Positions 1 through 64,000 of a stretch of 64,000 bases of DNA are shown one piece after another. The translations under genes and the position numbers were made by a program. The stretch lies in contig NZ_JAFKID010000014.1 in NCBI RefSeq assembly GCF_017306545.1, positions 1-64,000 of the forward strand, in the 5' to 3' direction. The notes beneath the pieces are model-generated. The model made no database searches, was not told where the DNA came from, and saw nothing but the letters and a program-made list of their open reading frames with translations. Each line of letters opens with the position of its first letter. Positions within the stretch are counted from its first letter, which is position 1. This DNA is from Mesorhizobium sp. Its GTDB lineage: Bacteria; Pseudomonadota; Alphaproteobacteria; Rhizobiales; Rhizobiaceae.

Positions 1-47
1 CCTAAAAAGGGTTTCTCCCCCTTTCAAAAGGCGAAAGGAATTTCGTC

Positions 48-89
48 GAAGCCGACCTCCTCCCCGGCGACGACGAATAGGTCGGCTTC
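48..89. repeat. Perfect 11-bp inverted repeat (structured intergenic DNA)
   Basis: The arms GAAGCCGACCT (48-58) and AGGTCGGCTTC (79-89) are exact reverse complements separated by 20 bases. A second hairpin lies at 122-153. The DNA before trmFO therefore has at least two strong stem-loops and no convincing reading frame. It could be the 3' end of a small RNA or the terminator of a gene outside the window. Confidence 0.5.
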
Positions 90-121
90 CTCCTCCTCCC
101 TAGAGGCCGACCAGCAAAACG

Positions 122-162
122 ACACCCGCCGGATCTCCTCCCCCGGCGGGTGTTGTCGTTTT
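122..162 (+). terminator. Candidate rho-independent terminator upstream of trmFO
   Basis: An 11-bp stem (122-132 pairing with 143-153, arm sequence ACACCCGCCGG) with a 10-base loop is followed by TGTCGTTTT. Stem strength and the trailing Ts fit a terminator for a transcript entering from the left of the window. The four As before the stem would give a weaker signal on the minus strand. Confidence 0.45.
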
Positions 163-245
163 GAGGACGCTCCACCCATATTCCGCTGTTGGCCGAAAGC
201 GCCGCGCGATTGCATCGGCGGCGGCAAGAGACTATCTCCCGCCCC

Positions 246-1670
246 ATGAGCATCGATCCTATCCACATCGTCGGCGGCGGACTGGCCGGCTCGGAAGCAG
301 CATGGCAGGCGGCGCAAGCCGGCGTGCCCGTCGTCCTGCACGAAATGCGCCCGGTACGCGGCACCGACGCGCACAAGACCGAGGGGCTGGCCGAACTGGT
401 CTGCTCCAATTCCTTCCGCTCCGACGACGCCGAAACCAATGCCGTTGGCCTGCTGCACGCCGAGATGCGGCTCGGCAACTCGCTGGTGATGGCCTGCGGC
501 GACGCCCATCAGGTGCCGGCCGGCGGCGCGCTCGCCGTCGACCGCGACGGTTTCTCGGCCGCCGTGACGGCGAAGCTGGAGGCGCACCCGCTGATCACCA
601 TCGTGCGCGAGGAAGTCACCGGCCTGCCGCCGGCGGAATGGGATCAGGCGATCGTCGCCACCGGCCCGCTGACCGCGCCGTCGCTGGCGGAAGCGATCGC
701 CGCGGCAACCGGCGCCGACGCGCTGGCCTTCTTCGACGCCATCGCGCCCATCGTGCACTTCGACACCATCGACATGGACACCTGCTGGTTCCAGTCGCGC
801 TACGACAAGGTCGGCCCAGGCGGCACCGGCAAGGACTACATCAACTGCCCGATGAACCGCGAGCAGTACGAGGCCTTCGTGCAGGAGTTGCTGGACGGCG
901 GCAAGACCGAATTCAAGCAATGGGAAGGCACGCCCTATTTCGACGGTTGCCTGCCCGTCGAGGTGATGGCCGAGCGGGGCGTGGAAACGCTGCGCCACGG
1001 ACCGATGAAGCCGATGGGTCTGACCAACGCCCACGACCCGGCGACCAAGCCCTACGCCGTCGCGCAGCTTCGGCAGGACAATGCGCTCGGCACCCTCTAC
1101 AACATGGTCGGTTTCCAGACCAAGCTGAAGCACGGCGAGCAGGTGCGCGTCTTGCGTACCATTCCGGGGTTGGAGAACGCCGAATTCGCGCGGCTGGGCG
1201 GCCTGCACCGCAACACCTACATCAACTCCCCCACTTTGCTCGACGGCACGCTGCAACTGAAGTCTCGGCCCGGTCTTCGCTTCGCCGGCCAGATCACCGG
1301 CTGCGAAGGTTATATTGAAAGCGCCGCCATCGGCTTGCTGGCCGGGCGCTTCGCCGCCGCCGCACGCCTCGGCCGGCCGCTTGCCTCGCCGCCGCCGACC
1401 ACCGCCTTCGGCGCCCTGCTCGGCCACATCACCGGCGGCCACATCGTTTCCGACGACGAACCGGGCAAACGCTCCTTCCAGCCGATGAACGTCAATTTCG
1501 GCCTGTTTCCACCGCTCGCCGCCGACACGAAACTCAAGCCGGAGGGCTTTGAGGGCCGCTTCCGCGGCAAGGACAAGGCGGTTGCCAAGAAAAAGGCGCT
1601 GACGGCGCGCGCGCTGGCTGACTGCCGCGCCTGGCTGGGCCGTGAATCGCAGGCGACAGCAGCCGAATAG
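246..1670 (+). CDS. trmFO: Methylenetetrahydrofolate--tRNA-(uracil-5-)-methyltransferase TrmFO
   Basis: This flavoprotein makes 5-methyluridine at position 54 of the tRNA T loop, using methylene-tetrahydrofolate and FAD in the cytoplasm. The 474-residue protein opens with an FAD-binding Rossmann motif ([12 protein letters not shown], about residues 10-21). It keeps the family signature CSNSFRSD with Cys53, and a second cysteine in FDGCLPVE at about residue 235. These correspond to the two functional cysteines of the Bacillus enzyme. The start at 246 was chosen because the family-conserved N-terminus begins there; an in-frame ATG at 189 would add 19 unrelated residues. It converges with the squalene synthase-like gene, with a 10-bp gap. 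Length is normal for alphaproteobacteria. Confidence 0.97.
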
Positions 1671-1680
1671 ATCAGACCGC

Positions 1681-2532
1681 CTACCAGCCTTTCGAGGCGC
1701 GTCGGAAAAGCAGCCAGTGCCGCCGCCATAGCGGCAGGCGCGGGCTTTCCCGCAACGCGGACGCGCCCGCCCGCTCGATCCGGTCGAGATTGGCGCGTGT
1801 CAGCGCCAGCGGCAGAAAGGCCGGGCGCAGGCTTTCCGGCAAGGCACTGGCGCCTCGCTCGAAGGCGGCCAGATGGTCGCGAGCCAAGGCGATCATCGCC
1901 GACAGCGCATGGCCGGCATTCGGGCCGCCGTCGCCTTTGAGAAATTCCTGTGGCGAGGAGCCGACCGAAGCCAACAAATCGGCCGGAACATAGCACTGGC
2001 CGCGTGCGCGGTGCAGCGGCAGCAACAGCAGCAGCCCGGTGATCGCCTGCGCGCAGCCGGCATGGCCGGCGAGATCGGCGAAACGCGGCGCATTTTCCGG
2101 GTCAAGCGCCAGCGCGGCAAGCTGGATCAGCGCCGACGCCGTCTCGCCGCAATAGCCCTCGAGGTCGGTACGCGACGGCATCGGATCGTCGTAGAGATCG
2201 AAAATGCGCGCCTCGAGATAATTGTCGAAGGCCTGGCGCGGCAGGTTGTGCGCGGTGATGGTCGCGCCCAGCGCCGTGGCCAGCGGATGCCCGGCACCGC
2301 CCGTATCCGTTCCTTCGCCGCCGGCTGCGATGACGTCGCGCCACCATTGCAGCCGCACCTCGCCCGGCAGCGCCTCGCGGATACGATCGCGCACGCCGGC
2401 GATCTCGGCGTTGAAGGCATAGAGCGAAAGCAGCGCGGCGCGCTTGTCCGCCGGCGCATAGAGGGCGCAAAGATAGCGGTCCGGGTCGGCCGCGCGGACC
2501 GTGTCGGTGACGATCCGGCCGCTGGCGTCCAT
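1681..2532 (-). CDS. Squalene/phytoene synthase family protein (NDUFAF6-like)
   Basis: The 283-residue protein belongs to the trans-isoprenyl diphosphate synthase superfamily. Visible family features are the N-terminal DPDRYLCALYAP stretch, the LYAFNAEIAGVRD segment and the QWWRDVI motif. The first Asp-rich region is present only in reduced form, as in the non-enzymatic branch that includes human complex I assembly factor NDUFAF6. It sits directly downstream of the DUF498/NDUFAF3-like gene with a 1-bp gap and behind secDF, so the three are probably co-transcribed. No hopanoid or carotenoid genes are nearby. That argues against a simple phytoene synthase role and for an assembly function, but this is inference. 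Confidence 0.85.
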   Translation of the reverse strand: MDASGRIVTDTVRAADPDRYLCALYAPADKRAALLSLYAFNAEIAGVRDRIREALPGEVRLQWWRDVIAAGGEGTDTGGAGHPLATALGATITAHNLPRQAFDNYLEARIFDLYDDPMPSRTDLEGYCGETASALIQLAALALDPENAPRFADLAGHAGCAQAITGLLLLLPLHRARGQCYVPADLLASVGSSPQEFLKGDGGPNAGHALSAMIALARDHLAAFERGASALPESLRPAFLPLALTRANLDRIERAGASALRESPRLPLWRRHWLLFRRASKGW

Positions 2533-2533
2533 A

Positions 2534-2935
2534 TCAGTCCACGGCGACGAGGGCCGCGGCGACCGCGCGGTCCTCGGCCAGCAGCACGTTGTAGGTGCGC
2601 ACGGCGGCCCCGGTGGACATCGGGTCCGCGGAAATCCCCGCTTCCTTCATCGCCGTCCGTAGCGCGGCCGGCAGCGGCCGGATGTCCGCCCCGGTCCCGA
2701 CCAGCAGGATCTCGATCCCTTCGGTCTCGCTGAACACCCTGTCGAAATCGGCCGCCGTCAGCTTCGCGGGGTCAGCCGGCTCCCAGCCATGAATGCCGGA
2801 CGGCAGGCACAATAACGAGCCGCGATGCGACATGTCGGCGAAGCGGAAGCCGCCGTTGCCATAGGCTTCGATGGGCGCGCGGCCCGGATAGTGGGCCTCG
2901 CGGATGATGATACCAGCCATCTTTGGGCCGGCCAT
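2534..2935 (-). CDS. DUF498 / Mth938-like domain protein (NDUFAF3-like)
   Basis: This small protein (133 residues from the ATG) has the Mth938-like fold signature: a central IEILLVGTGADIRPLP segment (about residues 72-87) and a C-terminal AVRTYNVLLAEDRAVAAALVAV stretch. The family includes the mitochondrial complex I assembly factor NDUFAF3. The ATG at 2935 overlaps the secDF stop codon by one base (TGATG); a GTG at 2938 is an alternative start. The tight coupling with secDF and with the NDUFAF6-like gene supports co-translation and a role in assembly of a membrane complex, possibly NADH dehydrogenase. Its biochemical activity is unknown. Confidence 0.85.
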   Translation of the reverse strand: MAGPKMAGIIIREAHYPGRAPIEAYGNGGFRFADMSHRGSLLCLPSGIHGWEPADPAKLTAADFDRVFSETEGIEILLVGTGADIRPLPAALRTAMKEAGISADPMSTGAAVRTYNVLLAEDRAVAAALVAVD

Positions 2936-5496
2936 CACTTGGCCGGCAGTTGCTGCGCCGGATGCGTGGCCTCGTACTCTTCCATCCCTTCCTTGGTGAC
3001 GGGACGCAGGTGGAAGATGATGAGGATCGGCGCGGCGATGAAGATCGACGAGAAGGTCCCGATGAAGACGCCGAACAGCATCGAGGCGACGAAGGACCGG
3101 ATGACCTCTCCACCCAGCAGGAACAGCGCCAGCAGGGCAAGGAAGGTCGTCAGTGAGGTCATCGTCGTGCGCGACAGCATCTCGTTGTCCGACAGGTCGA
3201 GCAACTGGCCGAGCGGCATCCTTTTGAAGCGTCTCAAATTCTCACGAACGCGGTCGTAGATGACGACGGTGTCGTTGAGCGAATAGCCGACGATCGTCAG
3301 GATCGCCGCCACCGTGGACAGGTCGAACTGCAATTGGGTGACGACCAGGAAGCCGAGGGTGAGCGTAATGTCGTTGATGGTCGCGAGGATCGAGCCGATG
3401 GCGAACTGCCATTCGAATCGCACCCAAACGTAGATCAGGATGGCGCCCATGGCGGCCAAGATGCCGAGGATCGCGGCCTTGGCCAATTCGCCTGAAACCG
3501 TCGGACCGACGAGTTCGGTGCGGCGGATGTCGTAGGCCGAGGTCAGGCTGTCCTGTGCCTTCTTGACAAGAACGTTGCCGGCCTCGTCGCCCCCGTCCGC
3601 CGTAGCGCCGATGCGGATCAGCGCGTCGGTCGCGTCGCCGAAGCCCTGCACCTGGATTTCCTTGACGCCGGCTGCCGAGAGCCGGGAGCGGATATCGCCG
3701 ACGTCGGCGGCACCGGATTTGGCGCGAACTTCGATCAGCGTGCCGCCGGTGAAATCGATGCCGAAGTTCAGGCCCTTGGTGAAGAGCAGGCCGACCGAGG
3801 CCACGCACAGGATCACCGAGATGACGAAAACCTGTAGGCGCACGCGCATGAAGGGGATGCGCGTAACCTCGGGGACGAGGCGGACATAGCCCTTGGGCAA
3901 TTCCTTCGGCCGCGTGCGGCGCAGCCATTCCGCCACCAGCCAGCGGGTCAGCGTGAAGGCGGTGAAGACGGTGGTAATGATGCCGACCGCCAGGGTCACG
4001 GCAAAGCCCTTGACCGGACCGGAGCCGAGGAAGAACAGCACGATGGCGGCAATCAGCGTGGTCACGTTGGAGTCCACGATCGTCGCGAGCGCCTTGGCGA
4101 AGCCTGTATCGACCGCCTGGATGATCGACCGGCCTGCCCGCCGTTCCTCACGGATGCGCTCATAGATCAGCACGTTGGAATCGACCGCCATGCCGACGGT
4201 CAGCACGATGCCGGCGATGCCGGGCAAGGTCAGCGTCGCCCCGAGGACGGAAAGGATGGCGACGATCAGCGCCACGTTCGCAACCAGCGCGAGGTTGGCG
4301 ATCCAGCCGAGGGTGCCGTAGGCGGCGACCATGAAGACCACGACAAGGATGGAACCGACCATGGCCGACATTTTGCCGGCATCGATCGAATCCTGCCCGA
4401 GACCGGGACCGACCGTCCGTTCCTCGATGACGGTCAGCGTCGCCGGCAGCGCGCCGGCGCGCAGCAGCACGGCAAGGTCGTTGGCGCTCTGGGGCGTGAA
4501 GTTACCGGAAATCTGGCCGGTGCCGCCGAGGATCGGCTCACGAATCTGCGGCGCCGAGATGACGTGGTTGTCGAGGATGATGGCGAACAGCTTGCCGACG
4601 TTCTGCTGCGTCGCCTGACCGAAGCGGGTCGCGCCCTTGGAATCGAAGCGGAAGGAGACGACCGGTTCGTTGGTGCGAGAATCGAAGGTCGCCTGCGCAT
4701 CGACGAGGTTCTCGCCCGACACGATGACGCGGTTCTCGATCAGGTAGGGAACCGGCGGGTTGTCCTTGGAATACATGACCGTGTCGCCGGCCGGCGGACG
4801 GCCGTTGATGGCCTCCTGCACCGGCATCGACTGGTCGACCATCTGGAAGGTCAGCTTGGCGGTCTGGCCGAGAATGTCCTTCAGGCGCTGCGGGTCCTGC
4901 AAGCCCGGCACCTGCACCAGAATGCGGTCGTCGCCCTGGCGCTGCACGATCGGCTCGGTCGTGCCGAGTTCGTTGACGCGGCGTCCGACGACTTCAATCG
5001 ACTGGCTGACGGCAGTGGCCGTGCGGTACTTGATGCCCGCGTCCGTCATGGTGAAGCGCAGCAGGCCGGGCTCCGGCTCGTCCATCGCCATCTCGGTAAC
5101 GGAGCCGCCGGCGAAAAGGCCGGCCGAAACCGGCGCCGTGAGCGACTTCAGCGCTTCCTTGGCGGCATCGACCTGGGCCGCGTCGCGGATGCGCACCTGC
5201 ACCACCTTGCCGGAACCGGACAGGCCGGTGTAGCCGATCTTGGCATCACGCAGCAGCGACCTGATCTCGTCGCGCGCAGTGTTCAGGCGATCCTTGATGA
5301 GATCGTTCTGGTCGATCTTGAGCAGGATGTGCGAGCCGCCCTGAAGGTCGAGGCCGAGCGTCATCTGCTTCTTCGGCAACCAGTCGGGCAGCTTCTGCAG
5401 CACAGATTGCGGGAACAGATTGGGAGCGGCAAGCAGTAGGCCGAGCAGGACGACTGCCCAAATCCCGATCGTCTTCCAACGCGAAAAATACAGCAT
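2935..5496 (-). CDS. secDF: Fused protein translocase subunit SecDF
   Basis: A single 853-residue chain carries both SecD and SecF. It is the proton-driven accessory of the SecYEG translocon in the inner membrane. The SecD half begins with one membrane helix (about residues 9-26) and the D1 motif GLDLQGG (about 48-54). A periplasmic domain and a TM bundle follow. The SecF half starts near residue 550, with the F1 motif GIDFTGG near residue 580 and a second TM bundle. The fusion is common in rhizobia. The gene follows yajC on the same strand by 62 bp and overlaps the DUF498 gene by one base, so yajC-secDF-DUF498-squalene synthase-like looks like one operon. Confidence 0.96.
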   Translation of the reverse strand: MLYFSRWKTIGIWAVVLLGLLLAAPNLFPQSVLQKLPDWLPKKQMTLGLDLQGGSHILLKIDQNDLIKDRLNTARDEIRSLLRDAKIGYTGLSGSGKVVQVRIRDAAQVDAAKEALKSLTAPVSAGLFAGGSVTEMAMDEPEPGLLRFTMTDAGIKYRTATAVSQSIEVVGRRVNELGTTEPIVQRQGDDRILVQVPGLQDPQRLKDILGQTAKLTFQMVDQSMPVQEAINGRPPAGDTVMYSKDNPPVPYLIENRVIVSGENLVDAQATFDSRTNEPVVSFRFDSKGATRFGQATQQNVGKLFAIILDNHVISAPQIREPILGGTGQISGNFTPQSANDLAVLLRAGALPATLTVIEERTVGPGLGQDSIDAGKMSAMVGSILVVVFMVAAYGTLGWIANLALVANVALIVAILSVLGATLTLPGIAGIVLTVGMAVDSNVLIYERIREERRAGRSIIQAVDTGFAKALATIVDSNVTTLIAAIVLFFLGSGPVKGFAVTLAVGIITTVFTAFTLTRWLVAEWLRRTRPKELPKGYVRLVPEVTRIPFMRVRLQVFVISVILCVASVGLLFTKGLNFGIDFTGGTLIEVRAKSGAADVGDIRSRLSAAGVKEIQVQGFGDATDALIRIGATADGGDEAGNVLVKKAQDSLTSAYDIRRTELVGPTVSGELAKAAILGILAAMGAILIYVWVRFEWQFAIGSILATINDITLTLGFLVVTQLQFDLSTVAAILTIVGYSLNDTVVIYDRVRENLRRFKRMPLGQLLDLSDNEMLSRTTMTSLTTFLALLALFLLGGEVIRSFVASMLFGVFIGTFSSIFIAAPILIIFHLRPVTKEGMEEYEATHPAQQLPAK

Positions 5497-5558
5497 ATAA
5501 ATGGTCCGTTCAGCCGCGCTCGCGGCGTTCCGCCTCGAATACGGTTATTTCTTGGCGG

Positions 5559-5894
5559 CTATTTCTTGGCGTTCTGGTTCGCGACCGGCTCGCCCTTGAC
5601 GCGCACGTCGCTGATGGTCGAGCGCAGCGCGGTCACTTTCACGCCGCCGAGGTCGACTTCCAGTTCGTTGTCGTCGATCACCTTGGTGACTTTTCCGACA
5701 AAGCCGCCGCCGGTGACGACCGTGTCGCCGCGGCGGATCGCCGAAAGCATCTCGCCGCGCTTCTTCAACTGCGTGCGCTGCGGCCGGATGATGAGGAAGT
5801 ACATGATGACGAAGATCAGCACGAAGGGCAGAATGCTGATGAAAACATCGGGCGAGGCGCCGACGCTCTGGGCGTATGCCGGTGTGACGAACAT
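5559..5894 (-). CDS. yajC: Preprotein translocase subunit YajC
   Basis: The 111-residue protein has one N-terminal transmembrane helix (about residues 17-36, PFVLIFVIMYFLIIRP) followed by a small basic cytoplasmic domain with RRGDTVVTGGGFVGKV. Both are hallmarks of YajC, the SecDF partner. The start at 5894 has a good ribosome-binding site (CAGGAG, 6 bases upstream) and gives the usual family N-terminus; longer in-frame extensions have no support. The 3' end carries a small tandem duplication of about 13 bp (TATTTCTTGGCG twice on the plus strand), the second copy lying just past the stop codon. Confidence 0.95.
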   Translation of the reverse strand: MFVTPAYAQSVGASPDVFISILPFVLIFVIMYFLIIRPQRTQLKKRGEMLSAIRRGDTVVTGGGFVGKVTKVIDDNELEVDLGGVKVTALRSTISDVRVKGEPVANQNAKK

Positions 5895-6059
5895 CGAAAA
5901 CTCCTGCCAGGAAAGCCGCGACCGGCCTTGAAATTTGGCCGGAATATAGTCGGTAAAGCGCCCATTGCAACTGTTCGCCGGCGCGTTACCGAGCGCTTTT
6001 GAAAGGTTTCGGCGCAGATTGCAAGGCGGCTTGCAAAACCGGCGGCGTCGTGAAAGAAC

Positions 6060-6075
6060 CGTACCGTACGGTACG
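6060..6075. promoter_or_regulatory. Perfect 16-bp palindrome between yajC and the ATPase gene
   Basis: CGTACCGTACGGTACG is an exact palindrome lying 35 bp before the ATPase start and about 165 bp before the yajC start on the other strand. Position and symmetry suit an operator or a promoter-proximal hairpin. The binding protein cannot be named. Confidence 0.4.
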
Positions 6076-6109
6076 AGCATGGCCGCAACGACTGAGGATT
6101 GGATTCACG

Positions 6110-6985
6110 ATGTCCGACAAAAGCCTGGAAGCGTTGTCCAGCAAGCTTGATCGCCTGATCGCGGCGGTGGAGCGCCTGGCGCCGGCCACCCCTGCCCCGC
6201 CGGACCTCGAGGCGGCCGACTGCTTCGTCTGGCAGGCCGAGACGGGTGTCCTCGAACCGGTCAGGCGGGTCAACAGGGTCGATATCGACCTGATCCGCGG
6301 CGTCGATCATGTCCGTGACATTCTGGTCGACAACACCGAGCGCTTCGCCTCCGGCTACGCCGCTAACAACGTGCTTTTGTGGGGCGCGCGCGGCATGGGC
6401 AAATCATCGCTGGTGAAGGCCTCGCACGCCGCCGTCAACGCTTCGGGCAGGCACGACGCTCCTCTCAAGCTGATCGAGATCCACCGCGAGGACATCGACA
6501 CGCTGCCTGCGCTGATGGCGATCCTGAAGGCGGCGACATTCCGTTTCATCCTGTTCTGCGACGATCTCTCCTTCGACCACGACGACACCTCCTACAAGTC
6601 GCTGAAGGCCGCGCTGGAAGGCGGCGTCGAGGGCCGGCCGCAGAACGTCATTTTCTACGCCACATCGAACCGCCGCCACCTTCTGCCGCGCGATATGATC
6701 GACAACGAGCGCTCGACGGCGATCAACCCGTCCGAGGCGGTCGAAGAGAAAGTCTCGCTGTCGGATCGCTTCGGCCTGTGGCTCGGTTTCCACAAGTGCT
6801 CGCAGGACGACTATCTCGACATGGTGTCGGGCTATGTGCGGCACTACGGCCTCGCTGTCGATGCCGAGACGCTTCGGGCCGAGGCGCTTGAATGGGCGAC
6901 GACGCGCGGCAGCCGCTCCGGCCGTGTCGCCTGGCAATTCACGCAGGACCTCGCCGGCCGGTTGGGCAAGGCGCTGCAAGACTGA
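6110..6985 (+). CDS. DUF815-family AAA ATPase
   Basis: The 291-residue P-loop ATPase has Walker A GARGMGKSS (about residues 88-96), a Walker B-like segment FILFCDDLSF (about 144-153) and a sensor-like ATSNRRHL. It is cytoplasmic, with a short predicted coiled N-terminus (SLEALSSKLDRLIAAVERL). The conserved rhizobial position next to yajC-secDF suggests a link to envelope biogenesis, but no substrate is known. The start at 6110 gives the conserved MSDKSLE N-terminus. It is transcribed divergently from yajC across a 215-bp gap that contains a 16-bp palindrome. Confidence 0.88.
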   Translation: MSDKSLEALSSKLDRLIAAVERLAPATPAPPDLEAADCFVWQAETGVLEPVRRVNRVDIDLIRGVDHVRDILVDNTERFASGYAANNVLLWGARGMGKSSLVKASHAAVNASGRHDAPLKLIEIHREDIDTLPALMAILKAATFRFILFCDDLSFDHDDTSYKSLKAALEGGVEGRPQNVIFYATSNRRHLLPRDMIDNERSTAINPSEAVEEKVSLSDRFGLWLGFHKCSQDDYLDMVSGYVRHYGLAVDAETLRAEALEWATTRGSRSGRVAWQFTQDLAGRLGKALQD

Positions 6986-7010
6986 GGCCAGGCCGTCCGC
7001 CAACTGAAAA

Positions 7011-7034
7011 GGCCCGCCCCTTGCGGAGCGGGCG
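7011..7034 (-). terminator. Convergent terminator between ATPase and LysM/M23 genes
   Basis: A GC-rich hairpin (GCCCGC at 7012-7017 pairing with GCGGGC at 7028-7033) is preceded by CTGAAAA. Read on the minus strand, the stem is followed by TTTTCAG, which suits termination of the lipoprotein gene. Confidence 0.5.
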
Positions 7035-7086
7035 GAGCCGGCGGGGCGGACTGGAGGTCAGGCGCCCCGCAATGGTTCTTGTTGTT

Positions 7087-8673
7087 CTATTCCAGGAAAG
7101 TCTTGGGGTCGACGGGCGCGGAATTCTTGCGCACCTCGAAGTGCAGCTGTGGTGAAGTGGCGTCGCCGCTCATGCCGGACTGGGCGATTTCCTGGCCGCG
7201 CTTGACCTTCTCGCCGCGTTTGACTTCCAGCGACGAGGCATGGCCGTAAACCGTGACGAGGCCGTTCTCGTGGCGCACCAGCACCGTGTTGCCGAACTCC
7301 TTCAGGCCGTCGCCGGCATAGATGACGACGCCGTTCTCGGCCGCCTTGACGGGCGTGCCCTCGGGCACGGCGATGTCGATGCCGTCCTTGCCGGACCCGA
7401 AGCCGGAGATGACCCGCCCGCGCACCGGCCAGCGCATCTTGCCGATGCCGGTCGAATCGGGCGCCTCGATGTCCTCGCTCTCGGCCTGCTTGATGACCTT
7501 GGCAGCCTGCTTCGGCGGCGTATAGGAAGCGACCGCCTCGCTCGGGGTCGCCTTGGCCGGCGGTGGCGTCGAGCCCGTCTTGACCGGATCGACCGCCGCC
7601 GGCTTGACACTCGCGACCTGACTGGTAGCCGCGCCGGCGCCCGGCAGCTTCAAGGTCTGGCCGATGCGGATCAGGCCGTCCTTCATGCCGTTTTCCTGCT
7701 TGAGCGCCGTCACGCCGACGCCGGTCTTTCTGGCGATCGAGGAAAGCGTGTCGCCCTGCTGCACCGTGTAGGTTCCAGCGGCTGCGGCAGGCTTGGCCGA
7801 CGCCACTTCCGCCGCCTTGGCCAGCGGCCTAGCCTTGGGATCGTTGGCGGCCGAGGCATCGACCGGCAACGCCGGCTTGCCTTCCCTCACCTTCGGCTGC
7901 TGTGGCAACACCGCGACCTTGCCGGGCATGGTAGTCGGAACCGGCACCCTGTCGGCCGGCACATCGGATTTCGTGCCTCTCGAGGAGCGGGCGTCGGCGA
8001 CCTTCGGGTTGTGATCAGGCGCCGAAACCGGCGCCTTGGCCGAATAGACATAGGTCGGGATGACCAGCTTCTGGCCCGACTGCAAACCGTCGGCGGAGGC
8101 AAGGCCGTTGGTCTTCATGATGACGTTAGCCGGCACGCCGTAGCGGCGCGACAGATTGTAGACCGTCTCGCCGTCCCGGACGGTGATCTGGGTGCCGCCG
8201 GCGCGCGACCAGCCTTTCGGCTCGCCGTCCTCGATGGCGGCCTTCGCCACGGCCGTCTGCACGGGAGCCCTGAGGGCTTGCGCTTGCGTCTGGGTCTGCG
8301 CCACAGTGCCGGTCACGGTCTGGTCGATCCTGGCCGCCGCCGTCCTGGCCGGCCGGATTGCCGCGGTCTGGGCCTGGGCGACCGGCGGCAGCGACCGGAC
8401 CTTGATCGGCTCGATGCTGGAGCGGCTGACGGAACGGCTGTAGCTGCCGTTCACCGGAGCGGCAGCGACCGTATCGCCCGGATAAGGCTGATCGACGGGC
8501 TGCTTGTCGATGATGGATCGCTGGTTGGGGGTCGATGCGGTGGCTGTGGCATCGAGCCCGTCGCTGAAGCGCGCCACCTGGGAGGAACATCCCGAAACCG
8601 CGCCGGCGACCATCAGCACGGCGCAGCCGCGCGCCAGATTGCGTCCATTCGCCTTCAAGATATTGAAACGCAT
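7087..8673 (-). CDS. LysM/M23 lipoprotein, probable amidase activator (NlpD/LppB type)
   Basis: This envelope lipoprotein of about 528 residues has a signal peptide ending in a lipobox (AVSGC, Cys29). It has two LysM peptidoglycan-binding domains (about residues 165-210 and 303-348) and a C-terminal M23/LytM domain (about 410-528). The M23 domain lacks two zinc-site residues. The His of HxxxD is Lys (KDGID, about residue 429), and the first His of HxH is Gln (QLHFE, about 509). The domain is therefore probably not a peptidase and more likely activates a cell-wall amidase, as NlpD does. A second in-frame ATG at 8688 would add five residues. It follows pcm-surE-serS in the conserved rhizobial order. 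Confidence 0.9.
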   Translation of the reverse strand: MRFNILKANGRNLARGCAVLMVAGAVSGCSSQVARFSDGLDATATASTPNQRSIIDKQPVDQPYPGDTVAAAPVNGSYSRSVSRSSIEPIKVRSLPPVAQAQTAAIRPARTAAARIDQTVTGTVAQTQTQAQALRAPVQTAVAKAAIEDGEPKGWSRAGGTQITVRDGETVYNLSRRYGVPANVIMKTNGLASADGLQSGQKLVIPTYVYSAKAPVSAPDHNPKVADARSSRGTKSDVPADRVPVPTTMPGKVAVLPQQPKVREGKPALPVDASAANDPKARPLAKAAEVASAKPAAAAGTYTVQQGDTLSSIARKTGVGVTALKQENGMKDGLIRIGQTLKLPGAGAATSQVASVKPAAVDPVKTGSTPPPAKATPSEAVASYTPPKQAAKVIKQAESEDIEAPDSTGIGKMRWPVRGRVISGFGSGKDGIDIAVPEGTPVKAAENGVVIYAGDGLKEFGNTVLVRHENGLVTVYGHASSLEVKRGEKVKRGQEIAQSGMSGDATSPQLHFEVRKNSAPVDPKTFLE

Positions 8674-8780
8674 CGCACTTACCCGCATACCCGGTACAGA
8701 CTGGGCATGATTAAAGCGCGTTAATGTTACCGGTCGGTTAAACCCTTAGAATCCGTCGAAAATTTTCTTAAAAGATGTGT

Positions 8781-9440
8781 TCAGATAACGGCGGCCACGC
8801 CGGACAGGACCGGTTGCAGGCGAACGACGCCGATATCCTCCCGCTCGAACCGGGAGCCGACCTTGGTGAGTTTGGCCACCACCTGCTCGCCTTCTTCGGG
8901 ACCGATCGGGGCAATCACCGTGCCGCCGCTGGAAAGCTGATCGAGCAAAAAGCGCGGCAGGCTGTCGAATGCCGCCCAGGCGACGATGCGGTCGAACGGC
9001 CCTTCGTTCGGCAGGCCGTTGCTGCCATCGGCCTGGCGGGCGATGACGTTGGCAATGCCGAGCGCTTCGAAACGCTGCCTCGCCTGCTCGACCAGCGTTT
9101 TATAGCGATCGATCGTCACCAGCCGACCGGCGAGGCGCGCCATCACGGCGGCGGTAAAGCCAGATCCGGTGCCGATTTCCAGCACCCGGCTGCCCGGCTC
9201 GATCGCCAGCGCAGCAATCACCGCCGCTTGCAGGTCGGCGCCTTCCATCGCTTCGCCGCATTCGATCGGCAGCATACGGTCCGTCCAGGCGATGGGATGA
9301 TATTGGCCGTTGAGAAAACCGCGGCGCGGCGTCGCCTCGAAGGCGGCGATCAGCGACTTCGGCACGCTGCCCTTGCCTCTCAGCCTGAGCAGGAAGGCTG
9401 CAAACCCTTCGCGATCCTCGATGGCCACCCCTTGCGTCAT
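8781..9440 (-). CDS. pcm: Protein-L-isoaspartate O-methyltransferase family protein
   Basis: This 219-residue SAM-dependent methyltransferase has motif [15 protein letters not shown] (about residues 81-94) and motif II-type [16 protein letters not shown]. Location downstream of surE is typical for pcm. The substrate-binding loop is divergent: canonical enzymes have an ISQP-type segment, while here the equivalent stretch reads [17 protein letters not shown] binding is well supported; repair of isoaspartate is less certain. The start codon overlaps the surE stop by 4 bp (ATGA), indicating translational coupling. Confidence 0.88.
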
Positions 9441-10195
9441 GCCAGCGCCTTGGCCAGCCGATCCTTGACCTCGTAGGCGGTCAGGTCGAGATGAAGCGGC
9501 GTCACCGAAACGAAGCCGTTGCGCACCGCCTCGAGGTCGGTGCCGCCGCGGCTGTCGGCCGGCTCGCGGCCGAACCGCATCCAGTAGTAAGGCAGGCCGC
9601 GACCGTCGCGCCGCTCGTCCAGCCAAAGGCTGTGCAGAAGCTTGCCCTGGTCGGTGACGACGGTGCCGGCCACCTGGTCGGGCGCGCATTTCGGAAAATT
9701 GACGTTGAGCAGCACGCCCGCAGGCAGCGGCGTTTCCACCAGCGTTTTCAGCAGCGCCGGCGCCAGCGTCTCGCAGGTGTCGTACGGAACGATGCGGTCC
9801 TCGCCGACACTATGATAGGCTTGACTGATGGCAATCGAGCGCACACCGATCAGCGCGCCTTCCATGGCTCCGGCGACGGTGCCCGAATAGGTCACGTCAT
9901 CGGCGAGATTGGCGCCGGAATTGACGCCCGACAGGATCAGGTCCGGCATGCCGGGCAGAACCTTCTTCGCCCCCATGATGACGCAGTCGGTCGGCGTGCC
10001 GCGCACCGCATAGTGCCGCTCGCCGATCTTGCGCAGCCTGAGCGGCTCCGACAGCGACAGCGAATGGGCGAAGCCGGACTGGTCCATCTCCGGCGCCACC
10101 ACCCACACGTCGTCGGAAAGCGTTCGGGCGATGCGTTCGAGAACGGCAAGGCCCTCGGCATGGATGCCGTCGTCATTGGTCAGCAGGATGCGCAT
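9437..10195 (-). CDS. surE: 5'/3'-nucleotidase SurE
   Basis: This cytoplasmic metal-dependent phosphatase hydrolyses nucleoside monophosphates and is linked to stationary-phase survival in other bacteria. The 252-residue protein begins [10 protein letters not shown], with the metal-binding acidic pair at residues 8-9. It also has the [18 protein letters not shown] core with the conserved Asn near residue 96. It overlaps serS upstream by one base (TAATG) and pcm downstream by four, so serS-surE-pcm is probably one transcript. Confidence 0.96.
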
Positions 10196-11694
10196 TATTT
10201 CGATTCGATTCTTTCCAGCCCGCCCATGTAGGGCTTGAGCACTTCAGGAATGGTTACGCTGCCGTCCTCGTTCTGGTAGTTTTCCATGACGGCGATGAGA
10301 GCGCGGCCGACCGCCGTGCCCGAACCGTTCAGCGTATGGACGAAAAGATTGCCCTTACCGTCCTTGTCCTTGTAGCGGGCGTTCATGCGCCGCGCCTGGA
10401 AATCGCCGCAGACCGAACAGGACGAAATCTCGCGATAGCTGTTCTGTCCGGGCAGCCAGACCTCGATGTCGTAGGTCTTCTGCGCGCCGAAACCCATGTC
10501 GCCGGTGCACAGCGCGACGGTGCGGAACGGCAGTTCCAGCTTCCGCAAAACCGCCTCGGCGCATTCGGTCATGCGCTCGTGCTCGGCGAGCGAGCTTTCC
10601 TGGTCGGTGATCGAAACCAGTTCCACCTTGTAGAACTGGTGCTGACGCAACATGCCGCGCGTGTCGCGCCCGGCCGAGCCGGCCTCGGAACGGAAGCAGG
10701 GCGTCAGCGCCGTCATGCGCAGCGGCAGCTTGTCGTGGGCGGTGATTTCCTCGCGGACGAGATTGGTCAGCGGCACTTCGGCCGTGGGGATGAGGTATAA
10801 ATCACGACCGAGATATGCTTCAGAAACGGAAGCCGCCAGTTCCTTATGAGTTTTTGCAAGTTCGTCTATGGCAGACTGAACATTTTCACGAGGCTCGTTG
10901 TCAAACAAATAGTCGAACAGCAATGGCTGCATTTTACGAAACTCGTAAGGCAAATCCTCTCCCCACGGTGCCGCGCGACCTAGTGGCAAAGTCTTAGCCA
11001 CGAAAAGATCGCTTCGGAATTTTGGAAGTTGCCCCGTTCCGAACATCACCTCGTCGCGTACCATCAGCGGCGGTTGCACTTCCGTGTAGCCGTGCTCGGT
11101 GGTGTGGGTGTCCAGCATGAACTGACCGAGCGCGCGCTCCAGCCGGGCAAGCCGGCCGGAAAGCACCGTGAAGCGCGAGCCGGACAGTTTCGCCGCGCGC
11201 TCGAAGTCCATCATCCCGAGCCGTTCGCCGATCTCGAAATGCTCCTTCGGCTTGTTGCCCATGCGCGGCTGGCGGGCGGCGATCAGGTCCTCGCCGAAAC
11301 GGCGCACCTCGACGTTGTCATGCTCGTCGGCGCCCAGCGGCACGTCGGGCAGCGGCACGTTGGGCAGCACCGAAAGCGCGTCGGCCAGCGCTTTGTCCAG
11401 TTCGCGCTCGCGCGCCTCGCCGTTCTGGATGAAAGCCTTGATCTCGTTGACCTCGCTTTTCAGCGTCTCGGCCAACTCCATGTTCTTGTCGCGCATGGCA
11501 TTGCCGATTTCCTTGGAAGCGGCGTTGCGGCGTTCCTGCTTGGCCTGGAGTTCGCCCAGATGCGCCCGGCGCGCTTCGTCCCTGGCGAGAACGTCATCGA
11601 CGGTGGATTGCGCCGACGCGGCATAGGACGGGCGCTTTGCCAGCGCCTCGGCAAGAGCCTGCGGGTTTTCGCGAATCCATTTGATGTCGAGCAT
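10195..11694 (-). CDS. serS: Serine--tRNA ligase with an internal insertion of about 70 residues
   Basis: This class II synthetase charges tRNA-Ser and tRNA-Sec. The coiled-coil tRNA-binding arm spans about residues 30-110, motif 2 lies in [13 protein letters not shown] and motif 3 in [11 protein letters not shown]. At 499 residues it is about 70 longer than the usual 425-430. The extra segment lies between [12 protein letters not shown] (about residues 223-234) and [13 protein letters not shown] (from about 299), where the two sides normally almost touch. The coding DNA at 10791-11030 is about 47% G+C, far below its surroundings, although the frame stays open. The start at 11694 ([10 protein letters not shown]) is the family N-terminus. 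The catalytic motifs look intact, so the enzyme is probably active. Confidence 0.95.
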
Positions 11695-11799
11695 GGGGGA
11701 GAACCGTCCTGAAATGGCGTCAAGCGGGGTAAACTGCAAAGGCCGGCGATGCAAGGCCCGACAGGCGCCGCAGGCCGTTCCGCAAGCCGTCCGGCCGTC

Positions 11800-12417
11800 T
11801 CAGAACTCGATCCCCTGCTGCGCCTTCACGCCGGCCGCAAAATGATGCTTGGTCGCCCCCATCTCGGTGACGAGATCGGCGGCTTCCACCAAGGCCGGCT
11901 TGGCGTTGCGGCCGGTGACGACGACATGCAGCCCCTCGCGCCGGCCTCGCAGCGCCGCCACCACCTTTTCGAGATCGAGATAGTCGTAGCGCAGCGCGAT
12001 GTTGAGTTCGTCCAGCACCACCAGGCTGATCGTCGGATCGGCCATCAGGTCCAGCGCCTTCTCCCACGCGGCTTGCGCCGCCGCGATGTCGCGCTTCAGG
12101 TCCTGCGTCTCCCAGGTGAACCCCTCGCCCATCGTGTGCCACGCCACGTGATCGCCGAAGGCGGCGAAGGCGTCCTTCTCGCCGGTGTGCCACTTGCCCT
12201 TGATGAACTGCACGACGCCGACGCGCTTGCCGTAGCCCAGCATGCGCAGCGCCAGCCCGAAGGCGGCCGTCGTCTTGCCCTTGCCCGGACCGGTGTTGAC
12301 GATCAGCAAGCCCTTCTCGGCAACCGTCTTGCCGGCCACCTCGGCATCCTGCACGGCCTTGCGCTTGGCCATCTTGACCTTGTGGCGTTCGGCCTCGGCC
12401 GTATCGATCTCGCTCAT
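11800..12417 (-). CDS. cobO: Cob(I)yrinic acid a,c-diamide adenosyltransferase CobO
   Basis: This enzyme adds the adenosyl ligand to corrinoid cobalt in adenosylcobalamin synthesis. The 205-residue protein has Walker A TGPGKGKTT (about residues 42-50). It also has the CobA/CobO signatures VVQFIKGKW, the TMGEGFTWETQD loop, VVLDELNIAL and VVVTGRNA. It sits 1 bp downstream of cobU on the same strand, so the two are co-transcribed. No other cobalamin genes are in the window, and no cobalamin riboswitch was recognised upstream. Confidence 0.95.
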   Translation of the reverse strand: MSEIDTAEAERHKVKMAKRKAVQDAEVAGKTVAEKGLLIVNTGPGKGKTTAAFGLALRMLGYGKRVGVVQFIKGKWHTGEKDAFAAFGDHVAWHTMGEGFTWETQDLKRDIAAAQAAWEKALDLMADPTISLVVLDELNIALRYDYLDLEKVVAALRGRREGLHVVVTGRNAKPALVEAADLVTEMGATKHHFAAGVKAQQGIEF

Positions 12418-12418
12418 G

Positions 12419-12931
12419 TCATTTCACCTTCAGCGGCAGACCCGCCACCATCATCAGAACCGTATCGGCGACAGCCGCGACCTGCTGATTCAGCCGCCCG
12501 GCCGCATCGCGAAAACGGCGCGCCAGCGCGTTATCCGGCACGATGCCCAGCCCCACTTCGTTCGAGACCACGAACCAGGCGCCCCGAGGCCGCGACAGGA
12601 CCGCGCCCAGCCTCGCGCATTCGGCCTCGATATCGTGATCCGCCAGCATGTGATTCGTCAGCCACAGCGTCAGGCAATCGACCAGCACCGGCCGCCCCGC
12701 CGGCACCGTCGCCAGCGCGCCGGCAAGGTCGAGCGGCGCGTCGACCGTCAGCCATCCCTCGCCGCGCCGCGCGCGGTGATGGGCGATGCGCTCGCGCATC
12801 TCCTCGTCATAGGCTTGCGCCGTCGCGATGTAGGTCCACGGCGCCGGCAGCGCCGTCGCCAGCCGCTCGGCATGCGCGCTCTTGCCCGAGCGGGCGCCGC
12901 CAAGAAGGAAAGTCAGGCTGCCTGTCAACAT
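12419..12931 (-). CDS. cobU: Adenosylcobinamide kinase / guanylyltransferase CobU (CobP)
   Basis: This bifunctional enzyme of nucleotide-loop assembly phosphorylates adenosylcobinamide and then transfers GMP. The 170-residue protein has the P-loop GGARSGKS (residues 11-18), the IATAQAYDEEMRERI segment and the conserved VDCLTLWLTNH and SNEVGLGIVPDN motifs. Length is typical. It is the first gene of a two-gene unit with cobO and is preceded by a short gap to the MFS gene on the same strand. Confidence 0.95.
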   Translation of the reverse strand: MLTGSLTFLLGGARSGKSAHAERLATALPAPWTYIATAQAYDEEMRERIAHHRARRGEGWLTVDAPLDLAGALATVPAGRPVLVDCLTLWLTNHMLADHDIEAECARLGAVLSRPRGAWFVVSNEVGLGIVPDNALARRFRDAAGRLNQQVAAVADTVLMMVAGLPLKVK

Positions 12932-13024
12932 ATGTCCTTTCCGTTCCGCAGCGGCCCAAAGGCCACGCGGACTATAGGAAGACCATCCGCCCGTCGCAAA
13001 TGGCAGACCTTGTGACCTGAAACC

Positions 13025-14224
13025 TCACATCGATTTCGGCAGATAGCGCCACGAAACGATGCCGCAGGCCGCGGCGAGAAAGCCCAGTGTGACGAAGACC
13101 GAGCCAAGGCCGAAGAAGGCCAGCACCACCGAATAGACCAGCGGCGGCGTCAGTTCGGAGAAATCGAGATAGGTGCGGTAGACCGCCGCCATCTGTGGCC
13201 GTTCATAGGCGTGCACCGCCCGCATGAACGTGGTGGAGCCCAGTGCATCCAGCGCGATGGTGAACAGCGCCCCGACCAGGAGAAGGCCCGCCGTCACCAG
13301 CGGATAGGAGGCCCCCACCGCGCCTGCCGCCCACAGCGTCACCGCCATGGCGCAGAAAGCGAAGGAAATCACCTTGCGCAAGCCGTAGCGCCGCCCCACC
13401 CGGCCCCAGATGAGGGCGCAGAACAGCAGCGCGTTGCCGGCCGAGATCAACAGGCCGCCGGCCAGTTCCCCCTGCCCCGTCACCACCATCAGAAGCGGCC
13501 CGTAGACGAAGAAGGTCGTCCAGTAGCAGGAGCGGCCGAAAGCGATCAGCCAGGCAAGCCTCAGCCGGGGCTGGGCGATGAAACGGCCGATATTGGCAAG
13601 CGGATTGGAGGCGCGGCTCTTGCCGGCGGCGATCAGCGGGTTGTCGCTCAGCCGGTAGTACCAGAACAGTACCAGCAGGCAGAGCGCAAAGACCGCGACG
13701 GTGCCATGCGCGGCATAGATGCCGTAATGCGTATAAAGGAAAATGCCGAGCGTCGGCCCGCCGGTCCAGGCGATCATCGACAGCGCCATTCGCAGCGATT
13801 CGGAGCGCGTGAAATCCGCCTTGCGGATATGGTCCATGATGTAGAGGTTGAGCGTGATCGACAGCGCGCTCGCTCCCATGACGCGCGCCAGCATCCCCAG
13901 CGCCTGCCCGGCCAGCGTATGCGTGACGAAGAACAGCGAACCGATGGCGAGCAGGATCGCGCCCGCCGTATAGACCCAGCGCCGGGCGAAGCGGCGGATC
14001 AGCAACGGCATGAACAGCGTCACCGACAGACCGGTCAGCGATACCGCCGTATAGAGGATCGAGACTGTCTGCTCGCTTTGCAGAATCTCGTAGGCCTGGA
14101 TCGGAATGACGCTGGAGACGGTCGCGCGGGCGAAGGATTCGATGGCATAGAGCGTGGCGAAGGTGCGCGCGTCCGCGGGCCGCACGGCGGGGAGCCAGAT
14201 CGGGTGTCGGACATGCGGGGCCAT
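13025..14224 (-). CDS. MFS transporter
   Basis: This inner-membrane transporter of 399 residues has about 12 hydrophobic segments in two six-helix halves separated by a cytoplasmic loop near residue 200 (KSRASNPLANIGRF). Its substrate is not evident. The start at 14224 (MAPHVRHPIWLP) was chosen because the reading frame upstream lacks membrane character. It is divergent from the DUF1624 gene across 184 bp. Downstream are cobU-cobO on the same strand, but the 93-bp gap and the generic sequence do not show a link to cobalamin. Confidence 0.82.
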   Translation of the reverse strand: MAPHVRHPIWLPAVRPADARTFATLYAIESFARATVSSVIPIQAYEILQSEQTVSILYTAVSLTGLSVTLFMPLLIRRFARRWVYTAGAILLAIGSLFFVTHTLAGQALGMLARVMGASALSITLNLYIMDHIRKADFTRSESLRMALSMIAWTGGPTLGIFLYTHYGIYAAHGTVAVFALCLLVLFWYYRLSDNPLIAAGKSRASNPLANIGRFIAQPRLRLAWLIAFGRSCYWTTFFVYGPLLMVVTGQGELAGGLLISAGNALLFCALIWGRVGRRYGLRKVISFAFCAMAVTLWAAGAVGASYPLVTAGLLLVGALFTIALDALGSTTFMRAVHAYERPQMAAVYRTYLDFSELTPPLVYSVVLAFFGLGSVFVTLGFLAAACGIVSWRYLPKSM

Positions 14225-14408
14225 ACGGTCTCGGCAAAGGATTCGCGCCGGAAATCTGCCCCGGCATGGCATGGGCCGGTAGCAGGAAACCGACGCCGCA
14301 GCATCGAAATGCGAAGCCGGCCAACCCTTTGTGGCCGCTGGCCCAACTTTACAGCCCGCCGCTTTGGCCCTACCCCTCGCAAGGGGCCGCAGGAGTTGAC
14401 CGCGCGAC

Positions 14409-15398
14409 ATGAACCCGCAGCAATCGGCCGATACCGCAGGCAGGCCCCGCATCGTCGTCATCGACGCGCTGCGCGGCGCCGCCCTGCTCGCCATGGCGAG
14501 CTACCATTTCACCTGGGATCTCGAATTCTTCGGCTATGTCGCGCCGGGCCTCACCGCCTTCGGCGGCTGGAAGCTTTATGCGCGCTGCATCGCCTCGACC
14601 TTCCTGTTCCTGGTCGGCGTCAGCTTGGTGCTGGCGCATGGGCGCGGCATCCGCTGGCCGGGTTTCTGGAGGCGGCTCGCCATGGTCGTCGCGGCGGCGG
14701 CGGCCATCAGCCTCGTCACCCGGTTCGCAACGCCGGACGCCTTCATCTTCTTCGGCATCCTGCACGAAATCGCGCTCGCAAGCCTGCTGGGCCTCGCCTT
14801 CCTGCGCCTGCCGGGGCTTCTCACGCTGGCCGTCGCGGCGCTGGTGATCGCCGCCCCGCACTATCTGCGCTCGCCCGCCTTCGATCATCCGGCGCTGTGG
14901 TGGCTCGGCCTCTCGACGATCGATCCGCGCTCCAACGACTACGTTCCGCTGTTTCCGTGGTTCGGCGCGGTGCTGGCCGGCGTCGGGTTTGCCAGGCTTG
15001 CCGTTTCCTTCGGCCTTGTCGAGCGGCTGCGGCATCTTGCGCTTCCCCGCTGGCTGAACCCGCTGGTGCTGGCCGGCCGCCACAGCCTCGCCTTCTACCT
15101 TATCCACCAGCCGGCGCTGATCGCCTGCGTCTGGCTGTTTTCCCAGATCATGCCGGCGCCCGCGGTATCGCCTCAGGAAAGCTTCCTCAGTTCCTGCACC
15201 GCCTCCTGCCAGCAAAGCCGCGATGCACCCTTCTGCCAGCGCTACTGCGGCTGTATGCTGGGCGAATTGAAGAACAACGCCTTGCTGGAGCGGCTGTTCA
15301 AGGGTGAACAGGGCACAGCCTTCCGCCAGCGGATCGGCGATCTCGCCAGCACCTGCACGGTGCGCACCGACGAGGCGATGGAGGAGGAAAAACCATGA
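14409..15398 (+). CDS. DUF1624 / heparan-alpha-glucosaminide N-acetyltransferase-like membrane protein
   Basis: This multi-pass membrane protein of 329 residues starts with the family motif VIDALRGAALLAMASYHFTWD (conserved Asp, Arg and His; about residues 17-37). It has about eight TM segments and the late motif GRHSLAFYLIHQP (about 224-236). The family resembles acyltransferases that move acetyl groups across membranes. The C-terminus carries an extra cysteine-rich segment with five Cys between SSCTASC and YCGCMLG, likely a disulfide- or metal-bound tail. It is the first gene of a three-gene operon, each gene overlapping the next by 4 bp (ATGA). Confidence 0.85.
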   Translation: MNPQQSADTAGRPRIVVIDALRGAALLAMASYHFTWDLEFFGYVAPGLTAFGGWKLYARCIASTFLFLVGVSLVLAHGRGIRWPGFWRRLAMVVAAAAAISLVTRFATPDAFIFFGILHEIALASLLGLAFLRLPGLLTLAVAALVIAAPHYLRSPAFDHPALWWLGLSTIDPRSNDYVPLFPWFGAVLAGVGFARLAVSFGLVERLRHLALPRWLNPLVLAGRHSLAFYLIHQPALIACVWLFSQIMPAPAVSPQESFLSSCTASCQQSRDAPFCQRYCGCMLGELKNNALLERLFKGEQGTAFRQRIGDLASTCTVRTDEAMEEEKP

Positions 15399-15871
15399 AC
15401 GAGGCCGTCCGGCATACGGGCTTCATCCCCTTGCCGCCTTTGATCTATCTCGTCGCGCTTCTCGCCGGCATCGCGCTCGGCCTGTTCGTTCCGTTGCCAT
15501 GGCTCGGCGGCGTGCTGGCCGATCTCCTGTTCGCTGCCGGCTGGATCATGGCCGCCGGCGCGCTGGCGTTGTGGTTCAGTGCGATCCGCGCCATGCGCCG
15601 GGCCGACACCACGCTGAACCCCAAAGGCACGCCCGATCACCTTTTGACCGGCGGTCCGTTCGCGGTGTCACGCAACCCGATCTATCTCGGCGCCACGCTG
15701 TTCCTGATCGGCATAGCGCTGATCTCCGCCAATCCGTGGATCCTGCTCGCCGCATTCGCCGCCGCCTTCCTGACCGGCAAGCTGGTGATCGGTCGTGAGG
15801 AAAGGATACTCGCCGAGCGCTTCGGCAAGAAATATCGCGACTACGCCAAGCGGGTACGACGCTGGATATGA
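15395..15871 (+). CDS. Isoprenylcysteine carboxyl methyltransferase-like membrane protein
   Basis: The 158-residue protein has four hydrophobic helices and the ICMT/PEMT-type C-terminal signature: TGGPFAVSRNPIYLGATLFLIG (about residues 85-106) and EERILAERFGKKYRDYAKRVRRW. In this family that region binds SAM at the membrane surface. The likely substrate is a lipid or a small hydrophobic compound and cannot be named. The start ATG overlaps the stop of the upstream acyltransferase-like gene, and its own stop overlaps the kinase start. Confidence 0.85.
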   Translation: MNEAVRHTGFIPLPPLIYLVALLAGIALGLFVPLPWLGGVLADLLFAAGWIMAAGALALWFSAIRAMRRADTTLNPKGTPDHLLTGGPFAVSRNPIYLGATLFLIGIALISANPWILLAAFAAAFLTGKLVIGREERILAERFGKKYRDYAKRVRRWI

Positions 15872-16461
15872 GCGGCTCGCCAGCCGGCCAAGGCGCGCCG
15901 GCGGACGAGGCCTGCCCGCGCCTCGATACGCCGGGAGAAATCCTGATCCTTACGGGCCCTCCCGGTTCCGGCAAGACCACGACGGCCCGTGCGCTCGCCA
16001 CCGGCGCGCAACGGCCTGCCGTCCACCTGCACGCCGACGATTTCTGGCACTTCATCCGCCACGGCGCGATCGAGCCCTACCTGCCCGAAGCGCATCGCCA
16101 GAACGCGATCGTCATGACCGCCATCGCCCAGGCGGCCGCGGCCTATGCGCAGGGCGGCTACTTCGTCATTGTCGACGGCATCATCGGCCCCTGGTTCCTC
16201 AGCCTGTTCGAGCCGCTGTCACCCGCCATTCGCTATGTCGTGCTGCGGCCCCGGCTAGAGGAATCGATCGAGCGCTGCCGCCTGCGCGGCGGCGACACGC
16301 TGACCGATCCTGAAGCGATTACGGCGCTATACCGCCAGTTCGCCGGATTGGGCGACCTGGAGCGTCATGTCGTCGACACGGCGGGCCACAATCCGGCGGC
16401 GACCGCAGCCGCAGTCGCAACAGCCTTGCGGCAGGAGCGTTTCCTGCTCACGGCGCGATAG
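15868..16461 (+). CDS. P-loop kinase-like ATPase
   Basis: The 197-residue protein has Walker A LTGPPGSGKTTTA (about residues 28-40), HLHADDFWHFI with the acidic pair expected for a small-molecule kinase, and a lid-like ERCRLRGGDTLTD segment. It resembles gluconate/shikimate- or chloramphenicol-phosphotransferase-like kinases, but the substrate is not recognisable. Being last in an overlapping operon with an acyltransferase-like and a methyltransferase-like membrane protein, it may act on the same metabolite. It converges with the MerR gene. Confidence 0.8.
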   Translation: MSGSPAGQGAPADEACPRLDTPGEILILTGPPGSGKTTTARALATGAQRPAVHLHADDFWHFIRHGAIEPYLPEAHRQNAIVMTAIAQAAAAYAQGGYFVIVDGIIGPWFLSLFEPLSPAIRYVVLRPRLEESIERCRLRGGDTLTDPEAITALYRQFAGLGDLERHVVDTAGHNPAATAAAVATALRQERFLLTAR

Positions 16462-16503
16462 GTCAGGCCGACAAGCCGGTCCCGACAAAACCGTCGTGCC
16501 GCC

Positions 16504-16890
16504 TCAGGTGTTGACGCCGAGTTCGGCCAGCCGCTCGACGCAGGAATCCTCGGCCTGGTCGAGTTCGGCCAGCGTCTCTTCCAGGTCGCGGCGCTTCTGG
16601 CGCAGGTCCTCGCGCTTTTCCTCGATGCGCTTGATCATCAGCTTGAGCTGGCCGACCTCGCCGGGCGGCTCCTTGTACATCTGGATGATTTCGCGGATCT
16701 CGCTGATGGAGAAGCCGAGGCGCTTGCCGCGCAGGATCTGGCGCACCAGATGGCGGTCGGACGGCCTGAACAGGCGCGTGCGGCCGCGCCGCACCGGCTG
16801 GAGAAGCCCCTCGTCTTCATAGAACCGCAGCGTGCGCGTCGAAACGTCGAACTCGCGCGTCAGTTCGGTGATCGAATAATATTCCCGCAT
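16504..16890 (-). CDS. MerR family transcriptional regulator
   Basis: The 128-residue regulator has an N-terminal winged helix (YYSITELTREFDVSTRTLRFYEDEGLL, residues 3-29) and a long dimerisation coiled coil (about 80-115). There is no cluster of cysteines for metal sensing. The overall form resembles the LiuR-type regulators of branched-chain amino acid and fatty acid catabolism, but no target operon is adjacent. The start at 16890 gives the family N-terminus MREYYSI. About 145 bp upstream a TTACGTAA-centred motif (17032-17050) could be its operator. Confidence 0.85.
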   Translation of the reverse strand: MREYYSITELTREFDVSTRTLRFYEDEGLLQPVRRGRTRLFRPSDRHLVRQILRGKRLGFSISEIREIIQMYKEPPGEVGQLKLMIKRIEEKREDLRQKRRDLEETLAELDQAEDSCVERLAELGVNT

Positions 16891-17031
16891 CGTCGTTCCC
16901 TGGGCTTGGCGAACCGGTCCGGTCCTCCTTGTCGGTAGCCTTACCGGCCCATCGCGGCGCATCGCAGCGGCTGATGCGGGGCGCGACCCACCCGGCCCGA
17001 CGACATTACGTCGGCCCGACACTTCGCACGG

Positions 17032-17050
17032 CACTTACGTAAAAGTCAAT
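17032..17050. promoter_or_regulatory. Candidate MerR/LiuR-type operator
   Basis: The sequence GCACTTACGTAAAAGTCAAT contains the palindrome TTACGTAA and, on the minus strand, TTGACT, a good -35 element. It lies between the IS remnant and merR, directed towards merR, so autoregulation is plausible. The regulator assignment is inference. Confidence 0.35.
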
Positions 17051-17069
17051 TCGGGTATTCCCCTACACA

Positions 17070-18069
17070 GACCGTACGCTAGCTGTTCAGTCCCGGCATT
17101 TGATGGATTGGGTCGATGATGAATCGATCCGGCTCTGAAGTCCACTGCTTGCAGATGAACTCGTAGGGAGTGAGGCCCTTGAGCGTCTTCAGTCTTCGTC
17201 CGAAGTTGTAGGCGTTGATGAAGTCCTGAAGGCCTCTTTGATGGTGCGGTTCATCCGTTCCACCTGTCCGTTCGTCCAGGGGTGCTTGATCCTGGTCAGC
17301 CTATGCTCGATGCCGTTCTCGTCGCAGACCCGATCGAAGATATGATGGAAAGCGTATGTATCGCGGACCCGGTTGGTGAACTGGATGCCATTGTCGGTCA
17401 GTACGGTGTGGATGGCGTAGGGCACTGCCGCGATGAGGTTGCGCAGGAACTGGGCGGCATTCATCTTGCCGGCTTTGGTATAGAGCTCAGCGAAGGCGAA
17501 CTTCGATGTCCGGTCGATGGCCACGAACAAATAGAGCTTGCCTTCAGCCGTCTGCACCTCTGCGATGTCGATGTGGAAGTAGCCGATCGGATAGCTCTTG
17601 AACTTCTTCCTGACTGGCTTGTCGCCTTCTACATCGGGCAGCCGGGAGATGCCATGGCGCTCCAGGCACCGATGCAACGATGATCGGGACAGATGCGGGA
17701 TCGTCGCCTGAAGGGCATAGAGGCAGTCATCGAGCGGCAGCAGCGTATGCTTGCGGAAGGCAACGATGACTGCCTCTTCCTCCACCGACAGGACCGTGGA
17801 ATGCGGTTCCTTCGGACCGGTCGGCAAATCTGCGACCGAGGTCCGCTTCTTCCACTTGGCCACCGTCTTCTGGTTGATCCCGTAACGCTTCGACAGCGCT
17901 CTCAGGCTCTCTTCACTATTTTGTATCGCTCGACGGATTGCCTCTGTCGTCGTGGCGCTGCCGTGTAGAATTTGGCCCATAGTGCATCCCTCCATGCCGA
18001 AGAGAAGATTGCACCATCAAAATCCGGGATCAAACAAACCGCAAGAGATTGCGGGCGGTGGTGGAATGC
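17070..18069 (-). mobile_element. Decayed IS481-family insertion sequence
   Basis: The 1-kb segment contains one IS481-type transposase gene and is flanked on both sides by CCCCTACACA in the same orientation (17060-17069 and 18070-18079). This fits a 10-bp target duplication. The right copy includes the carB stop codon, so the insertion left carB intact. The two inner ends (GACCGTACGC and, reversed, GCATTCCACC) are not inverted repeats of each other, so one end may be eroded or the boundaries may differ slightly. Confidence 0.6.
17079..17980 (-). pseudogene. IS481-family transposase, frameshifted by an internal deletion
   Basis: The N-terminal HTH (about residues 15-45, RALSKRYGINQKTVAKWKKR) and DDE core are clear: FHIDIAEVQT, LTDNGIQF and the NGQVERMNRTIKEA segment carrying the third acidic residue. 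Just after KEA, at about 17233, roughly 45-50 bp are missing compared with the family. The frame then shifts into a short unrelated tail that stops at 17189. The correct C-terminus (DFINAYNFGRRL, LTPYEF, PDRFIIDPIHQMPGLNS) is still readable in another frame down to the stop at 17079. The element is therefore unlikely to transpose by itself. Confidence 0.88.
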
Positions 18070-18072
18070 CCC

Positions 18073-21573
<3,501 letters not shown>

Positions 21574-21736
21574 TGGGACCGTCCGGCGTGTTCTTGCGCG
21601 CGAAAACCGGGCGGGTGTCCCCGGCCGGCTGGGCACGCTGATGAGGTAAGGCTAGACGCGCCTTATAGGGAAGGAGAAGGGGCTATGTAACCCCGAAAAT
21701 GCACCCTATGCAGCGGGAAATGCGCGGCACCGCGGT

Positions 21737-22696
21737 TCAGCCGCCGAAGGGCAGGGCGTCAACGATCTCGAAACGCTCGGACGGCCCGATGCGGATCATG
21801 TTCAGCGTGCCTTCGCGGGTGAAGCGAAATTCGCCCGTCGAATCCGAGCTGGCCGGCTTGCGGTCGCGGAAATTGATGGTGCGCGTGCCGCCGTCCGGCC
21901 ATGTGACGGTCACGGCGGCGGAACCGTCGCCGTTGCGCGTGACCGAAGCCGAGCAGCGCGTCATCGGCTGGCCGATATAGCGGGCGCACGGGATGTCGCC
22001 GGAGATGGGCGCGGCGCCTTGCGTCGAAGGTGCGGCCGGGTCCACTCGTGCGATGTCCTTTCCGGTGCCGTCGGGGCGCGGGGTGGGGAGGGGAACGGTC
22101 GCGGCGGCTGAGCCGGTCGCCTCGGCTCCGTCGGTTTCGGGATTTTGCGCTGTGCCCTCCGCAGGGATGGAACCTTCATCGCCGGTGGCATTGCCATAAG
22201 CTTCCTGCATGGCCTTGCGGACGGCAGCGACCGATTTTTCGTCGGCCGGGCTGGCGGGAGCCTGCTGTGCGTCGCCGAAGCGGGCGGCGAGATTGGACGG
22301 CACCTCGGGCCTGGCATCTCCGGTCGAAGACAGTTGCGGGCTGCCGGCCGCGTCGGCCGCCGGGGCGGCGGCTGCTTCGCCGGCGGTGTCGTCGGCCTGC
22401 CCGTCGTCCTGTAGGTAGCGGGCCGGCACCCAGCCGCGCAGGCTGGCGTTTTCAAGGTCCACGACTTCGCACCATTCGTAGCCTTCGACCATGTTGCAGC
22501 CGAATTTTTTCAGCGCCGCGCCGTTGGGCAGGCGAGTTTCGACCTTGCCAAAGGGAGAGGCAGTGGCGCGCAGGTTCAGCATGTCGCCTTCGGCCAGGCC
22601 CTGCACGATAGCGATGGAAGCCCGCGGCTCTGCCGCCGCCGCGGTTTGGCCGGCGAACAGGAGAAACGCCAGGGCGGGAAACGCGCGTCGAATCAT
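21737..22696 (-). CDS. Secreted SH3-domain protein
   Basis: The 319-residue protein has a signal peptide (cleavage near residue 21, TAAAAEP). A bacterial SH3 domain follows (about residues 25-95: MLNLRATASPFGKV, then CEVVDLENASLRGWVPARYL). The middle is a long Ala/Pro-rich disordered linker. The C-terminal domain (about 235-319) has two cysteines (CARYIGQPMTRC) and WPDGGTRTINFRDRKP. It is probably periplasmic and may bind cell-wall peptides. It lies 163 bp downstream of the carB start on the same strand, so it is independently expressed. No specific function can be given. Confidence 0.8.
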   Translation of the reverse strand: MIRRAFPALAFLLFAGQTAAAAEPRASIAIVQGLAEGDMLNLRATASPFGKVETRLPNGAALKKFGCNMVEGYEWCEVVDLENASLRGWVPARYLQDDGQADDTAGEAAAAPAADAAGSPQLSSTGDARPEVPSNLAARFGDAQQAPASPADEKSVAAVRKAMQEAYGNATGDEGSIPAEGTAQNPETDGAEATGSAAATVPLPTPRPDGTGKDIARVDPAAPSTQGAAPISGDIPCARYIGQPMTRCSASVTRNGDGSAAVTVTWPDGGTRTINFRDRKPASSDSTGEFRFTREGTLNMIRIGPSERFEIVDALPFGG

Positions 22697-22910
22697 CTTT
22701 CGGCTCCCTTCAGCGGCAGGCGGGGCGCGATCTTGCGCCGACCGAAGGGATTGGTATCGGTTTCGATATCGTCAACGTTCCACTCGTACGTTCCGCCTTG
22801 GGGCCGGCGCGCAGATTGCACGAGCAGTGTGGCGATTGAAAGTCTCGTCTCGCGAAGCGCCCGCTGCCTCCGCCCCCAACCGTAGCATCGGCAGCGCAGA
22901 TGACGGAATG

Positions 22911-23567
22911 TCAGCTCAACGTCCGGCGCCGTTCTATTTCGGCCTCGCTCGGGTTTTCGTGGCCGAAGGAGCCGGTAGCCACCGCACCGGCGGGCTCGTA
23001 GCGCGCCGCGATTACGCCGGTCGAAAATGTCCTGATGCCGGCGACGCGGAAGGTCTGCGGCGGGGTACCGTCATCGAACAGCCGCTTGCCCTTGCCCAGC
23101 ACCAGCGGGAAGATCATCAGCCGCAATTCGTCGATCAGCTCGGCGGCGAGCAACTGGTGGATCAGGTCGCTGGAGCCCTGGATCAGCAGGCGCGGCCCGT
23201 CCTGCGCTTTCAGCGCGCGCAAGGCCGCGACGATATCGGCGCCGAGCGCCTCGCTGTTTTCCCAGGCCAGGCTTTCGGGGCGGTGGGTGGCGACGTATTT
23301 CCTCGCCGGATTGAAGGCTTTCGCAATCGAGTCGTCCTTGTCCGCGTAGGGCCAGTAGGCGGCGAAGATATCGTAGGTGCGGCGGCCGAGCAGCAGGTCG
23401 AAGGGTTCGGCGAAGATCTCGCCCACGGCCTCGCCCGAGGCCTCGTCCCAGAAAGGGAACGTCCAGCCGCCGAAGGCGAAGCCGCCGGTCGGGTCTTCCT
23501 CCGGCCCGCCGGGGGCCTGCATGACGCCGTCGAGGCTGACGAAGGTGGCGGCAACGATCTTTCTCAT
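22911..23567 (-). CDS. RibD C-terminal / dihydrofolate reductase-like protein
   Basis: The 218-residue protein has the DHFR-fold signatures of the RibD_C family: MRKIVAATFVSLDGVMQAPGG, LLLGRRTYDIFAAYWP and the late LIQGSSDLIHQLLAAELIDELRLMIFPLVLGKGKRLF. It probably uses NADPH, but the substrate is unknown; proteins of this group are often paired with an ArsR regulator. Here an ArsR gene lies 109 bp upstream on the same strand and is likely co-transcribed. This makes the reductase a candidate detoxification enzyme under ArsR control. Confidence 0.88.
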   Translation of the reverse strand: MRKIVAATFVSLDGVMQAPGGPEEDPTGGFAFGGWTFPFWDEASGEAVGEIFAEPFDLLLGRRTYDIFAAYWPYADKDDSIAKAFNPARKYVATHRPESLAWENSEALGADIVAALRALKAQDGPRLLIQGSSDLIHQLLAAELIDELRLMIFPLVLGKGKRLFDDGTPPQTFRVAGIRTFSTGVIAARYEPAGAVATGSFGHENPSEAEIERRRTLS

Positions 23568-23676
23568 GGAACTCTCCCTTGATCCTGCGCCTCAGGTCAG
23601 GCGCTCGATGCGCCAAGGACGGACGGCCGGCAGCGATGCCGACATCGACGAGGCGCAAAATGACGGGCGCGACGGC

Positions 23677-24012
23677 CTATGCCGTGTCCTGTTCGGGTTC
23701 GTCTGCGGTGGAAGCACCGGCGATGATCGAGGCCAGCAGATCGGGAAAGCGCTGGTCGAGGTCGGCGCGACGCAGCGTGGTGAAGCGGCTGGTGCCGCAC
23801 ACCTCCGTCCGCGTGACGCCCGCTTCGCGCAGTTTGCCCAGATGATAGCTGAGGTTGGTCTTGGAGGCGAAGATCAGGAAATGGCTGCAACTCACCGGAC
23901 CGTCGCCCATGCGCGCCAGTTCGGCGACGATGGCAAGGCGTGTCTGGTCGCCCAGCGCGGCCAGCACATTGGAAAGATTGATCTGATCGGTGCTTGGATG
24001 CGGCAGGCTCAT
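23677..24012 (-). CDS. ArsR family transcriptional regulator
   Basis: The 111-residue winged-helix protein has the ArsR core LSNVLAALGDQTRLAIVAELARM (residues 13-35) and the recognition region FASKTNLSYHLGKLREAGVTRTEVCG. Its two cysteines (CSHF and VCG) are not in the classical metal-binding CVC arrangement, so the effector may not be a metal. It is divergent from an MFS gene across 234 bp holding an 8-6-8 inverted repeat, and upstream of a DHFR-like reductase. This suggests it represses both transcription units. Confidence 0.9.
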   Translation of the reverse strand: MSLPHPSTDQINLSNVLAALGDQTRLAIVAELARMGDGPVSCSHFLIFASKTNLSYHLGKLREAGVTRTEVCGTSRFTTLRRADLDQRFPDLLASIIAGASTADEPEQDTA

Positions 24013-24187
24013 GGCCGTCGACCCGTTTCCTTTCTTTCCGGCGTGGCCGCGCGCGGACCACGCTCAGCGTTCTTCTCCATCGGTTCGATGCCAGACCGCA
24101 AGTCCGGCCGCCTGTCCGAAGGCTCGTGTCGGAGGCGCGCGCGGCGCCCTCATGACATGAGGCTGGCAGGAGCGTTGTGGCATGGAA

Positions 24188-24235
24188 TTGACAGAAGGCC
24201 AAGTGAAGTCCAATTGTTCAATGAATTTTGAACAA
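24188..24235 (+). promoter_or_regulatory. Promoter and candidate ArsR operator before the MFS gene
   Basis: A good -35 element TTGACA is at 24188-24193, with a weak -10 region 17-18 bp downstream. Overlapping and just past it is a perfect inverted repeat TTGTTCAA-N6-TTGAACAA (24214-24235), 11 bp before the start codon at 24247. The position suits repression by the divergent ArsR protein. Confidence 0.55.
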
Positions 24236-24246
24236 AGGCATTCCCC

Positions 24247-25428
24247 ATGGATAAGCGACTTCTGTGGCTGTCGGTCGGCTCGTTCGCCATGAGCACGGTC
24301 GGTTTCGTGTTTTCCGCGCTCCTGCCGTCGATCGCGGCCGACACCCATATTTCCATCCCGAGCGCGGGCTACCTCATTACCGCCTTCTCGCTGGCTTACG
24401 CGATCGGCGCGCCGACACTGTCGGCCCTTGTCGGCGCTGTGGACCGGCGCCGGGTGCTGACGGTGGCCATGCTGGTGTTCGTCGCCGGCAACGCGATCGC
24501 GGCGACCTCTTCCTCCTTCTTCACGCTTTTGATGGCGCAACTGGTGATGGGGGCGGCGACCGGCCTGTTCGCCGCCACCGCGCAGGCGACCGCCGTCGCG
24601 CTCACCGGCCCCGACCAGCGGGCGCTGGCGATTTCGGTAGTGGTCGGCGGCACGACGTTCGCCGTCGCGCTCGGCGCGCCGCTCGGTTCGCTGATCGCGA
24701 CGTTCTGGGGCTGGCGCGGCACCTTCCTGTCGGTCGCGGGCTTGGGCTCGCTGACGGCGCTGGTGCTGTGGTGGCGCCTGCCCGCAGGGATGCGCGGTAC
24801 GCGGCTGCCGCTGGCGGACCGCTTCCTGGCGATCACCCGGCCCGGCGTGGCGCCGGCGCTGCTGGTGACGCTGCTTTATCTCACCGGCGCCTTCGTGATG
24901 ATCTCCTACCTGGCGCCGCTCGCCATGGCCGGAGCCGGCCTGCCGAAGATCGCGCTGTCGGGCATGCTGCTTTCCTTCGGCATCGGCGCGGTGATCGGCA
25001 ACCTCACCAGCGGGTTCCTGGCCGATCGCATCGGCGCCGGTCGCGTGGTGGTGCTGTCGCTGTTGCTGTCGATCACCATCTGCCTGCTTATCGCCGCCGG
25101 CCTGAAGCTTCTGCCGCATCATCTTTCCGGGCCGCTATTGATCGGCATCATGCTGCCCTGGGGCATCGTCGGCTGGGCCTTCCCGCCGGCGCAGGCGAGC
25201 CGCGTAGTCAGCTACGCGCCGGACGTCGCGCATCTGACGCTATCGCTCAACGCTTCGGCGATCTATTTCGGCGTGGCGCTGGGAACGGTGGTGGGCGGCC
25301 GCGTGCTGGAATACGCCGCCGCCTCGGATCTCGGGCTGGTGGCGGCGACGCTGCCCTTCGCAGCTTTGGTTTTCATGCTGGCCGGAAGGGTGTCGCGCAA
25401 GCGGCTCACGGCGCAGCCGGCCGAGTGA
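24247..25428 (+). CDS. MFS transporter, DHA1 (AraJ-like) efflux type
   Basis: The 393-residue inner-membrane protein has 12 predicted helices. It has the MFS motif A region after TM2 (GALVDRRRVL-like, here LVGAVDRRRVLTVAML) and a TM5 motif (GAPLGSLIATFWGWRGTFL) typical of drug/metabolite:H+ antiporters. It is probably an exporter of a small compound. Expression is likely controlled by the divergent ArsR gene through the inverted repeat 11 bp upstream of the start. It converges with mntH, 21 bp apart. Confidence 0.88.
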   Translation: MDKRLLWLSVGSFAMSTVGFVFSALLPSIAADTHISIPSAGYLITAFSLAYAIGAPTLSALVGAVDRRRVLTVAMLVFVAGNAIAATSSSFFTLLMAQLVMGAATGLFAATAQATAVALTGPDQRALAISVVVGGTTFAVALGAPLGSLIATFWGWRGTFLSVAGLGSLTALVLWWRLPAGMRGTRLPLADRFLAITRPGVAPALLVTLLYLTGAFVMISYLAPLAMAGAGLPKIALSGMLLSFGIGAVIGNLTSGFLADRIGAGRVVVLSLLLSITICLLIAAGLKLLPHHLSGPLLIGIMLPWGIVGWAFPPAQASRVVSYAPDVAHLTLSLNASAIYFGVALGTVVGGRVLEYAAASDLGLVAATLPFAALVFMLAGRVSRKRLTAQPAE

Positions 25429-25449
25429 TCGTCACCTACAGTCGGCAGC

Positions 25450-26826
25450 CTAAAGCCCGAGGAAGGTGTCGTAGAGCAGCTTGAGATTGAGCACGACGAT
25501 CACGATTGCGACCACCCAGGCCAGCGCGCTGACCCAGCGCGGAATGGCGAAAGCACCCATCTTCTTCCGGTCCGAGACGAAGTGGACCAGCGGGATGACG
25601 GCAAAGGGAAGCTGCATGGAGAGGATCACCTGCGACAGAACCAGAAGCTCGGCCGTGCCCTTCTCACCGTAGAGCCAGGTGACGGCGACGACCGGCACGA
25701 TGGCGATGCCTCGCGTAATCAGCCGGCGCGCCCATTGCGGGATGCGCAGGTGCAGGAAGCCCTCCATGACGATCTGGCCGGCCAGCGTCGCCGTCACCGT
25801 CGAGTTCATGCCGGAGGCGAGCAGCGCCACGGCGAAAAGGACCGAGGCGACGGACAGGCCGAGCAGCGGCGACAGGAGTTCGTAGGCCTGGCCGATCTCG
25901 GCCACGTCCTCATGGCCGGTGCCGTGGAAGGCGACGGCGGCGACGATGAGGATCGAGGCGTTGACGAACAGCGCCAGCATCAGCGCGATGGTGGAATCGG
26001 CGGTCGCCCACTTGATGGCGTCGCGCCGCCCTTCCTCGGTGCGCTCATAGGCGCGGGTCTGCACGATGGAGGAGTGCAGGTAGAGATTGTGCGGCATGAC
26101 GGTGGCGCCGATGATGCCCATGGCGATGTAGAGCATCGCCGGATTGGCGACGATCTCGGGCGAGGGGACGAACATGCCGCCGAGAATGCCGCTGACCGAA
26201 GGCTGGGCGGCGATGATCTGGGCTGCGAAGCAGCCGAAGATGACGATCAGCAGTGCGACGACGAAGGCCTCCAGGAAACGGAAGCCCTTGTTCATCAGAT
26301 AGAGCAGCAGGAAGGCGTCGAGCGCGGTGATGATGGCGCCGGCGACCAGCGGGATGCCGAACAGGAGGTTGAGCGCGATGGCCGTGCCGATGACCTCGGC
26401 GAGGTCGCAGGCGATGATGGCCAGTTCGCAGGCGACCCACAGCGCGAAGTTGACCGGGCGCGGATAGTAGGCCCGGCAGGCCTGGGCGAGGTCGCGGCCG
26501 GTGGCGATGCCGAGGCGTGCCGACAGCGCCTGAAGCAGGATCGCCATCAGGTTCGACAGCATGATGACGAACAGCAGCGTGTAGCCGAACTGCGCGCCGC
26601 CGGCGAGGTCGGTCGCCCAGTTTCCGGGGTCCATGTAGCCGACCGAGACCATGTAGCCGGGCCCGGCGAAGGCGAACAGCCGGCGCAGCCATGTCGCGCC
26701 CTTCGGCACCGCCACGGAGGCGTTCACCTCGGGCAGGCTGGGGCGGTTCTCGCCGGTGTCGCGGAAGAAGCGCCATTGCTCCTGCGAAGGCAGGGTGGCT
26801 TCGGCTTCGGACGGCGGAGGGGTCAT
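25450..26826 (-). CDS. mntH: Manganese/divalent metal transporter MntH (Nramp)
   Basis: This proton-coupled Mn(II) importer of the inner membrane has 458 residues and about 11 helices. The metal-binding DPGN motif is in helix 1 (residues 66-69), and the helix 6 motif MPHNLYLHS carries the conserved Met and His. It is divergent from the DtxR/MntR-type regulator across 181 bp. The ATG at 26826 is preferred; an in-frame GTG two codons upstream is possible. Direct repeats of TATGCAA..GGCT in the promoter are candidate regulator sites. Confidence 0.95.
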
Positions 26827-26857
26827 GGTCACGTCTCGTGGCTGGTCGGCGTCAATC

Positions 26858-26888
26858 TATGCAAAGGCTCATCATTATGCAATAGGCT
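26858..26888. promoter_or_regulatory. Direct repeats in the mntH/mntR divergent promoter
   Basis: TATGCAAAGGCT (26858-26869) and TATGCAATAGGCT (26876-26888) form near-identical direct repeats 18 bp apart, about two helical turns. They lie 32-62 bp upstream of the mntH start in an AT-rich patch. This fits binding of the adjacent DtxR/MntR protein to repress manganese import. Confidence 0.5.
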
Positions 26889-27007
26889 ATATTTCATTGT
26901 CTATGCTTCTTAGGGGTGGGGTGTGACGCACCGGGCGATAAACTTTCCCGAAGAATCAAAGCCTGTGCTATGAAAGTGAAAGGCATCGCTGGACCAGGGA
27001 GAAACGC

Positions 27008-27463
27008 GTGGCGGCCAGAACGAGACTTGTCCGGCGCGATGAGCCGCTGCCCGATGCCGAGGTGCATTCCGAGGGCTTTCGGCAGACGCGCGAGGCGCAG
27101 CGCTCGGCGCTGGTCGAGGACTATGTCGAGTTGATCGCCGACCTGATCGAGGACGGCAACGAGGCGCGCCAGGTCGACATCGCCGCGCGGCTCGGCGTCG
27201 CGCAGCCGACGGTGGCCAAGATGCTGGCGCGGCTCGCCGCCGACGGGCTGGTGACGCGAAAACCCTATCGCGGCGTGTTCCTCACCGAGGCCGGCCGCAA
27301 GGTGGCCGAGGAGAGCCGCATCCGCCACCAGACCGTCGAGGCCTTCCTGCGCTCGCTCGGCGTTTCGGCCGAGACGGCGCGCATCGACGCCGAGGGCATC
27401 GAGCACCATGTCAGCGCCGAGACGCTGGAGGCCTTCCGCCGCGCCATGACGAAGGACGGCTGA
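27008..27463 (+). CDS. mntR: Manganese-responsive regulator MntR (DtxR family)
   Basis: The 151-residue protein has a DtxR-type winged helix: [44 protein letters not shown] (about residues 39-82). A metal-binding dimerisation domain follows, with [19 protein letters not shown] and a histidine pair in EGIEHHVS. The start is a GTG at 27008 preceded by GGAGAAA; no suitable ATG exists nearby. Divergence from mntH and the metal-ligand pattern support Mn(II)-dependent repression of mntH. Confidence 0.93.
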
Positions 27464-27561
27464 TTTCCGCCACGGGAACGCGGGGCCGGAACGCAGGGCC
27501 TGCTGGCGCGTTGATGGCCGCCGCGACGATTGTCGTCGCGGCGTCTTCGATGGAGGAAAGC

Positions 27562-27750
27562 ATGGGCGTCGAACAGGCACCGACCACGAAGGGCAGGAAG
27601 GCAGCTACGGAATTGAAGGCGGCTGCGGCGAAGGACGAAAGGAAGACCGAGCGCGCCATGGGCAAGGATCTTGCCAAAGGCGCGAAGCGTTTCGACGAGC
27701 GGTCGAAGAGTTCGGACGGCAAGAGCGCCGGAACAAAGCAGCGCGACTAA
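27562..27750 (+). CDS. Small lysine-rich protein of unknown function
   Basis: The 62-residue, very basic and alanine-rich peptide (KGRKAATELKAAAAKDERKT, then KGAKRFDERSK) is predicted to be mostly helical or disordered. The ATG at 27562 is preceded by GGAGG at a good distance; an earlier in-frame ATG at 27511 lacks such a site. It lies 98 bp after mntR on the same strand. A DNA- or RNA-binding role is possible from charge alone, but no family was recognised. Confidence 0.55.
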   Translation: MGVEQAPTTKGRKAATELKAAAAKDERKTERAMGKDLAKGAKRFDERSKSSDGKSAGTKQRD

Positions 27751-27876
27751 CGCTCCCGTTCAAGCCTGAATCGTCGGGGCTGTTTTGCCTCTTTGATCGG
27801 ACCGCGTTTCCAGCAAAACTGTTTCACGCTTCTGCCGGAAACGCTCCAGGCGCCGGCCGCCAGGCCGATCTTGCTT

Positions 27877-28719
27877 CTATCGGTCGAGCGAAGCGGTCAG
27901 CAGGCCGCCCGGATGGCCGGGAACGAGCCTCACCACCTTGTAGCCGCGCCGTTTCAGGTCGGCCAGAAGGGCGGGCAGCATGGTGGCGGTCCGCGCATGG
28001 ATGTCGTGCATCAGGATGATGCCGGAGCCGCGCCTGGCGATACGGTCCAGTGTGCGGGTACGCACCTGATCGGGCGTCGACTGGAAATAATCCTTGGAGT
28101 CGATATCGGCGTCGACCATGACGATGCCGCGCAGCGCAAGCTGGCGCCGGAGCGCGGCGGTCGAAGCTAGGTACGGGAAACGGAAGAAGGGTGCGACGCG
28201 GCTGCGGCTCGGCACCAGTGCCGCCGAAACGCTTTTGATGCCGCCGTCGATCTGCGCCTCGGCGCCGGGAAGGCTCATATGGGCGAGGTTGGCGTGGTTT
28301 TGCGTGTGCGTGCCGATCGTATGGCCGCGCGCCGCCACCTTGCGCGCCAGTGCCGGATAGGAGCGGGCCATCTGGCCGACCATGAAGAAGGTCGCCTTGA
28401 CGCCGGCGGTGTCCAGCGCCGCGAGTACCTTCTCGGTCTTGCCGGGCATCGGGCCGTCGTCGAAGGTCAGCGCGACCTCGTGCGGGCGCAGTCTGAGGTC
28501 GGCAACGGAATTGACGGTGACGGTGCGGCCCGCAAGCCCGCTCAGCGAAGGAGGCGAGAAGAAGCCGGCCGTGGTTTTTTCCGGCTTCTCGGCGGCATAG
28601 TTGAGCTTTTGCGGCGCGGCCTTGTCCGTCGCGGCGGTGTTGGCGCACCCCGACAACGCCGCGGAAGCGAAGATGCAGGCGGCAAACAGCGCCAGGCGGC
28701 GCGCGAACGGCAAAAACAT
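27877..28719 (-). CDS. Polysaccharide deacetylase lipoprotein (NodB domain)
   Basis: The 280-residue envelope protein has a lipoprotein signal ending ALSGC (Cys25). Its carbohydrate esterase family 4 domain has motif 1 TFDDGP (residues 85-90, with Asp87 as catalytic base and Asp88 as metal ligand) and motif 2 HTQNH (His138 and His142). It also has motif 3 FFRFPY and a late LMHDIH. This predicts a metal-dependent deacetylase of peptidoglycan or another N-acetylated polymer in the periplasm. The start at 28719 was preferred over 28767 because the signal peptide begins there. Confidence 0.9.
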   Translation of the reverse strand: MFLPFARRLALFAACIFASAALSGCANTAATDKAAPQKLNYAAEKPEKTTAGFFSPPSLSGLAGRTVTVNSVADLRLRPHEVALTFDDGPMPGKTEKVLAALDTAGVKATFFMVGQMARSYPALARKVAARGHTIGTHTQNHANLAHMSLPGAEAQIDGGIKSVSAALVPSRSRVAPFFRFPYLASTAALRRQLALRGIVMVDADIDSKDYFQSTPDQVRTRTLDRIARRGSGIILMHDIHARTATMLPALLADLKRRGYKVVRLVPGHPGGLLTASLDR

Positions 28720-28901
28720 GATGTAGTGGCTATCCCCTTGACCTCCCTCGGGTTTTATTCGGATCATGGTTAACGAAGGGTTACGTGCGCGCCGGCCTGT
28801 ATCGCCTCATGCGCGCGTCGCCGCGTGAAAAATCCCTGTGACTTGATGGAACCCTTGCGATAGTTGTTGCTTGAGGGGCGAACCGATCGCGAGGGATTGC
28901 A

Positions 28902-29822
28902 ATGCTTTGGAGAGGCCGTCGGCAGAGCGACAATATCGAGGACGATCGCAGCAGCACCGGCGGTGGCGGACTGGGAGGGCCGGGCGGCCAGTTCCGCATC
29001 CCCATCGGCGGCAGCGCCGGCGGCGGCTCGAGCCTGCTGATCGTCGTCCTGGTGGTGTTGGCCGGCTGGTATTTCGGCTTCGATCCGTCCCTGATCCTCG
29101 GTGGTGGCGGCGGTGGCGGCCAGTTGACCGATACCAGCGGCCAGATCACCGACGACAGCGGGCAGGGCAACGGCGCGCCAGCCAACGACGAGATGAAGCA
29201 GTTCGTCGCCACCGTGCTGGCCGAGACGGAAGACGTCTGGAACGGCATCTTCCAGGCCAACGGAATGAAATACGAGGAGCCGACGCTGCTGCTGTTTTCC
29301 GGTCAGGTGCGCTCGGCCTGCGGCTTCACCACCTCGGCTGCCGGGCCATTCTACTGCCCCGGCGACCACAAGGTCTATCTCGATACCGATTTCTTTCGGC
29401 AGCTTTCGCAGCAGTTCGGCGCTTCGGGCGATTTCGCCCGGGCCTACGTGATCGCGCATGAAGTCGGTCATCACGTGCAGAACCTCACAGGCATCCTGCC
29501 GAAGTTCAACCAGATGCGGCAGTCGATGAGCGAGGCCGACGCCAACCACATGTCGATGCAGGTGGAGTTGCAGGCCGATTGCTTCGCCGGCGTGTGGGGC
29601 CACTTCACCGCGCAGAAGGGCATTCTGGAAAAGGGCGATCTGGAAGACGCGCTCAACGCCGCCCAGCAGATAGGCGACGATACGCTGCAAAAGAAGATGC
29701 AGGGCTACGTCGTGCCCGAAAGCTTCAACCACGGCACTTCGGCACAGCGCGTGAAATGGTTCAAGCGCGGCTTCGATTCCGGCAAGCTTTCGGATTGCGA
29801 CACGTTCAACAATCCGATCTGA
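28902..29822 (+). CDS. Neutral zinc metallopeptidase (YpfJ family)
   Basis: The 306-residue membrane-anchored protein has a Gly-rich N-terminus, one TM helix (about residues 44-60) and a second Gly/acid-rich linker. The peptidase domain contains HEVGHH (186-191, catalytic Glu187). A downstream ELQADCFAG segment supplies a further zinc ligand. Two conserved cysteine sites (ACGFTT and YCPGD) match the family. It is probably periplasmic; the physiological substrate is unknown. It is divergent from the deacetylase lipoprotein gene. Confidence 0.92.
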   Translation: MLWRGRRQSDNIEDDRSSTGGGGLGGPGGQFRIPIGGSAGGGSSLLIVVLVVLAGWYFGFDPSLILGGGGGGGQLTDTSGQITDDSGQGNGAPANDEMKQFVATVLAETEDVWNGIFQANGMKYEEPTLLLFSGQVRSACGFTTSAAGPFYCPGDHKVYLDTDFFRQLSQQFGASGDFARAYVIAHEVGHHVQNLTGILPKFNQMRQSMSEADANHMSMQVELQADCFAGVWGHFTAQKGILEKGDLEDALNAAQQIGDDTLQKKMQGYVVPESFNHGTSAQRVKWFKRGFDSGKLSDCDTFNNPI

Positions 29823-29841
29823 GGCGGTGACGACGAAGCTG

Positions 29842-30054
29842 CTTCTCTCGCCCCGTTTACGGGGAGAGATGTCCGGCAGGACAGTGAGGGGCAGGCAGCT
29901 CTCTCTTCGGAACCGTGTGCGTCGCCCCTCATCCGACCCTTCGGGCCACCGCCTTCCGCTATGGCTCCGGGCGTTCGTCATTCGAAAAGCCCATTCCGGG
30001 GCTTTTCGTCCGCTGCGCGGACCACTCCTCACCCCCGTAAACGGGGAGAAGGAA
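29842..30054. repeat. Rhizobial intergenic repeat with inverted ends
   Basis: The left end contains CCCCGTTTACGGGG (29851-29864). The right end contains its exact reverse complement CCCCGTAAACGGGG (30033-30046), each inside a CTTCTC/GAGAAG-type context. The 213-bp interior includes GCCCCTCATCCGACCCTTCGG. This matches the style of dispersed intergenic palindromic elements known from rhizobia. It fills most of the 382-bp gap (29823-30204) between the metallopeptidase and the next gene; no other gene is seen there. Confidence 0.75.
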
Positions 30055-30204
30055 GATCGGTGCCGGCGCCTTTTCCGTGTCTGCTTGTGTCAGGATGAAG
30101 GCCGGCGCTGCGATGGGTGATTGTTGCGGCGGGAAGGCTCGCCTATAAACGGCGCCCGCCGATGCCGCATGATGATGCGCCGGCCACGCAACCGGAAACC
30201 GGCC

Positions 30205-31476
30205 ATGATCGACGAAAAGACCGCGAAACGGGGCCTTGCACTCGTCTTCACCACGTTGCTGCTCGACGTCATCGGCTTCGGCATCATCATGCCGGTGCTG
30301 CCGGCCTACTTGCAGGAGCTGACCGGCGTCGGCGTCAGCGAAGCGGCGATCGAGGGCGGCTGGCTGTTCTTCGTCTATGCCGCCATGCAGTTCTTCTTCG
30401 CGCCGGTGATCGGCGGCCTGTCCGACCGCTTCGGCCGCCGGCCGGTTCTGCTCGCCTCGGTGCTGACTTTTTCCATCGACAACCTGATCTGCGCCGTCGC
30501 CTGGTCCTATCCGATGCTGTTCATCGGCCGGGTGCTGGCCGGCATTTCAGGCGCCAGCTATTCCACCACCTCGGCCTTCATCGCCGATATCTCCAACGAC
30601 GAGAACCGGGCGAAGAACTTCGGCCTGCTCGGCATCGCCTTCGGCGTCGGCTTCGTCATCGGCCCGGTGCTGGGCGGCTTGCTGGGCACCTTCGGGCCGC
30701 GCGTGCCGTTCTATTTCGCCGCCGCGCTGGCTTTCGTGAACTTCCTGATCGCGCTGGTGCTTTTGCCGGAAACACTGGACCAAAAGCACCGCCGCCGTTT
30801 CGAGTGGAAGCGGGCGAACCCGGTCGGTACGCTGCTCCAGATGCGCAACTACCAGGGCATCGGCTGGATCGGGCTGGCCTTCTTCCTGATGACGCTCGGC
30901 CACATGATGTATCCGGCGGTCTGGTCGTTCGTGTCGACCTATCGCTACGGCTGGAGCGAAACCCAGATCGGCCTGTCGCTGGGCGCCTTCGGCCTGTGCG
31001 GCGCCATCGTCATGGCGACCGTTCTGCCGCGCGTCATCCCCAAGCTTGGCGAATGGCGCACGGCGGCCATCGGCCTCACCTTCACCGCCGTCAGCGCCTT
31101 CGGTTATGCCTTCGCCTGGCAGGGCTGGATGGTCTATGCGGTGATCGTGGCCGGCTGCCTGGAGGGGCTGGCCGACCCGCCGCTGCGCAGCCTCGCCGCC
31201 GCCAAGGTGCCGCCTTCGGCGCAGGGCGAGTTGCAGGGCGCGATGACCTCGATCTTTTCCATCACCTCGATCATCACGCCGCTGCTCTACACGGCGATCT
31301 TCTCGTGGTTCACCGGGCCGGACGCGCCGGTCGTGTTCGCCGGAGCGCCCTATCTGCTCGGCGGTGTCTTCCTGATCCTCGCGCTCATCGTCTTTGTCAC
31401 CAAGGTGGCGAAGCCGACGCCGCGCGAGGTCGAAAGGATGCATGCTGCCGAGGCTGCCGGCACAGGCGGCCCCTGA
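30205..31476 (+). CDS. TetA-like MFS efflux transporter
   Basis: The 423-residue inner-membrane protein has 12 helices, MFS motif A ([14 protein letters not shown], about residues 71-84) and the TM5 antiporter motif ([12 protein letters not shown]). These resemble the TetA/tetracycline-proton antiporter subgroup of DHA1. Many chromosomal members of this group have no proven tetracycline activity, so only multidrug/metabolite efflux is claimed. The ATG at 30205 ([15 protein letters not shown]) begins the membrane-inserting region; longer in-frame starts add arginine-rich sequence without homology. Confidence 0.88.
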
Positions 31477-31613
31477 ACCGCGGCCGCCGTGCGGCGCGGC
31501 GGCTCCACATTCCCGACACCGATTGGTCACGAAATGGCCCGGTGAGCGGCAGGCTCTCGACTCATTGCCCTTGTCAGGTGCCGGGGCGCGGGGGCCAACC
31601 GGAAGGGAAACCC

Positions 31614-31979
31614 ATGCTTAGAGCTTTGATGCTGGCAGCGAGCCTCACTCTTGTCGGCGCCTGCGCGGCGAACGCCCAGAGTACATCGACGCCGGCACAA
31701 CCGGCGCAGCCGCCGGCGGCCGAACCCGACGCCGCTCCGAAGATCCAGCGCTTTAACGTGGTCGATGTCAGCGAACTGCCGCAGGAAACGCAAAAGCAGG
31801 TCGAGCAGGTCGTGGCGCAGGGCAACGACGAGACGCCGAAGCAGTTGCACACCACGATCGAGGCGACGCCGGAAGCCAAGGCCGCTCTCGACGCCAAGGG
31901 CGCCAAGCCCGACCAGGTGGTTGCCACGGCCATGGGCAAGGACGGTACGCTGACGCTGATTACGAAGAAGAAGAGCTAG
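31614..31979 (+). CDS. Small secreted protein of unknown function
   Basis: The 121-residue protein has a signal peptide (MLRALMLAASLTLVGACAANAQ; either lipoprotein cleavage before Cys17 or Sec cleavage after ANAQ). An Ala/Pro-rich linker and a compact domain follow (about residues 43-121, with RFNVVDVSELPQETQKQVEQVV and ATAMGKDGTLTLITKK). A GGAAGGGAAA ribosome site precedes the ATG. It lies 137 bp after the MFS gene and converges with carA. No family is recognised. Confidence 0.7.
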   Translation: MLRALMLAASLTLVGACAANAQSTSTPAQPAQPPAAEPDAAPKIQRFNVVDVSELPQETQKQVEQVVAQGNDETPKQLHTTIEATPEAKAALDAKGAKPDQVVATAMGKDGTLTLITKKKS

Positions 31980-32010
31980 TTCAGCCTTCGCTCGATCCGG
32001 CCGGGCTTTT

Positions 32011-33207
32011 TCAGCGCTCGGCCAGCGCCGGCTCGCCCTTCTTCTCGCGGATCAGGTTGACGAAGCGCCGGAAGAGGTAGTGCGAATCCTGCGGGCCGGG
32101 CGACGCTTCCGGGTGGTGCTGCACGGAAAAGACCGGCTTGCCGGCCAGCGCGATGCCGCAGTTGGAGCCGTCGAACAGCGAGACGTGGGTTTCCTCGACG
32201 CCTTGCGGCAGCGATTTCCCGTCGACCGCGAAGCCGTGGTTCATCGACACGATCTCGACCTTGCCGGTGGTGTGGTCCTTGACCGGGTGGTTGGCGCCGT
32301 GATGGCCCTGGTGCATCTTCACGGTCTTGCCGCCGACGGCCAGCGCCAGCATCTGGTGGCCGAGGCAGATGCCGAAGATCGGCAGGTCGGTCTTCAGGAG
32401 GTCCTGGATGACGGGAACGGCGTATTCGCCGGTGGCTTCCGGATCGCCAGGGCCGTTGGAGAGGAAGATGCCGTCCGGCTTCATGGCGAGGATTTCGTCG
32501 GCACCGGTCTTGGCCGGCACGATCGTGACCTTGGCGCCCAATCCCGCCAGCAGGCGCAGGATGTTGCGCTTGATGCCGTAGTCCACCGCCACGACGTGCA
32601 TGGCCGGTGCGTCCTGTTCGCCGTAACCCTCGTTCCAGACCCAGGGCGTTTCCTTCCACACCGAGGATTGGCCGGAGGTGACGTCCTTGGCGAGATCGAG
32701 CCCGACGAGGCCCGACCAGGCGGCCGCCTGCTTCTTCAGGTCGTCCAGATCGAATTTGCCGTCGGGCGCATGGGCGATGACCGCATTGGCGAAACCCTTC
32801 TCGCGGATCAGAGCGGTCAGGGCGCGGGTGTCGATGCCGGCGAGCGCGACGATGCCGCGCCGCTTCAGCCAGCGGTCGAGATGGTCCTTGGCGCGGTAGT
32901 TCGACGGATCGGTGACGTCGGCCTTGAAGACGGCGCCGACCGCGCCGGCACGCACCGCCGGGTTGAGGTCTTCGATATCCTCGTCATTGGTGCCGATGTT
33001 GCCGATGTGCGGGAAGGTGAAGGTGACGATCTGGCCGGTGTAGGAAGGATCGGTGAGGATTTCCTCGTAGCCGGTCAGCGCCGTATTGAAGCAGACCTCC
33101 GCCACCGCCGAGCCCGTAGCGCCCAGTCCTCGCCCCTCGATGACCGTACCGTCGGCGAGCACCAGCACGGCGGTGGGGATTTCGGTGGTCCAGGGGGCAG
33201 TGGCCAT
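32011..33207 (-). CDS. carA: Carbamoyl-phosphate synthase small subunit CarA
   Basis: This is the glutaminase subunit that supplies ammonia to CarB. The 398-residue protein has an N-terminal CPSase small-chain domain (about 10-150). A class I glutamine amidotransferase domain follows, with nucleophile Cys281 (GICLGHQ) and the catalytic pair His364/Glu366 (HPEAS). The start at 33207 has a GGAG site 5-8 bases upstream. The gene is not adjacent to carB, which is about 10.4 kb away on the same strand. Confidence 0.97.
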   Translation of the reverse strand: MATAPWTTEIPTAVLVLADGTVIEGRGLGATGSAVAEVCFNTALTGYEEILTDPSYTGQIVTFTFPHIGNIGTNDEDIEDLNPAVRAGAVGAVFKADVTDPSNYRAKDHLDRWLKRRGIVALAGIDTRALTALIREKGFANAVIAHAPDGKFDLDDLKKQAAAWSGLVGLDLAKDVTSGQSSVWKETPWVWNEGYGEQDAPAMHVVAVDYGIKRNILRLLAGLGAKVTIVPAKTGADEILAMKPDGIFLSNGPGDPEATGEYAVPVIQDLLKTDLPIFGICLGHQMLALAVGGKTVKMHQGHHGANHPVKDHTTGKVEIVSMNHGFAVDGKSLPQGVEETHVSLFDGSNCGIALAGKPVFSVQHHPEASPGPQDSHYLFRRFVNLIREKKGEPALAER

Positions 33208-33303
33208 GGGGCTCTCCTTCGGGCGTGGCTGCGCAATTTCGCGCAGCACAAGACGCAGAGCGCCGGCGCCCCGCGTCGTTCATGTAACCGATATGGTTGC
33301 AAG

Positions 33304-33323
33304 GCCTTCCCATAGGGGAAGGC
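33304..33323. repeat. Hairpin in the carA leader region
   Basis: GCCTTCCC (33304-33311) pairs exactly with GGGAAGGC (33316-33323) around a 4-base loop, about 100 bp upstream of the carA start. It may be a leader structure or part of a terminator. There is no T-run, so termination is not claimed. Confidence 0.4.
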
Positions 33324-33369
33324 GGGCGCAGGGTCAATCTATGCATAGCCCCTGAGCGCCGATCTTCGA

Positions 33370-33400
33370 AGGGCGGCTGTCCGGCGTTTCGCCGCCCTTT
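33370..33400. terminator. Hairpin beyond the SRPBCC gene
   Basis: GGGCGGC (33371-33377) pairs with GCCGCCC (33391-33397), flanked by TTT on the plus strand and TTCG on the minus strand. It lies immediately downstream of the SRPBCC stop codon and upstream of carA. It is a plausible weak terminator separating the two minus-strand genes. Confidence 0.45.
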
Positions 33401-33844
33401 CTACTGATTGATTTCCGGCTCGACCACTTTCGCCAGGTTGCGCAGCGATTCCTGCCAGCCGAGATAGCAGGCCTCGACCGGGATCAGGTCCGGTATGCCG
33501 GCCTGCTCGATGTTCAGTTCTGTGCCGCAGGACACCTTTTTCAGCGTCACCGTCACGGTCATCTCGCCGGGCAGGTTGGGGTCGTCGAACGTGTCGGTGT
33601 AGCGCAGGCGCTCGCCCGGCACGAGTTCGAGGTACTTGCCGCCGAAGGAATGGCTGTTTCCGGTCGTGAAATTGCGGAAGGACATCCTGAATGTGCCGCC
33701 GACCTTGGCTTCGAGGCTGTGGACGGTGCACAGGAAGCCGTTCGGCGGAAGCCATTTCGCCAGTGCGTCGGCCTCTATGAAGGCGCGGTAGAGCTTTTCC
33801 GGTGTGGTGGTGAGCACGCGGTGCAGGCGCACGGTTCCGGGCAT
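33401..33844 (-). CDS. SRPBCC (AHSA1-like) domain protein
   Basis: The 147-residue single-domain START/AHSA1 protein opens with VRLHRVLTTTPEKLYRAFIEADALAKWLPP. The VGGTFRMSFRNF, LRYTDTFDDPNLPGEMTVTVTL and C-terminal GWQESLRNLAKVVE segments complete the hydrophobic-cavity fold. It may bind a small hydrophobic ligand. The ATG at 33844 is preferred because GGGAGA sits at the right distance before it; an ATG five codons upstream is possible. It is divergent from the yqeY-like gene. Confidence 0.85.
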   Translation of the reverse strand: MPGTVRLHRVLTTTPEKLYRAFIEADALAKWLPPNGFLCTVHSLEAKVGGTFRMSFRNFTTGNSHSFGGKYLELVPGERLRYTDTFDDPNLPGEMTVTVTLKKVSCGTELNIEQAGIPDLIPVEACYLGWQESLRNLAKVVEPEINQ

Positions 33845-33977
33845 GTCGTTTTCTCCCATGATTCGGCTGGTTGGACCTTCCAAGGACGGATGAGGCTTCG
33901 CCGATCCGACAACCACACTTGAGATTATAGCCGAAATGCCATTTATCAGGCGCACGGCGCTTAAAAGGAAATCGGTC

Positions 33978-34427
33978 ATGCGCGAGAAGGTTACGGAACA
34001 GGTCAAGGTCGCCATGAAGGCCGGCGACAAGGAACGGCTCTCGACGCTGCGGCTGATCCAGGCGGCGTTCAAGGATCGCGACATCGCCAATCGCGGCGCC
34101 GGCAAGGAGGCCGCCGGCGACGACGAACTCCTGCAACTGCTGGCCAAGATGGTGAAGCAGCGCGAGGAATCGGCCAAAGCCTTCGACGATGGCGGCCGGC
34201 CGGAACTCGCCGCCAAGGAGCGCGAGGAAATCACCGTCATCCGCGATTTCATGCCGAAGCAGATGGACGCGGCGGAGACGGAAGCCGCGATCCGCGCGGC
34301 CATCGCCGAGACGGGCGCTGCCAGCGTCAAGGACATGGGCAAGGTGATCGCCCGCCTGCGCGAGCAGTATGCCGGCCGCATGGACTTCGGCAGGGCAAGC
34401 GGCGTGGTGAAGGGACTTCTGGGATAA
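33978..34427 (+). CDS. GatB/YqeY domain protein
   Basis: The 149-residue helical protein of the YqeY family has the signatures LSTLRLIQAAFKDRDIA, EITVIRDFMPKQM and the C-terminal tail-like domain GKVIARLREQYAGRMDFGRASGVVKGLL. The family shares a fold with the tRNA-binding tail of GatB and is suspected to bind tRNA. In rhizobia it normally sits between carA and dnaG. Here dnaG starts about 6 kb further on, after several unrelated genes. The start at 33978 follows an AAGGAA ribosome site. Confidence 0.93.
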   Translation: MREKVTEQVKVAMKAGDKERLSTLRLIQAAFKDRDIANRGAGKEAAGDDELLQLLAKMVKQREESAKAFDDGGRPELAAKEREEITVIRDFMPKQMDAAETEAAIRAAIAETGAASVKDMGKVIARLREQYAGRMDFGRASGVVKGLLG

Positions 34428-34436
34428 CCGCGAAGG

Positions 34437-35357
34437 TTATTCGCCCTTTGTAGCGGTCCGCAGGCCGCCCTTTCCGTCGCGCTCGGCGATGTCAGCCGCC
34501 TCCGTCACATAGGGCGCGAAGTAGAAATCGCGGATGCGCACGATCTGGCCGCCGCGCCATTCCAGCAGGATGAAATTGTTCGGCGTCGGCGAGTTGTTTT
34601 CGTGCGAAAGAACCGCCGGCCGGCCATCGACGTGGCCGACGGCCAGCCGCCAGCCGTCGCGGGCGCAGTATTTGGTGAAATACTTGCCCACGAACGGCTT
34701 GCCGACGAGGGACTGGCGGGCAACCAGATCCAGGCGCGCGTCCTCGGCCAGCATGTCGCGCACGGCGTCGAAGTCGCGCGCGTTGAAGAGTGCGACATAG
34801 CGGGCGAGGCGCGCCTGCTCTTCATCGTTCAAGGACGGTTCCTCGGCGTCGTCGGCGCCTTGCAGCGCCGTCAGCCGGGTCCGGCCCCGGTGCAGCGAAG
34901 CCTTGATGGCCGGAACCGTCGTTCCCATGATGTCGCCGATCTCGCGCAGCGAATAGCCGATGACGTCCATCAGGATGACGCTGCTGCGCTCGGCGGGCGA
35001 CAGCTTCATGAACGGGCGCAGGCCGATGGCCGCGTTCTCGCGGCGGGCGACCTCGTCTGTGGGATCGGCGATGTCGGCGTCCGGCACGGCGCCGGCCAGG
35101 GCCTCGAGGCGGATGCGCTTGCGCAGGAAATCGAGCGCGGTGTTGTGGGCGATGCGGAACAGCCACGCTTCGGTGCTGTCGAAGGCAAGTCCGTCCCCAT
35201 AGGCCTGCATGGCCTTGAGCAGAGTCTCCTGGACGATGTCCTCGCCGTCGATCGAGGACCCCGCCATGCGCGCGCAATAGCGGTGCAGCTTCGGCCTGAG
35301 CGCACGGGCGACCTCCTCGAACGCTTCCCTTTTCCGATCGATCTGCGGCTGGTTCAT
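34437..35357 (-). CDS. ECF-type RNA polymerase sigma factor with C-terminal SnoaL-like domain
   Basis: The 306-residue sigma factor has region 2 (LHRYCARMAGSSIDGEDIVQETLLKAM, about 25-51, and AWLFRIAHNTALDFLRKR) and region 4 (SPAERSSVILMDVIGYSLREIGDIMGTTVPAIKASLHRGRTRL). A C-terminal NTF2/SnoaL-like domain follows (about 185-290: YVALFNARDFDAVRDML through VRIRDFYFAPYV). This is the architecture of ECF sigma factors regulated by their own C-terminal extension instead of an anti-sigma factor. No anti-sigma gene is adjacent, which fits. It is divergent from the GST gene. Confidence 0.88.
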   Translation of the reverse strand: MNQPQIDRKREAFEEVARALRPKLHRYCARMAGSSIDGEDIVQETLLKAMQAYGDGLAFDSTEAWLFRIAHNTALDFLRKRIRLEALAGAVPDADIADPTDEVARRENAAIGLRPFMKLSPAERSSVILMDVIGYSLREIGDIMGTTVPAIKASLHRGRTRLTALQGADDAEEPSLNDEEQARLARYVALFNARDFDAVRDMLAEDARLDLVARQSLVGKPFVGKYFTKYCARDGWRLAVGHVDGRPAVLSHENNSPTPNNFILLEWRGGQIVRIRDFYFAPYVTEAADIAERDGKGGLRTATKGE

Positions 35358-35495
35358 GGCGTGTCCTCACGGCTGGCAACAGCAAGGACGTCCGGCGCAG
35401 CCGAAAGGATACGCGGGACCGAAAATATTCTTGCCGCCGAATCCTTTGCGGATCGCGCTTCGTCTTGTCCATGACCCAAACAAAGGAGTTCGGTC

Positions 35496-36149
35496 ATGCA
35501 ACTCTATACGCTTCCCGCTTCGCCCAATTCCCGCAAGGCGCTCGCCGTCATCCGTCATCTCGGCCTCGACGTCGATGTCCGTCCGCTCGACTTCGCGCGC
35601 GGGGAAACACGAACCCCGGCGTTCCTGGCGCTCAATCGGAACGGCATGGTGCCGGTGCTGGTGGACGGAGACTTCGTCCTGTGGGAATCGAACGCCATCT
35701 GCGCTTATCTCGTCGACAGGACAGGCGGCTCGCCGCTCTATCCGCGCGAGCTGAAAGTCCGCGCCGACATCAATCGCTGGCTGTCCTGGGAGCAGGCGCA
35801 TTTCAACCGCGCCTTCGGCACGCTGGTCTTCGAGAGCATCATCAAGCCGAAATTCGGCATGGGCGAGCCGAGCCGGGGCCTGGTCGATTTCTGCCTACAG
35901 GAAACCGGGGTGCGGGCGCGGGTCCTCGACAGTCATCTGGCGGGACGCGACACGCTGGTGGGCGACGATATCACCATCGCCGACTACGCCATGGTCAGCC
36001 TGGAGAACTATCGCGACGCAACACCGTTCGACTGGACGCCCTTCGCCAACATCAACCGCTATTTCGACGCCATCCGCAGCACCGAGGCGTGGATGAAAGC
36101 GACGTCGGTCGATGCGGCCGTCGCGGCATCGGAACCGGTTCCGGCATAA
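35496..36149 (+). CDS. Glutathione S-transferase family protein
   Basis: The 217-residue cytoplasmic protein has an N-terminal thioredoxin-like GST domain (MQLYTLPASPNSRKALAVIRHLGLDVDV, glutathione-binding MVPVLVDGDFVLWESNAICAYL). The C-terminal helical domain has an N-capping motif (DDITIADYAMVS). The Ser in SPNSRK is the likely catalytic residue. It is divergent from an ECF sigma factor gene with a 138-bp gap, so that sigma factor may control it; this is inference. The substrate is unknown. Confidence 0.9.
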   Translation: MQLYTLPASPNSRKALAVIRHLGLDVDVRPLDFARGETRTPAFLALNRNGMVPVLVDGDFVLWESNAICAYLVDRTGGSPLYPRELKVRADINRWLSWEQAHFNRAFGTLVFESIIKPKFGMGEPSRGLVDFCLQETGVRARVLDSHLAGRDTLVGDDITIADYAMVSLENYRDATPFDWTPFANINRYFDAIRSTEAWMKATSVDAAVAASEPVPA

Positions 36150-36168
36150 GCGTGCGGACGGCCGCGGC

Positions 36169-37347
36169 CTAAGCGGCAAGGGCCGGCGGCCGCTGGCCGT
36201 TGCGCCGCTCGTGCAGGTAGGAGGCCATGGCCGTTGCCGTTGCGACGACCATGGCCGCAACGCCGATCAAGGGCAGGCTGCGGTAGGAAAGCCCGGCATT
36301 CAGCATGGTCGCGCCGACGAAGGCGGCAAGGGCGATGCCGACATTGAAGCCGGAGGGGATGAGCGAGGAAGCGAGGTTCGGCGCATCCGCCGTCCAGCTC
36401 AGGATGCGGGTCTGCACCGCCGTGCCGATCGAAAAATTGATGGCTCCCCACACCATGATGACCAGCACCATCGGTACAGGGTAGGGGCCGGCGGCGAACA
36501 TCGCCGCCAGCACCAGCCCCTGCAAGGCCAGCATGGCGATCAGCGCGGGCATCAAATGCCGGCCGGCGAGCTTGCCGCCGGCGAAGACTCCGGCGGTCGA
36601 GCCGACGCCGGCGGCCAGCAGCACCCAGGGCACCAGCCCGGCGTCCAGGCCGGTGACTTCCTGCAACAGCGGGGTGATGTAGGTGTAGGGCACGAACTGG
36701 CCGAGCATCAGCATCAGCATGACCACGAGCGATGTCCACACCTGCTGGCGGCCGAGCACGCCGATCTCGCGCCGGAGGCCGGCAGGGGCCGCCGTCGCAG
36801 TTTTTGTCGCCGGGATCAACAATGCGATGGCGGCAGCGGCGATGAGGCCGAGCGCCGTCATCGTCCAAAAGGTCGCCCGCCAGCCCCAGAGATTGCCGAT
36901 GGCGGTGCCGGCCGGCACGCCGACGATGCCGGATACGGTAAGGCCGGCGAGCACCAGCGCAACCGCCATGCCGCGTTTGTCCTCCCGCACCAGCCCCGTC
37001 GCCACCACCATGGCGACGCCGAAATAGGTTCCGTGCGCGACGGCGACGGCGACGCGCAGGGCGAGCATCGAGAAAAAGTCCGGCGCCAGAGCGCAGGCGA
37101 CCTGGCCGGCGGTGAAGATCGCCGTCAGCACCAGCAGCAGCGTCTTGCGCGGCACGTTCGGCGTGGCAAGCGTCAACAGCGGGCCGCCGACGGCGATGCC
37201 CAGCGCATAGCCGGAAACGAGAGTGCCGGCGGTGGGAATGGACACGCCGAGGCCGTCCGCCACTTCAGGCAATACGCCGGCGATGACGAACTCCGTCGTG
37301 CCGAAGGCGAAGGCGGCGAGGAACAGGGCGAGAAGCGGCAAGGGCAT
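36169..37347 (-). CDS. MFS transporter, AraJ/YdhP-like (DHA1)
   Basis: The 392-residue membrane protein opens LALFLAAFAFGTTEFVIAGVLPEVADGLGVSIPTAG, the hallmark of the AraJ/YdhP sugar or drug efflux group. It has 12 helices. The TM4-5 motif reads GLTVSGIVGVPAGTAIGNLWGWRATFW. The substrate is not known. It converges with the GST gene (19-bp gap) and is separated from the Na/Pi transporter gene by 241 bp in which nothing clear is seen. Confidence 0.88.
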   Translation of the reverse strand: MPLPLLALFLAAFAFGTTEFVIAGVLPEVADGLGVSIPTAGTLVSGYALGIAVGGPLLTLATPNVPRKTLLLVLTAIFTAGQVACALAPDFFSMLALRVAVAVAHGTYFGVAMVVATGLVREDKRGMAVALVLAGLTVSGIVGVPAGTAIGNLWGWRATFWTMTALGLIAAAAIALLIPATKTATAAPAGLRREIGVLGRQQVWTSLVVMLMLMLGQFVPYTYITPLLQEVTGLDAGLVPWVLLAAGVGSTAGVFAGGKLAGRHLMPALIAMLALQGLVLAAMFAAGPYPVPMVLVIMVWGAINFSIGTAVQTRILSWTADAPNLASSLIPSGFNVGIALAAFVGATMLNAGLSYRSLPLIGVAAMVVATATAMASYLHERRNGQRPPALAA

Positions 37348-37588
37348 GAGAGGTGGCCGGGACCAGTTGAGCGGCGCTCACAGACCATGATCGCGCCCGT
37401 GCCGCAATTCAGAAATTTTCGATGGGGGCAGCGGGATGGGTGGTTGCAGGAAGCGTTGGGGAGGCGTGTGGGCCGGGCGGCCTTGGTTTTCCACCGCAGG
37501 GAGCGCAGAGCGTCAGGAATCTATACCTCGGACACGATGTGCCGAAGCCGGTGCCGGAAATTCCGGATGACCGGGCGTCGCCCCCGAA

Positions 37589-39253
37589 TCAGCTTGCTTG
37601 CAAGCGGGAGCCGCGCAGCAGGCCGCGCTCTTCCAGGACGGGATAGGCCATCGAGGTCAGCAGCGAGTTGATCTGCTTCAAGTCGCGGATCGTGTCGAGG
37701 TGGATGGAACTCGTCTCGATCGACTTCGGCGTGCCGTCGCGCAGGCGCAGGAAGTGGCTCTGGCTGGCCTCCTTTTCCTTGTCGCGCAGGCTGTCCTTTT
37801 CCAGCACGAGCTGACGCGCGGTTTCGGGGTCGCGCGAAACCAGCACGTTGAAGGCCATGCGGGCATTGGCCAACACGGCGGCGTGGAAGGCGGTCAGGTC
37901 GTGCCAGCCCTCGGGCGTGAATTCCAGCCCGAGCTCGAACTTCTTGCGCACATGGACCAGCATGTTGCGCACGATGATGTCGCCGACCTGCTCCAGCTTG
38001 ACGCAGGCGCCGATCAGTTCCTGACAGCGCAACGCCTCGTCTTCGCTCAGCGAATTGCGGGTGAGCTTGGCGAGATAGATCTTGATCGCCGCGTGCCGGG
38101 CGTCGACGCGGTCGTCGAGGGCGGCGAGCGCGCGGATCTTGTCGGCGTCGGCATCCTCGTAAAGCTCGATGATGCGCTTCAGCATGATCTCGACCGTCTC
38201 GCACACGCGCACGACTTCGCGCGTGGCGTTGGCAAGCGCCTGCGAGGGCGTGCCGAGGGCTTTTTCGTCCAGCGCCGAAAGCTCCGTGACCTCGAACGCA
38301 TCGGCCGGCTCGGGCTTCGTGCCGAGTGCGACGATCTTCTCCGAGGCGCGATAGACGAGACCTGCCAGCGGCAGGCCGGCGATCAGGATGATGACGTTGA
38401 ACAGGATATGGGCGTTGACGATCTGGTCGGAGGCGGTGGCGCCGAGGAAGCCGACGGTCGGCTTGACGATCATCATCAGCACCAGCATCACCAGCGAGCC
38501 CAGCCCGCGCATCAAAAGGTTGCCGACCGGCACGACGCGCACGCCGGGCTCGGCGCCGCGCGTCAGCATCGGCGCGATGACCGAGGACCCGAGATTGACG
38601 CCGAGCACCAGAATGACGCCGAGTTCGGGCGTGATGAGGCCGCGCCCGGCCAGCGTCGCCATCAAAAGTACGGCGGCGATCGACGACTGGAACAGCCAGG
38701 TGATGAGCGCGGCCAAAAGATAGGCGGTGATCGGGTCGCCGGAGAAATAGTTGATGATGACCGGCATCAGTTCGCTGTCGCGCAGCGGCTCAGAGGCCTG
38801 GCCGATCATCTCCAGCGACAGGATCAGCAGGCCGATGCCGACGAGGATGCGGCCGACCTGGCGCCAGTCGCGCCGCTCGGTGGCCATGAACATGAAGGTG
38901 CCGGAAATCAGGCAGAGCGGTACCAGAAGCGTCAGGTCGAAGGTGAGCAGCTTGGTGACGATGGCCGAGCCAATCTCGGCGCCGCGCACGGCAAGCTGCC
39001 CGGCGGCACCCGAGACGATCCCGGCGCCGGCGAAGGAGCCGACCAGCAGCGTGACGGCGGTGGAACTCTGGAAGGCGATGGCGAGCCCGGTGCCGGCCAG
39101 CACCGCCATGACCGGATTGCGCATGGTGGCGCGCAGGCGATGACGCAGCACGTCGCCATAGGCGCGTTCCACGCCGGTCTTGACCATGCGCGTGGCGAAC
39201 AGCATCAGCGCCACCGCGCCTGCCAGATGGAGAAGAACGACCGATCCGCTCAT
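37589..39253 (-). CDS. Na/Pi cotransporter family protein with C-terminal PhoU-like domain
   Basis: The 554-residue inner-membrane protein has two Na/Pi cotransporter repeats carrying the diagnostic FQSSTAV (about residues 60-66) and FQSSIAA (about 189-195) motifs. A cytoplasmic PhoU-like helical domain follows (about 340-535). This predicts sodium-coupled phosphate uptake or export, with the PhoU part as regulator. No pho box was recognised in the 653-bp upstream region, which has one 8-bp inverted repeat (TAATGGCT at 39356, AGCCATTA at 39381). Confidence 0.92.
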   Translation of the reverse strand: MSGSVVLLHLAGAVALMLFATRMVKTGVERAYGDVLRHRLRATMRNPVMAVLAGTGLAIAFQSSTAVTLLVGSFAGAGIVSGAAGQLAVRGAEIGSAIVTKLLTFDLTLLVPLCLISGTFMFMATERRDWRQVGRILVGIGLLILSLEMIGQASEPLRDSELMPVIINYFSGDPITAYLLAALITWLFQSSIAAVLLMATLAGRGLITPELGVILVLGVNLGSSVIAPMLTRGAEPGVRVVPVGNLLMRGLGSLVMLVLMMIVKPTVGFLGATASDQIVNAHILFNVIILIAGLPLAGLVYRASEKIVALGTKPEPADAFEVTELSALDEKALGTPSQALANATREVVRVCETVEIMLKRIIELYEDADADKIRALAALDDRVDARHAAIKIYLAKLTRNSLSEDEALRCQELIGACVKLEQVGDIIVRNMLVHVRKKFELGLEFTPEGWHDLTAFHAAVLANARMAFNVLVSRDPETARQLVLEKDSLRDKEKEASQSHFLRLRDGTPKSIETSSIHLDTIRDLKQINSLLTSMAYPVLEERGLLRGSRLQAS

Positions 39254-39906
39254 GACGGCATGGCGCAGCGGCCGCGCTTCGGCAGCGCCACGGTCCCGAT
39301 CATGGATATGCGGTTGCGAATCACGTCCTGTCCTTCGTCGTTCATCTTAGCCGGTTAATGGCTTTCGGCCAGCGGAGCGCAGCCATTAGCGCTTTTCCAG
39401 TTGGCGCGCAAGCGCCGTTTCCGAAGCATAAGCTACGGTAATAATTGTATAATTTATGCTCTTTTTGCGTCATTCCCAGACGGGACCAGATGGGCTGCCA
39501 TTCCAGCAGCCAGGCCATGCTGCCGATGTAAGCGGGCGCTGTTAAGTCGTGTGCCGTGACGTCGGATGGCTGGCACGCAATCGGGACAGCGACATGTGTT
39601 CGACGCTGTGGGGGGCGATGCGCGGCCGACCTGCGTGCTGCTTGCGCTGAGTTTCACCTATCTGCCGTTGCCGGAGAACGGCCACATCGGCGAGGGGCAT
39701 TGTCGATTCCGCCCGGCGAGCGACGCGCGCAGCGGACGTGCAAGCCGGCCCTTCGTGCTCGCCGCCTCGTCCGTATTAGCTCTCGCTTGTTTAGGAAGTT
39801 TTTTTAAGCGAAGGAAATCATTACAGAAAGTTTATGTTGCCGTTCAGTTTCCATTCATCGGCGTGCCGTTACTCCTCCCGCCATCGACAACCAAGGAGTA
39901 TTCCCC
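39254..39906. other. 653-bp intergenic region without a convincing gene
   Basis: The gap lies between the divergent Na/Pi transporter and RcnB-like genes. It contains an AT-rich patch (about 39430-39465, ATAATTGTATAATTTATGC) that could hold promoters. An inverted repeat (39356-39388) and an AT-rich stretch before the RcnB gene (39785-39850) are also visible. Short open frames exist on both strands but have no ribosome sites, start bias or family features. Confidence 0.6.
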
Positions 39907-40272
39907 ATGAAACGTCTTGCCCTTTCGGCTCTCGCCGTTTCCATGCTGGCCGCCTCGGCCTTGTCCGGCCAGGCCGCGCCGCTCGGTCAGCCTGCAGCGC
40001 CGCAGGCGAGCACCGTCCATGTGGATTGGCGCAAGCCGGATCACCGCCGCACCGAGAAGCGCGTGATCGTGAAGAAGAAGGTGGTGAAGCGCGACCACTG
40101 GAAGCGCGGCGACAAGTATCGCGACTGGCGTAAGCATGAGCGGGTCAACGACTGGCAGCGCCGTCATCTGCGCCGTCCCGGCCCCGGCCAGCAGTGGGTG
40201 CGCGTCGGTAACGATTACATGCTCGTCTCGGTGCTTTCGGGCGTCATCGCCGGCATCGTCGCGGCGCACTGA
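39907..40272 (+). CDS. RcnB-like periplasmic protein
   Basis: The 121-residue secreted protein has a signal peptide (MKRLALSALAVSMLAASALSGQA), a strongly basic middle (KRVIVKKKVVKRDHWKRG) and the RcnB-type C-terminus WQRRHLRRPGPGQQWVRVGNDYMLVSVLSGVIAGIV. RcnB in enterobacteria modulates nickel/cobalt efflux, but this widespread rhizobial version is only a distant relative and its role is unknown. An AAGGAG site precedes the ATG by 8 bp, and a strong terminator follows 27 bp after the stop. Confidence 0.85.
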   Translation: MKRLALSALAVSMLAASALSGQAAPLGQPAAPQASTVHVDWRKPDHRRTEKRVIVKKKVVKRDHWKRGDKYRDWRKHERVNDWQRRHLRRPGPGQQWVRVGNDYMLVSVLSGVIAGIVAAH

Positions 40273-40298
40273 CCGGCATCGTCGTATCCGATTGCAGA

Positions 40299-40325
40299 AG
40301 GCGGCTCGCAAGGGCCGCCTTTTTT
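40299..40325 (+). terminator. Rho-independent terminator after the RcnB-like gene
   Basis: AGGCGGC (40299-40305) pairs with GCCGCCT (40314-40320) around an 8-base loop and is followed by five more Ts. It is a classic intrinsic terminator separating the gene from dnaG. Confidence 0.85.
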
Positions 40326-40414
40326 CGTTGCGCCGCGAAAACCGGGTATGCGCCGCAATAGGAGTCGTCTCCGCACCGGTGCGTGGTTATATGGAGGCGA
40401 AACGAGCCTTGCCG

Positions 40415-42343
40415 ATGCGTTTTCCGCCCGCCTTCCTCGATGAAATCCGTGACCGCGTGCCGATTTCCGCGGTTATCGGCACGCGCGTCTCGTGGGACCG
40501 CAGGAAGACCAACGCTTCCAAGGGGGACTGGTGGGCCTGTTGCCCCTTCCACGGCGAGAAAAGCCCGTCTTTCCACTGCGAGGACCGCAAGGGCCGTTAT
40601 CATTGCTTCGGTTGCAGCGTTTCGGGCGACCATTTCCGCTTTCTCACCGAGTTGGACGGGTTGAGTTTTCCTGAAGCCGTCGAGCGGATCGCCGACATGG
40701 CCGGCGTGCCGATGCCGGCACGCGACGTGGCGGAGGAGAAACGCGAGCGCGAGCGCGCCAGCCTGACCGACGTCATGGAAATGGCGACCGCCTTTTTCCA
40801 GGAACGGCTGCACGGGGCAGAGGGTGCCCGCGCGCGCGCCTATCTGCGCGACCGTGGCCTGACGCCGGCTACGCAGCAGGCGTTCCGGCTGGGTTATGCG
40901 CCCGACAGCCGCAACGCGCTGAAGGAGCATCTGGCGGCCAAGGGGGTCGAGAAGGCGCAGATGGAAGCCTGCGGGCTGACCGTCTTCGAGGACGTCCCTG
41001 TTTCCTACGACCGGTTCCGCGACCGCATCATGTTCCCGATCCCGGATTCGCGCGGGAAGATCATCGCTTTCGGCGGCCGCGCAATGTCGCCGGACGTGGC
41101 GGCGAAGTATCTCAATTCGCCCGAAACCGAGCTCTTCCACAAGGGCAGCGTGCTCTACAATTTTGCCCGCGCCCGCAAGGCCTTGGGCAAGGAAGGAACG
41201 GTCATCGCCGTCGAAGGCTACATGGACGTCATCGCGCTGGCGCAGGCCGGTTTCGAAAACGTCGTGGCGCCGCTCGGCACCGCGCTCACCGAAAACCAGA
41301 TGGAACTCCTGTGGCGCATGGCCGGCGAGCCGGTGTTGTGTTTCGACGGCGACCAGGCCGGCCTCAAGGCGGCATGGCGGGCGGCGGACCTGATCCTGCC
41401 TTCGGTCCAGCCCGGCCGGACCGCGCGCTTCGCGCTTCTGCCCGAGGGCAAGGACCCGGACGATCTGGTCAAGGCCGACGGACCGGACGCCTTTCGGGCC
41501 GTATTGTCCGAAGCGCGGCCGCTGGCCGATCTCCTTTGGACGCGCGAGACGGCGGGCGGCGTGTTCGATACGCCCGAGCGGCGGGCCGAGCTGGAAAAGA
41601 GATTGCGCGAACTGACCGGCGGCATCCGGGACGAAAGCGTGCGCTTCCACTATCAACAGGAGATGCGCGACCGGGTGCATTCCTTCTTCGGTGCACAGCG
41701 CAGCGGCGGCCGGGGGCGCGGGCAGGGCGGCTGGCGGCAGGGACAGGGCGGGCAGTGGCCACGCGGCGGGACCGCCGCCGCGGCGCGCGGCGCCATCACC
41801 GAAAGCCTCGGCCGCTCGGCGCTTGTCAGGCGGGCGGGCGAGGCGATGCCGGTGCGTGAGGCGACCATCGTGGTGGCTCTCATCAACCACCCGATCCTGA
41901 TCGACGAGAATTTCGAGCATGTCGAGTTCCTCGACCTTGCCAATAGCGACCTGCGGAAGCTGCACGCGGCGCTGCTGGACGCGCTGGCGCACGATCTGGC
42001 GACGGATCGCAACGCGGTCGTAGAGGCGGTCGACAGGGCCGGCTGCCGCGAGGCGTGGGAGCGAGCCGTGGCGCTGGTGCGGCGCACGCGCCAGTGGCCG
42101 GCGCTGGAGGCCGCGGCCATCGAGGATGCGCGCGACGCCTTCACCCAGGCGCTGCACTTGCACCGCGCCGCCCGCACCTTACATAAGGAGCTGAAGCAGG
42201 CGGAGGCTGCCTTGGCCACCGATCCTACCGATGAGAACTACCGTCATCTGGTCGAGATCCAGGCCCAGTTCCGCGACGTTCAGGCCACCGAAGCGCTGAT
42301 CGAAGGCTTTGGTGTGTCTTCCGGGCGCACCGGCCGGGGCTAA
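40415..42343 (+). CDS. dnaG: DNA primase DnaG
   Basis: This enzyme makes RNA primers at the replication fork. The 642-residue protein has the CHC2 zinc finger (Cys43-x2-His46-x17-Cys64-x2-Cys67), the primase core and a TOPRIM domain (IAVEGYMDVIALAQAG and FDGDQAGLKAA). A C-terminal helicase-binding domain follows. A Gly/Arg/Gln-rich linker (about residues 425-460) separates core and C-domain. The start MRFPPAFLDEIRDRVP at 40415 is the alphaproteobacterial norm; an ATG at 40391 would add eight residues. It precedes rpoD as in most bacteria, but the usual upstream neighbour yqeY is displaced by about 6 kb. Confidence 0.96.
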   Translation: MRFPPAFLDEIRDRVPISAVIGTRVSWDRRKTNASKGDWWACCPFHGEKSPSFHCEDRKGRYHCFGCSVSGDHFRFLTELDGLSFPEAVERIADMAGVPMPARDVAEEKRERERASLTDVMEMATAFFQERLHGAEGARARAYLRDRGLTPATQQAFRLGYAPDSRNALKEHLAAKGVEKAQMEACGLTVFEDVPVSYDRFRDRIMFPIPDSRGKIIAFGGRAMSPDVAAKYLNSPETELFHKGSVLYNFARARKALGKEGTVIAVEGYMDVIALAQAGFENVVAPLGTALTENQMELLWRMAGEPVLCFDGDQAGLKAAWRAADLILPSVQPGRTARFALLPEGKDPDDLVKADGPDAFRAVLSEARPLADLLWTRETAGGVFDTPERRAELEKRLRELTGGIRDESVRFHYQQEMRDRVHSFFGAQRSGGRGRGQGGWRQGQGGQWPRGGTAAAARGAITESLGRSALVRRAGEAMPVREATIVVALINHPILIDENFEHVEFLDLANSDLRKLHAALLDALAHDLATDRNAVVEAVDRAGCREAWERAVALVRRTRQWPALEAAAIEDARDAFTQALHLHRAARTLHKELKQAEAALATDPTDENYRHLVEIQAQFRDVQATEALIEGFGVSSGRTGRG

Positions 42344-42661
42344 GGTCCGTAACAAGGCGCGCGGCCATTTGATTCGCTTTTTTAGAGCGAATCATGTCAC
42401 AGGCGCTTGACCTTCAGGCGGAATGACGGAATCAGGACGATTCGAAACGTTAACCCCCGTGTCCGGCATCGACGGGAAAAGAGCGATGTAGAGCCCGAGG
42501 ACTGGACGGGAAGGGACACCCGCCACAGATATCAGGGTTAATCTGGACTTAACAGAGACGCATGTATTGGCTTGTTGGAGCGCGCCCCCGAGGCGCACGC
42601 ATCTGATTTGCCTGATCTGACAGAGACGCGGCCGGGCTGGGCCGCCTGGAGAAGACAAAGA
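42344..42661. other. dnaG-rpoD intergenic region
   Basis: The 318-bp gap contains a hairpin just after dnaG: GATTCGCT (42371-42378) pairs with AGCGAATC (42386-42393) over a T-rich loop. The rpoD promoter or leader region follows. No gene was recognised. The AGAGCGAATC string resembles the AGAGCGAAAT part of the repeat at 46666 and may be a fragment of that dispersed family. Confidence 0.5.
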
Positions 42662-44692
42662 ATGGCGACGAAGGAAAAGGAAGAGGTCGAGAACGAGCGC
42701 GAGGGCACGAGCGACGGCCCCCTGCTGGACCTTTCCGACGATGCCGTCAAGAAGATGATCAAGGCCGCCAAGAAGCGCGGCTATGTCACCATGGACGAAC
42801 TGAACTCGGTGCTGCCTTCGGAGGAAGTGACCTCCGAGCAGATCGAGGACACCATGGCCATGCTCTCCGACATGGGCATCAACGTCGTCGAGGACGACGA
42901 GCACAGTGAAGAGGCCGAGGGCGGCGACGCCAACGCCGACGCCGAAGAAGAGGCGAACGAACTCGCCGAGCAGACCGGCACGGCGGTGACGGCGGCGCCG
43001 AAGAAGGAGCCGACCGATCGCACCGACGACCCGGTGCGCATGTATCTGCGCGAGATGGGCTCGGTCGAGCTTCTGTCGCGCGAGGGCGAGATCGCCATCG
43101 CCAAGCGCATCGAGGCCGGCCGCGAAACGATGATCGCGGGCCTGTGCGAATCGCCGCTGACCTTCCAGGCCATCATCATCTGGCGCGACGAACTCAACGA
43201 AGCCAAGATCCTGCTGCGCGAGATCATCGACCTCGAAGCCACCTATGCCGGCCCCGAGGCCAAGCAGGCGCCGGTGGTCGAGCGCGTCGAGGAAGACGCC
43301 AAGCCGAAGCCGGACGAGCCGCGCGGGGCCCGCCGGGCCCGCGGCGAAGAGGAAGACGACATCACCAATGTCGGCGGCGAGAGCCGCGTCGAGGACGACG
43401 AAGAGGACGAGGACGAGGCGAACCTGTCGCTGGCGGCGATGGAGGCCGAGCTTCGCCCGCAGGTGATGGAGACGCTGGACGTCATCGCCGACACCTACAA
43501 GAAGCTGCGCAAGTTGCAGGACCAGCAGGTCGAGAACCGTCTCGCCGCCGCCGGCACGCTGTCGCCCAGCCAGGATCGCCGGCTGAAGGAACTGAAAGAC
43601 CAGCTCATCAAGGCGGTGAAGAGCCTGTCGCTCAACCAGGCGCGCATCGAGGCGCTGGTGGAGCAGCTTTACGACATCAACAAGCGGCTGGTGCAGAACG
43701 AGGGCAAGCTGTTGCGCCTGGCCGAAAGCTACGGCGTGCGCCGCGACGAGTTCCTAAGGGAATATCAGGGCTCCGAACTCGACCCGAACTGGATGCGCTC
43801 GATTTCCAACCTGACCTCGCGCGGCTGGAAGGAGTTCACCAAGAACGAGAAGGACACGATCCGCGACCTGCGCGCCGAGATCCAGAACCTCGCTACCGAG
43901 ACGGCGATCTCGATCCTGGAGTTCCGCAAGATCGTCAACCAGGTGCAGAAGGGCGAGCGCGAGGCGGCCATCGCCAAGAAGGAGATGGTGGAAGCCAACC
44001 TTCGCCTCGTCATCTCCATCGCCAAGAAATACACCAACCGCGGCTTGCAGTTCCTCGATCTGATCCAGGAAGGCAACATCGGGCTGATGAAGGCGGTGGA
44101 CAAATTCGAGTACCGCCGCGGCTACAAGTTCTCCACCTACGCGACATGGTGGATCCGGCAGGCGATCACCCGCTCGATCGCCGACCAGGCTCGGACCATC
44201 CGCATTCCGGTGCACATGATCGAGACGATCAACAAGATCGTGCGAACCTCGCGCCAGATGCTGCACGAGATCGGCCGCGAGCCGACGCCGGAGGAACTGG
44301 CGGAAAAGCTCGCCATGCCGCTGGAAAAAGTGCGCAAGGTGCTGAAGATTGCCAAGGAGCCGATCTCGCTCGAAACCCCGGTGGGTGACGAGGAGGATTC
44401 GCATCTCGGCGATTTCATCGAGGACAAGGGCGCGATCCTGCCGATCGATGCGGCGATCCAGGCGAACCTGCGCGAGACGACGACGCGCGTGCTTGCTTCG
44501 CTCACCCCGCGCGAGGAGCGCGTGCTGCGCATGCGCTTCGGCATCGGCATGAACACCGACCACACGCTGGAAGAGGTCGGCCAGCAGTTCTCAGTGACGC
44601 GCGAGCGTATCCGGCAGATCGAGGCGAAGGCGCTGCGCAAGCTCAAGCACCCGAGCCGCAGCCGCAAGCTGCGGTCGTTCCTGGACAGCTGA
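42662..44692 (+). CDS. rpoD: Primary sigma factor RpoD (sigma-70)
   Basis: This is the housekeeping sigma factor. The 676-residue protein has region 1.1 (about 20-85), region 1.2 ([29 protein letters not shown]) and a large acidic non-conserved region (about 195-260, rich in Glu/Asp). Region 2 reads [50 protein letters not shown]. Regions 3 and 4 end with [29 protein letters not shown]. The start at 42662 ([11 protein letters not shown]) is the family N-terminus. A strong terminator lies 30 bp after the stop. Confidence 0.98.
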
Positions 44693-44721
44693 GCCTCCAG
44701 TTCCTGACGAGTTGAATCGGG

Positions 44722-44755
44722 AAACCCGGCCAAGCGATTGGCCGGGTTTCGTTTT
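44722..44755. terminator. Strong terminator after rpoD, likely bidirectional
   Basis: The perfect 12-bp stem AAACCCGGCCAA (44722-44733) / TTGGCCGGGTTT (44738-44749) with a GCGA tetraloop is followed by CGTTTT. Its symmetry and flanking A/T runs also suit the convergent metallo-beta-lactamase gene. Confidence 0.88.
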
Positions 44756-44775
44756 GGCGCCTTGTCGGCCCGCCG

Positions 44776-45606
44776 CTATCTCGCGCTGGCCGGGAAGGCC
44801 GGCAGCTTGGCGATGTCGTCGGCGTCGTGCTGGATGACCAGCGTCGCCTTCAGCGTCGCGGCGATCCCTTGCAACCGTTCCATCGAAGCCAGCGTCTCGG
44901 CGCGATCCGTATTGAAGGGCGGCACGCCGTGGTTGGCGAACTGCTGCTCGAAATGGACGGTGTCGCCGCTGAGCAGGACCGGGCCTTTTTCGGCCAGCCG
45001 CACCAGCAGGGCATGGCTGCCGGGCGTGTGGCCGGGGGCCGACAGCATGATCACCGAACCGTCGCCGAAAACATCCTTGTCGCCGCTCACTTCCTCGACC
45101 GGAGCCTTGCCGTTCAGCCACGGCTCAAGCAGGGCGGGCTCGGCGCCGAAGGGCGCCGGCGCGGATTTCAGCGCCTCGAAATCGGCCTTGCCGATCAGCA
45201 GGCGCGCCTTCGGGAAATCGGCGGCCTGGCCGGTATGGTCGAAGTGATAGTGGCTGATGCCGATGGTCGCGATCCTGTCGGGAGCGACGCCGATCTCCTG
45301 CAACTGGTCGGTGACGGTGCGCTCCAGCGTCGGGGCCATCGGGGCATCGGCCGGCGTGCCGGCATGGAGCAGGGTCTTCGACAGGCCGGTGTCCCACAGC
45401 ATGTAGTCGGTGCCGTGGCGGATCAGGTAGCAACTGTCGGTCAGCGTCCTTTTCTGCCCGCCATAGGCGAACGTATCGGAAAACAGCGAAAGGTCGTTGA
45501 CGACGACCTTGCCGCAATCCAGCCGCCACAATTCGACATCGGCGGCGAACGCCGGGGCAGTCGCGAACGACAAGGCGGCTGCCGCCAGGATAGTCTTGAA
45601 AGTCAT
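44776..45606 (-). CDS. Secreted metallo-beta-lactamase-fold hydrolase (N-acyl homoserine lactonase-like)
   Basis: The 276-residue protein has a signal peptide (cleavage near AFAADV, residue 21-22). Its MBL metal site reads HYHFDH (His119, His121, Asp123, His124), followed by SAPGHTPGS, LLSGDTVHF and a late QHDADD. The overall pattern is that of the N-acyl homoserine lactonase subgroup. The export signal is unusual for classical quorum-quenching lactonases, so another lactone or ester may be the substrate. It is divergent from an AraC regulator with a 145-bp gap, which probably controls it. Confidence 0.88.
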   Translation of the reverse strand: MTFKTILAAAALSFATAPAFAADVELWRLDCGKVVVNDLSLFSDTFAYGGQKRTLTDSCYLIRHGTDYMLWDTGLSKTLLHAGTPADAPMAPTLERTVTDQLQEIGVAPDRIATIGISHYHFDHTGQAADFPKARLLIGKADFEALKSAPAPFGAEPALLEPWLNGKAPVEEVSGDKDVFGDGSVIMLSAPGHTPGSHALLVRLAEKGPVLLSGDTVHFEQQFANHGVPPFNTDRAETLASMERLQGIAATLKATLVIQHDADDIAKLPAFPASAR

Positions 45607-45751
45607 GGATCGTCTCCTGCTTGGACGGCCGTTTTCGGCCTGGCGACGGTCTAGTCGTTCGGCAGACCGGCATGTGCCGAGACTTTCCGCAAAATGTGCC
45701 TGAAACGCTCATTCTGTTGCGTGGGCCGCGACGACGGTGTAATCGGCTGCC

Positions 45752-46630
45752 ATGCGAAACGACACATCGAACGGCCTGTCCATGCGTTTGCTCGAGGTGC
45801 TGCGCCCCTTTGCGAGCGCACGCAAGGAGAGCGCCGAAGCCGCCCATGTGCGGCCGCATGGGCCGCAACTGTTCAGTTACTGCTGCTTCGCCGCCGAAAG
45901 GCTGGCGCGCGTTTCCAATCCCAGGCCGGTGATCGGCATCGTCCTGTCCGGGACGAAGGAATTCTGGCGCGGCGACGCCGGGCAGCGCTTCGCCGCCGGC
46001 GACGTCTTCGTCTTTCCGGCGGAGGTCGAGGTCGATGCCGTCAACGTGCCTTCCGAGGAAACCGGCATCTATGAATCGCTGCTTCTCGAAGTGCATTCGG
46101 TCCCCGAGGCGATCCGCCGGCTGAAAGTCCGCGGCCGGCTGCCGGCGCAAGGGATCGACCTGCGCGTGCCGCTGACGGCGGATCTGGTCGAAGCCCTCGG
46201 CCATGCCGCCATGGAGCTCTCCGCCTCGGATCACGCCACGGCGCTGGCCGAGCACAGGCTGGCCGAAGTGCTGCTTCTGCTGCGCGACGTGCCGGCCGCC
46301 GCCTGCCTTTACGGCGTCTCGCTGGCCGATCGGGTCGGCTGGCTGGTGATCGGGGAACCGGCCCGGCGCTGGACCGCCGAGCAGCTTGGCCGGACGCTCG
46401 GCATCGGCGCCTCCACCTTGCGCCGTCGCCTGGCCGGGGAGGGCACGTCGCTCCGGCAGGTCCTCGCCGCCGCCCGCATGCGGCTTGCGCATGAGATGCT
46501 GTCGGCGGGCGCGGGTACCGTCGGCGATGCCGCCGGTGCCGCCGGCTATGTGTCGCGGTCGCATTTCGACAGGCGCTTTCGCACCGTCTACGGAGCGTCG
46601 CCCGGCGCGTTGCGGCAAGCAAAGGCGTAG
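45752..46630 (+). CDS. AraC family transcriptional regulator
   Basis: The 292-residue protein has an N-terminal AraC-type sensor domain (about residues 20-160, with FRRGD-like WRGDAGQRFAAGDVFVFPAEVEV). The C-terminal double HTH (about 195-290) includes WTAEQLGRTLGIGASTLRRRLAGEGTSLRQVL and VGDAAGAAGYVSRSHFDRRFRTVYGASPGALR. Divergence from the secreted MBL hydrolase gene suggests that it senses that enzyme's substrate or product. This pairing is inferred from position only. Confidence 0.9.
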   Translation: MRNDTSNGLSMRLLEVLRPFASARKESAEAAHVRPHGPQLFSYCCFAAERLARVSNPRPVIGIVLSGTKEFWRGDAGQRFAAGDVFVFPAEVEVDAVNVPSEETGIYESLLLEVHSVPEAIRRLKVRGRLPAQGIDLRVPLTADLVEALGHAAMELSASDHATALAEHRLAEVLLLLRDVPAAACLYGVSLADRVGWLVIGEPARRWTAEQLGRTLGIGASTLRRRLAGEGTSLRQVLAAARMRLAHEMLSAGAGTVGDAAGAAGYVSRSHFDRRFRTVYGASPGALRQAKA

Positions 46631-46665
46631 GGGCGTCCCGGTCGGGGCAGACGGCTTTGCGGCCC

Positions 46666-46764
46666 GTTAGAGCGAAATGCCGTTTCCCTGAATCGGTATT
46701 CCGCTCTAACCTTTTGTTTTTGAAGCATGATGCCGAAAAGTCTGCAACTTTTCGGCATCATGCT
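46666..46764. repeat. Composite palindromic repeat (two hairpins)
   Basis: The first element has GTTAGAGCG (46666-46674) pairing with CGCTCTAAC (46702-46710). The second is a perfect 18-bp stem, AGCATGATGCCGAAAAGT (46724-46741) with its reverse complement at 46747-46764 around a CTGCA loop. The second hairpin ends at the base before the antiporter stop codon and may act as its terminator or mRNA stabiliser. The sequence style matches dispersed rhizobial repeats. Confidence 0.85.
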
Positions 46765-49116
46765 TTAGTCGGGCTTGTTGTTGGCCGGATCGATGCGCGG
46801 GTCGCGGGCGTCGGCCTTGCCGGTGCGCTGCGCTTCCGCTTCGGTCTCGTCGCGCCGGGCGCGCTCGGCGGCGACCAGCACCAGCGGCACCTCGCAGCGC
46901 GCGGCGACGCCCGCCGCCGTGTCGCCGAGCAGAAGCTCCCTGCCGGAGCGTTGCGCCACGCCCATCACCACCAGCGCGGCGCCCTTGGCGGCTTCGCGGC
47001 AGATCGTCTCGGCGGCGGCACGATGGGTGCGAAGGTCGGTGCGTACCGGCACGCCGTAGCGTTCGCCAAGGTCGGATATGTCCTTCAGCGTCGCCTCCTC
47101 ATGGCGGTGGGACAGCGATGTCCTGGCGCCCTTGGCCGTCGACGAAACATAGAGGGCACGCACGCTGGCGCCGGTCGGGCGGGCGATGGCAAGCGCCAAG
47201 TCGGCGGCGCGCCGTGCGACCTCGGTGCCGTTGACCGGAACCAGAATGGTCGCGTTCTCATCGAGGACAGGCACTTTCGGGCTCTTTCCCTTGCCCTGGA
47301 AGACGAGGCAGAGCGGGCCGTCGAACCCGCCCGTCAGATCGTTGAGCTTGCGGGAATAGGCGCCCTTCGGCGTCAGCGCCCTGTCGATGCCGACGAGCAT
47401 CAAGTCATAGCCCTTGCGGGCCTCTTCGGCGATCGTTTCGCCGCTTGCCTGGCGGTCCGCGCGCGCGGTGATCTGCATCTTGTCGACGGGAAGCCTGCCG
47501 CGCTCCCTGGCGACGCTTGCGCTGATGCCGGCGCCCTGTTTCAGCGCCTCCAGGTGGTTGTCTGCGACGCTCTTCGGATCGGTGCGGGCGTCGGTCAGGG
47601 GCAGTACGGTCGTCGGCATTCCCTTGGCGCCGCCGACAAGGCCGGCCAGGCGGGCCGTGAAGCGGCCGATGGCGCTGTCGTCGGCGACCAAAAGCAGACG
47701 CTGCAAGCCGGCGACGAAGCCGCGCTCGTCGAGCGCCTCGCGTTCCAGGCGTTCCTTTTCGCCCGGATGCAGGGGAATTCGGCTGAGCGCCCAGCGCAGC
47801 ATGGGCGGCATCAGGAGCGTGGTGATCACCGCCATGGTGACGACCATGGTGAAGAGGTTCTGCGACAGGATGTTCATCGACAGGCCGATGGTGGCGACGA
47901 TGACCTCGGTGGAGCCGCGCGCGTTCATGGCGCTGCCGACGGCGAAGGCCTCCTTCCACGAAAGCCGCGCCATGCGGCTGCCGGCGAAGGCGCCGCTGAA
48001 TTTGCCGACGCTGGCGACGACGACGAGGACAGCCGTCAGCAGGGCGAGCGTCGGATCGGCCAGCACCGTCAGGTCCGCTTCCAGTCCGGCCATGCCGAAG
48101 AAGACGGGCATGAAGAGGGCCGTGATGATGCCGCGCAATTGGATTTCGATGCGATCCGACAGGATCGGCGACTCGCCGACGAGGATGCCGGCGACAAAGG
48201 CGCCGAGCACGGTGTGCACGCCGATCGCGTCGGTGATCAGCGCCATGGCGCCCATGATGACAAGGATGACGGTGATGACCGCATATTCGGAGCGCAGGTT
48301 GTCGTTCGCCCAGCGGATCAGGACGAAGACGATGCGGCGCCCGAAGGTGAGGCTGAAGGCCATGAACAGCGCCGTGCCGCCGACGGTGCCCAGCAGCGAC
48401 AGCGGGTCGAGCGTGCCGCTGGTGGCAAGGCCGAAGGTCATGGCGATGACGACCCAGCCGATCGTGTCCTCGATGATGGCGGAAGCGACGATGACCTGGC
48501 CGAGATCGCGGCGCATGAAATTCATCTCGCGCACGATGATGGCGACGATCTTGACCGACGAGATCGACAGGGCGGTGCCGAGGAACAGGCCGGCCACCAA
48601 CCGCTGGTCGGGCTGCGGCAGCAGCGAATCGGGCAGCACCTGTGCCAGCGCGAAGCCACAGGCGAAGGGTACGATGACGCCGGTCGTCGAAATGGAGACG
48701 CAGGCGGCGCCGACGCGCCGTACCAGACGCAGATCCGTCTCCATGCCGGTCAAAAGCAGCAGCATGAGGATGCCGAGCTGCGAGACGGCGGCCGTCATGC
48801 TTTCCTGCGCCGGATCGCCGGGGAAGATGAATTCATGCGCCGACGGCCACAGCCAGCCGAAGAGCGAGGGGCCGAGCAGGATGCCGCCGATGAGTTGGCC
48901 CATCACCGCGGGCTGGCCGAGCCGTTCCAGCAATTCGCCGAAGCCGCGGCCGACGACGAGCAGCAGCACGATCTGGGCAATGAACAGGCCTTCGCTGGAG
49001 CCCGCCGATCCTTGCGCCTCGGCTCCCCAGGCGGCTGGCGCGGCAAGCGTCAGCGCCGCGCCAAGCGCGATGCTTATCGCAACGGGGCGGAGCTTTGGCC
49101 AGGCATATGTCCGCAT
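46765..49116 (-). CDS. CPA2 cation:proton antiporter with C-terminal universal-stress domain
   Basis: The 783-residue membrane protein starts with a signal-like helix (ending AWGAEA) and a CPA2 antiporter domain with about 12 helices (about 40-430). Conserved elements are GQLIGGILLGPSLFG, SQLGILMLLLLTGMETDL and AFVAGILVGES. The cytoplasmic part (about 450-760) carries UspA-type segments: ATILVPVNGTEVARRAADLALAIA and GAALVVMGVAQRSGRELLLGDTAAGVAARCEVPLVLVAA. The predicted role is Na+ or K+/H+ exchange gated by stress or nucleotide signals. The start at 49116 was chosen over 49158. The ion is not known. Confidence 0.88.
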   Translation of the reverse strand: MRTYAWPKLRPVAISIALGAALTLAAPAAWGAEAQGSAGSSEGLFIAQIVLLLVVGRGFGELLERLGQPAVMGQLIGGILLGPSLFGWLWPSAHEFIFPGDPAQESMTAAVSQLGILMLLLLTGMETDLRLVRRVGAACVSISTTGVIVPFACGFALAQVLPDSLLPQPDQRLVAGLFLGTALSISSVKIVAIIVREMNFMRRDLGQVIVASAIIEDTIGWVVIAMTFGLATSGTLDPLSLLGTVGGTALFMAFSLTFGRRIVFVLIRWANDNLRSEYAVITVILVIMGAMALITDAIGVHTVLGAFVAGILVGESPILSDRIEIQLRGIITALFMPVFFGMAGLEADLTVLADPTLALLTAVLVVVASVGKFSGAFAGSRMARLSWKEAFAVGSAMNARGSTEVIVATIGLSMNILSQNLFTMVVTMAVITTLLMPPMLRWALSRIPLHPGEKERLEREALDERGFVAGLQRLLLVADDSAIGRFTARLAGLVGGAKGMPTTVLPLTDARTDPKSVADNHLEALKQGAGISASVARERGRLPVDKMQITARADRQASGETIAEEARKGYDLMLVGIDRALTPKGAYSRKLNDLTGGFDGPLCLVFQGKGKSPKVPVLDENATILVPVNGTEVARRAADLALAIARPTGASVRALYVSSTAKGARTSLSHRHEEATLKDISDLGERYGVPVRTDLRTHRAAAETICREAAKGAALVVMGVAQRSGRELLLGDTAAGVAARCEVPLVLVAAERARRDETEAEAQRTGKADARDPRIDPANNKPD

Positions 49117-49271
49117 GAACCCTCGTAACGGCGGGACGGTTGTGCCGATAACGCGCATCGTGCCGCACTGTTGCCTGTGACTTGTCCGAGGACAACCGTT
49201 TTTCCGGATTGGACCGATCGCTTTACGGCGGCGCCGGGATGGCTATGATCGTTGCTCCCGGAGGTTCGGCG

Positions 49272-49883
49272 ATGTCGATCGAGTTCTTCATCACCACGTT
49301 CATCATCGTGGCCTCGCCCGGCACGGGAGCGCTGTTCACCATAGGTGCCGGCCTGTCGCGCGGCGGCCGGGCCGGTGTGCTGGCCGCCTTTGCCGCGACG
49401 CTCGGCATCGTGCCACACCTGGTTGCGGCGCTGACCGGCCTTGCCGCGCTGCTGCATACCAGCGCGCTGGCCTTCGAGATCGTCAAATATGCGGGCGTCG
49501 CCTACCTGCTCTACATGGCCTGGGGCACGCTGCGCGAGCACGGCGCGCTGAAGGTCGAGGAAAACCCCGACGTCCGCAGCACGTTGCAGGTCATCAGTGA
49601 CGGCATCCTCATCAACCTGCTCAATCCGAAGCTGTCGATCTTCTTCGTCGCCTTCCTGCCGCAGTTCATCGCTGCGAACGAGCCGCATGTGGTGGCGCGC
49701 ATGCTGGAACTGTCCGGCATCTTCATGCTCGTGACCTTCGTCATCTTTTCGATCTACGGGCTTGCGGCGGCCGCCATGCGCGACCGGGTGATCGGCAGCC
49801 CTCGCGTGATGCGGTGGATGCGGCGCACGTTCGCCGCCGCCTTCGTGGCGCTCGGCGCGCGCCTGGCGGTCCAGCAGCAGTAG
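49272..49883 (+). CDS. LysE/RhtB family exporter
   Basis: The 203-residue inner-membrane protein has six helices and the family start MSIEFFITTFIIVASPGTGALFTIGAGLSRGGRAG. It also has the internal NLLNPKLSIFFVAFLPQFI motif. Such proteins export amino acids or related metabolites. The ATG at 49272 has GGAGG 8 bases upstream. It lies 155 bp from the divergent antiporter gene and is followed 11 bp later by a yjbQ remnant. Confidence 0.92.
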   Translation: MSIEFFITTFIIVASPGTGALFTIGAGLSRGGRAGVLAAFAATLGIVPHLVAALTGLAALLHTSALAFEIVKYAGVAYLLYMAWGTLREHGALKVEENPDVRSTLQVISDGILINLLNPKLSIFFVAFLPQFIAANEPHVVARMLELSGIFMLVTFVIFSIYGLAAAAMRDRVIGSPRVMRWMRRTFAAAFVALGARLAVQQQ

Positions 49884-49894
49884 GAGCCGGGCAA

Positions 49895-50119
49895 CTGGCC
49901 GGCATCCAGACCGTTTTCACCCTCGCGACGAACGGGCTCGTCCATCGCGACGAGGGCGCGGACGACATGCCGGCCCATTTCAAGGCGGCGCTGACGGCCG
50001 TCTCGTTGTCCGTGCCGGTGGCGGCCGGCCGGCCGATGCTCGGCACATGGCAGGGGCTCTACCTGTTCGAGCACCACAGCCGCCCGCATCGGCGCGAGAT
50101 CGTGCTGCATCTCGCATGA
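49895..50119 (+). pseudogene. YjbQ/UPF0047 family remnant with internal deletion
   Basis: The C-terminal half of a YjbQ protein is clear: HRDEGADDMPAHFKAALTAV, then SLSVPVAAGRPMLGTWQGLYLFEH and HRREIVLHLA. In front of it, in the same frame, only AGIQTVFTLATNG remains, matching the first beta strand of the family. About 65-70 residues in between are missing, including the region with the conserved HTSAS motif. There is no ATG, and only CTG is available at the 5' end. The open frame is 75 codons against about 140 for the intact protein. It is therefore a pseudogene. Confidence 0.8.
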
Positions 50120-50229
50120 ACCGTGGCCGGGATGCGGTGGCCAGGCCGAATCCCTACCAGACGTTCCAAAATTCCCGGACGGTGCGGTCCTTGTGAGCCG
50201 CGATAAAGGCACTGAGCGCATTCATTCCC

Positions 50230-50302
50230 GATACATCGTAAGATATATCTTGAATCAGGAAACCAATCCTCCTATCTTCGATGTATCGTAAGACATATCG
50301 AA
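50230..50302 (+). promoter_or_regulatory. Two PadR-type operator sites upstream of padR
   Basis: ATCGTAAGATATATCTTGA (50235-50253) and ATCGTAAGACATATCGA (50286-50302) share the core ATCGTAAGAyATATC. The second lies within an imperfect palindrome TCGATGTATC...ACATATCGA ending 10 bp before the start codon. They are spaced 51 bp apart, about five helical turns. This fits autoregulation by the adjacent PadR protein. Confidence 0.65.
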
Positions 50303-50312
50303 GGAGATTTTC

Positions 50313-50984
50313 ATGTTCGGACACAGGAACAAACTTGGTGGTGAGCCGCATTTCATGCATATGGCGGGCCGGTTCGGCGGGCGTGGCGGCTTCGGGCCGT
50401 TCGGCGGCCAAGGCGGAGGCCATCGGGGCCATGGCGGCGGTCGGGGCGGCCCCGGCGACATGCTGCGGGCCGGCCGTATGCTGGCCGACGGCGACCTGAA
50501 ACTGATCGCGCTGATGCTGCTGTCGCAGACGCCGCGGCACGGCTACGACATCATCAAGGCGCTGGAAGACATTTCGAGCGGCGTCTACAGCCCGAGCCCC
50601 GGCGTGGTCTATCCGACGCTGACCTTTCTGGAGGAGGCAGGCTACGCCGTCTCGGCCACGGAAGGCAGCAAGAAGGTCTATTCCATCACCGAGGAAGGCC
50701 AGGCCCACCTTGAACAGAACCGCGCGATGGTGGAGGGCGTGCTGGAGCAGATCGAACGTTTCGGCCACAAGATGGCCAAGGCGCGCGAATGGTTCGGCTG
50801 GGACGACGAGGCCAGCGAGCGGCGCGGCCGTCATCCCGGCCGCGATCCGCGCTTCCACGCGTTGCGCCGGCGGCTGAAGGCGGCGCTTGCCGATGTCGCG
50901 GGGGCGCCGGCCGAGAAGCAGGACGAGGCAATCGCCATTCTGGAGAACGCCGCCGAGGCGCTGGAAGCGCTGTCGCGCGCCTGA
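50313..50984 (+). CDS. PadR family transcriptional regulator with Gly/His-rich N-terminus
   Basis: The 223-residue regulator has a long Gly/His/Arg-rich leader (residues 15-48, with five or more histidines, including GGGHRGHGGGRGG). A PadR winged helix follows (about 55-130: LIALMLLSQTPRHGYDIIKALEDISSGVYSPSPGVVYPTLTFLEEAGY). The helical C-terminal dimerisation domain ends the protein. The His-rich leader could bind metal. AAGGAG lies 7 bp before the ATG. Two operator-like repeats overlap its promoter, pointing to self-repression. Confidence 0.9.
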   Translation: MFGHRNKLGGEPHFMHMAGRFGGRGGFGPFGGQGGGHRGHGGGRGGPGDMLRAGRMLADGDLKLIALMLLSQTPRHGYDIIKALEDISSGVYSPSPGVVYPTLTFLEEAGYAVSATEGSKKVYSITEEGQAHLEQNRAMVEGVLEQIERFGHKMAKAREWFGWDDEASERRGRHPGRDPRFHALRRRLKAALADVAGAPAEKQDEAIAILENAAEALEALSRA

Positions 50985-51182
50985 CCGGTCGATAGACCGG
51001 CATTCCGCCATGCCGCCGCTTTCGAGCCGGCGGCCGCATGGCGGACATGCCTCGTTTGCCTATTATCCGCCGGGCATACAGCCGGGGCCGGCCTGGATAT
51101 CGATCCCGCGAGCGTGCTTGTCGCACAAAGCTGTTGCGTCGGCGGGGCAGGACGGGCCATGGTGCGGCGCAAGGAGAACCGG

Positions 51183-51473
51183 ATGTCTTTCTTCAAGCGT
51201 CTTTTCGGCGGCGGCCCGGCCGAGAGCATCGAAACAGCGGCCAAGCCGGTCAGGCAGGTCGAGCACAAGGGCTTCGTCGTCGTCGCCACGCCCTATAAGG
51301 CGGAGGGCCAATACCAGACATGCGGCATCGTCTCCAAGGTGATCGACGGCGAGACGAAGGAGCACCGCTTCATTCGCGCCGACCGCTTTGCCGGGCTGGA
51401 CGATGCGGCCGACATCGCCATCAAGAAGGGCATCCAGCTTATCGACGAGCAGGGCGAGCGGATTTTCAGCTGA
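51183..51473 (+). CDS. HlyU family protein
   Basis: The 96-residue protein has the HlyU-domain pattern: [11 protein letters not shown] start, then [42 protein letters not shown] and a terminal helix [23 protein letters not shown]. In vibrios HlyU is a virulence regulator, but this domain family is broader and a regulatory role here is unproven. AAGGAG precedes the ATG at 51183. A glyoxalase remnant starts directly after the stop. Confidence 0.85.
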
Positions 51474-51474
51474 C

Positions 51475-51612
51475 CGGCTGCGCGACGAACCGTTCGGGCA
51501 GCGCCATTTCATCACCCGCGATCCGAACGGCGTGCCGATCGACGTCATCAAGCCGATCCCGCCGAGCGCCGAATTCCTGGCGCAATACGCCCCGGAGGCG
51601 GTCGCGCCCTGA
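51475..51612 (+). pseudogene. C-terminal remnant of a glyoxalase/VOC family protein
   Basis: Forty-five codons encode [20 protein letters not shown], then [20 protein letters not shown] and a short tail before a stop. This is the end of a vicinal-oxygen-chelate (glyoxalase) domain, with the typical DPNG turn and IDVI strand. The N-terminal two thirds are missing: the sequence upstream belongs to the HlyU gene in another frame. No start codon or ribosome site is present, so it is a truncated pseudogene. Confidence 0.75.
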
Positions 51613-51615
51613 CCG

Positions 51616-52575
51616 TCAGGGACGAGCGGCTGGCGTCAACGCGATCTGGACGACGCCTGAACGCCGCACCACCGTGCAGGCCGTTTCCCGGCCGATCCGC
51701 TCGCCGTCCAGCAGCCGCACGAGATCGTCAACCCCGGCGACCGCGCGGCCGTCTATGGCGACGACGATGTCGCCCTCCTTCAGTCCGGCTTTGGCGGCCG
51801 GGCTTGCCGGCTCGATGGAGCGCAGCCGCACGGCCGTGCCGCTCGCCACCTGCGCCGTCAGCGCCGCGCGCCGGGGCAGGACGACGGTGTCGGCCGACAC
51901 GCCGATGAAGGCGCGCCGCACGCGGCCAAAGCGGATGATCTCGGAAATGACGAAACTCGCCGTATTGGCGGCGATGGCGAAGGCAATGCCCTGAGCGCCG
52001 CGGATGACGGCGGTGTTGACGCCGATCACCTCGCCGGCCGACGACACCAGCGGTCCGCCCGAATTGCCGGGATTGAGGGCCGCGTCCGTCTGCACCACGT
52101 CATCGATCAGCCGGCCGTTTGCAGCGCGCATCGAGCGGCCGAGAGCCGAGACGACGCCGGCCGTCACGGTCCATTCGAAGCCGAGCGGATTGCCGATGGC
52201 GACGGCGATCTGGCCGCGCCGCAGGCGCCCCGAATCGCCCAGCGGCGCAATGTGCGGGAAATGCCCGTCGGCGCGTACCAGGGCGATGTCGGTGTCGGGA
52301 TCGCGGCCAAGCACGCGGCCTTCGCCGGCCGTACCGTCCGGCATCGCGACCCTCACGGTGCGCGCATCGCCGACGACGTGGTGATTGGTCACGACGAGCC
52401 CGTCCGGCGCGATGACGAAGCCGGACCCCTGGCCAGCGACCCTCTTGCCGTCCGCCGCCTGCTCGATGCGGCAGACGGCGGGGCCGATCCGGTCGACGGC
52501 ATCGGCGACCGTGGTGGAATAGGCGTCGAGCAGCGCCTGATCGTGCTGCCGGTCTGCGGGCTGGGGCAGGGCCAT
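51616..52575 (-). CDS. Trypsin-like serine protease with PDZ domain (HtrA/S1C family)
   Basis: The 319-residue protease has an intact catalytic triad: His66 (TNHHVV), Asp96 (DPDTDIALV) and Ser172 (NPGNSGGPL). A PDZ domain follows (about 225-315: SPAAKAGLKEGDIVVAIDGRAV). No signal peptide is visible, so it may act in the cytoplasm or leave by an unknown route, unlike DegP. It is divergent from a paralogue that has lost the triad, across a 213-bp promoter region. The arrangement suggests a shared regulatory circuit. Confidence 0.9.
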   Translation of the reverse strand: MALPQPADRQHDQALLDAYSTTVADAVDRIGPAVCRIEQAADGKRVAGQGSGFVIAPDGLVVTNHHVVGDARTVRVAMPDGTAGEGRVLGRDPDTDIALVRADGHFPHIAPLGDSGRLRRGQIAVAIGNPLGFEWTVTAGVVSALGRSMRAANGRLIDDVVQTDAALNPGNSGGPLVSSAGEVIGVNTAVIRGAQGIAFAIAANTASFVISEIIRFGRVRRAFIGVSADTVVLPRRAALTAQVASGTAVRLRSIEPASPAAKAGLKEGDIVVAIDGRAVAGVDDLVRLLDGERIGRETACTVVRRSGVVQIALTPAARP

Positions 52576-52788
52576 ATGCGGGCTCCGTGAAGATGGCGAA
52601 GGCGATGCCTATATGTGCGGGGCGCGGCGTTCGGCGGCGACCTCGCCGGATGGCCAGTGCAGACCATCCCTAGCCGTCAGGCGAGTGGGAAGTGCTGCGG
52701 CTATCGGCCATATCCGGCGCAGGGAGCGCGGTTCAGCCGGACGCTCCGGTCCGTTCCGGCCATACGGCCGACAGCCGAGGAGACAAAC

Positions 52789-53661
52789 ATGAGCGATTTC
52801 GATCTCTGCGCATTTTCCGATGCGGTTGCCGCCGTCGCGGAAGCCGTGGCGCCCTTGACAGCCAGCGTCCCTTCTCCGCGTGGCCGCACGGCCACCGCCT
52901 TCCACTGGGGCGACGGCCTTTACGTCGCCGCCGAGGAGGTGATCGACCCCGATGCCGTGCAGCATCTGACGCTGCCGTCTGGCGAGACGGTGGCGGCTGA
53001 GCTTCTCGGCCGCGATCCGTCCACCGGCGTCGCGTTGCTCAAGCCGGCCGTTGCCACGAATCTGCCCGTCATGGCCAAAGCGGAAGCGGTCCGGTCGGGC
53101 CATATGGCGATTGCCGCCGGCCGGTCCGGCCCGACGCCGCTTGCCGTGCTGGGCACGGTGGGCGAGGTCGGGCCCTCCTGGCGCTCGCTGCGCGGCGGGG
53201 TCATCGACCGCCGCATCAATCTGGCGATCCTCGCCGGCGGCCGCTTCGAGGGCGGTCCGGTGCTGGATGCCAAGGGCGCGCTGGTCGGCATGCTGCTGTT
53301 CGGTCCGCAGCGCCGCGCGCTTGTCATTCCTTATGAGACGATTGAGCGGGCGGTGGCCACGCTGCGGGAGAAAGGCGGCGTCATGCGCGGCTATCTCGGC
53401 GCCGGCCTGCATCCGATCCGCGATACGGCCGTGTCGGGCGCCATTGTCATGAGCCTGGATGACGAAGGACCTGCCAAGGCGGCCGGGATCATGCTGGGCG
53501 ACATCGTCACCGGCTGGAACGGCGAGGCGGTGCGCGGTCCGCGCGAACTGATCCGCAAGCTCGGCCCCGACAGCGCCGGCGCGGCCGTCACGCTCACCGT
53601 GCTGCGCGCCGGCGAAGCGCGCGAGGTTCCGCTGATGGTCGGCGAAAAGCCGCTGGGCTGA
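52789..53661 (+). CDS. S1C-family pseudoprotease with PDZ domain
   Basis: The 290-residue protein aligns along its length with HtrA-type proteases but lacks every catalytic residue. The His position is Glu50 (YVAAEEVI), the Asp position Gly80 (DPSTGVALL) and the Ser position Glu154 (GRFEGGPVLD). The surrounding framework (GRDPST, EGGPVLDAKGALVGML) and the PDZ domain (about 190-285: GPAKAAGIMLGDIVTGWNGEAV) are kept. This suggests a peptide-binding or regulatory role. GAGGAG precedes the ATG at 52789. A LuxR-type regulator starts 5 bp after its stop and is co-transcribed; the active protease paralogue is divergent. Confidence 0.88.
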   Translation: MSDFDLCAFSDAVAAVAEAVAPLTASVPSPRGRTATAFHWGDGLYVAAEEVIDPDAVQHLTLPSGETVAAELLGRDPSTGVALLKPAVATNLPVMAKAEAVRSGHMAIAAGRSGPTPLAVLGTVGEVGPSWRSLRGGVIDRRINLAILAGGRFEGGPVLDAKGALVGMLLFGPQRRALVIPYETIERAVATLREKGGVMRGYLGAGLHPIRDTAVSGAIVMSLDDEGPAKAAGIMLGDIVTGWNGEAVRGPRELIRKLGPDSAGAAVTLTVLRAGEAREVPLMVGEKPLG

Positions 53662-53666
53662 CGACG

Positions 53667-54278
53667 ATGCTGGCGCGCAACGATATCGGGCAGAGGCTGC
53701 TGGTGCTGGTGTCGCTGGCCGATGTCGGCGCGGCGCGGCGCCTGTCGGCATCGCTGGCTAAGATGGACGATCTCGTCGCGGTCTACCCCGACGAACTGGA
53801 CGAGGGCGAGCACGCCGACGTCCTCGTGGCCGACCGGGTTGGCGCTGCCGCCGTTGCGCCGGGCACGCCGCTGGTGCTGCTTTCCGGCGAAGAAGGCGGG
53901 GACGACAAAGTTTCGGCCGAAGCGGTCCTCGCGCCGGACGCGGCGCCTGCGCTGGTCGTCTCGGCGATCAGGCTGGCGGCGGCGGGCTATCGCATAAGGT
54001 CGGGCGAAGATGACAGGCAGGCGGTTCTTGCCGATGCGGACGATGGGCGCGTCCTCGTGGAAGATCCCGTTCCCGCTGCCGTCCATCTATCGCCGCGCGA
54101 GGCGCAGGTTCTGGCGCTGCTGGCCGAGGGGGCGCCGAACAAGGTCATCGCTCGGCGGCTCGACATTTCGGTCCATACGGCGAAATTCCATGTCGCCGCC
54201 ATTTTGGTGAAACTGGAAGCCGCCAACCGCACCGACGCCATCGCTACCGCCATGCGGCAGGGACTGGTGCTGGTGTAG
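53667..54278 (+). CDS. LuxR-type regulator with degenerate receiver domain
   Basis: The 203-residue protein has a C-terminal LuxR HTH (about 140-200: LSPREAQVLALLAEGAPNKVIARRLDISVHTAKFHVAAILVKLEAANRTDA). The N-terminal half has receiver-like secondary structure. An Asp remains at the usual phosphorylation strand (DVLVADRVG), but the acidic pair that binds magnesium is gone (LVLVSLADVG replaces the VDDH-type motif). Phosphorylation control is therefore doubtful. It lies 5 bp after the pseudoprotease gene, so the pseudoprotease may sense a signal and act through this regulator. Confidence 0.88.
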   Translation: MLARNDIGQRLLVLVSLADVGAARRLSASLAKMDDLVAVYPDELDEGEHADVLVADRVGAAAVAPGTPLVLLSGEEGGDDKVSAEAVLAPDAAPALVVSAIRLAAAGYRIRSGEDDRQAVLADADDGRVLVEDPVPAAVHLSPREAQVLALLAEGAPNKVIARRLDISVHTAKFHVAAILVKLEAANRTDAIATAMRQGLVLV

Positions 54279-54372
54279 GGCGCGGCGGCTGACCCAGGGT
54301 TAGCCCGGAAAGCCATTGCTCCCGCCGCCGGCGCAGGTAGGATCGCGGGGCAACTTTCAGGGAGCTGGTTCC

Positions 54373-55239
54373 ATGTCGCTCAATGGCAAGACGCTGTTCA
54401 TCTCGGGAGGATCGCGCGGCATCGGCCTGGCGATCGCCCTGCGTGCCGCACGGGACGGCGCCAACGTCACCATCGCCGCCAAGACGGCCGAGCCGCATCC
54501 CAAGCTGCCGGGCACGATCTATACGGCAGCCGAGGAGATCGAAAAGGCCGGCGGCAAGGCGCTGCCGGTGCTGTGCGACATCCGCGAGGAGGGACAGGTG
54601 GCCGCCGCCGTTGCCGCTACGGTCGAAAAATTCGGCGGCATCGACATCTGCGTCAACAACGCTTCCGCCATCCAGCTTACCGGTACGCTGGAAACCGACA
54701 TGAAGCGCTACGATCTGATGCACCACATCAACACGCGCGGCACCTTCCTCGTTTCCAAGACCTGCATTCCGCATCTGAAATCGGCGAAAAACCCGCATAT
54801 CCTCAACCTGGCGCCGCCGCTCGACATGGAAGCCAAGTGGTTCAAGAACCACGTCGCCTACACGATGGCGAAGTTCGGCATGTCGATGTGCACGCTGGGC
54901 ATGAGCGCCGAGTTCGCCAAAGCCGGCATCGCCGTCAACTCGCTGTGGCCGCTGACGGCGATCGACACGTCGGCCGTGCGCAACCTGCTCGGCGGCGAGA
55001 CGGTCGCCTCGATGAGCCGCTTACCCGCCATCATGGCCGACGCCGCCTATGCCATCTTCAACCGGCCGTCGCGTGAGGCGACCGGCAATTTCTACATCGA
55101 CGAGGAAGTGCTGCGGGCCGAGGGCGTTACCGACTTCTCGGCCTATGCGCCGGGCGCCAAGGGGCCGCTCGCCGGCGATTTCTTCGTTCCCGACGAGGTG
55201 TTCCAGCGCACCGACACAAAAGTCGGCAGCCTGCTCTGA
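54373..55239 (+). CDS. Short-chain dehydrogenase/reductase, HSDL2-like
   Basis: The 288-residue SDR resembles human hydroxysteroid dehydrogenase-like 2 over its whole length. It has the cofactor motif GGSRGIG (12-18), NNAS (95-98) and the catalytic YTMAK (Tyr163, Lys167). The canonical catalytic Ser position reads NLAPPLD, so it is Ala147 where HSDL2 has Ser (NISPPLN). The C-terminal segment TGNFYIDEEVLRAEGV is also conserved. An NAD(P)H-dependent lipid or fatty-acid role is plausible by family. GGAG sits 8 bases before the ATG. A hairpin-rich region follows. Confidence 0.9.
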   Translation: MSLNGKTLFISGGSRGIGLAIALRAARDGANVTIAAKTAEPHPKLPGTIYTAAEEIEKAGGKALPVLCDIREEGQVAAAVAATVEKFGGIDICVNNASAIQLTGTLETDMKRYDLMHHINTRGTFLVSKTCIPHLKSAKNPHILNLAPPLDMEAKWFKNHVAYTMAKFGMSMCTLGMSAEFAKAGIAVNSLWPLTAIDTSAVRNLLGGETVASMSRLPAIMADAAYAIFNRPSREATGNFYIDEEVLRAEGVTDFSAYAPGAKGPLAGDFFVPDEVFQRTDTKVGSLL

Positions 55240-55287
55240 TCGAAGCAAAAAAGTGGCCCGGCCGGCGAGGGGGACCGACCGGGCCGT

Positions 55288-55308
55288 GTCCCGCTGGGGG
55301 AGCGGGAC
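55288..55308. repeat. Hairpin between SDR and OmpA genes
   Basis: GTCCCGCT (55288-55295) pairs exactly with AGCGGGAC (55301-55308) around GGGGG. Together with the terminator at 55344-55403 it makes the 204-bp gap strongly structured. Confidence 0.5.
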
Positions 55309-55343
55309 GGGGCAGGGAACCCCACCCCTTGAATCTAAGACGG

Positions 55344-55403
55344 CCGGCCCGCGATTCAATGCCTGACAGGCATAGAGGCGAATCGCGGGCCGGTCTTCGT
55401 TTT
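55344..55403. terminator. Long nested hairpin with T-run
   Basis: CCGGCCCGCGATTC (55344-55357) pairs with GAATCGCGGGCCGG (55380-55393). Inside it a second small hairpin (TGCCTG/CAGGCA) is nested. TCTTCGTTTTT follows on the plus strand. It lies between the convergent SDR and OmpA-type genes and should terminate SDR transcription. The region might also encode a small RNA. Confidence 0.7.
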
Positions 55404-55443
55404 TCGCAAGCGCGGACCGGTTCCCGGTATTTCCGGACTGGCC

Positions 55444-57705
55444 CTATTTCGCCGAAGCGACCGGCGCCACCAGCGGCGTGATGCGGCGGACGGCGACGCG
55501 CCGGTTCTCGCGATTCGCACCTTCGGTGTTCACCTTCAGGTAGCGCTCGCCGTAGCCCTGGGTCGTCAGGTTCTCGGCCGGGATGTTGAAGACGGTGGTC
55601 AGCGCCTCGGCGACCGACTGCGCCCGTTCGTCCGAAAGCACCAGGTTGGACTCGTCCGACCCCACCGCATCCGTATGGCCTTCGATAAGGAAGGTCTCGG
55701 CGGGGTTCTGCTTCAGGATCTTGTTGATCGCGTCGCCGAGCGCCTGAAGATGGTTCACCTGATCCTCGCCGATCTCGGCCGAGCCGGTGTCGAAGGTGAT
55801 CGTATCGAGGTCCACGCGGCGCACCTTGTCGCGGATGCGGGCCGAATGCACCACTTCGTCGATCGAGTAGATGCGCTCCACCGGCTCGACGGGCGGCGCG
55901 TCGAGATAGGTGTAGTAGTCGTCCGGCTCGGCATATTGCGCGTCGAGAATGTACTGGTCGGCCGGAATGTCGAGCCTCAGCGGCGGCAAGTCGGCGCCTG
56001 CGTCGTAGTAGCCGCTCCTCAGGTCACGATAGTCGGATTCCGGCACGTAGTAGAGCACCACCTCGCGGTTGTCCGGCATGATGCGCGAGCGGCGCACGAT
56101 ATCGCCGTACGAATTGCGGATGGTGACGACGCGCGTGCCGTCGTCCTTGACGATGGTGTAGCGGCTGAAATCGTCCGGCAGTTCCTCGACATAGGAATCG
56201 CGGGCGCCGCGTTCCAGCCGGTCGTTGCGGCCGCGGTTGTCGACATAGATGGTGTCGCCTTCCTTGACGATGATCCGGTTGTCGATTTCCTTGACCACCT
56301 GGGCGTCGTTGCGGCTGCGCTGCTCCTCACGCCGCTTGTCCCACTGCTTTTGCCACTGGTTGCGGTCGATGCGCTTGCCTTCCACCGATTCGACCGATTC
56401 GATTCTGCCGATCCTGCCGATGTCGGTCTGCGCGGCCGAATCCGAAGCCGGCACCGCTTCGGCCTTGCCGGTTGCCTCGCCGGCCGGCGGTTGCTGGCTC
56501 TGCTGCCGGCCGGCCTGAGGCGCTTCGCCGGACGGTTTGCCGTTGGCGCCCTCGGTCTGTCCCTGCGCCGGCTGGGCTGCGCCGGCGGCCTTGGCGCTGT
56601 CGGGCAGCGGCGCGGCGTCCTTGGGCAGCGGCCTGGCTTCGGCTTTGCCTTTCGGCATGGCCTGCTCGCGGGTGTTGGTGGGAAGCACCGGCTCGCCCGC
56701 CGGCTTTGCCTGGCCCTCGGTCTGTTCGCCCTGGGCCGGCTGCTGCGTGGCTTCCGCAGGCTTCTGGCCGTTCGCCGGCTGCTCGGCCTGAGACTTCGCC
56801 TGCTCGCCGGGCTGCTGGCCTTCCTCTGCGGGTTTCGTCCTTCCGGTCTGCTGCTCCTCTGTCGGAGTTGCCTCGCCGCCTTGCTTTTTCTTCTTCAAAT
56901 AATCGCGCAGCTTTTCCTGTTTCGATTTCGGCTCGCCGGTCTGCTCTGGCGGCTGCTCGCTCTGGGCCGGCGGCTGCGCGGCCTCGGCTGGCTTCTGCGC
57001 GGATTCGCCCTGGGCCGGTTTCGGCTCGGGTTTCGGGGCGGATTCTTCCGCCGGCTTGGCCTGCTCCGGCTGCTTTTCGGCGGGCGCCGCCTCGCCGTTC
57101 TGCTTCTTCTTCAGATAATTGCGCAGCTTTTCCTGCTTGGAGCCGGATTCGGTTCCCTGATCGGTCGGCTGTTCTGTACCCGAAGGTGCGGCCTCCGAAG
57201 GCGCCGGCTGCTCGGCCTGTTTCTGCTTCTCGTGCTTGCGCGGCTTCGGCTCAGGCTCGGCAGGCGCTGCCTCCTGCGCCGGAGCGGCATTGTTCTGTTC
57301 CCAGCTCTGGTGCTTCTTGCGCGGCTTCGGCTCAGGTTCGGCCGGTGCGGCCTGTTCGGCGGGCGCTGCCTCCTGAGCCGGAGCGGCGTTGTTCTGCTCC
57401 TCGCTCTGGTGCTTCTTGCGCGGCTTCTGCTCGGATTCGGCAGGCGCGGCCTGCTCGGCGGGAGCGGCGTTGTCCTGTTGCGCTTCGCCGCGACGCTTTT
57501 TGTGCTTGCCTTCGGGTGCCTCTTCGACGGTCGGGGCGCAGGTCTCGCCTTCGGGGCAATCGGCCTGCACGCGGACCAACGGCAGGCGTCCAGCCGTGTC
57601 CGCCGCGACGTTGGCCGGCATATTGAGGGGCATGGCGCCGAGCGGCGCGGATGCCATCAGCAGGGCGATCGCGCTGCCGGTCAGAATCCGTGGTTGGCGT
57701 TTCAT
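55444..57705 (-). CDS. OmpA family outer-membrane-associated protein with long repeat linker
   Basis: The 753-residue protein has a signal peptide (first 24 residues or so). A disordered region of roughly 400 residues follows, rich in Pro, Ala, Glu, Lys and Gln, with tandem units such as EPKPRKKHQ-EQNNAAPAQEAAPAE (about residues 90-160). Two or more copies of KQEKLRxYLKKK occur (about 190-275). The C-terminal OmpA/MotB domain (about 640-745) has FLIEGHTDAVGSDESNLVLSDERAQSVAEAL and GYGERYLKV for peptidoglycan binding. The linker could span the periplasm or tether the envelope. Repeat DNA at about 57050-57460 may vary in length between strains. Confidence 0.9.
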   Translation of the reverse strand: MKRQPRILTGSAIALLMASAPLGAMPLNMPANVAADTAGRLPLVRVQADCPEGETCAPTVEEAPEGKHKKRRGEAQQDNAAPAEQAAPAESEQKPRKKHQSEEQNNAAPAQEAAPAEQAAPAEPEPKPRKKHQSWEQNNAAPAQEAAPAEPEPKPRKHEKQKQAEQPAPSEAAPSGTEQPTDQGTESGSKQEKLRNYLKKKQNGEAAPAEKQPEQAKPAEESAPKPEPKPAQGESAQKPAEAAQPPAQSEQPPEQTGEPKSKQEKLRDYLKKKKQGGEATPTEEQQTGRTKPAEEGQQPGEQAKSQAEQPANGQKPAEATQQPAQGEQTEGQAKPAGEPVLPTNTREQAMPKGKAEARPLPKDAAPLPDSAKAAGAAQPAQGQTEGANGKPSGEAPQAGRQQSQQPPAGEATGKAEAVPASDSAAQTDIGRIGRIESVESVEGKRIDRNQWQKQWDKRREEQRSRNDAQVVKEIDNRIIVKEGDTIYVDNRGRNDRLERGARDSYVEELPDDFSRYTIVKDDGTRVVTIRNSYGDIVRRSRIMPDNREVVLYYVPESDYRDLRSGYYDAGADLPPLRLDIPADQYILDAQYAEPDDYYTYLDAPPVEPVERIYSIDEVVHSARIRDKVRRVDLDTITFDTGSAEIGEDQVNHLQALGDAINKILKQNPAETFLIEGHTDAVGSDESNLVLSDERAQSVAEALTTVFNIPAENLTTQGYGERYLKVNTEGANRENRRVAVRRITPLVAPVASAK

Positions 57706-57877
57706 GCGGAATCTCCTTTTATGAAGCCCCTTCGCCGCCCAAACCGCTCAATGCCGCGTTTGGTTCCGGTTGCGAGCATGGATGGCAACCCCGCGCGGCG
57801 GGCGAAGGGCCATTTGATGGCGATATCGCGGCGGCGTGCGGCTTGATTTCGCCGTGCGGCGGGCGCACATGCGCCTG

Positions 57878-58324
57878 ATGAGCCAACCGTTCTGGAAAAC
57901 CAAATCGCTGGAGGAGATGAGCCCGGCAGAGTGGGAATCGCTGTGCGACGGCTGCGGCAAATGCTGCCTGTCGAAGCTCGAGGACGAGGACACGGGCGAG
58001 ATCTACTGGACCAGCGTGGCGTGCCGGCTTTTCGATGCCGGCACCTGCCGTTGCAGCGATTACGACAACCGTCTGCGGCGTGTATCGGATTGCGTCGGCC
58101 TGACGCCGCAGAACGTGCGCACCATCCATTGGCTGCCGTCGACCTGCGCCTATCGGCTGGTCGCCGAAGGGCGGGACCTCTATTGGTGGCATCGGCTGGT
58201 GTCCGGCAGCGCCGAGACGGTCCATGCGGCCGGCATGTCCATGCGCGGGCGGGTGCGCGCCAGCGAAAACGACCTGGCGGAACCGGAAGATTATTTCGAC
58301 TATGTGCTGGACGAGGAGCCCTGA
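57878..58324 (+). CDS. YcgN/UPF0260 family cysteine-rich protein
   Basis: The 148-residue protein has the family start [28 protein letters not shown], with Cys23, Cys26, Cys29 and Cys30. Further conserved Cys lie at about 49, 57, 59, 72 and 90 (VACRLF, CRCSDY, DCVGL, STCAYR). The pattern predicts a zinc or iron-sulfur site of the CxxCxxCC type. The function is unknown. The ATG at 57878 is preferred; one three codons upstream is possible. It is divergent from the OmpA-type gene. Confidence 0.92.
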
Positions 58325-58444
58325 GCGGCGTTTGTCCGGCGGCTGAACGGCAGGTGAACGTCCGGTTCCCCAACCGTTCAGGGGCGCCGCCATACGTTTC
58401 GGGCATCGCTTCGGCGAACTCGAAACGCCAACAGGAGAAGACCA

Positions 58445-58816
58445 ATGTTCAACACGCTCAAGACCGCCGCGCTTTCGGCCCTCATCGGCCTCGGCGCGCT
58501 CGCTGCCGTTCCGGCTGTCGCCCAGGCCGATGGCGTCTACCTCAATTTCGGCCATTCCGGCCCGCGCTTCGGCGTCTATGACGGCGGCCGCGAGCAAGTG
58601 CGCGACTGGCGCCGGGACCGCGATTGGCGCGACCGCGACTGGCGCCGCAGCTGCACGCCCGAGCGTGCGCTCGACAAGGCCGAGCGGATGGGGCTGCGCC
58701 GCGCCCGCGTCGTCGACATGGGCCGCAGCACCATCAAGGTGGCCGGCCGCAAATACAGCGACCGCGTGGTCGTCGTGTTCGGCCGGGATCGCGGCTGCCC
58801 GATCATCTACCGCTGA
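58445..58816 (+). CDS. Small secreted basic protein of unknown function
   Basis: The 123-residue protein has a signal peptide (cleavage near VAQADG, about residue 28) and an Arg/Asp/Trp-rich region (DWRRDRDWRDRDWRR). A conserved C-terminal domain follows (about 69-123: CTPERALDKAERMGLRRARVVDMGRSTIKVAG, then VVVVFGRDRGCPII) with two cysteines probably forming a disulfide. Similar secreted proteins are common in rhizobia, but their role is not known. A strong terminator follows. Confidence 0.8.
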   Translation: MFNTLKTAALSALIGLGALAAVPAVAQADGVYLNFGHSGPRFGVYDGGREQVRDWRRDRDWRDRDWRRSCTPERALDKAERMGLRRARVVDMGRSTIKVAGRKYSDRVVVVFGRDRGCPIIYR

Positions 58817-58852
58817 CCTGTGCCGGCGCGTTCGGGCGCCGGGCGCTCAAGA

Positions 58853-58886
58853 GAAACCCCGGAGGGATCGTCCTCCGGGGTTTTTC
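58853..58886 (+). terminator. Rho-independent terminator
   Basis: AACCCCGGAGG (58855-58865) pairs with CCTCCGGGGTT (58872-58882) over a 6-base loop and is followed by a T-run and CGTTT. It terminates the small secreted protein gene. Confidence 0.88.
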
Positions 58887-58965
58887 GTTTCCGCTTGCGC
58901 CGCATGTCCTGCTGCAATGCCTTTTCAGGCACTTGCTGGAAACGCCTTTGGCGGCGGCCCGTTTC

Positions 58966-59673
58966 CTATTTGAGTTCGAACGTCACCGTGACCTGCACCG
59001 CGTAGGAATTCTCGCCGGCTTGCAGGGGAGCGGCGCCGGCACCGTCGAAGGCCTTGGCCTGCATCGGCATAGGCATCGGCCGAATGTTCTGGTCGTTGAT
59101 TTCCAGCACCCGGCCAAGGCTTACGCCGGCGGCCTCGGCCAGCGTCTTTGCCTTGGCGACGGCATCGGCCACGGCCTTCTTGCGCGCCTCGGTGATCGTG
59201 GCGGCGGGATTGTCGTTGGAGAAGGCGACGTTGCCGCCCTGGTTGACGCCGAGCGTGACGGCCTTGTCGAGAACCTCGCCGGCCTTGTCGACGTCGCGCA
59301 GGCGCACCGACAGCGTGTTGGTGACTTGATAGGCGACGAGTTCGGCGTTCTGGCTTCCGTCCTGCTTGTTGGTGTAATTGTAGCGCGGGCTGATCTGGAT
59401 GCCGGCCGTTTGCAGGTCGCGCTCGGCGATGCCGAAGGCCTTCATGGCCGCGATGACCGAGGCCATGGCGTCGTTGTCGGCGTCCATGGCCTCGCGCGCG
59501 GTTTTCGCCTCCCGCACGACCGACAGCGAAATCAGCGCCAAGTCGGGCGCCGCCGTGGCCTCGCCTTCACCAGAAACGGTAATGTGCGGCGGCATTGCCG
59601 GCTCGGCCGCCATGGCGGCAGCGGGCAATGCGAGCGCGGCTGCAAGCGCCAGCGGCAGGAAGGTTTTCGGCAT
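58966..59673 (-). CDS. SIMPL domain (DUF541) periplasmic protein
   Basis: The 235-residue protein has a signal peptide (MPKTFLPLALAAALALPAAAMAAE). A SIMPL/DUF541 domain occupies the rest (about 35-235: ITVSGEGEATAAPDLALISLSV, LQTAGIQISPRYNYTNKQDG, ARKKAVADAVAKAKTLAEAAGVSLG, then VQVTVTFEL). Related proteins (YggE) lower oxidative stress in enterobacteria by an unknown route. The start at 59673 has GGAGA upstream. It converges with the small secreted protein gene. Confidence 0.92.
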   Translation of the reverse strand: MPKTFLPLALAAALALPAAAMAAEPAMPPHITVSGEGEATAAPDLALISLSVVREAKTAREAMDADNDAMASVIAAMKAFGIAERDLQTAGIQISPRYNYTNKQDGSQNAELVAYQVTNTLSVRLRDVDKAGEVLDKAVTLGVNQGGNVAFSNDNPAATITEARKKAVADAVAKAKTLAEAAGVSLGRVLEINDQNIRPMPMPMQAKAFDGAGAAPLQAGENSYAVQVTVTFELK

Positions 59674-59803
59674 CGAAGTCTCCATCATGCGAGTCAATAT
59701 CCGTGCCGCCTATGATGCGATTATGGGTTGATTTGGGCAACGCGGCCGCAACCGAGCGGAAGGCCTTGTGCGGGGGGGCGAAAAACACTAAGCAGCCGGC
59801 GTG

Positions 59804-59879
59804 GGGCCTGTAGCTCAATGGTTAGAGCCGGCGGCTCATAACCGCTTGGTTGGGGGTTCGAGTCCCTCCGGGCCCACCA
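59804..59879 (+). tRNA. tRNA with CAU anticodon, probably tRNA-Ile2 (lysidine-modified)
   Basis: The 76-base cloverleaf includes an encoded CCA. The acceptor arms are GGGCCTG (59804-59810) and CGGGCCC before ACCA; the D arm is GTAGCTCAATGGTTAGAGC. The anticodon loop is CTCATAA, and the T arm is GGGGGTTCGAGTCCCTC. C4-G69, C5-G68 and A73 match E. coli tRNA-Ile2 (ileX), as does the GGCG.CTCATAA.CGCTTGGT stretch, so TilS modification is likely. An elongator tRNA-Met label is the common automatic alternative. No other tRNA is nearby. Confidence 0.88.
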
Positions 59880-60235
59880 GACCCAATAAGTTATTGAGTA
59901 GCCAAATTGATTTTGACGCGCGCCACAATTTGATTTGACGCGAGCGCAGTAGCGCATGATCTAAGTCTCTGGTTTGTAAAGAAATTCTTGTGACCTCTTC
60001 TGCCATATTTCGCGCTGAGTCTCAGTTTCGCCACATAAAAGACTTGATCGTTGCCTGTTGCAAATCACTTGAATCAAAGTTCTCTTCGTACTGTTGGCTG
60101 GCCGAAACGGCGAGCATGGTTTTGGTTAGTTTCATGGAAAATCCCCCGTCAAACCCGCGACATCTGAAATGGCTGGTTGAACTATTTCAGCCCTGCGGTG
60201 GGCTGAAACTCCCGAATGGCGGTGTGGTGCCGATG
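59880..60235. other. AT-rich region downstream of the tRNA
   Basis: The 356-bp stretch is below 50% G+C in its first 200 bases, unlike its neighbours. A 13-bp palindrome CAATAAGTTATTG (59884-59896) starts 5 bases after the tRNA. Two direct copies of a GATTTtGACGCG motif follow (about 59908-59942). No integrase or convincing gene is present. It may be a tRNA-proximal recombination scar or simply a terminator plus spacer. Confidence 0.45.
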
Positions 60236-61363
60236 TCAGAGCAGGCGGCCCAGAAGCGCAATCAACTCGCTCTGTTTGTGGGTGCCGGTCTTGTGAAAGA
60301 TCGCCTTGAGCCTTTGCCTCACCGTCTCGAAGGCTATCCCCAATATATCGGCGGCTTCCTTCAGCGAATTGCCGAGCAAAAGCAGGTCGCAAAGTTTTTG
60401 TTCGGCCGCCGTCAGGCCGAAAGCCGCGCCAAGGTCCGCCATCGTGCCGGTTCCGGCCGGCCTGGTGAGGTTCCGAACGACAACCAGGAACAGCGGGCCG
60501 CCGGAGAACAAGGAGCGGCTTCCCTTGCTACGGGGCAGAGGGACGACGCCGATCTGGTAGGAGCCGTCGGCGAAGAAAATCCGCGTCGCCGTTTGTGGCT
60601 CCATGCCGGCCGCGAGAAGGCGGATCGTGTCTGCGAGCCAGTTGTTGATGCCAGGCGCGGTGACGAAGAAGCCGCCCGCACGCATCGCGACCAGCTTCCG
60701 GCGGCGGAATTCCTGCTCGGCGACATTGTTCGCGTCGCGGACCCTCAACTGTTGGTCGACGACACACGCAAGATCGCCGGAGCGTGAAACGAGCGCCGCC
60801 GCCGATCTCTCGCGGTCTACGGTCCGCCCGAACAAGCGCGCTGCCTGCATGGATCGGCTTAGGGGGCTGCTGATGCCACGGAGCAATGCCGACATGGGTG
60901 AATCGTATGTGTCGGCCTGACCAATTCCGTAATTCACACCGACGAAAGCGAGGTTCTCGCGGTTTGTTTCCAAAATGAGCGCGGCGGCGGCGCGCAAGTC
61001 GCGAGGCAGCCAATCGTAGAATTCGGTATGGCTGAAATTGCTTGACGGACAATCGCTTTCGCTGATGAGCACGGTGCCGGAGGGGGCGGCGCGCAGAGGC
61101 TGCACCCACGGGTTCAGCTCGCTGTAATGCTGCCGGTAGCTGTCCTGGTAATCCGCACCCAGGTTCAGGATGCGGTCGTAGTCCAGTCTCATACGGCGCA
61201 GATCGTAATATTGGAATGCAATGCAAGCGCCCGGAAACGCTTCTCCAAGAATTTCGACACAATCGTCCCACGCGGTCGCATCGAATACGGCTCGATCCGC
61301 CGCCTCGGCGATCTGAGCCGAGGTATCGGTTATGAATTTCTGATCGAAGACAGTGTTGTGCAA
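60236..61363 (-). CDS. LuxR family transcriptional regulator
   Basis: The 375-residue protein has a C-terminal LuxR HTH (about 310-372: FGLTAAEQKLCDLLLLGNSLKEAADILGIAFETVRQRLKAIFHKTGTHKQSELIALL). The long N-terminal region is probably a PAS-like sensory module (LVSRSGDLACVVDQQLRVRDANNVAEQEF, about 192-220). It is not a typical quorum-sensing LuxR, because no autoinducer domain is seen. It is divergent from soxB across 344 bp. Its base composition is a little lower in G+C than its neighbours'. Control of the sox genes is possible but unproven. Confidence 0.88.
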   Translation of the reverse strand: MHNTVFDQKFITDTSAQIAEAADRAVFDATAWDDCVEILGEAFPGACIAFQYYDLRRMRLDYDRILNLGADYQDSYRQHYSELNPWVQPLRAAPSGTVLISESDCPSSNFSHTEFYDWLPRDLRAAAALILETNRENLAFVGVNYGIGQADTYDSPMSALLRGISSPLSRSMQAARLFGRTVDRERSAAALVSRSGDLACVVDQQLRVRDANNVAEQEFRRRKLVAMRAGGFFVTAPGINNWLADTIRLLAAGMEPQTATRIFFADGSYQIGVVPLPRSKGSRSLFSGGPLFLVVVRNLTRPAGTGTMADLGAAFGLTAAEQKLCDLLLLGNSLKEAADILGIAFETVRQRLKAIFHKTGTHKQSELIALLGRLL

Positions 61364-61707
61364 TTCGCTCCCCCAAGCCGGCTCTGATTTTCATCAAATG
61401 CGTGGCCGAATCAAGAGTGATCGACAGGGCGCGAGGGAGGTGTCTATCCGGTAACATGAGGCTATTTATACAATTTTCGCCTTTGCTCCGGTTCCATCGC
61501 TCCCTTAGGCAAGGTTGCTGCGATTTTCCTTGAAGAAGCTGACGACGCTGTACGAATTTCTTTCATTCATCGGTACCGCTGGCCGCTGGCTGTCCTGTCG
61601 CCTGCGATGCGAATACAGAATGCGGTTCGCAAGAGTGACGAGGCTGTGGCGCGGCAGCGGCAATCGCATTATGAAGCTGCCGGATCGTTCTTAGGACATG
61701 GCCGGAC
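61364..61707. other. luxR-soxB divergent intergenic region
   Basis: The 344-bp gap should contain both promoters. An AT-rich patch (about 61448-61480, GAGGCTATTTATACAATTTTCG) is the best promoter-like area. No gene, repeat or recognised operator was found. Confidence 0.5.
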
Positions 61708-62961
61708 ATGACGCGCCGCTATTCAGCGTTCTCGCTGTTCAAGGAAGGGCTTGCCGGTCAGGCGGGCTGGGAGCCGGCGTGGCGTTCGCCCCAACCGAAG
61801 CCGCGCTATGACGCGATCGTCATCGGCGGCGGCGGGCACGGGCTGGCGACGGCCTATTATCTGGCGAAGAACCACGGCGTCACCAACGTTGCGCTGCTGG
61901 AAAAGGGCTGGATCGGCGGCGGCAACACCGGCCGCAACACCACCGTCGTGCGCTCGAACTATTTCTATCCCGAAAGTGCCGCGATCTACGGGCTGGCGCA
62001 TACGCTCTACAAGGGCCTGTCGGCGGACCTGAACTACAACATCATGCTGTCGCAGCGCGGCGTGCTGACGCTGGCGCACAGCGAGACGGGGCTGGAGACG
62101 GCGGCGCGCACGCTCAACGCCATCCAGGTCAACGGCATCGATTCGGAGCTGCTGTCGCTGGAGGAGGTGAAGCGGCTGGTGCCGATTTACAATTGGGGGC
62201 CGGACGCCCGTTACCCGGTCTTCGGCGGCACCATCCAGCGGAGCGGCGGCACGGCCCGCCACGACGCGGTCGCCTGGGGCTATGCGCGCGCGGCCAGCCG
62301 CCTTGGCGTCGACATCATCCAGAACTGCGAGATCACCGATTTCATCGTCGAGGGCGGGCGTTGCCGCGGCGTGGTGACGACGCAGGGGACGATGCGGGCC
62401 GAGCGTACCGGCATGGCGGTGGCCGGCCACTCATCGGTGCTGGCGGCCAAGGCCGGCTTCCGGCTGCCGGTCAACTCCTACGCCTTGCAGGCCTGCGTGT
62501 CGGAGCCGGTGAAGCCGATCCTCGACACGGTTGTGATCTCGCCGGACACCGGCGTCTATGTCAGCCAGTCGGACAAGGGCGAGATGGTGATCGGCGGCGC
62601 GCTCGACCGCATCCCCTCCTACGGCCAGCGCGGCAACCTGCCGGTGCTGGAAGGGGTGCTCGCCGGCATGCTCGACATGTTTCCGGTGCTCGGCCAATTG
62701 AAGCTGATGCGGCAATGGGCCGGCATCGTCGACGTGGTGCCGGATTCCTCGCCCATCATCGGCGAGACGCCGCTGCCCGGCCTGTTCATGAACTGCGGCT
62801 GGGGCACCGGCGGCTTCAAGGCGATCCCCGCCGGCGGCACGCTGCTCGCCCACCTGCTCGCCACCGGCAGGCATCACGACATCAGCCGTCCCTTCCATCT
62901 CGACCGTTTTGTCACCGGCCGGCTGATCGACGAGGCCGCCGGCTCCGGCATCGCGCACTGA
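61708..62961 (+). CDS. soxB: Sarcosine oxidase beta subunit SoxB
   Basis: The 417-residue flavoprotein is the catalytic subunit of heterotetrameric sarcosine oxidase. This enzyme demethylates sarcosine to glycine, formaldehyde and hydrogen peroxide, or passes methylene to tetrahydrofolate. It has the FAD-binding motif DAIVIGGGGHGLATAYYLA (about residues 35-53), the LLEKGWIGGGNTGRNTTVVRSNY region typical of SoxB (with the His/Arg flavin-anchoring zone) and the C-terminal GWGTGGFKAIPAGG. The gene is followed by soxD after 11 bp and soxA with a 4-bp overlap, the usual operon order. Confidence 0.96.
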   Translation: MTRRYSAFSLFKEGLAGQAGWEPAWRSPQPKPRYDAIVIGGGGHGLATAYYLAKNHGVTNVALLEKGWIGGGNTGRNTTVVRSNYFYPESAAIYGLAHTLYKGLSADLNYNIMLSQRGVLTLAHSETGLETAARTLNAIQVNGIDSELLSLEEVKRLVPIYNWGPDARYPVFGGTIQRSGGTARHDAVAWGYARAASRLGVDIIQNCEITDFIVEGGRCRGVVTTQGTMRAERTGMAVAGHSSVLAAKAGFRLPVNSYALQACVSEPVKPILDTVVISPDTGVYVSQSDKGEMVIGGALDRIPSYGQRGNLPVLEGVLAGMLDMFPVLGQLKLMRQWAGIVDVVPDSSPIIGETPLPGLFMNCGWGTGGFKAIPAGGTLLAHLLATGRHHDISRPFHLDRFVTGRLIDEAAGSGIAH

Positions 62962-62972
62962 CGGTTTTTCCC

Positions 62973-63242
62973 ATGCAGCTCTTTCCCTGTCCCTTCTGCG
63001 GCCCGCGCGACGAGGCGGAATTCCATTACGGCGGCGAGGCCGGCAATCTCAGACCCGACGGACGCGAGGTGCCGGCCGAACGCTGGGCCGACTACCTGCA
63101 TATGCGTGCCAACCCCAAGGGCGCGACGAAGGAAATCTGGGTGCACATGACCTGCGGCGAGTTCTTTGCTCTTGCGCGCGACACCGTCACGCACAAGGTC
63201 GCCGGCTCGGTAAGCCTCGGCGAAGCGGAGCGGCAGCCATGA
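62973..63242 (+). CDS. soxD: Sarcosine oxidase delta subunit SoxD
   Basis: The 89-residue zinc-binding subunit has CPFCGPRDEAEFHYGGEA at the N-terminus (Cys6, Cys9, His18) and a late VHMTCGEFFALARDTVTH supplying the fourth ligand (Cys61). This is the normal delta pattern. Its stop overlaps the soxA start (ATGA), so translation is coupled. Confidence 0.94.
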   Translation: MQLFPCPFCGPRDEAEFHYGGEAGNLRPDGREVPAERWADYLHMRANPKGATKEIWVHMTCGEFFALARDTVTHKVAGSVSLGEAERQP

Positions 63243-64000
63243 GCGCGCGGCGCCTTTCTTCCGGCGGCAGCGAGATCGACCGTTCCAAGCCGGTGAGTTT
63301 CAGCTTCGACGGGCGGCGCGTAGAGGGTTTTGACGGCGACACGATCGCCTCCGCGCTGCTGGCTTCCGGCAGGCGGATCGTCGGCCGCTCGTTCAAGTAT
63401 CATCGGCCGCGCGGCATCTGGGGCGCCGGCGTCGAGGAGCCGAACGCGTTGGTCGATATCGAGCGCGACGGCCGCAGCACGCCGAACGCGCGCGCTACGA
63501 CCGAGTTGGCGCGGGACAGCCTCGTGGCGCGCAGCGTCAACGCCGCGCCCGACGCCGAGCGGGACCGCAACGCCTTCCTCGACCGCTTCTCCCGCTTCAT
63601 CCCGGCGGCGTTCTACTACAAGACCTTCATGTGGCCGGACTGGCACCTGTTCGAGCCGCGCATCCGCGCCATGGCGGGCTTGGGCACCGTCGATCCGGAC
63701 TGGATGCAGGACCGCTCGGCGGACCAGCTGAACCACCATTGCGACGTGCTCGTCGTCGGCGCCGGCCCCGCCGGCCTCGCGGCGGCCGCGAGCGCGGCGG
63801 CGGCCGGCCACAGCGTGCTTGTCGTGGACGACCAGAGCCGGCCGGGCGGTTCGTTGCGCCATCGTGCGGGCGAAATCGACGGCAGGCCCGGCGCGCAATG
63901 GGTGGCGGACACCGTGGCCGCGCTGGAGAAGGCCGGTGTGGTTCTGCTCTCCAACACCACGGCTTTCGGCATCTACGACCACAATCTGGCTGCGCTGAAC
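63239..64000 (+). CDS. soxA: Sarcosine oxidase alpha subunit SoxA (5' part, runs off the window)
   Basis: The frame is open from the ATG at 63239 to the window end (254 codons visible of about 990 expected). The N-terminal 2Fe-2S-like ferredoxin fold region of the alpha family is present (VSFSFDGRRVEGFDGDTIASALLASG). It is followed by GRSFKYHRPRGIWGAG and the NAD-binding motif VLVVGAGPAGLAAAASAAAAGHSVLVVDD (about residues 170-198). The ATG overlaps the soxD stop. The remaining domains and any soxG lie beyond the window. Confidence 0.94.
   Translation, partial: MSARRLSSGGSEIDRSKPVSFSFDGRRVEGFDGDTIASALLASGRRIVGRSFKYHRPRGIWGAGVEEPNALVDIERDGRSTPNARATTELARDSLVARSVNAAPDAERDRNAFLDRFSRFIPAAFYYKTFMWPDWHLFEPRIRAMAGLGTVDPDWMQDRSADQLNHHCDVLVVGAGPAGLAAAASAAAAGHSVLVVDDQSRPGGSLRHRAGEIDGRPGAQWVADTVAALEKAGVVLLSNTTAFGIYDHNLAALN

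Follow-up and report, generated by a model that had tools for sequence, protein, structure and literature searches.

An HtrA-family pseudoprotease kept with a NarL/LuxR-type regulator and an operator-like palindrome in Mesorhizobium and related lineages

Bacterial HtrA/Deg proteases are usually exported to the periplasm, and the PDZ domains of HtrA enzymes bind C-terminal peptides. In the DegS-RseA-sigmaE pathway, a PDZ-bearing HtrA protein senses C-termini and alters the transcription of protease genes; sensors of this type are periplasmic and act by cutting. The candidate sensor described here, by contrast, is apparently cytoplasmic and should not cut. According to the available text of a 2008 survey, 42 putative inactive serine protease homologues were counted among 966 prokaryotic ones (PMC2605481), so that dead relatives of serine proteases are as such not new. 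The closest precedent for the present module is the MamE/MamO pair: in the part of the description available, MamO is an HtrA-family pseudoprotease which promotes MamE-dependent proteolysis without cutting (PMC4794232). There, as here, an active S1C enzyme and a catalytically dead relative are encoded in one region. MamE and MamO are however magnetosome proteins, and MamO carries a transporter domain and a di-histidine metal site. Its TauE-like transporter domain is absent from our pseudoprotease, whose 290 residues match Trypsin_2 and PDZ only, and the same part of the description pairs no transcription regulator with MamO (PMC4794232).

On the regulator side, the pseudo-receiver members of the NarL/FixJ (LuxR-type) family offer the nearest likeness, with a receiver-like N-domain joined to a GerE helix-turn-helix; what differs here is that an HtrA pseudoprotease is encoded a few bases away in the same direction. 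How bacterial pseudo-receivers are switched was termed a mystery in a 2025 review, in whose available text protein partners are one of the control routes discussed (PMC12632262). The LypABC and CARD-NLR systems also contain peptidase domains of the trypsin type, which the accessible part of their description aligns with Deg enzymes (PMC13236601), but no CARD, NLR or ATPase gene was seen among the module neighbours looked at. No description of the module was found in the open-access literature (preprints and most subscription journals lay outside the scope of the search), in keeping with an earlier sequence-only reading of this DNA, whose author knew of no described system of such make-up.

The locus lies in a window of 64,000 nucleotides from Mesorhizobium sp. 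(contig NZ_JAFKID010000014.1), the whole stretch of DNA that was analysed, and comprises three genes and a divergent promoter (Table 1).

Table 1. Genes, domains and promoter elements of the module, in window coordinates.
Feature	Position	Strand	Remarks
Active S1C (HtrA/Deg-type) serine protease with PDZ	51616..52575	-	319 aa; no evident signal peptide
ATATGTGC element	52611..52618		in 80/80 intergenic sequences
Operator-like palindrome 1, CTCGCC-GGAT-GGCCAG	52642..52657		
Operator-like palindrome 2, CTAGCC-GTCA-GGCGAG	52670..52685		starts 28 bp from the start of palindrome 1
Pseudoprotease, trypsin-like domain with E50/G80/E154 for H/D/S	52789..53661	+	290 aa
PDZ domain of the pseudoprotease	53389..53628	+	residues 201-280; RGYLG motif retained
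NarL/LuxR-type regulator, pseudo-receiver-like N-domain and GerE helix-turn-helix	53667..54278	+	203 aa
GerE DNA-binding domain of the regulator	54087..54248	+	residues 141-194; nearly invariant in Mesorhizobium

The sequence-only reading had described an intact S1C protease (His66, Asp96, Ser172) divergent from a paralogue with Glu50, Gly80 and Glu154 at the catalytic positions, followed 5 bp later by a LuxR regulator. Coordinates, strands, lengths and alignment all agree with this. The gap is 5 bp, pseudoprotease and regulator share the plus strand with the active protease divergent, and E50, G80 and E154 align pairwise with H66, D96 and S172 of the active enzyme. The active protease belongs to S1C by its trypsin-like domain with His-Asp-Ser plus a PDZ domain, both of which are present. 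The pseudoprotease belongs to the HtrA family by its sequence match to DegP-type chains, its catalytic residues being replaced. Pfam finds Trypsin_2 and PDZ in both, with Trypsin_2 at 4.6e-34 in the active protease versus a far weaker 8.5e-11 in the pseudoprotease, and PDZ_6 at 5.7e-12 in the former. This bears out the retained fold and PDZ domain attributed to the paralogue; HtrA enzymes are the nearest Foldseek folds to its predicted structure, a weak model (pLDDT 67, below 50 over residues 121-151) in which the geometry of the pseudo-active site is unreadable. The two proteins are 27% identical, and the strain's own genome holds seven HtrA-like places at the search level used, query included. 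PADLOC matched the active protease only to its RT-Protease_XI and nacht models, and the pseudoprotease to none.

Neither protease had been credited with a signal peptide, and no signal-peptide-like stretch appeared in the first 60 residues of either by a crude hydrophobicity measure. The maximal 15-residue mean is 1.65 and 0.81 (0.81 for the active enzyme), against 1.8-2.5 in 11 of 12 HtrA control rows and 1.27 in the other; the ranges overlap at the edge, pseudoproteases of the genus g38 introduced below reaching 2.07. No histidine kinase was seen among the neighbouring window ORFs looked at.

The regulator was said to have an eroded receiver, and so it proved. Its GerE helix-turn-helix is recognized by PF00196 at 3.8e-17, while no Response_reg match (PF00072) was obtained at E<1, and its phosphorylation pocket looks incomplete by eye. 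The predicted fold is nevertheless NarL-family-like: the model is fair to good (mean pLDDT 82, the N-domain at high confidence), and ChrA, LiaR, NarL, FixJ and VpsT are among its best ten structures in Foldseek, the full-length matches to response regulators having TM values of 0.3-0.46 and a large rmsd. Across 38 sequences the mean majority fraction is 0.97 in the helix-turn-helix versus 0.70 in the N-domain. By profile or by eye the receiver is degenerate in all lineages looked at: full-length yet degenerate in lineages f129 and f108, more so in Mesorhizobium, and nearly gone in g38, where the proteins read have only about 55-60 residues ahead of the helix-turn-helix. Among six regulator relatives scanned, PF00072 was matched only in the f129 protein, at 0.076.

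How far does the arrangement extend beyond this strain? The pseudoprotease is present in 33 of the 37 Mesorhizobium genomes searched, our own included; the other four (G006, G007, G013, G024) lack it and give matches at the level of Deg proteases only. In a first set of Mesorhizobium-type loci, the divergent active gene and the downstream regulator accompany it in 34/34, the active gene being split in one (L015). Among 80 named loci, with pseudoproteases of 64-73% identity, the regulator occurs in 79, the active gene in 79 and all three genes in 78. The regulator missed by the search filter is that of L121, apparently the same genome as L040, which has it, and the locus without the active gene (L062) is a 3.4-kb contig. 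Pseudoprotease and regulator are separated by short gaps or overlap by 4 bp. The replaced residues are fixed, with E/G/E in 81/81 sequences and an H/D/S triad in 80/80 aligned active proteases (window included in both counts), and the PDZ motif keeps G201, Y202, L203 and G204 in 42/42 aligned pseudoproteases. A downstream SDR gene is however retained in 72 of 76 Mesorhizobium loci. Ordinary synteny is thus also high and gene order within the genus proves little, so that the argument rests on other lineages. Two M. soli loci (L063, L064) keep the three genes with no SDR gene within 2.5 kb.

The first of these other lineages is genus g38, probably Bradyrhizobium, of another family (f35) in the same order. 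The pseudoprotease was found in 60 of 70 g38 genomes and is absent from 10; of these 60, four share no more than 39-41% identity with the query and two are fragments. A same-strand regulator match adjoins it in 54/54 loci examined, six genomes standing outside the promoter and regulator counts (two fragments, two near contig ends, two at 40-41% identity). Of these 54 proteins, 53 have E at the first replaced position and 53 have D at the second, and the third is E, Q or H in 27, 26 and 1; the tyrosine of the PDZ motif is kept in 53. The closest relative of the active enzyme occurs in 67/70 g38 genomes, sited away from the pseudoprotease, and such relatives are also found in genomes without any pseudoprotease (for example G061, G220, G313 and G327). 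A different S1C gene lies on the divergent side in four of eight f35-type loci (L142, L143, L146, L148). It was rejected as a partner; its products are 34-38% identical to the active protease, and the one measured (L143) has a hydrophobic N-terminus.

A class-wide search returned 158 of 385 genomes at E<=1e-35, most rows looking Deg-type by score and frame length; among seven loci examined, two were clear new members, one in f108 and one in f129. Immediately behind the f108 pseudoprotease (G384) comes a same-strand regulator gene, and the pseudoprotease itself reads E/D/E at the replaced positions (alignment, by eye); a further set of six f108 genomes gave no pseudoprotease. In f129 the pseudoprotease was found in five of eight genomes at E<=1e-45, all five of one genus. 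Here the regulator comes first, then the pseudoprotease, then an active S1C protease, all on one strand. All five loci have the regulator. The third gene is an intact frame in three (L185, L188, L189) and shortened in L187, and L186 has no intact copy; the f129 member L167 reads D/G/F (alignment, by eye). A phylum-wide profile search at E<=1e-46 found pseudoproteases only in g1 (Mesorhizobium) and g38, in 17 of 398 genomes, a threshold and sampling which may miss others. The module thus holds beyond the strain across Mesorhizobium and wholly or partly in three other lineages, with the exception that the active protease is unlinked in g38. Conservation across Mesorhizobium and g38 rules out a strain-specific oddity. 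The module first noticed in a single sequence is real, and wider than one strain.

The word "paralogue" stands only in part. The pseudoprotease is a relative within the HtrA family, but in a tree of 43 proteins (rooted for drawing only) all 15 pseudoproteases form one group (100/99) and the 16 active enzymes of this type, those of f129 among them, a separate one (97/91), which rules out a recent duplicate of the neighbouring protease.

What is new in the present analysis is an operator-like palindrome shared by the promoters, which makes the module a testable circuit. The 16-bp pattern CTNNCC-N4-GGNNAG occurs as two copies 28 bp apart in 79/80 Mesorhizobium-type promoters and as a single copy in the remaining one, while shuffled promoters contain it at 0.005 per sequence. 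In g38 it stands upstream of the pseudoprotease in 53/54 loci, starting 59-90 bp ahead. A scan of every 8-letter pattern at 11 spacings, in which palindromy was not assumed, was run on 81 Mesorhizobium-type and 54 g38 promoters. It returned this pattern as the top one common to both sets, at 0.93 (n=81) and 0.98 (n=54); no other palindromic pattern comes near the top level, and the next-ranked include its shifted forms. By eye, a version with one mismatch is present in the f108 member, and no palindrome precedes the f129 regulator in four stretches. The recognition helix reads SVHT(A/V)KFHV where the palindrome occurs and AERTAKFHV in f129, again by eye. On the minus strand, the ATATGTGC element may serve the active protease gene as its -10 region.

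Genome-wide, the palindrome is not enriched and is rarer than its reversed control. The stricter form CTVVCCNNNNGGCBAG is found at 17 places in the strain's own genome, two of them in the divergent promoter; with a crude gene caller, 13 of the other 15 fall inside genes and 2 between genes. One of these intergenic sites adjoins, by eye, a ribosomal protein L21-like gene. A second genome (G009) has 25 places, two again in the divergent promoter, and of 20 checked among the other 23, 18 are within genes and 2 between. A wide regulon was rejected, since the sites are mostly inside genes and the neighbours of the intergenic ones suggest no common function.

The palindrome also appears where the active protease stands alone. 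The exact site is found upstream of the unlinked active gene in 33 of 60 pseudoprotease-positive g38 genomes, the other 27 lacking it there, and in 0 of 7 negative ones (Fisher p = 0.011, the relatedness of the genomes being ignored), against 0.008 sites per shuffled upstream sequence. An earlier set of 20 genomes, two of which recur in the later g38 set, had the site in 5/9 with the pseudoprotease and 0/11 without. In the 33 sites, the half-site positions that the search left open hardly vary (0-0.61 bits), against up to 1.84 bits in the spacer and means of 1.36 and 0.64 bits in the right and left flanks; the left half-site apparently runs into the upstream gene's end, which may make part of its conservation coding. 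Control of the g38 active protease in trans through the palindrome is suggested by these counts.

Taken together, a cytoplasm-type HtrA pseudoprotease is kept with a NarL/LuxR-type regulator of decayed receiver in the loci examined. In two families the palindrome is found in the promoter that serves the pair; in Mesorhizobium and roughly half of the g38 genomes it also stands ahead of the active S1C gene, be that gene divergent or elsewhere in the genome. We read it as the operator of the regulator, which would join the genes in one circuit, and the shared palindrome supports a functional unit more strongly than a reading of the sequence alone could. We lean slightly towards a small autoregulated circuit of pseudoprotease, regulator and active protease. 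A regulator dimer would bind the palindromes and control its own gene along with those of the pseudoprotease and the active enzyme. Each palindrome lies, by eye, upstream of a possible -10 element, which would suit activation rather than repression. The pseudoprotease, its PDZ domain kept, should be unable to cut and would most likely be the input subunit, binding C-terminal peptides, as the PDZ domains of HtrA enzymes do, or unfolded substrates. It would hold or release the regulator in place of phosphorylation, and the circuit would keep the supply of active cytoplasmic protease in line with the substrate load. The simplest reading of a receiver degenerate or nearly lost, while the pseudoprotease and RGYLG stay, is that the input comes through the pseudoprotease. 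The least certain points are what the ligand is and whether the effect is positive or negative.

The sequence-only reading had gone in this direction, with an active enzyme that makes or removes a peptide, an inactive PDZ protein that binds it and a regulator that responds; its observation was right, and its interpretation is partly supported. We infer peptide sensing by the pseudoprotease, and its control over the regulator, indirectly from the kept PDZ loop residues, the decayed receiver and the conserved pairing. The fuller proposal, which we offer tentatively and at somewhat below an even chance, is that of a dead protease serving as a sensory subunit. Its PDZ domain and cleft would read peptides or unfolded proteins and control a receiver-losing regulator, which would adjust how much functional cytoplasmic HtrA protease is made, acting through one conserved operator in cis or in trans. 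Feedback from the proteolytic load would thereby run through a pseudoenzyme.

The most serious alternative is that the pseudoprotease acts allosterically on the active protease, as MamO does on MamE, with the regulator only keeping the levels of both enzymes in step. The available part of the MamO description, in which MamE-dependent proteolysis needs a MamO without an active site of its own (PMC4794232), lends it a precedent, and both the operator-like sites common to the two protease genes and the single row of three genes in f129 would suit it. The constant part of the module is however the pair of pseudoprotease and regulator, not the enzyme couple: in g38 it is the regulator, not the active gene, that adjoins the pseudoprotease, and the two enzymes, at 27% identity, fall in separate clades. 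We consider this alternative unlikely, though well worth keeping in sight.

An acidic site is another way in which the replaced residues might control the regulator, the pseudoprotease then being a sensor of a metal or small ligand. About half of the g38 members and the f108 member indeed read E/D/E, and, from the accessible text on MamO, there is a known case of a protease scaffold that has come to bind metal (PMC4794232). Yet the middle position is glycine in 81/81 Mesorhizobium sequences, the third acid is often glutamine in g38, and L167 of f129 has D/G/F; MamO itself, in the same text, binds metal elsewhere, through two histidines (PMC4794232), and the model of the site is unreliable. Such a sensor is improbable.

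Equally improbable is the absence of any functional link, in which synteny-kept neighbours would surround a pseudoprotease drifting to loss and a palindrome unrelated to the regulator: the high genus synteny (SDR in 72/76), the missing orthologue in 4/37 same-genus and 10/70 g38 genomes and the missing site before the active gene in 27/60 g38 genomes would agree with it, but the module recurs in separate lineages with different layouts, the replaced residues and PDZ motif are fixed, the palindrome is the best shared pattern in an unbiased scan, and the M. soli loci keep the three genes without the SDR gene within 2.5 kb.

The autoregulated circuit read through the pseudoprotease bears on several matters at once. 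For pseudo-receivers, the module is a conserved candidate answer to how they are switched, one that brings its own partner and a specified DNA site and so can be tested directly. Beside MamO, it offers another candidate for an HtrA pseudoprotease kept in a non-catalytic role, and it may be the circuit by which a set of HtrA enzymes that lack evident signal peptides is controlled. If true, it would be a way, so far undescribed, in which cells measure their capacity to cut proteins and tune it.

On the far side of the regulator, the three-gene module of the window is followed by a gene for an SDR oxidoreductase, which is retained in 72 of the 76 loci of Mesorhizobium type (those with a divergent active protease, then pseudoprotease and regulator on one strand) and may be a fourth member of the unit there. 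Beyond it lies an OmpA-family gene whose product has a long stretch rich in Pro, Glu and Gln, with a 99-bp tandem repeat inside, and whose opposite strand is open over 723 codons. On the active protease side, HlyU turned up in only 24 of the 72 Mesorhizobium-type loci tested, as judged from their fetched flanks.

Features flanking the module in the window
Feature	Position	Strand	Remark
HlyU-family gene	51183-51473	+	opposite strand to active protease gene, near that gene's end
Glyoxalase-like protein tail	51474-51612		resemblance by eye; next to HlyU-family gene
SDR oxidoreductase	54373-55239	+	same strand as regulator, 94 bp downstream
OmpA-family protein	55444-57705	-	753 aa
99-bp tandem repeat	57255-57462		2.1 copies; within OmpA-family gene

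A pseudoprotease and regulator of Mesorhizobium type lie on L062, a contig of 3,403 bp whose record is named MAG: Bradyrhizobium sp. REEB70. It is the top match to the window among the named loci in the sequence search (73%) and is probably mis-binned. The whole three-gene module of Mesorhizobium type (72% and 81%) is found in genome G259 of family f20 (loci L037, L155 and L253), together with a second active-protease relative (58%); its source could be either transfer or contamination.

In family f129, the third gene, for the active S1C protease, seems shortened or not intact at loci L186 and L187, where the regulator and pseudoprotease frames remain open. As for the regulator, a short N-domain is also seen outside genus g38, in L044 (genome G326, family f20) and L130 (MAG Rhizobiaceae), the proteins being 126 and 132 aa long, respectively, with uncertain start positions; the receiver may have been lost on more than one occasion.
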